A model generated the notes under the pieces. The model did no database searches and was not told the origin of the DNA. It saw only the letters and a program-made list of their open reading frames with translations. From IMG/VR virus record IMGVR_UViG_3300032156_001313, positions 1 to 21,669 of that record: a stretch of 21,669 nt of DNA, one strand, 5' to 3'. This DNA comes from a virus. The stretch's first letter is position 1; the number at the start of each line of letters is the position of its first letter. Below, one piece after another: positions 1-21,669 of this stretch. The position numbers and the translations under genes were made by a program.

Positions 1-2361
1 CATATAAAGTAGACGGATACACCTATCACTGGAGATTGTACTAAACACACCTGCTAGTGAAGACTTACCAGAGCTTGTTTCGCCTGTGATATAAGAAATA
101 TTCTGTTGTCTGAAGGCATTATTAATAGCGTAGTACATCGTTTGCGCTGCAAGCATTGTTGGAGTTGTGTTATTATTTTTAAAGTAGAATCCTGTTCTAA
201 ACAGCGCCTCAATTTTATCGAATGTATCATCTAAGTCGATGTTTTTTCTATTATTTAACATCTCTACTGTTATGCCACCAGGAAACCAAGGGTCTTCTAC
301 GCGACCGTCTCTTAAGTAACCGGTATCGAATAATATCTCTTGGTCTCGTGGTCCCTCGAGTTTTTTATATTCTATACCCTCAGCAGTACGTAATAACTTT
401 ATAACGCTTTCACCGCACACAATATATTCTCTAATGTCTGAATTTTTTACTGCGATTCGGTGATAACCTTGTCTGTAAAGATGTGCTTCGTTGACATCTG
501 GCATACCTAAGGAAAGGTCAAGAACAGCTTCATTCATATAGAATCTTACTTTTTCGTCTGATATCTTTAAGAATCCATCCCCTTCTTCAGTATCTGGGTC
601 TAAAAGGAACGAAGGAAATCCTACACGGTCATGTATATATTTAGTAAGACGACCAGAAATAGGTGCAAGTTCTCGTGCGATAGCGTTTGTACTATCTAGT
701 TTAATACGGTGTACTCTTTGTTTTTCTTTATCTAGCAATAGAAGTTTTCTATCCATACCACTTTCCGTACCAACAACATACAAGTGTTCCATTAAAGACA
801 GACGGCAATTCTCAATGAAAGCTGCTTCTGTTTTGAGCATACTCGTAATACTGCGCTTTAAGGGCTCTGCTTTTATGGATGGAAAATCATCTACGATATG
901 TTCAACGAAGCGTTCACGGTCCAAATTATTTTTTAACAGTTGACCGTACTCAGAAGCTTTTTCTATGAAGAGACGATAATCGTCTTCACCAATCTCAGAC
1001 AACTCTTTGTAAGCACATTGGTATACCCATTTACTAGTTGAAATAAAGTTATCTTTTTTATTAACGAATAATTCTTCTAGTACTTTATCCCCGCCAACTC
1101 TATGAACAGCTGAATCTGGGTCGTCACCAGGAGCTAATTTACTCCAAGCTTCTGCCGTGAAGATATATGAGTTAATATCACTCATAGTCTCTATCCAGCG
1201 TTTAACAACCTTATCTCCTCCTGCTGAAGGTTGTGCGGTTCCTCCTTTATCAGGAGCGTCTCCCACAAAGTACAAAGATGATACAGAACTTTCTTTCAAT
1301 ATATTCTTCAAGGTAACTGAAGCTGAGGAACCACTTACACTGAATACAGGGTAAGAGGTATTTCCCGTCATGGCCATGTGTGCCATAATGGACAGAGCAT
1401 CCATCTCACCTTCTACGAGATAAGCAGAACGTGTTTCTTTTTTGTTACCCCAGCAATTTTTATAATAATTCCAATTTAAACCAAATAGACCAGAGTGTTC
1501 ATCGAAGGGGTCCTCGTGTACATAGAAAGATTTATCTCCTGCTGATATTGGCTTTCTGAACTTAAAACTACCAATATTATTAATAGAACTAGCAAGCGGA
1601 AATACTATCGAGCCTAAAAAGTCTCGGTCACCTCCACCTCTGTTCATGCTACTAAAGTAAGATACAGCAGCATTAGCTAAGTCAGGGGTATCAGGGAGTG
1701 AATTTGTATTTTGAGATTGTTCTGCTGCGACACGAGCTAAGAATTGGTCCGAGAGTTTACTACTTAATCTTGCTAACGTTGGATATATTCCAACAGGTAA
1801 CATATGTAAGACTTCTTTGTTTATGCCACGTTCCTCTGTTAACCATTTGATCGCTTGTGTTGCGTAGTCGTATTCTCCCTTACAATCTTGAGCTATAGCA
1901 TTACAGAGTTCTTCATGGCAGACGGTAAATACCGCTGCCTTCATGGCGTAATTTACGCGTTGTTCTTCTAGTTTGCTTGCGAGGTCTTTAGAAAGAAAAA
2001 CGAGCTTATGTTTTTCGATTAGCTCAAGAAGGCTATCGCTTAGAGTCTTTTGTGTAATTACTGAGTATATTTCTACTGGATTATTGGAGTGGTAACCACA
2101 GCCAAAACAGTAACAAAAACCTTCTTCGGTATTGATACCGAAAGAAGGACTTGTATCATCGTGGTCTATTGTGGGGCATAAGGCAGTAACATTAGTACCG
2201 GAATAATAAGCGTGTGGGTCGTTACGATGCTCTTTTATTATTTTAATCCAAGTCTCGGCAGGGATACCGCGCCAAATCTTTCGTTTTATTTCAGGTGTTA
2301 AGCCCCTTGATGGGTCCAATACACTCGACCCCGTTGCAGATTTCTTTTTGCTCTTGGTCAT
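1..2361 (-). CDS. DnaG-type TOPRIM primase with C-terminal P-loop ATPase domain (3' part outside the window)
   Basis: The reverse strand is open from an ATG at 2361 to the window edge, at least 787 codons with no stop, so the gene is cut at its 3' end. The start has AAGGTGG 7 bases upstream and an in-frame TAG 12 bases before that. Residues 62-88 form a CHC2-like zinc-binding domain: C62-P with H67, then C85-x2-C88. A TOPRIM domain follows, with EGEMD at 317-321, GD-AP-D at 367-371 and the primase signature GDDPDS near 412-417. About 390 residues later comes a Walker A P-loop, GETSSGKS at 760-767, where the window ends. TOPRIM primases lay RNA primers for lagging-strand synthesis, and fusion to an ATPase recalls phage primase-helicases. 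The linker is far longer than in T7 gp4, so the ATPase could be another family, such as SF3 or AAA+. The gene overlaps the upstream nuclease gene by 71 bases, which suggests coupled translation. Primase is secure; the helicase function is inferred. Confidence 0.88.
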   Translation of the reverse strand, partial: MTKSKKKSATGSSVLDPSRGLTPEIKRKIWRGIPAETWIKIIKEHRNDPHAYYSGTNVTALCPTIDHDDTSPSFGINTEEGFCYCFGCGYHSNNPVEIYSVITQKTLSDSLLELIEKHKLVFLSKDLASKLEEQRVNYAMKAAVFTVCHEELCNAIAQDCKGEYDYATQAIKWLTEERGINKEVLHMLPVGIYPTLARLSSKLSDQFLARVAAEQSQNTNSLPDTPDLANAAVSYFSSMNRGGGDRDFLGSIVFPLASSINNIGSFKFRKPISAGDKSFYVHEDPFDEHSGLFGLNWNYYKNCWGNKKETRSAYLVEGEMDALSIMAHMAMTGNTSYPVFSVSGSSASVTLKNILKESSVSSLYFVGDAPDKGGTAQPSAGGDKVVKRWIETMSDINSYIFTAEAWSKLAPGDDPDSAVHRVGGDKVLEELFVNKKDNFISTSKWVYQCAYKELSEIGEDDYRLFIEKASEYGQLLKNNLDRERFVEHIVDDFPSIKAEPLKRSITSMLKTEAAFIENCRLSLMEHLYVVGTESGMDRKLLLLDKEKQRVHRIKLDSTNAIARELAPISGRLTKYIHDRVGFPSFLLDPDTEEGDGFLKISDEKVRFYMNEAVLDLSLGMPDVNEAHLYRQGYHRIAVKNSDIREYIVCGESVIKLLRTAEGIEYKKLEGPRDQEILFDTGYLRDGRVEDPWFPGGITVEMLNNRKNIDLDDTFDKIEALFRTGFYFKNNNTTPTMLAAQTMYYAINNAFRQQNISYITGETSSGKSSLAGVFSTISSDRCIRLLYM

Positions 2362-3184
2362 TAGCACCACCTTCTACCTGAGAGGTATATTCAGGACATA
2401 GTGCATAGTAGTCACACCAGTTGCACAATATTCCCGTTTTCGTATTGGTCAGTTTAGATGCGTCAATGTTGTGAGTAACATCCAGCATGAACTGTACAAC
2501 TTTGTCCATAAGGACGTCAAGTCGGGTTAAGTCCATGTCTGCGCCTTGTTCAACCTTGCTATCTTGCAACCAATGAATTGCCGGTATCATACGCATAACA
2601 TGTGGATAATTCGCCTTTATCAAAAAGGCGTAAAAATCCATTTGATTAGCGTAATGGGCCATTCCTTTATTTTTTCCTGTTTTGTGGTCAATAATTATAG
2701 CTGTTGGTTTATTTGTGTAAATTAAACCAACGTCAAGGACACCTCGGAGAAGAATTGTGTTAGGTGTTCCCCATTTGTCAAAGAAAGGTTTCTTTTCTCC
2801 TTTAAAGCCAACAGCTAATTTCTTCTCAGTCAATAATTCATGCGGTTCATTTTGGTTACGAAAAGCTTTAAACGTTGAAAAGAACTTTTCTGCTGCAGGA
2901 CGTGATGCTTCTAATGCTTCAATCTCTCTCGTTGTGAGTTTACTTTCTCTCGCGATAATTGCTACGGCTTGAGACATATTGTGATTAAGCACAAGCATCT
3001 CTAAAAGCTTGTGTACTGCTTTACCGACACGAGAGTCAAAGTTATCTGTTGTCGTTAAGAGCGAGCTAGCTGGTTTATTCACATACCCGTAATTGAATTT
3101 CAAAGGACACTGTTTAAGAGCTTCAACTTTACTTAATGACCATGGAGCATAGTTGAGCAGGAACGGATTCAATTCTTGTGGCAT
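2291..3184 (-). CDS. PD-(D/E)XK nuclease with predicted iron-sulfur cluster (Cas4/AddB/RecB-like)
   Basis: A 297-residue protein with the motif order of RecB-family nucleases. G54-K-A-V-H58 supplies the early His, RGVLD ends at the metal ligand D151, IIIDHKTG carries D166 and K168, and the Q181-x3-Y185 motif lies in NQMDFYAF. Four cysteines bracket the domain: C26 in QCPLKFNYGY, and C254-x2-C257-x5-C263 near the end. This is the arrangement that binds a [4Fe-4S] cluster in Cas4 and AddB. Such enzymes degrade or resect DNA ends, which fits recombination and DNA processing next to the primase. The start is supported by AGAGGTG just upstream, placed directly after a terminator hairpin. The 3' end overlaps the primase start by 71 bases. 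No CRISPR array or other cas gene is present, so a Cas4 role in adaptation is unlikely. The fold is assigned with good confidence; polarity and substrate cannot be read from the sequence. Confidence 0.85.
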   Translation of the reverse strand: MPQELNPFLLNYAPWSLSKVEALKQCPLKFNYGYVNKPASSLLTTTDNFDSRVGKAVHKLLEMLVLNHNMSQAVAIIARESKLTTREIEALEASRPAAEKFFSTFKAFRNQNEPHELLTEKKLAVGFKGEKKPFFDKWGTPNTILLRGVLDVGLIYTNKPTAIIIDHKTGKNKGMAHYANQMDFYAFLIKANYPHVMRMIPAIHWLQDSKVEQGADMDLTRLDVLMDKVVQFMLDVTHNIDASKLTNTKTGILCNWCDYYALCPEYTSQVEGGANDQEQKEICNGVECIGPIKGLNT

Positions 3185-3200
3185 GAGACACCTCTTTGGT

Positions 3201-3246
3201 AAAAAAAGAGACAGCCTTTACGTGGTAAAACGTAAAGACTGTCTCT
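3201..3246 (-). terminator. Rho-independent terminator downstream of the 356-aa protein gene
   Basis: On the reverse strand AGAGACAG and AGAGACAG's complement CTGTCTCT (3207-3214 with 3239-3246) pair. The stem is extended by CTTTACG (3216-3222) with CGTAAAG (3231-3237), giving about 15 base pairs with one opposed position and an 8-base loop. The stem is followed immediately by seven U residues (3207-3201). It lies in the 77-base gap between two same-strand genes. It would end or attenuate the transcript of the 356-aa gene, so the nuclease and primase would depend on read-through or on a separate promoter. Confidence 0.9.
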
Positions 3247-3261
3247 AATCAAATCAGTTGG

Positions 3262-4332
3262 TTACGGCTTCATTCCGCCAAAATCACCCATGTTTTCTTC
3301 TGTAATCGTAATAGGACCTTTTGGGTCGGGTGTCGTAGAGGAATCTTTTAGAGCCGCGTGAGGTGTGCCACCACCTTGTTGCGAATACAGGCGAGCAACA
3401 CGTGGATAGAAGTAGTCCCGTTCTGCGACTGTGCACATGACGTCACAGAATTTTTGGAGATTTTTATCTACAGCTTCATCTGTGGGATTGGCCTTGATGA
3501 CGAACCAGCGTCTGTCACCTTTGGTCTGAGCCTCAGTCTCAAATTTATACCAACGAGCCCACGGAACACTGCCGCGTTTGGCGAACTTCACGAGCTGTGT
3601 TCCTGCCGCTGTAGAGGTGCGTTGGAAACGCAACAGCGCGATTTCATAACTGTCTTTGATGAGCAAGATGGCGTTTACGGTGTTACCACACCGAGAAGGT
3701 TTGTTATCCCTCCAAGGCAGGTATGGACATTGTTCACATATCCCATAATGGTCACCAACGTGACGGTCTAAAGACGTGCATTCTGGTGTGTTAGGACCTT
3801 TGGCATCATCTGACCGTTCTGCCCACATCTGGCGTCCTTCCCAAATAAGGAGAGGAGTGGCTAGAAAGGACTTACCGACTTTTTCAACGCTCGAGAGATA
3901 GTAGTGTCCGGGAACAGAATCCTCGGGACGATTCGGGTCATTCCCTGTTCCTTGATTCAAACGAAGCTCGAGGAAGTCCGTTTGGTCTCCATCAGAGACC
4001 ACACCTTTTTTCTGTGGATTCATTTTTGCTATAATAGCGAACAATTTGTCTTGTATTTCATCGGGCAAAGACCATATGGTCTGGTCCACAACTTCACTGC
4101 TGACTTTCTCAGCTTCGATACGCAGAAGTTGTTTTCCATATCTTTCTACAAAAGCAGGAATGTGCATGTATGAATCGACGAGAGTATGTCCCGTGCTCTC
4201 AATGGCTGCTGGGGCTGCTTTTTCGATTGCGACATTGCTGTCTTCTGTTTTTGGTTTATCTTCTGTTTTAGACATTTCTTTCTCCTCGCTGACTGTGCTT
4301 GTTGTTGGTACAGGTTTGGTTTGCTTTGCCAT
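3262..4332 (-). CDS. Unrecognised Cys-cluster protein; replication context, possible ssDNA-binding protein
   Basis: A 356-residue protein that I do not recognise by family. Residues 1-48 are low-complexity, rich in K, E, T, P and A, and probably disordered. A compact core from about 50 to 315 contains a Cys/His cluster: C185, H191, H195, C199-x2-C202 and C215, a probable zinc site. Many aromatic residues (W164, W170, W208, W258, W261, W276) lie around and after it. The last 20 residues are flexible and mildly acidic (EENMGDFGG). A zinc-bearing, aromatic-rich core with a disordered tail next to primase and nuclease genes would suit a phage single-stranded DNA-binding protein such as a gp32 analogue, but that is inference and no sequence signature proves it. 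The start has AGGAG 11 bases upstream. A strong terminator follows the gene, marking it as a separately expressed, perhaps abundant, product. Confidence 0.75.
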   Translation of the reverse strand: MAKQTKPVPTTSTVSEEKEMSKTEDKPKTEDSNVAIEKAAPAAIESTGHTLVDSYMHIPAFVERYGKQLLRIEAEKVSSEVVDQTIWSLPDEIQDKLFAIIAKMNPQKKGVVSDGDQTDFLELRLNQGTGNDPNRPEDSVPGHYYLSSVEKVGKSFLATPLLIWEGRQMWAERSDDAKGPNTPECTSLDRHVGDHYGICEQCPYLPWRDNKPSRCGNTVNAILLIKDSYEIALLRFQRTSTAAGTQLVKFAKRGSVPWARWYKFETEAQTKGDRRWFVIKANPTDEAVDKNLQKFCDVMCTVAERDYFYPRVARLYSQQGGGTPHAALKDSSTTPDPKGPITITEENMGDFGGMKP

Positions 4333-4427
4333 GTTTTCTTTTTCTCCTGTGAGGGGGTTAAAGGTTAACGCTTGATTGTTGCGTTGTCTACCCCTTTCGA
4401 TTACCCTTTTGTTAAAGGAGGTGTGTA
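4333..4427. promoter_or_regulatory. Divergent control region between the 356-aa gene and the sigma factor gene
   Basis: A 95-base gap separates two divergently transcribed genes, so it most likely holds promoters for both. It contains the ribosome binding sites of both genes: AAAGGAGG for the sigma gene at 4414-4421, and AGGAG on the reverse strand near 4344-4348. Weak sigma-70-like elements exist, such as TTGCGT (4379-4384), 17 bases, then TACCCT (4402-4407) on the plus strand, but each matches consensus at only about half of its positions. GTTAAAGG occurs twice, near 4357 and at 4411. The promoter class is undecided, and recognition by the phage's own sigma factor is possible. Confidence 0.4.
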
Positions 4428-5456
4428 ATGGAGAACTTTTTCGAAAGTCGTACCTTTCGAAGTTATTACGACGACGTCGGTAAACACAAAGTACTCACAC
4501 CGGCACGAGAACAAGAACTTTTGTTACGTTATAAAAGTTGTCCGAAATGTTCTCGTAGACTTCCTCACCTTGTGAAAGTTAATAATTGTCCCATATGTGG
4601 TACTCCTACTTCAAAGCGTGTCATAGGTAAAGCCACTACTTGTACCGAATGTAATGCCCGTTTTGATGCTTTTGCTCCTCCTGTGTGTTGTATTTTTTGT
4701 GGTTCACCAAGAGATTCTAGAGCCAGGGAAGAATTGATAGTCTCTAATCTTCGCTTTGTTGTAACTACTGCTAAGAAGTTATCTAAATCTCCTGAGATAA
4801 TTCAAAAGCTTATATCCGCTGGTAATGTAGGGTTATTGGTAGCATTAGACAAATTTGATATGGCGAGGGCTACTCGATTCTTAACTTATGCTTCTTGGTG
4901 GATTCGTAAAGAAATGTTGGATGAATTACACGCGAGCGGAATTGTTCATGTCCCTTCTCATAAACAAAAAGCAGTGAAAAAAAGTCAGAAACTTGGAGCT
5001 TATGAGTGTATTCATTGCGGTGTTAGGACAGATAATCCATTACGCACACTACAACCTAAATGTGTAAAGGTTGGAAGAAAACGTAGGATGCATGATTTTA
5101 TAATGGTTAACGCAGAAGAGATAACAACGATGTCTTCTATAGTTCCATTAGAAGAAGCAATGAACCGGCCCGATACTGATGACAATCTAGAAGACCTTAC
5201 GATTAGTAACAATAATGCTATCCTGTTACGTAAGGTCTTGAATGAAATGCCCATACGAGCTCGTGACCGGTTCATTCTCCTGCAGTACTACAACATTGCT
5301 CAGGATGAGAGAAAGACGGAGCCGAAAACTCTCCCACAACTTGCTGCTGTTACTGGGGTTACCGTAGAACGAGTACGCCAGGTAAAGCTCGTGGTGCTAA
5401 AGAATTTACGGCGTCAATTGGTGGAGAAAAGCTCAGATGCCGCTGCGGTAGGTTAG
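4428..5456 (+). CDS. Sigma-70-family RNA polymerase sigma factor with inserted zinc ribbons
   Basis: A 342-residue protein with a recognisable sigma-70 backbone. Residues 22-36 (LTPAREQELLLRYK) match region 1.2. Residues 99-168 match regions 2.1-2.4, including NLRFVVTTAKKLS, AGNVGLLVALDKFD and FLTYASWWIRKEM. Residues 262-332 match region 4 with a helix-turn-helix at 301-329. The backbone is interrupted between regions 1.2 and 2.1 by Cys pairs C38-x2-C41, C54-x2-C57, C72-x2-C75 and C88-x2-C91, which is two zinc ribbons. A third partial cluster, C194-x2-C197 with C212 and perhaps H222, sits where region 3 should be. Sigma factors bind the core polymerase and recognise promoters. This one presumably serves the phage polymerase encoded at 14319. 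AAAGGAGG lies 6 bases before the ATG. The stop codon interlocks with that of the convergent ParB-like gene. The family assignment is firm; core specificity is inferred. Confidence 0.92.
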   Translation: MENFFESRTFRSYYDDVGKHKVLTPAREQELLLRYKSCPKCSRRLPHLVKVNNCPICGTPTSKRVIGKATTCTECNARFDAFAPPVCCIFCGSPRDSRAREELIVSNLRFVVTTAKKLSKSPEIIQKLISAGNVGLLVALDKFDMARATRFLTYASWWIRKEMLDELHASGIVHVPSHKQKAVKKSQKLGAYECIHCGVRTDNPLRTLQPKCVKVGRKRRMHDFIMVNAEEITTMSSIVPLEEAMNRPDTDDNLEDLTISNNNAILLRKVLNEMPIRARDRFILLQYYNIAQDERKTEPKTLPQLAAVTGVTVERVRQVKLVVLKNLRRQLVEKSSDAAAVG

Positions 5457-6472
5457 AAGGTGTCGCGGATTCCACTCAGGCGTTCCATCCCAACGAGGAT
5501 GCCCTTGTAGTAATTGACGCGGTCTTTGGTGTTCGCTGACTCGTACAGCTCTTTGGCTTCAGCAAAGATTTCCTTTGTTTTGCTGGGAGATACGAGCTTG
5601 AGGCTCAAGCTGGAATAGTCCTTGAGCTTGTCCTTTTTCTTGGTAGGACGGCCAGCCTTCTTCTTGTCGTTCTTTGCCCCGGCAGCCTTGGCTTTTTCGG
5701 CCTTCTTGTCGAGGTAATGAATGATTGCGTTCTCCGTGTCCTCAGGAGTCCAATCGTTCTCAACGGTGGCGTCGAAGACGCGAGCATAGAACTTCATGTC
5801 TTCTTCTGTGAAGACACGCAACAGCGCACGCAAATGAGCGAACTTCAGTTTCTCAGTCCGAGCGTACTTGATGGCGTCAGATGGGAGTTTGAGAATGGCG
5901 AGATGTTGTGACACAAAGGCGTCACTCTTTCCGCACGCAGCCGAGATGTCCTTCTGCTTCTTCCCGGAATCGATAGCATACTGAAATCCTTCAGCAATCT
6001 CTATCGGATTGTGGCCTTCACGTGCCAGGTTGGTCAGCATTGACGTGAGGAACGCATCGGCATCGTTGCTGTCATCCGTGAAGGTCACGAATGCTTCTTT
6101 GATACCGGCTTCTTGAAGAGCCGTGAAACGTCGACGACCGTCAACCAAAATAACCTTGCTGGGATCGTTGGGGTCTACACGAACAACGAGTGCGACCTTT
6201 TGTCCGACTGATTTGATGGACTGTACGAGACCTTTGATGTCGCCAATCTTGTCCCGGTTATACTTGTCTGGGAGATTGATGTCTTTAAGATTGATGCTGA
6301 AGTTACGTACGCTCTTAAGGGCTCCGTTTCCAGTTTTCTTTTCAGAAGAAGCTTTCGCTTTCTTTTCCTTCTTAGAGATATCTTCTACGGGTGCCAGCTC
6401 GGGTTCTATCTCAGGAATGTTCGTTGGGTTTTCTTCGTCCGCAAGTGTCTCTATCGGTTCTGTTTCGAACAT
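5453..6472 (-). CDS. ParB/Srx-fold protein (ParB-like partition or DNA-binding protein)
   Basis: A 339-residue protein. After a charged, probably disordered head (1-55), residues 58-165 form a ParB N-terminal-like domain with DGRRRFTALQEAG at 111-123 and NLAREGHNPIEIAEG at 148-162. These correspond to the nucleotide-contacting GxRR box and the arginine box of ParB proteins. A helix-turn-helix segment follows (171-195, KKQKDISAACGKSDAFVSQH). Residues 260-290 are a Lys-rich linker and the C-terminus is helical. ParB proteins bind specific centromere-like sites and are CTP switches; phage members act in partition, silencing or transcription control. No ParA ATPase gene is seen here. This is the last gene of the long minus-strand operon. 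The start has AAGGAG 7 bases upstream, and the TAA overlaps the TAG of the convergent sigma gene. Base composition is clearly higher in GC than that of the SNF2 gene in the same operon. Confidence 0.85.
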   Translation of the reverse strand: MFETEPIETLADEENPTNIPEIEPELAPVEDISKKEKKAKASSEKKTGNGALKSVRNFSINLKDINLPDKYNRDKIGDIKGLVQSIKSVGQKVALVVRVDPNDPSKVILVDGRRRFTALQEAGIKEAFVTFTDDSNDADAFLTSMLTNLAREGHNPIEIAEGFQYAIDSGKKQKDISAACGKSDAFVSQHLAILKLPSDAIKYARTEKLKFAHLRALLRVFTEEDMKFYARVFDATVENDWTPEDTENAIIHYLDKKAEKAKAAGAKNDKKKAGRPTKKKDKLKDYSSLSLKLVSPSKTKEIFAEAKELYESANTKDRVNYYKGILVGMERLSGIRDTF

Positions 6473-6505
6473 CTCTCGCTCCTTCGATTTTTTTGCTCGT
6501 GTTTT

Positions 6506-6733
6506 TTATTCCGATAATGCAGTTAGCTCAGCGAGAACTTCTGCCTTATCGATTTGATGCATGACAAGTCTCTCGGGCGGTGTGCCCTCAAGAATGTCTC
6601 CTAGAATGTGAAACAGCTCTGTCGAGCAGAGGAGAAGACTTTTCTCTGAGTTGTACGCGACCATGTACAATGCTCGTATAGTACGTAGCGTCTTATCTGG
6701 GTCGAGACGCTTGCTCCGTACATCACGTGTCAT
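6506..6733 (-). CDS. Hypothetical 75-aa protein
   Basis: A small protein not recognised as any family. The sequence is predicted largely helical, with basic residues early (MTRDVRSKRL) and a Leu-rich middle (KSLLLCSTELFHILGDIL). No metal cluster, signal peptide or convincing membrane helix is visible. The ATG overlaps the stop codon of the 51-aa zinc-knuckle gene as ATGA, and there is only a weak GGAAC-type ribosome site, so its translation is probably coupled to that gene. It is followed after 33 bases by the ParB-like gene. Reality of the gene rests on this tight operon packing and on the coupled start. Confidence 0.6.
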   Translation of the reverse strand: MTRDVRSKRLDPDKTLRTIRALYMVAYNSEKSLLLCSTELFHILGDILEGTPPERLVMHQIDKAEVLAELTALSE

Positions 6734-6885
6734 TCAAACGGTTCCGTTCCGTGCTCAGGGCACTTTAAGAGACCCCCAGTTTCATCTGTGTTTTCCACCA
6801 CTTGATTACACCAAGGACAACGGTGCTTCGCTGTTGTTTTCTCCGCTGTTTTTTCGGTCTTCTCTTCTACTCCGAGCTTTTCCAT
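6730..6885 (-). CDS. 51-aa zinc-knuckle protein
   Basis: A very short reading frame filling the gap between two operon genes. The ATG at 6885 has GAGG 5 bases upstream, within bases that overlap the stop codon of the preceding gene, and the TGA at 6730-6732 overlaps the next ATG as ATGA. The first 21 residues are charged and Lys/Glu-rich. The rest carries CPWC (C23, C26) and C42-P-E-H45, a C2-CH zinc-knuckle or half-ribbon pattern. Proteins of this kind are often nucleic-acid or protein adaptors, but no specific function can be given. The placement, spacing and metal-ligand pattern together make it a real gene despite its size. Confidence 0.72.
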   Translation of the reverse strand: MEKLGVEEKTEKTAEKTTAKHRCPWCNQVVENTDETGGLLKCPEHGTEPFE

Positions 6886-6892
6886 CGTTACC

Positions 6893-7312
6893 TCAGTTTG
6901 CCGTTGCTTCTCGGGCTCTGTCAGCTTCGATTTCTGCCTTGGTCCGGCGCTTACGCTTCGGGGCTTCTTCGCCGTCTTCCGTCTTTCTCTCCGGAGCCTC
7001 GTGTTTGATGCGGAACATTATGTCCTCAACCAGGTACTTTACGCGAGCTTTGCAGCCCTTGTTGCGCTTGCCGTCGAGCTCACACAGGTTGTCGAGGGTC
7101 TCAATGTTATATTCGCCATCTTCGTTCTTGATGCAAATGATGGCATCGGGAAGAAGCTTTGTGTCAAAATCACGGATTGCCGTGGTGAGCTCCGCGAGAG
7201 CACCCATTTTTTCTTTATCACCAGACACGATTTCGCTTGCGCGCTCGAGGCTGACAGTCGCTTCGTTCTTACGGCCACAACGCCCACAGTTGGTTTCGAT
7301 CTTTACGTCCAT
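6893..7312 (-). CDS. Hypothetical 139-aa Cys-containing protein with basic tail
   Basis: I choose the ATG at 7312 because GGAGG lies 8 bases before it. An in-frame ATG at 7348 would sit inside the endolysin gene without such a site. The N-terminus holds C9-x2-C12, followed by C60, C77 and C87, so a zinc ribbon built from C9, C12, C77 and C87 is possible. The middle looks helical with some beta strands (TKLLPDAIICIKNEDGEYNI). The last 25 residues are strongly charged (APKRKRRTKAEIEADR), a basic arm of the kind that contacts nucleic acid. No family is recognised. The SD overlaps the stop codon of the upstream endolysin gene, and its own stop lies within the ribosome site of the 51-aa gene, so the genes are co-translated. 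Confidence 0.7.
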   Translation of the reverse strand: MDVKIETNCGRCGRKNEATVSLERASEIVSGDKEKMGALAELTTAIRDFDTKLLPDAIICIKNEDGEYNIETLDNLCELDGKRNKGCKARVKYLVEDIMFRIKHEAPERKTEDGEEAPKRKRRTKAEIEADRAREATAN

Positions 7313-7317
7313 GTTTT

Positions 7318-8520
7318 TTACCTCCAGTTGATACTGTCTTTTTCGCATTGCTGGCTTGCTTCCAACAATGCCTTTGTTGTTAGGGGACCTAGGATACCAT
7401 CGACTTTCAATTCAGTCTCTGGAGCAAGATCCATTTTTTTGTGGTTCCAAGCTGCCTGGAACATTTGCACTGCTTGTTTGAACGCACGGTCATAGATTGT
7501 CGTAGCCCCACTCGTGAAGCCGAGATTATCTAAGTGGGGTTTTGCTTCTACCACAGAGAGAACGTACTTTTCGTAGTCTACTTCATCTTCATCGTGTGTA
7601 GGGCTCTTTACGCCGTATTCAGGGCTGTCCTCGTTCTTTTCGAAAGCATTCGAATGGTCTTCCAACTTCTCTGGCTTGCCAAGCGGAGAATTTTCAAAAC
7701 TTTGAACGATATGCAGTTGGTTAACAGGGAACATTCCTTCGTTAAAGGCACCAGCGTTACATTCCTCGAAGGGCCACAGTGGACCCATATCGGATTTGCC
7801 TGTGCGCCAATCAGAATGCTGAGACATACGCAACGGAGAGATGCGCTCTCCAAGGGCCATTTTTACCAGTCTCTTAATGAGTATGTTGTTAAGGATTTGG
7901 TCGAGAGTAAAAGGTTGGAGGTACTCAGCGCCTTTGTATGGGGGAGTAACTGCCGTAGGCGGGAGTTCGTTGAGCAGATTAAGAGGAACCTCTCCCGCCC
8001 AATACGCCCAATTTCCCCTATCATTCCTATGGAGTCGACCAGCGTTGACTGTTTCGATGCTGATACCGTCTCTGTTCTTTCGAGGTTCGTGCCAAGCTCC
8101 ATTAACCAAAGATACGAGGTAGAGAGGGTCTCCGTGATGGTCTTGAACGAAGTGAGTTGACGCTCCGTTAAATTTGCCATTAGAATTCTTTCTGGAACTA
8201 AACCAATTCACCGTTGACCACGCGTTTATGCCAGCGGTGTAATGGTCCACCCACCAAAGGTCCTGTACGTTCGTGAGAATATCTTTATAACACTGCTGTG
8301 TAGGAAAGAATTTCTCTAGCCCTTTAGCCTGGATACGTTGATGGGAATAAACGAATAAATCATTTAGAACTTTTTGAGCGTCTTCAGCTTTTAGAACTTT
8401 TCCGTTTCCCACTTTTTCCCACGCGAGCAAGAAACGCTGGTGTGCTGCGTCTCCTGTGAGCTTGACGAGGGACCAAAAGTCCTTTGGAGCCATGGTGTTA
8501 TAGTTCACAATGAAGGTCAT
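7318..8520 (-). CDS. Endolysin: N-acetylmuramoyl-L-alanine amidase with C-terminal peptidoglycan-binding domain
   Basis: A 400-residue protein. Residues about 75-260 are an Amidase_2 (PGRP-like) zinc amidase: H93 in WWVDHYTAG is the first ligand, and H235 (QHSDW) with D244 (KSDMGP) give the other two. The segment WHEPRKNRDGISIE at 143-156 matches the substrate-cleft region of this family. A charged linker (about 280-320) leads to a PG_binding_1-like domain at 326-390, ending with VDGILGPLTTKALLEA. The enzyme should cleave the amide bond between N-acetylmuramic acid and L-alanine in cell-wall peptidoglycan at lysis. No signal peptide is visible, so export would need a holin, which is not identified here. 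The ATG overlaps the stop of the upstream nuclease as ATGA, with AGAGG just ahead. The first 75 residues are of unknown role. Confidence 0.9.
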   Translation of the reverse strand: MTFIVNYNTMAPKDFWSLVKLTGDAAHQRFLLAWEKVGNGKVLKAEDAQKVLNDLFVYSHQRIQAKGLEKFFPTQQCYKDILTNVQDLWWVDHYTAGINAWSTVNWFSSRKNSNGKFNGASTHFVQDHHGDPLYLVSLVNGAWHEPRKNRDGISIETVNAGRLHRNDRGNWAYWAGEVPLNLLNELPPTAVTPPYKGAEYLQPFTLDQILNNILIKRLVKMALGERISPLRMSQHSDWRTGKSDMGPLWPFEECNAGAFNEGMFPVNQLHIVQSFENSPLGKPEKLEDHSNAFEKNEDSPEYGVKSPTHDEDEVDYEKYVLSVVEAKPHLDNLGFTSGATTIYDRAFKQAVQMFQAAWNHKKMDLAPETELKVDGILGPLTTKALLEASQQCEKDSINWR

Positions 8521-9386
8521 TTTTTACCTCTACACCTTGAGTAGTACCCACAATACTTTTCGTTACACCCCCAAGATGTCGGGTCACATCGAGGAAAGTA
8601 ACCTTTTTTTATCATATCTGAAATCTCTTCAACATCTTCGATTAAACATTTCATGTCGAACGCGTCTCTTACTGACCTCTCCTGCTCGTATTTTGTCCCT
8701 GATTTACCCTCAATTAAGAAATCGATTCTAACTCGACTCGTGCCTTCTGCAAGAGCATAAAACGTTAACTGAGGCGTAAATCGTACTTTTTGTTCTGGCC
8801 ATCTTTTCATTGTGGTCTTCAGGTCTGAAACAACTTCAACGAGGCGAGGGTTGTCGGGGTCGTTTTCAAGAGACATATCCGTATCTTGTACGCGGTCGAC
8901 GAGGTCTATGACGCCACGAACAGGTACGGTCCCTACCTTGATTGCGAAAGTCTTTTCAGCATGGACAGGTTTGATGCGAGGGACAGCATACCGGTAATAA
9001 GTAGCATACCCGTTGATAGCTGAATCTTTAACCACGCCTTTAGCTTGTCCGTCCCAATTTTCGATGAAAATCGATTCTGAATCAAAACATTTTGCGACGC
9101 TTTCTGCCCCCTCGTCGAAGTTTACAGGGTTACCTGTCTCAATCATACTTCGATGAATTACCTCAGCTCCCTTATGTATCGCTGTGCCCTTGACCATTGA
9201 AACACCTGGTGGGTCCACCAACTCCTGCACATAACGATACTCATATTGGCGTGGGCAACGTTGGTACATACTGACCTGAGAGGGCGACATGACTCCTCGA
9301 GGTAGGCCCTCGTCAAGAAATCCATCGGGATACTCAAATCTTCTTTCAGATACACGTTCTTCTTTGACATTGTCTTCTTCCGACAT
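8517..9386 (-). CDS. Second PD-(D/E)XK nuclease with predicted iron-sulfur cluster (Cas4/AddB/RecB-like)
   Basis: A 289-residue protein with the same architecture as the nuclease at 2291 but low apparent similarity to it. It has MSPSQVSMYQRCPRQYEYRY (C44), GTAIHKGAE (H71), VRGVIDLVD (D161), VSDLKTT (D188, K190) and Q206-x3-Y210 in PQLTFYAL. At the end C274-x4-C279-x5-C285 completes, with C44, a four-Cys set typical of AddB/Cas4 [4Fe-4S] nucleases. A disordered acidic head of about 30 residues precedes the domain. It probably resects or trims DNA ends, and the SNF2 motor encoded two genes upstream may be a partner (inference). The start has AAGGAG 6 bases before the ATG. The stop overlaps the endolysin start. 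Confidence 0.85.
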   Translation of the reverse strand: MSEEDNVKEERVSERRFEYPDGFLDEGLPRGVMSPSQVSMYQRCPRQYEYRYVQELVDPPGVSMVKGTAIHKGAEVIHRSMIETGNPVNFDEGAESVAKCFDSESIFIENWDGQAKGVVKDSAINGYATYYRYAVPRIKPVHAEKTFAIKVGTVPVRGVIDLVDRVQDTDMSLENDPDNPRLVEVVSDLKTTMKRWPEQKVRFTPQLTFYALAEGTSRVRIDFLIEGKSGTKYEQERSVRDAFDMKCLIEDVEEISDMIKKGYFPRCDPTSWGCNEKYCGYYSRCRGKK

Positions 9387-9418
9387 GGTTGCTCCTTGGG
9401 TGTTTTACGGCGTAAGTA

Positions 9419-9784
9419 CTAGCGGATTTTGCTGAGAATTTCCTGCATGAACCCGACTGGGAAGTCTTTGGATTCTTCCGGAAGGACTTGCGCGAGCTGT
9501 TGGCTGACTTTTATGACTTCATCGAAATTGTCGTCAGGTTCGACGGAGGGTGTGATGGGTTCTTCTTTTACCACAGGAGATAGTCGTATCGTGGGTAGCG
9601 TTTGGACTATGGGTTGTGAGACCGCTCTTATTTCTTGGGCTGCTTTGGTTAATGTCTCGATAGAGACCTCGGTTAACGTGATACAGTCATCCTCCGTGAA
9701 GCAGATATTTTCAGCTGATATCGTACAGCCCAGAGCTTTACCTAAAAGTTGTGCGAGTTCTTGCAAGTCAAAAGTGATATTCAT
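9419..9784 (-). CDS. Hypothetical 121-aa acidic protein
   Basis: An unrecognised small protein. The N-terminal part (MNITFDLQELAQLLGKALG) looks like an amphipathic helix. The middle (about 65-85) is Pro-rich and probably flexible, and the C-terminus is a predicted helix (DNFDEVIKVSQQLAQVL). There are two Cys (C20, C28) but no metal-binding pair. It starts 5 bases after the SNF2 gene; AAAGGAG lies 8 bases before the ATG and overlaps that gene's stop. An adaptor between operon proteins is possible, but nothing in the sequence shows it. Confidence 0.65.
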   Translation of the reverse strand: MNITFDLQELAQLLGKALGCTISAENICFTEDDCITLTEVSIETLTKAAQEIRAVSQPIVQTLPTIRLSPVVKEEPITPSVEPDDNFDEVIKVSQQLAQVLPEESKDFPVGFMQEILSKIR

Positions 9785-9789
9785 ATTGC

Positions 9790-11877
9790 TTACTCCTTTG
9801 TAGCTACAGTACCTTTTTGCGGTGTTGTGGGCAACAGTGTTGGGCGTGTTACCATTCTGTCTGCGGAAGCAGAATACTTACATAATGTTGACCAAGGTTC
9901 TATTTCTTTAGATATACACAGCGAATAATTCTCACAGAGAAGACAGTCCATTTTTGTCGTTAGCATTTTTCCAATGTCTTGACGGTTGGACAGAGCTATG
10001 AGTTGTTGTTGCTCCACGGTATGCGCTCCAACTAAGCGATAAACCACTGTTTTCTCTTTTTGACCAATACGGAAGTTACGAGCTCGGGATTGAAACCAAG
10101 CATCAGGAGACCAAGGACGGCTGTAATAAATTGAGTATTGTGCGGCAGTAAGCGTGATTGCTATGCCTGTGTTAACTTGGCCTAAATAAACACGGGTATA
10201 TTTTCCATTTTGAAAAAGGTCTTCAAAATGTTTTATATGCTTAGTATTAGACCCATCAACACGAACATAACTATATTTGCACCGTTTCAATAAATCTTCG
10301 ATATGATTGAGTTCGGCAGAAAAATGTGCCCATATAATAACCTTATTCTTTTCATTATTTAGTATGTCTTCAAGCAGGTCTTCTAGCGCATTCAACTTAG
10401 GATTTTGCTTATAAACTATCACAGGAGGTATTGGTTCTGTTTTTAATGCATCTTTAATACATTCAATGTCTCCAGGAATTATACCAGCTTCAAAACAAAC
10501 TTGTAACGAGGGACAGCGGTCACAGGAGGCAGTTTTATCTTCTTTTGGTGTGTAATAAAAACCACTACAAATCTGTAACAATTTGTTAATTCGAATTGAA
10601 CCTTGAGATAAATCTATCTTGCCTCCTTCTCCTTCCAAAGAAAATTCTTTGACTGCTTTGTTATAATCCTTTGTTTGTTCCGCGCTTAAGTAATATAAAA
10701 GGTCTTGGTCTCGTTGCTTTGGTAATTGAATGCAGTCTAACAATTTACGTTCGCTTGAAACAGAATTAACACGTGCATTTATGATGTGTAAATTTTTATA
10801 CCCCGTTACAACATGTTCATTCCATTTAGCATGTTCACAGAATTTTCGAATAAAGGAAAACCATTGTTCAGGCATTAGGGCGGGATGAAGAATTTTTAGC
10901 TGTGAGTAGAAATCTCGTGGGTCTCCGATAGTAGGTGTTCCAGACAGCATATAACGTCGAGTGGCTTTTTCGGATAAGAGTGTAATGATTTTAGTCCTTT
11001 GACTCTTTATACTTTTTACTCTATGTGCCTCATCGAGGACTAAAACTTTGAAATCTAAAGAAGAGAGAAATGGAGGAGTTGTACCAACGATTTTAGTTAT
11101 TTCCTCGTCGATCTGTTTTGCTGTTAACTTTCCGGCGTAATATGAGGACAAGTAATAAACTTGCTGTTTTTCGTCTGAGAGAGTCGCAATTTTATCTATT
11201 ATATGCATATGCGTAGGTGTACTACCCATACGCTCTTTCTTCCTTAGTTCAGCAGCTGAAGAACATAGAACAGGGACACCATAAAGACGAGCAGTATCGT
11301 AAGACACAATAACGATATCTTTATTAAAGGCTTCAATAATTTTCTTTTCTTTTTGTTTGGCTGTACCTGTGACGGAGATAGTAGATAGCCTACCGGAAGA
11401 ATGTATATCGGTTTCTCGTATCCAAGTGTCAACTGCAATAAGTGGACAAATAACAAGAGCTTTTTCTCGTAGATATTGCAAGGCGTCAATAACAACCTTC
11501 GTCTTTCCCGTCCCCATCTCCCATCTGAGGTACCAGCGATAATATGTAAGTAATTCTGCGGTTCCGACAATTTGATGCTCGTAGCTATCGTATTTTCCGC
11601 CCGTAGGATGCTCATGGACGAAAGTAGTCCAGTACTCCAAGGATTTCCCATTATCTTTAGCTTTCTGTTCTTCTTCAGGTAAAAGAGCGTCTTTATCTAT
11701 TTCCTTAATATCACGTATAACATTAGCTAAAAAAGGAGGGTATCCTGGAAATATCCACGCCTTGTGTGTTGTAGCGTATTGACTTCCAAACACACGTCCC
11801 CAAGAGTCATGCGGTCCTCCTCGCACAAAGAATGCAGGTGTTCCACCGATTTTGATGAATTTCATTTTGTTTTCCAC
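9790..11877 (-). CDS. SNF2-family superfamily 2 helicase/translocase with two Cys clusters
   Basis: Taking the GTG at 11877 (AAAGGA 7 bases upstream), the protein has 695 residues; an ATG at 11865 is the alternative. Helicase motifs are complete: MGTGKT at 121-126, DEAH at 282-285, SGTP at 312-315, the motif V region LGQVNTGIAITLTAAQ at 565-580 and QSRARNFRIGQ at 596-606, a SNF2-type motif VI. Such enzymes use ATP to translocate on duplex DNA and remodel bound proteins. Two extra cysteine clusters are present: C452-x2-C455-x5-C461 with C473 between the RecA lobes, and C645-x2-C648-x5-C654 with C666 after the motor. These could bind zinc or iron-sulfur. It is the first gene of an eight-gene minus-strand operon, and its start lies 32 bases from the divergent portal gene. 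Its AT content is among the highest in the window. Confidence 0.9.
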   Translation of the reverse strand: MENKMKFIKIGGTPAFFVRGGPHDSWGRVFGSQYATTHKAWIFPGYPPFLANVIRDIKEIDKDALLPEEEQKAKDNGKSLEYWTTFVHEHPTGGKYDSYEHQIVGTAELLTYYRWYLRWEMGTGKTKVVIDALQYLREKALVICPLIAVDTWIRETDIHSSGRLSTISVTGTAKQKEKKIIEAFNKDIVIVSYDTARLYGVPVLCSSAAELRKKERMGSTPTHMHIIDKIATLSDEKQQVYYLSSYYAGKLTAKQIDEEITKIVGTTPPFLSSLDFKVLVLDEAHRVKSIKSQRTKIITLLSEKATRRYMLSGTPTIGDPRDFYSQLKILHPALMPEQWFSFIRKFCEHAKWNEHVVTGYKNLHIINARVNSVSSERKLLDCIQLPKQRDQDLLYYLSAEQTKDYNKAVKEFSLEGEGGKIDLSQGSIRINKLLQICSGFYYTPKEDKTASCDRCPSLQVCFEAGIIPGDIECIKDALKTEPIPPVIVYKQNPKLNALEDLLEDILNNEKNKVIIWAHFSAELNHIEDLLKRCKYSYVRVDGSNTKHIKHFEDLFQNGKYTRVYLGQVNTGIAITLTAAQYSIYYSRPWSPDAWFQSRARNFRIGQKEKTVVYRLVGAHTVEQQQLIALSNRQDIGKMLTTKMDCLLCENYSLCISKEIEPWSTLCKYSASADRMVTRPTLLPTTPQKGTVATKE

Positions 11878-11909
11878 TACACTATCCTTTCTAAAGACTG
11901 GAGGTCTTG

Positions 11910-13634
11910 ATGACGACTGATACCATGAGGTTGTTCGACCCCTACCACGGGGGCATGGATGGGACGCATTCAAATCCTTACTATCAGTACTCGCAGCTCT
12001 ACACGCCGAAACGGCTCAAAGAACTGTTCGTCTGGTGTGAGTATCTCTTCTACCAAAGTCCTCATATATTTGCGGCTTTGCGTAAATTCGGCGAATACCC
12101 AATCACCAAGATTACGTATGAAACGGTCAACGAACACCTCAAGCAGCGGCATAAAGATTTGTTGGAGAAAACTCTCCGCGTAAGGGAGTTTCTTATTAAA
12201 GCTTCTTTAGACAAACATGTCTACGGTAATAGCTTTGTTTCTATGTACCAACCTTTTGTTCGGTACTTGAAATGCACGAAATGCGGGGCTCTCACTAACA
12301 TCAAAAACACTTCATATACCTTTGATGTTACCAATCTAAAGTTCACCTACTCCTGCCAGTCTTGCAAAAGTAAAGTCACAGTCTCTGAAGACCAAATTGA
12401 AGATAGAAAGTTACTCCTCAGTAAGGGAATTAATTTCATTCGTTGGGACGCCAAAGATATAGATATTGACCACAATCCTTTAACTGGTGAATCCGAATAC
12501 TATTATAAAATCCCACAGCAAGTTGTGAGTCGTGTCAATTCGGGGCATAAAACGTTGATTGATACGATGCCTATTGGCTTCTTGAAAGCCATTAAGGCAC
12601 GTAAACCTTTTAAGTTTGCACGAGACGCTATTTTCCATATGAAGGTTGGAGCTCCTGCTGGCATAAATCCTCAGTGGGGATTGCCTCCTATCTTAGCGGC
12701 GTTGGAACGCTTTCACTTCACACAGATTCTGAGAAAGGCTAACGAGGCGATTGCGCTTGATTATTTGGTACCATTCCGTGTTCTCCACCCTTCTCAATCA
12801 TCTGGAGTCGCTGACCCCGTACAGCAAATTAGCCTCACGAAGTGGAAAGACGAGCTCGACCTCAACCTTCGATTACACCGTAAAGATCCCCTACATATCA
12901 TGTACGCCCCAATCCCGGTGGGCATGGTTCAAATTGGTGGTCAAGGACGCGCACTGCTCACCTTGGGAGAGATTCAAGAAGCTGAGAAGAGTATCGTAGC
13001 TACACTAGGAATTCCTATGGAGTTCTTGTATGGAGGACTCACTGGGCGAGGAATGGAAGCCACTCTTAGGATGATTGAGAATCAGCTCTCAACACACATT
13101 GCGGACATCGTTGACCTTATGCAGTGGATTGATGATAAGTGCTCAGAATTCCTTGGTTGGGAAAAAATAACTCTTGGTCTTACACCCTTTCGTATGGTGG
13201 ATGATTTTGAGAAACAACAACTCATTTATAACGTGTGGCAGTCTGGTAAACAGACAGGTTCACAGGTTATTTCAGACACTACGATGTGTGAAATTTTCGA
13301 GATAGACCCTCTCCGAGAAGAGACACGTATTAAAGAAGAGACCTTACGCGGTGTTCGTATTAGTAATTCTTTGCAGATTGAGATGCAAAAGCAGCAAAAC
13401 AACCTCGCTCAGCAATCTCAGCAAGAGGCGTTGCAAGGTCCATCAAATTATAACCAGCAACAGGTTATAGCTAATGCGGACCAAATTGTTAATGAGTTAT
13501 CCCAAATGGAATACGGCGCTAAAAAGAGTCGTTTACACCAGCTTCAAGTCGAAGACTTTGTGTTGTATTCTGTAGTAGTTCAACGAATGGAACTACAGAA
13601 CCGACAACAGACACAACAAGGTCAAGGGATGTAA
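11910..13634 (+). CDS. Phage portal protein with zinc-ribbon insertion
   Basis: A 574-residue protein. The start is the ATG with GGAGG 5 bases upstream (11900-11904). Portal-like features are KASLDKHVYGNSFVSMYQPF (97-116), the helical PPILAALERFHFTQILRKAN segment and GIPMEFLYGGLTGRG followed by a long helix, a layout common to tailed-phage portals of about 500-600 residues. A zinc ribbon, C122-x2-C125 with C149-x2-C152, interrupts the wing region directly after the HVYGNSF strand. The C-terminal 85 residues are Gln-rich, as in some portal crown or barrel tails. Portals form the dodecameric channel through which DNA enters and leaves the capsid. It heads the plus-strand cluster; the next gene begins immediately after its stop. 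No terminase or capsid gene is in the window to confirm the assignment, which rests on pattern and length. Confidence 0.75.
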   Translation: MTTDTMRLFDPYHGGMDGTHSNPYYQYSQLYTPKRLKELFVWCEYLFYQSPHIFAALRKFGEYPITKITYETVNEHLKQRHKDLLEKTLRVREFLIKASLDKHVYGNSFVSMYQPFVRYLKCTKCGALTNIKNTSYTFDVTNLKFTYSCQSCKSKVTVSEDQIEDRKLLLSKGINFIRWDAKDIDIDHNPLTGESEYYYKIPQQVVSRVNSGHKTLIDTMPIGFLKAIKARKPFKFARDAIFHMKVGAPAGINPQWGLPPILAALERFHFTQILRKANEAIALDYLVPFRVLHPSQSSGVADPVQQISLTKWKDELDLNLRLHRKDPLHIMYAPIPVGMVQIGGQGRALLTLGEIQEAEKSIVATLGIPMEFLYGGLTGRGMEATLRMIENQLSTHIADIVDLMQWIDDKCSEFLGWEKITLGLTPFRMVDDFEKQQLIYNVWQSGKQTGSQVISDTTMCEIFEIDPLREETRIKEETLRGVRISNSLQIEMQKQQNNLAQQSQQEALQGPSNYNQQQVIANADQIVNELSQMEYGAKKSRLHQLQVEDFVLYSVVVQRMELQNRQQTQQGQGM

Positions 13635-14210
13635 ATGAACGAGTTCAATTCTGTGCTTCAATCGCTACAACCACAGCCAAAAGAATTTACAAACGTCTTT
13701 GGTGATAATAAAGGCGGTAACCTTATTAGCCCAAAGACAGCTCCAGAGCACATAGCTGACCCATTAAAGGTTTTGTATTTTTCAAAGGTATTTGTAATCT
13801 GGCAACCTTATGGTGCTTGCCCTCAATGCCATGCTTCTTTCAATTCGGGAGAGTTGGTCCTTCCAGAAGATTCTGTGTATACGTGCCCTCATACAAATAA
13901 TCACGAATACGAAGAGACTATTAATCTCTGTCTTTCTGGCAAGGCGTTGCTGCAGAAACAAGATTTTGTAGACCAGAAAGATGGGACACGTATTGCTCAT
14001 GTTATGTGGCTCATAGTTGACCCTAAGTATGTTGAAGAGCTCAAGAAGAAAAAAGAAGACGCAGCAAAAGATAAAGTATATCCGCCTAACCCGGCTAAAG
14101 TATTCGCGGAAGAAGAGCAGAAATTAAATGCAGGGTCTGTGACAGCTGAATCCACAGACCCTGCCGGAACACAAGTTGAGGCCCTTACAGAAGAAGGAAC
14201 AAGGCTATAA
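13635..14210 (+). CDS. Hypothetical 191-aa Cys/His (probable zinc-binding) protein
   Basis: The ATG follows the portal stop codon without a gap, with AAGGGA just ahead, so it is translated from the same message. Residues 40-125 form a compact domain with C62-x2-C65-H66 and C84-x-H86, H90 and C99, enough ligands for one zinc site. Flanking strands (KVLYFSKVFVIWQPYG, IAHVMWLIVDPKYVEEL) suggest a small beta-rich fold. The C-terminal third is charged, then low-complexity (Thr, Glu, Ala). The family is not recognised. Its position between portal and RNA polymerase could mean a virion or a transcription role, and the sequence does not decide. Confidence 0.7.
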   Translation: MNEFNSVLQSLQPQPKEFTNVFGDNKGGNLISPKTAPEHIADPLKVLYFSKVFVIWQPYGACPQCHASFNSGELVLPEDSVYTCPHTNNHEYEETINLCLSGKALLQKQDFVDQKDGTRIAHVMWLIVDPKYVEELKKKKEDAAKDKVYPPNPAKVFAEEEQKLNAGSVTAESTDPAGTQVEALTEEGTRL

Positions 14211-14251
14211 TCGCCAAAGTATCCTCCTTTCTTCCCCCATTAAAGGTCTCT

Positions 14252-14273
14252 TGAGATGACTTTCTGCATCTCA
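14252..14273 (+). repeat. Perfect inverted repeat in the leader of the RNA polymerase gene
   Basis: TGAGATG and CATCTCA form a 7-base-pair stem with an 8-base loop, centred about 57 bases before the polymerase start codon in a 108-base intergenic stretch. There is no U-run after the stem, so it is not a normal rho-independent terminator. It could be an operator, a processing site or chance. No convincing promoter boxes were found around it. Confidence 0.4.
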
Positions 14274-14318
14274 TAGACTTATAACAAAGCTTCTCTTCAT
14301 TTTTTGAAAAGGATGTAC

Positions 14319-17300
14319 ATGCCTACTCCAAATGACATTCAGCCTGTTTTAGTTGATGCCGCGACAAAGCGAGACCACATCCGGCAAAAAGTCATGGAAG
14401 GTATAATGGAGTCCTTCCCCATTAAATCTCGGAGCAAAACAATCGAGATTTCTGATTTGAGTTTTACGAAGAAGGATTACTCTCCATCAGAACAGAAGAA
14501 AGCTATCTTAGAAGGTAACTCTTTATTCGAGCCTATTCATGGAACTATTCGGGTTAAAGATAATGCCACGGGCCAATTAGTAGATGAAGCTAAGAAATTT
14601 ACGTTAGCCAAGATTCCATGGTTCACACCTAGGCATACGCTCATCGTTGGTGGAAACGAGTACTCTGTCTCGAGTATGGTCCGTCCTAAGCCCGGTGTGT
14701 ACGCGCGAAAGAGGGCTAATGGTATCCTAGAAGCTAATTTCAATATGCAAGGTGCAGCTAACTTTAACGTAACTATGGACCCTGAAAAGGGAGAGATGCA
14801 ACTCGAGTATGGTGCGTCAAAGATTCCACTCTATCCAATCTTAACTAGAGTAGGAATAACGCACGAACAGATTGCTGAAAAATGGGGTGATGCTCTCGCT
14901 GAGAAAAATAGACAAATGGCACCTAAGAATATCTCAGGTGTTGTTGACCGTCTTTATAACAAGGTAGTTCCTACTTACGGAAGAGAAGCCTTAAAGCTAA
15001 CAACCCCAGAAGCCAAGATTCAAGAAGTTTTCAATCGATACTCTAAAGCTTATATGAATCCAGACGTTAATAAAGTGACGCTGGGACATCCATATGAAAC
15101 TGTAACACCTAACGCTATTCTTGATGCGTCGCATAAGGTGTTGAAGATTTTTAAGAACAACGATGAAGTTGATGACCGTGATAGTTTGGATTTCAAATCT
15201 CTGTACATGGTGGATGACTTTTTTAAAGAGCGTATAAAGCTCGATGCCCGTGATATTGCGCGTAAAGCAGCCATAAAGATCGAGGCAAAAAAAGAATTAA
15301 AGAACGCTATAGCTTCTGCGCCGTTTACGCCAGGACTCCTTAAGTTTATCAACACATCTCAGCTTGTCTCTGTTCCTACACAGACTAATCCTATGGAGCT
15401 CATTGATTCCTCGATGCGTGTTACGTCTTTGGGTGAAGGCGGTATTAGCTCTGAACGAGCAATTCCCATGGAAGCTCGTATGGTACACCCAACACAGATT
15501 GGAGCTCTCGACCCTATGCGTACGCCAGAATCTTTTAGAGCTGGTGTGGACGTACGTGCTGCTCTTGCCCTTCATAAAGATTCTAAAGGGAATATTTATG
15601 TTCCTCTTGTAAATGTAAAGAAGGGTAAAAAGACAGAGTTTGTTCGGTCTGGTTTAATCCAAACAAGTACTGTGGCGTTTCCTCAGCAAAAACTTGAAGG
15701 GCAAGTTGATGCCCTTGTCAATGGTGTTGTACGGAAAGTACCAGCGTCACAGGTAGACTATCAAATTCCTCATTCCACTTTTATGTACAGCCCAACAACA
15801 AACCTTATTCCGTTCATGGAATCCAGCCAGGGTAATCGTCTTATCATGGGTTCTAAGTATCAAACTCAGGCTCTTTCTCTTGTTGATCGTGATGTGCCTT
15901 GGGTTCAATCGGTGTCGCACACTGGGAAGCCCATGGTTGAAGTTATGGCGCAAATCGTCAATCCTCACGCGCCTTTGGCAGGAACTATTTCCAAAATAGA
16001 CAAAGACTACATTCACATTAAGCCCTCCTTGGGAGGTGAGGTTGTTAAGGTTCATTATGAGACGGATTTTCCTTTGGCAGCGAAATCATTTCTAGACCAC
16101 ACGTTGAAGGTGAAGGTGGGGGATAAGGTGACTGCGGGGCAACAACTTGCAGATTCCAACTATACCAAAGACGGAAAGCTCGCTCTCGGAAAGAACATGT
16201 CAGTGGCGTATATGCCTTATAACGGAGCTAACTCTAATGATGCCATTGTCATCAGCGAAACTGCAGCGAAGAAACTCACGTCTGAAAAAATGTATAAAGT
16301 GGTTATGTCGAGAGACCCCGACATGACTTTTGACAAGAACAAACACCAGGTTTACTACGGACAAAATTACACAAAGGACCACTATAATCTCGTAGATGAA
16401 GAAGGTGTTGTTAAGCCTGGGATGAAACTCAACGCTGGCGACCCAGTCATATTTAGTTTACGAAAATCTCAAATGTCTCCTGATGATGTTCTTTTGGGGC
16501 GTCTTCATAAATCATTAGTGAAGCCTTTCAGAGAGGCATCAGAGACATGGAGTCATCACCATGAAGGTGAGGTTATTGACGTTGTTAAGACAGGTAGCCG
16601 TATCGCTGTAACTATTAAGGTTAAAGAGCCTATGCAGGTCGGGGATAAATTATCTGGAAATTTTGGAGACAAAGGAGTTGTTGCACAAATTATTCCTGAC
16701 GACCACATGATTCAAGACGAGAAAGGTAAACCAATAGATGTTTTGTTAACCTCAGCTGGCGTTGTCTCTCGTATTAATCCTTCCCAGATTTTAGAAGCAG
16801 CGGCTGGAAAAGTTGCAGCTAAAATAGGTAAGCCTATCTTACTTGAGAACTTCTCGGGGAGAGATAACATTCAGTATGTTAAAGACCTATTAAAGAAACA
16901 TGGAGTCAAAGATAAAGAAACTGTCTTTGACCCTATGACAGGAAAGAGCATTCCTAATGTTTTCGTAGGAAACAAATATATCCTTAAAGCTTTCAAGAGC
17001 ACTGATGTCAATTACAGCGCTCGTAACATTGGAAGCTACGATGCCAACATGCAGCCCACTAAGGGCGGCGACATGAGCGCTAAGGGCATCGGTAAGATGG
17101 AGTTCGATGCGCTCGTAGCCCACAACGCACGTAACGTCTTGCTCGAAGCTTCTACTCTCAAGAGCCAAAAGAACGACGAGTTCTGGAAGGCTTTGCAGAT
17201 GGGATTGCCCACACCCCCGCCCAAGACTTCTTTTGCTGCTGATAAGTTTATGAACATGCTTGTAGGTGCTGGTGTCCGTGTTACGCGTGATAACTCTCGA

Positions 17301-20168
17301 ATCGGGCTTGGTCCGCTCACAGACAGTGATATTATGAAAATGTCTGCTGGTGAAATCAAAGAGCCCAAGCTTGTCCGGGCAAAAGACTTGAAGCCTGAGA
17401 AAGACGGCTTGTTCGACCCAGGTGTTACTGGTGGTCTTAAGGGTGACCGTTGGGCGCACATTGAGCTAGCCGAGCCCATTGTAAATCCTCTCTTCGAAGA
17501 CCCGACGAGGAGACTTCTCGGCCTTACAGGTACTGCTCTCTCCAAGATGCTCAGCGAGAAGGGCGGAGCGCATGTGAGGAGAGAGCTCGCCAAAGTTGAC
17601 TTGGACAAAAAGAAAAAAGAGCTCGAAGCTAAAAGCAAAACAGCAAACGGCGCTGATTTAGACGGCATTGTTAAGTCTCTCAAATATATTTCAGCTTTAC
17701 AGAGTAATGGCCTGACTCCTGACAAGGCATACGTTATCTCAAAGATTCCTGTTGTGCCTCCTACAACGCGCCCTGTAGTTCCTGGTAAGGGCGGGCAAGA
17801 GCTCATTTATGGCGACATCAACCCGCTCTACCGAGACCTCTTGTTTGTGAACAACCAGTTCAAAGAGGTAAAGAACGCCGGGACGATGCCATTCGAAGAG
17901 GCCAAGTTACGCCCCATGCTTCACCAGGCTGTGGGTGCTGTGTTCGGTGTGAACGACCCGGTTACTACAAAGTCTGTTGCCCGTGGCCACAAAGGCTTCT
18001 TGACGTACATCGCGGGAGCCGGAAGTCCCAAGTACGGCTTCTTTCAGTCCAAGCTCATGAAGAAGCAGCAGGACATCACAGGCCGAGGGACCATCGTTCC
18101 AGATGCCACTCTAGGTATCGACCAGGTAGGGCTACCGGAAGACATGATTTGGACAATGTACGAGAAGTTTCTGATTCGGCGTTTGGTCCAGCAAGGCTAC
18201 CAGCCCCTTGAAGCCCAGGACATGATTAAGGCACGCCACCCGGCAGCCAAGGAAGCTTTCATGAGGGAAATCAAGGAGCGGCCGGTGATGCTAAACCGCG
18301 CTCCCACTCTACACCGGTACAGTTTAGTGGGCGCTTTTCCTGTACCGACACCCGGTAAAACTATCCGAGTGAATCCCTTTATTGAATCGGGAATGAATGC
18401 AGATTATGACGGTGATTGTGCAGATTGTACCCTAGAATATGCGACTTGTATCAACGGAAAATACGTGCTACAGAGTCTCCACATCGGGGATTTTCCCCAT
18501 AAGAAGGAGACGAAGAAAGTGACTGGAAACAAAGAGCTCTACGAAGTCCCGGCGAATACGTTTGTCTTTGGCTACAGCGAGAAGAACCAGAGGGTGCAGC
18601 TCTGTGCGGTCTCGCACTTCTCAGTCCACCATGACTTGGAAATGGTGAACGCTACGTTAGCTAGCGGAAGGTCCGTGAAGGTTTCCCGAGACCACAGCAT
18701 GTTTGGCATGAACCCTGAGACAGGTGAGCTGTCCCGGTTCAAGGCTGAAGAAGGTATTGGCTGGGGTACACCTAAACCTCGCCGGTTATTTGTAGAACAA
18801 AAGCAAGATTACTTAACCGACCACTGTGATGCTCCTGACCTTGAGAATGTACCCATGGACTTCAACTTAGGCTGGGTACTCGGTGCTTGGGCAGGAGATG
18901 GGTGGGTTGGTCACTCAAACGATAGCCCTAACCAAGTATGTCTCGCAAAGGTTGACCCGCTAGTTAGGCATACGTTTACGCAGCGTATGTTCCGTTATAA
19001 GGAGGACGCGAGTTTACGTGAGTACTCAGCCACACATGATTACGGTGGAGGTGAGTACACTTCCACGAAAATACACATAAACAATACTAAGCTGGCTAAG
19101 TGGTTTTCAGGTGTAACCGAAGGCGTCCGTGGCTCCCATAACAAAAAGCTTCCCAGCTGGTTCATGCACGGTAAAGAAGATTTCTTGTTAGGGCTTATTA
19201 GTGGCCTCCTGGACACAGACGGAACGGTTTGCAGCGTAAAAGCTAAAGCTAAAAAGAACCCCCAGATTATGGCGACGTACCACACGGTGTCCAGAGACCT
19301 CGCGGTGGACGTATCTACGCTGCTGTGCCTCTTGGGAATCAAGTCTCGGATACACCCATACACCAAGAAGGAAAGCACCGAGGAGTACTACCAAGTAGTT
19401 ATTTCAGTGCCTGACTTACAGAAGGTGGCTGGGCAGCTCCAGTGTGCCACGGCGTCAAAGGCTCAAGTTCTCAAAGAACTTTCTAAGACACCGTATGACA
19501 TGAGCGCACCTGAGAACGCTCGGTGGGACATGGTTCCTATCTCAGCACAAACTGCCAAGGCGCTCTCGAAAGCAAATGGAGCGCCTAAAGTAACCAAGAA
19601 CGATGACAGCCCCGAAAACCAACTACGTAAGCAAGTGTCTTGCGCCTATTCGTCTCTTATTCAGGCGGCTAAGAAAAACACCCTTAGCCGAGCAACGCTT
19701 AATGTTCTTCGTGAGCGCCTAGGAGATGACACCGTCAGAGCTATTGGTGGCGAAGCTTGGTTCAAGAACGTCACCAACGAAAACATTCTCTGGGACTTCG
19801 TTGAGACTGTGACTCCCATCCCTGGACGCCACACCGCTTGGGATATCACAGTACCTGACGGCTGTACTTTCATGACTAGCGAGCAAATCGTGGTGTATGA
19901 CACTGTCATGATTCACGCCCCAGTAGGGCTGAACGCCATTGAAGAGGTTAAGAAGATGACAACGTCTAATCTCCTCTACAGTGACAAGTCTCGTAACGAC
20001 CTGCTTGTTGTCCCGCGCATGGAATCGGTAATGGGTATTGCTAACGCCAGCCAACAAGACGAGAAGAATAAACCTGTTCATTACGAAAACAAAGCCGACG
20101 CTATGAAGGACTATTATAGTGGTAAAATTACCCTAGGTACCCGAGTAACGATTGGTGGGAAGAAGTGA
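14319..20168 (+). CDS. Fused RNA polymerase beta and N-terminal beta-prime subunit, interrupted by an intein
   Basis: The ATG at 14319 has AAAAGG 6 bases upstream; upstream in-frame TTG and ATG codons fit less well. The product is 1949 residues before splicing, about 1454 after. Beta-like motifs run in order: GGNEYSVSSMVRPKPGVY (about 110-128), LDPMRTPESFRAG (about 397), AYMPYNGANSNDAIVISE (about 630), QVGDKLSGNFGDKGVV (about 774) and the IGKMEFDALVAHNARN segment (about 922). Beta-prime begins near 995 with DIMKMSAGEIKEPKLVR and KPEKDGLFDPG. It continues through IPVVPPTTRPVV, GRGTIVPDATLGIDQVGLP (about 1254), RPVMLNRAPTLHR (about 1321) and the catalytic NADYDGD at 1360-1366, then a 495-residue intein, then TVMIHAPVG. 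The chain stops near the SGKITLGTRVTI stretch, before the bridge helix and trigger loop. The beta-prime zinc-binding domain is missing. The stop overlaps the next start as GTGA. It must work with a separate C-terminal beta-prime chain and presumably with the sigma encoded at 4428. Confidence 0.95.
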   Translation: MPTPNDIQPVLVDAATKRDHIRQKVMEGIMESFPIKSRSKTIEISDLSFTKKDYSPSEQKKAILEGNSLFEPIHGTIRVKDNATGQLVDEAKKFTLAKIPWFTPRHTLIVGGNEYSVSSMVRPKPGVYARKRANGILEANFNMQGAANFNVTMDPEKGEMQLEYGASKIPLYPILTRVGITHEQIAEKWGDALAEKNRQMAPKNISGVVDRLYNKVVPTYGREALKLTTPEAKIQEVFNRYSKAYMNPDVNKVTLGHPYETVTPNAILDASHKVLKIFKNNDEVDDRDSLDFKSLYMVDDFFKERIKLDARDIARKAAIKIEAKKELKNAIASAPFTPGLLKFINTSQLVSVPTQTNPMELIDSSMRVTSLGEGGISSERAIPMEARMVHPTQIGALDPMRTPESFRAGVDVRAALALHKDSKGNIYVPLVNVKKGKKTEFVRSGLIQTSTVAFPQQKLEGQVDALVNGVVRKVPASQVDYQIPHSTFMYSPTTNLIPFMESSQGNRLIMGSKYQTQALSLVDRDVPWVQSVSHTGKPMVEVMAQIVNPHAPLAGTISKIDKDYIHIKPSLGGEVVKVHYETDFPLAAKSFLDHTLKVKVGDKVTAGQQLADSNYTKDGKLALGKNMSVAYMPYNGANSNDAIVISETAAKKLTSEKMYKVVMSRDPDMTFDKNKHQVYYGQNYTKDHYNLVDEEGVVKPGMKLNAGDPVIFSLRKSQMSPDDVLLGRLHKSLVKPFREASETWSHHHEGEVIDVVKTGSRIAVTIKVKEPMQVGDKLSGNFGDKGVVAQIIPDDHMIQDEKGKPIDVLLTSAGVVSRINPSQILEAAAGKVAAKIGKPILLENFSGRDNIQYVKDLLKKHGVKDKETVFDPMTGKSIPNVFVGNKYILKAFKSTDVNYSARNIGSYDANMQPTKGGDMSAKGIGKMEFDALVAHNARNVLLEASTLKSQKNDEFWKALQMGLPTPPPKTSFAADKFMNMLVGAGVRVTRDNSRIGLGPLTDSDIMKMSAGEIKEPKLVRAKDLKPEKDGLFDPGVTGGLKGDRWAHIELAEPIVNPLFEDPTRRLLGLTGTALSKMLSEKGGAHVRRELAKVDLDKKKKELEAKSKTANGADLDGIVKSLKYISALQSNGLTPDKAYVISKIPVVPPTTRPVVPGKGGQELIYGDINPLYRDLLFVNNQFKEVKNAGTMPFEEAKLRPMLHQAVGAVFGVNDPVTTKSVARGHKGFLTYIAGAGSPKYGFFQSKLMKKQQDITGRGTIVPDATLGIDQVGLPEDMIWTMYEKFLIRRLVQQGYQPLEAQDMIKARHPAAKEAFMREIKERPVMLNRAPTLHRYSLVGAFPVPTPGKTIRVNPFIESGMNADYDGDCADCTLEYATCINGKYVLQSLHIGDFPHKKETKKVTGNKELYEVPANTFVFGYSEKNQRVQLCAVSHFSVHHDLEMVNATLASGRSVKVSRDHSMFGMNPETGELSRFKAEEGIGWGTPKPRRLFVEQKQDYLTDHCDAPDLENVPMDFNLGWVLGAWAGDGWVGHSNDSPNQVCLAKVDPLVRHTFTQRMFRYKEDASLREYSATHDYGGGEYTSTKIHINNTKLAKWFSGVTEGVRGSHNKKLPSWFMHGKEDFLLGLISGLLDTDGTVCSVKAKAKKNPQIMATYHTVSRDLAVDVSTLLCLLGIKSRIHPYTKKESTEEYYQVVISVPDLQKVAGQLQCATASKAQVLKELSKTPYDMSAPENARWDMVPISAQTAKALSKANGAPKVTKNDDSPENQLRKQVSCAYSSLIQAAKKNTLSRATLNVLRERLGDDTVRAIGGEAWFKNVTNENILWDFVETVTPIPGRHTAWDITVPDGCTFMTSEQIVVYDTVMIHAPVGLNAIEEVKKMTTSNLLYSDKSRNDLLVVPRMESVMGIANASQQDEKNKPVHYENKADAMKDYYSGKITLGTRVTIGGKK
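18417..19901 (+). mobile_element. LAGLIDADG homing-endonuclease intein in the RNA polymerase active-site motif
   Basis: An in-frame 495-residue insert between NADYDGD and TVMIHAPVG, which join to match the bacterial NADFDGDQMAVHVP motif. Block A begins with Cys1 (CADCTLEYATCINGKYV) and runs to LHIGD. Block B has VSRDHSMF with the conserved His. Two LAGLIDADG motifs are present, LGWVLGAWAGDGWV and LLGLISGLLDTDGTV, with the helical DLAVDVSTLLCLLGIKSRI expected after the second. Block F/G reads AWDITVPDGCTF followed by IVVYD. The last two residues are Tyr-Asp rather than the usual His-Asn, and the +1 extein residue is Thr. The element should excise itself by protein splicing, and its endonuclease could copy the gene into intein-free alleles. 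Boundaries are set by alignment to the uninterrupted RNA polymerase motif, so they are precise. Splicing activity itself is inferred. Confidence 0.95.
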
Positions 20169-21640
20169 ACAAACAAGACGTCTTAGATTACTATGGAACC
20201 CCCCATATTCAGAGTGCTTTACTCCGTAATTTTTACGGAGACGAAGCCCTAACCCTCGTGAAACATGAGGGAGGAACACCTTTCTTCCGTAGAAATTTAG
20301 GAGGAGAACCCATAAAGCTAAACAGTCCTGGCCAGCTCAAGAGGCTTGTGGACCAACGTACAGTTGAGTTTCATCCTTCGATTGGCGAGAAGACAAACGT
20401 CATTTGGGTAGACATTGATCCAGGTAAAGAAGTCTCTACGCATGAACTAAAGCCCATTGTTAAGCAGATAGATACTCTGCTGAAGTCCATCCCTGAAGTG
20501 ACTAGAACATCTTTGGCTTTCTCGGGAGGCCGGGGTTTTTATGTTCGTGGTCATCTTAAAGAAGAAATATCAACCAACAAAGCACGGGAACTCATAGACG
20601 AAAAACTCAAACCGTTAACCGCACGTGACCCAAAGTTGGTCATGGCTCCTCCTCAATCTTCTCAAGTTAGATTGGATACATCGACACTTCATAACAAAGG
20701 TTCTATACGAGGACTGTATTCTCTCAACGAAGAAACAGGGTTAGCTTCTATTCCTCTCAAAAGGCATGAGCTCGATTCTTTTGACCCGAGTAGAGATGCG
20801 AGCCCAAAAAAACTTATAGGTGAATTTGCCCCAGGGATTCCCTCTACGAGAACAACCCATGATTTACCCTCATTGGCTAACGCGAATTGGACAATGTCTG
20901 TCCAGCATCATGACGCAGTTAAAGCGGGTCCTCACTGGGATTTACGACTTGTTGATCCTGACACTGGGTATGCACATTCTTGGGCTGTTCCGAAAGCAAA
21001 ATTTCCCGAAGCTGGAGGGAAACCTCTACTCGCGGTACAAACACCTACGCATACGTCGTCGTACGCGCTCTCATTCGGAGAGGGACGACCAGACCAGATA
21101 CACACGGGATACGGACGCGGTTCAGTTGAAATCAAACACAGAGAAAAAGTAAATATCCTGTCTTCTGGGCCAGATAGTCTAAAATTTGAGAGAGTAGACG
21201 GGAAAGAAAAAGAACGTTACGCTTTGGTTCGTACCAACAAGGATAAGTGGCTAATGAGAAATATCACGCCGAAAGTTGCGCAGTTTCTGAAACAAGCCTT
21301 TGACCAAGGTTACTGTGACATGCTGCGAAAACTTGGCGCTGAGAGTACGCCTGATTCTGCTATGGGTAACCAGGGTGACCAAGGACAACAAGGGGGTGGT
21401 GAACAGACTTCTTCTGAGTCAGGACGTCCTATTCCTGATGACGACCAACAAATGCCTGCTGGACAACTGGCTGAAGCTCTCTCTAATCTCGATGAAAGTG
21501 ATGCTGAATCTGACCCGGTAGGGAGCGTTCAAGGAAACCCTGTAGACAAACACCTCGAGCGTCCTGCTGAATGGGGTAACCCGTTCTCAGTAGGTTACGT
21601 CGCAGGGTCGACTCCCATTATTCCTGGCGGAAACGGATGA
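20165..21640 (+). CDS. Archaeo-eukaryotic primase-polymerase fused to LigD-type 3'-phosphoesterase
   Basis: A 491-residue protein starting with GTG, overlapping the polymerase stop as GTGA. Residues about 30-200 are an AEP/PriS-like domain: VIWVDIDPG with catalytic D83 and D85, FSGGRGFYVRG at 119-129, and VRLD171 followed by IRGLYSLNEETGL. Residues 242-370 match the LigD phosphoesterase domain: QHHDAVKAGPHWDLRL with H249, H257, D259 and R261, then HSWAVPKAKFP, LAVQTPTH (H296) with Y300, and TGYGRGSVEI. The order polymerase-phosphoesterase is that of mycobacterial LigD, but no ATP-dependent ligase domain follows. The C-terminus (395-491) is instead a Gln/Gly/Asp-rich, probably disordered tail. 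Such enzymes fill and trim DNA or RNA ends during end joining, or prime synthesis. Motif II has Tyr126 where AEPs usually have His. Domain calls are confident; the role in the phage is inferred. Confidence 0.88.
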   Translation: MNKQDVLDYYGTPHIQSALLRNFYGDEALTLVKHEGGTPFFRRNLGGEPIKLNSPGQLKRLVDQRTVEFHPSIGEKTNVIWVDIDPGKEVSTHELKPIVKQIDTLLKSIPEVTRTSLAFSGGRGFYVRGHLKEEISTNKARELIDEKLKPLTARDPKLVMAPPQSSQVRLDTSTLHNKGSIRGLYSLNEETGLASIPLKRHELDSFDPSRDASPKKLIGEFAPGIPSTRTTHDLPSLANANWTMSVQHHDAVKAGPHWDLRLVDPDTGYAHSWAVPKAKFPEAGGKPLLAVQTPTHTSSYALSFGEGRPDQIHTGYGRGSVEIKHREKVNILSSGPDSLKFERVDGKEKERYALVRTNKDKWLMRNITPKVAQFLKQAFDQGYCDMLRKLGAESTPDSAMGNQGDQGQQGGGEQTSSESGRPIPDDDQQMPAGQLAEALSNLDESDAESDPVGSVQGNPVDKHLERPAEWGNPFSVGYVAGSTPIIPGGNG

Positions 21641-21669
21641 CCACGGGTACCCCTTTAGGCCAACATCTT
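21637..21669 (+). CDS. Start of a further gene, possibly the C-terminal beta-prime subunit (3' part outside the window)
   Basis: An ATG overlaps the stop of the AEP-phosphoesterase gene as ATGA and the frame stays open for 11 codons to the window edge, reading MTTGTPLGQHL. Overlapping starts are the rule in this genome, so a gene here is plausible. The short TPLGQHL resembles the TTVGRAL stretch that follows the truncation point in bacterial beta-prime. This would suit a gene for the missing half, but eleven residues cannot establish homology. Confidence 0.4.
   Translation, partial: MTTGTPLGQHL

Follow-up and report, generated by a model that had tools for sequence, protein, structure and literature searches.

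The segment between regions 1.2 and 2.1 is a known hypervariable site of sigma-70 family proteins, where the sigma70 non-conserved region lies (PMC4598750, PMC7822876), and in Escherichia coli this region contacts the clamp toe of beta' and affects promoter escape (PMC7822876). Sigma-70 factors are also already known as a kind of phage protein. Phages with a multisubunit polymerase of their own have been described from metagenomes as the mReC phages (Weinheimer and Aylward 2020), in a paper whose text makes no mention of a sigma, of a beta/beta' fusion of their own or of inteins. Closer still are the phages Arash and Vibrio phage D69, which share with the locus described here both the same fused polymerase and a neighbourhood of helicase, portal and polymerase around the sigma gene (gp196 in Arash). 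In the Arash virion the polymerase gp206 is the most detected protein (3516 spectra), with gp216 at 1210 and the sigma gp10 at 467 (PMC10585845); gp196 is not named in that paper. Metal-binding cysteine clusters on a sigma factor are found in CorE, CorE2 and OrbS, which are metal sensors of the ECF type with the cluster either beyond region 4 or in the linker.

The stretch of viral DNA analysed here (the window) comprises all 21,669 nucleotides given as positions 1 to 21,669 of IMG/VR record IMGVR_UViG_3300032156_001313, and encodes a sigma factor that shares features with each of these systems. Like the group 1 factor RpoD, with which it is homologous in regions 2 and 4, it has an insert at the 1.2/2.1 place, but this insert is of about 55 residues and holds two zinc-ribbon patterns, a Cys cluster stands in for regions 3.0/3.1, and the partner polymerase is without the clamp toe. 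Arash gp196 and the D69 sigma differ from it in having no Cys pairs and in retaining region 3. As in CorE, CorE2 and OrbS, a Cys metal-binding cluster on the sigma is predicted, yet a Cys-rich domain of their type after region 4 was not found, there being no Cys past residue 212. TFIIB/TFB is an initiation factor that uses a zinc ribbon on its polymerase; the resemblance to the sigma ribbons is one of analogy only, and context and position are different. An earlier note on this DNA considered the ribbon site unusual for a sigma-70 protein, which holds in part: the site is the known hypervariable region, and it is the ribbon cargo carried there that looks new. New as well are the third Cys cluster taking over the 3.0/3.1 position and, in relatives, a ribbon within region 2; a literature search of open-access papers returned no account of sigma ribbons at 1.2/2.1, in region 3 or in region 2.

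The sigma gene and its cysteine clusters

The gene (4428–5456, plus strand; 342 aa) has an ATG start and a ribosome-binding site, AAGGAGG, at 4415–4421, and its assignment to the sigma-70 family is based on Pfam, phmmer, AlphaFold2 and Foldseek. Region 2 (residues 97–180; 4716–4967) contains the tryptophans W157/W158, has A131 as the equivalent of sigma70 E407, and gives the strongest Pfam match (Sigma70_r2, 48.5 bits against a cut-off of 24, E 7.6e-13); its core-binding and -10 helices were recovered with Pfam, RpoD structures and Foldseek alike. The Pfam score for region 4 (residues 275–333; 5250–5426) is 21.3 bits, just below the cut-off of 24.1, but the RpoD alignment covers its helix-turn-helix and the ERVRQ motif is conserved. 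Region 1.2 (residues 8–36; 4449–4535) also scores below its cut-off (13.4 bits) and is modelled by AlphaFold2 as two helices. RpoD structures are matched with E 7e-17 in an alignment across regions 2 to 4 (phmmer), the full AlphaFold2 model resembles sigma-70 chains in the PDB, and the named Foldseek matches of that model, PDB and viral, are sigma factors and RNAP-related names only. Regions 3.0/3.1 of group 1–3 sigmas were not found, with a Cys cluster instead in group A (the groups are defined below), absent in groups B–E. Because ECF sigmas are also without 3.0/3.1, membership of the sigma-70 family stands despite this absence. An acidic linker at about residues 238–262, modelled with low confidence, may be a remnant of region 3.2. 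The sigma gene is convergent with a gene for a ParB-like protein (5453–6472, minus strand), which overlaps its end by 4 bases.

The insert between regions 1.2 and 2.1 (residues 38–91; 4539–4700, plus strand) contains the four CxxC pairs C38/C41, C54/C57, C72/C75 and C88/C91, which make up two predicted zinc ribbons. A fifth pair, C194/C197, follows region 2.4 and together with C212 and H222 forms a third cluster, C194-x2-C197-x14-C212-x9-H222 (5007–5093, plus strand), in a part modelled with moderate confidence; with C87 these account for all 12 Cys of the protein (38, 41, 54, 57, 72, 75, 87, 88, 91, 194, 197 and 212). Five CxxC pairs were reached in none of 20,000 residue shuffles. All eight paired N-terminal Cys are kept without exception across the 15 members aligned from groups A and B, an invariance that extends down to 43% identity among aligned insert-bearing relatives, while C194/C197 are invariant across group A and missing from group B. 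Synonymous sites are near saturation (pS 0.67–0.79) and non-synonymous differences in the ribbon segment remain low (pN 0.15–0.19), so the insert is under purifying selection, which together with the invariant Cys rules out chance or a frame artefact as the source of the pattern. Residues 31–100 are modelled as an ordered beta-rich module between the helices of regions 1.2 and 2.1, with a block pLDDT of 89–96, and Pfam double-zinc-ribbon models score on the isolated insert in 15 of 15 members, although Foldseek gave no significant fold match for the isolated insert. The insert thus has the paired CxxC knuckles and small beta fold of a zinc ribbon, and we infer that the clusters bind zinc.

The reading of regions 1.2, 2 and 4 and of eight Cys in four pairs between 1.2 and 2.1, first made from the letters alone, is upheld by Pfam, phmmer, the shuffles, the alignment and AlphaFold2. 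The further Cys cluster placed where region 3 belongs is also present, with the refinement that the segment replaced is 3.0/3.1. CxxC pairs occur elsewhere in the window too, in the portal-position ORF (11907–13634), its neighbour (13635–14210), a small ORF (6893–7348) and the helicase (9790–11973), and modules resembling zinc ribbons seem to be numerous in this phage.

The sigma family and its polymerase

Searches of viral contigs, from which the family series was drawn, recovered proteins with the same inserts, as had been proposed, and the relatives form a graded series. Group A (the window sigma and more than 15 others) combines four CxxC pairs with the third cluster; group B has the four pairs, with invariant Cys, and is missing the third cluster; and group C, also missing that cluster, has two pairs at the same 1.2/2.1 site. 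Group D has nothing at this site and carries instead a CxxC...CxxC ribbon within region 2, between 2.2 and 2.3. Ribbon-free sigmas comprise group E, several further lineages and the phages Arash and D69. In five sigma ORFs (L049, L050, L052, L060 and L062) the ribbon between 2.2 and 2.3 stands immediately before the -10-melting helix. Among cellular sigmas, a scan limited to two short motifs in 84,980 species' genomes found CxxC in one of 58 hits (L220), far from the insert site.

The presumed partner of the window sigma is an RNA polymerase with beta and the N-terminal part of beta' in one ORF of 1954 residues (14304–20168, plus strand), interrupted by a LAGLIDADG intein (18417–19901, plus strand) directly after NADYDGD. 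The polymerase ORFs of contigs G004, G008, G028 and G032 are also long, with gaps in the match, which suggests inteins at one to several places in different phages. Compared with E. coli, the N-terminal zinc-binding domain of beta' is reduced from 41 to 9 residues in all of the RNAPs aligned and the clamp toe from 43 to 16 residues in groups A, C, D and E, whereas the Arash and D69 beta' keep a longer segment at the clamp toe position; the clamp helices are retained. The extein of the window polymerase has zero cysteines. A description of the enzyme as a polymerase without zinc had nevertheless to be given up in part, since the C-terminal part of beta', a separate gene in 24 of the 27 records searched, keeps a Cys cluster in both sequences read.

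Sigma and polymerase are inherited together. The fused polymerase is present on 37 of 50 sigma contigs, and of 34 further contigs with the polymerase, 27 carry a sigma of the same family; on three of the remaining seven the expected place of the sigma is at a contig edge close to the polymerase, while four were long enough to show a sigma and had none. Clades of the RNAP tree correspond to the sigma architectures, group B being nested in A at weak nodes, and the same main clades appear in a sigma tree from which the ribbons were left out. The docking surface is altered on both sides. The equivalent of sigma70 E407 is Ala in all 34 polymerase-linked sigmas first compared and A in 19, N in 4, S in 1 and E in 1 of 25 further ones, while Glu stands at this position in RpoD, in the readable hits among cellular sigmas and in three sigmas whose contigs are without the fused polymerase. 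On the polymerase, V, L, A or H occupies the position of beta' R275; this arginine is among three coiled-coil residues at which substitution weakens holoenzyme formation (PMC8321222). Taken together, these sequence data point to pairing of the sigma with the phage core. That the ribbons themselves might change the core partner, as the earlier note had proposed, does not survive: the same polymerase lineage also occurs with sigmas that have no ribbon (those of group E, Arash gp196 and D69) and that share the altered docking residue, so the ribbons are dispensable for use of the fused polymerase, and ribbon number and place simply follow the polymerase tree.

Promoter motifs and a second sigma

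A possible sigma70-like promoter of the sigma gene was recognised by eye at 4379–4407 (plus strand; TTGCGT, a 17-base spacer and TACCCT). The pattern TTGCG(T/C)-17-TAC with TGTC(T/C)A recurs 5' of the sigma gene in several divergent group A members (by eye, unscored), which suggests transcription of the gene by a sigma70-like holoenzyme, of host or virion origin. A different motif, CTATA(A/C)TT, is enriched in the sense upstream regions of groups A–C (33 found against about 1.7 expected, nine contigs); in group D there was 1 against 0.1 expected (two contigs) and in ribbon-free group E 1 against 0.85, which is no enrichment (two contigs). Phylogeny confounds the enrichment, because the motif follows the clades. 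Motifs resembling GGTATAAG dominate group E and are strong in groups C and B too, and group E has a GG-extended -10 unlike the motif of group A. A clean switch with one promoter motif per group was therefore rejected, as GGTATAAG and CTATAMTT overlap across groups. No -35 element was evident in the aligned motif sites. The CTATAMTT sites in contig G010 lie 5' of the polymerase gene and of long tail-like genes; PHROGs yields no function for the genes behind the motifs of this contig. Both motifs recur 5' of genes in G010 (L163–L171), G052 and other group A contigs, and a repeat of CGCGTAAAGA in G041 was rejected as a promoter, being a partial palindrome.

A second sigma, like Arash gp10, is encoded at L098:11892–12596 and by its homologues in most large contigs. 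A gp10-like gene (E <1e-20) is present in 18 of 26 other records, and all contigs of at least 100 kb except G020 have one. The gene neighbourhood of the window sigma resembles that of the other Arash sigma, gp196. Given that most large contigs hold a second sigma which in Arash is a virion protein, the sigma with ribbons is probably the late one that stays out of the virion, a timing we infer from this comparison. The two motif classes might correspond to the two sigmas, with CTATAMTT presumably read by the ribbon sigma, though it could belong to the second. An altered promoter specificity, as suggested earlier, is thus borne out as far as a distinct -10-like motif in clades A–C goes, its assignment to the ribbon sigma being presumptive.

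Proposed roles of the ribbons

The reading we favour, and regard as fairly probable, is that the protein is a non-virion sigma of the phage's own split/fused RNA polymerase in which the ribbons are stabilising zinc-held modules. Early transcription would be started either by a sigma from the virion acting with polymerase or by the host enzyme; the ribbon sigma would be made during infection and then drive later phage genes. Its docking sites would be the beta' clamp helices for region 2 and the beta flap for region 4, with W157/W158 reading a -10-type element that in the window's clade would be CTATA(A/C)TT. The statement that the ribbons adjoin the parts that bind core and read the -10 element, in a phage that encodes a polymerase, proved correct. 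On the upstream/clamp face of the holoenzyme, the two ribbons and the third cluster may form rigid modules held by zinc. There they would most likely stabilise the complex of sigma, core and upstream DNA in a polymerase without the beta' zinc-binding domain and clamp toe. A stronger form, in which zinc modules moved from core to sigma and the ribbons at three sites take over the promoter-complex job of the lost beta' modules, we hold only tentatively. In several lineages ribbons would have been gained, at sites between 1.2 and 2.1, in region 3 or between 2.2 and 2.3, but no strict replacement rule applies, because group E has neither clamp toe nor ribbons, and Arash and D69 have neither the zinc-binding domain nor ribbons.

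A serious rival to this structural role is direct reading of DNA, in which the ribbons and the third cluster would stand in for region 3 and widen promoter recognition in the vicinity of the -10 element or the spacer. The third cluster does occupy the place of the missing 3.0/3.1, and the group A motif is unlike that of group E; however, groups B and C have CTATAMTT on their contigs without the third cluster, and regions 2.3–2.4 vary between groups and could set the specificity, so that we consider this reading improbable. We think it unlikely that the sigma hijacks the host core polymerase, with the ribbons adding host-core contacts or blocking host factors. Phage sigmas are usually held to act on the host core (PMC7598289, PMC7824862), hijacking of it is presumed for those from jumbo phages that have no polymerase, and region 2 of the window sigma is still RpoD-like, but the altered docking residues on both sides and the co-inheritance with the phage polymerase argue against such a role here. 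It is established that sigmas can be controlled by metals through Cys residues (PMC9023288, PMC8999054), yet a metal or redox on/off switch of the CorE, CorE2 and OrbS kind is very unlikely in the window sigma, whose invariant Cys have structural-ribbon spacing in modules that are rigid in the model, whereas the CorE/OrbS-type clusters have short irregular spacings and a different place.

Within one polymerase lineage that is without the core zinc domain, the sigmas form a natural series running from zero to three metal clusters, placed at three positions, and the roles of the beta' zinc-binding domain and of the sigma non-conserved region can therefore be asked of it. The series also opens up sigma–core co-evolution and the use of two sigmas on one self-encoded polymerase, which in Arash is packed in the virion, and the cultivable relatives Arash and Vibrio phage D69 make part of the question testable now. 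The ribbon sigma and the stripped-down polymerase found with it offer a natural test of rebuilt promoter-recognition machinery.
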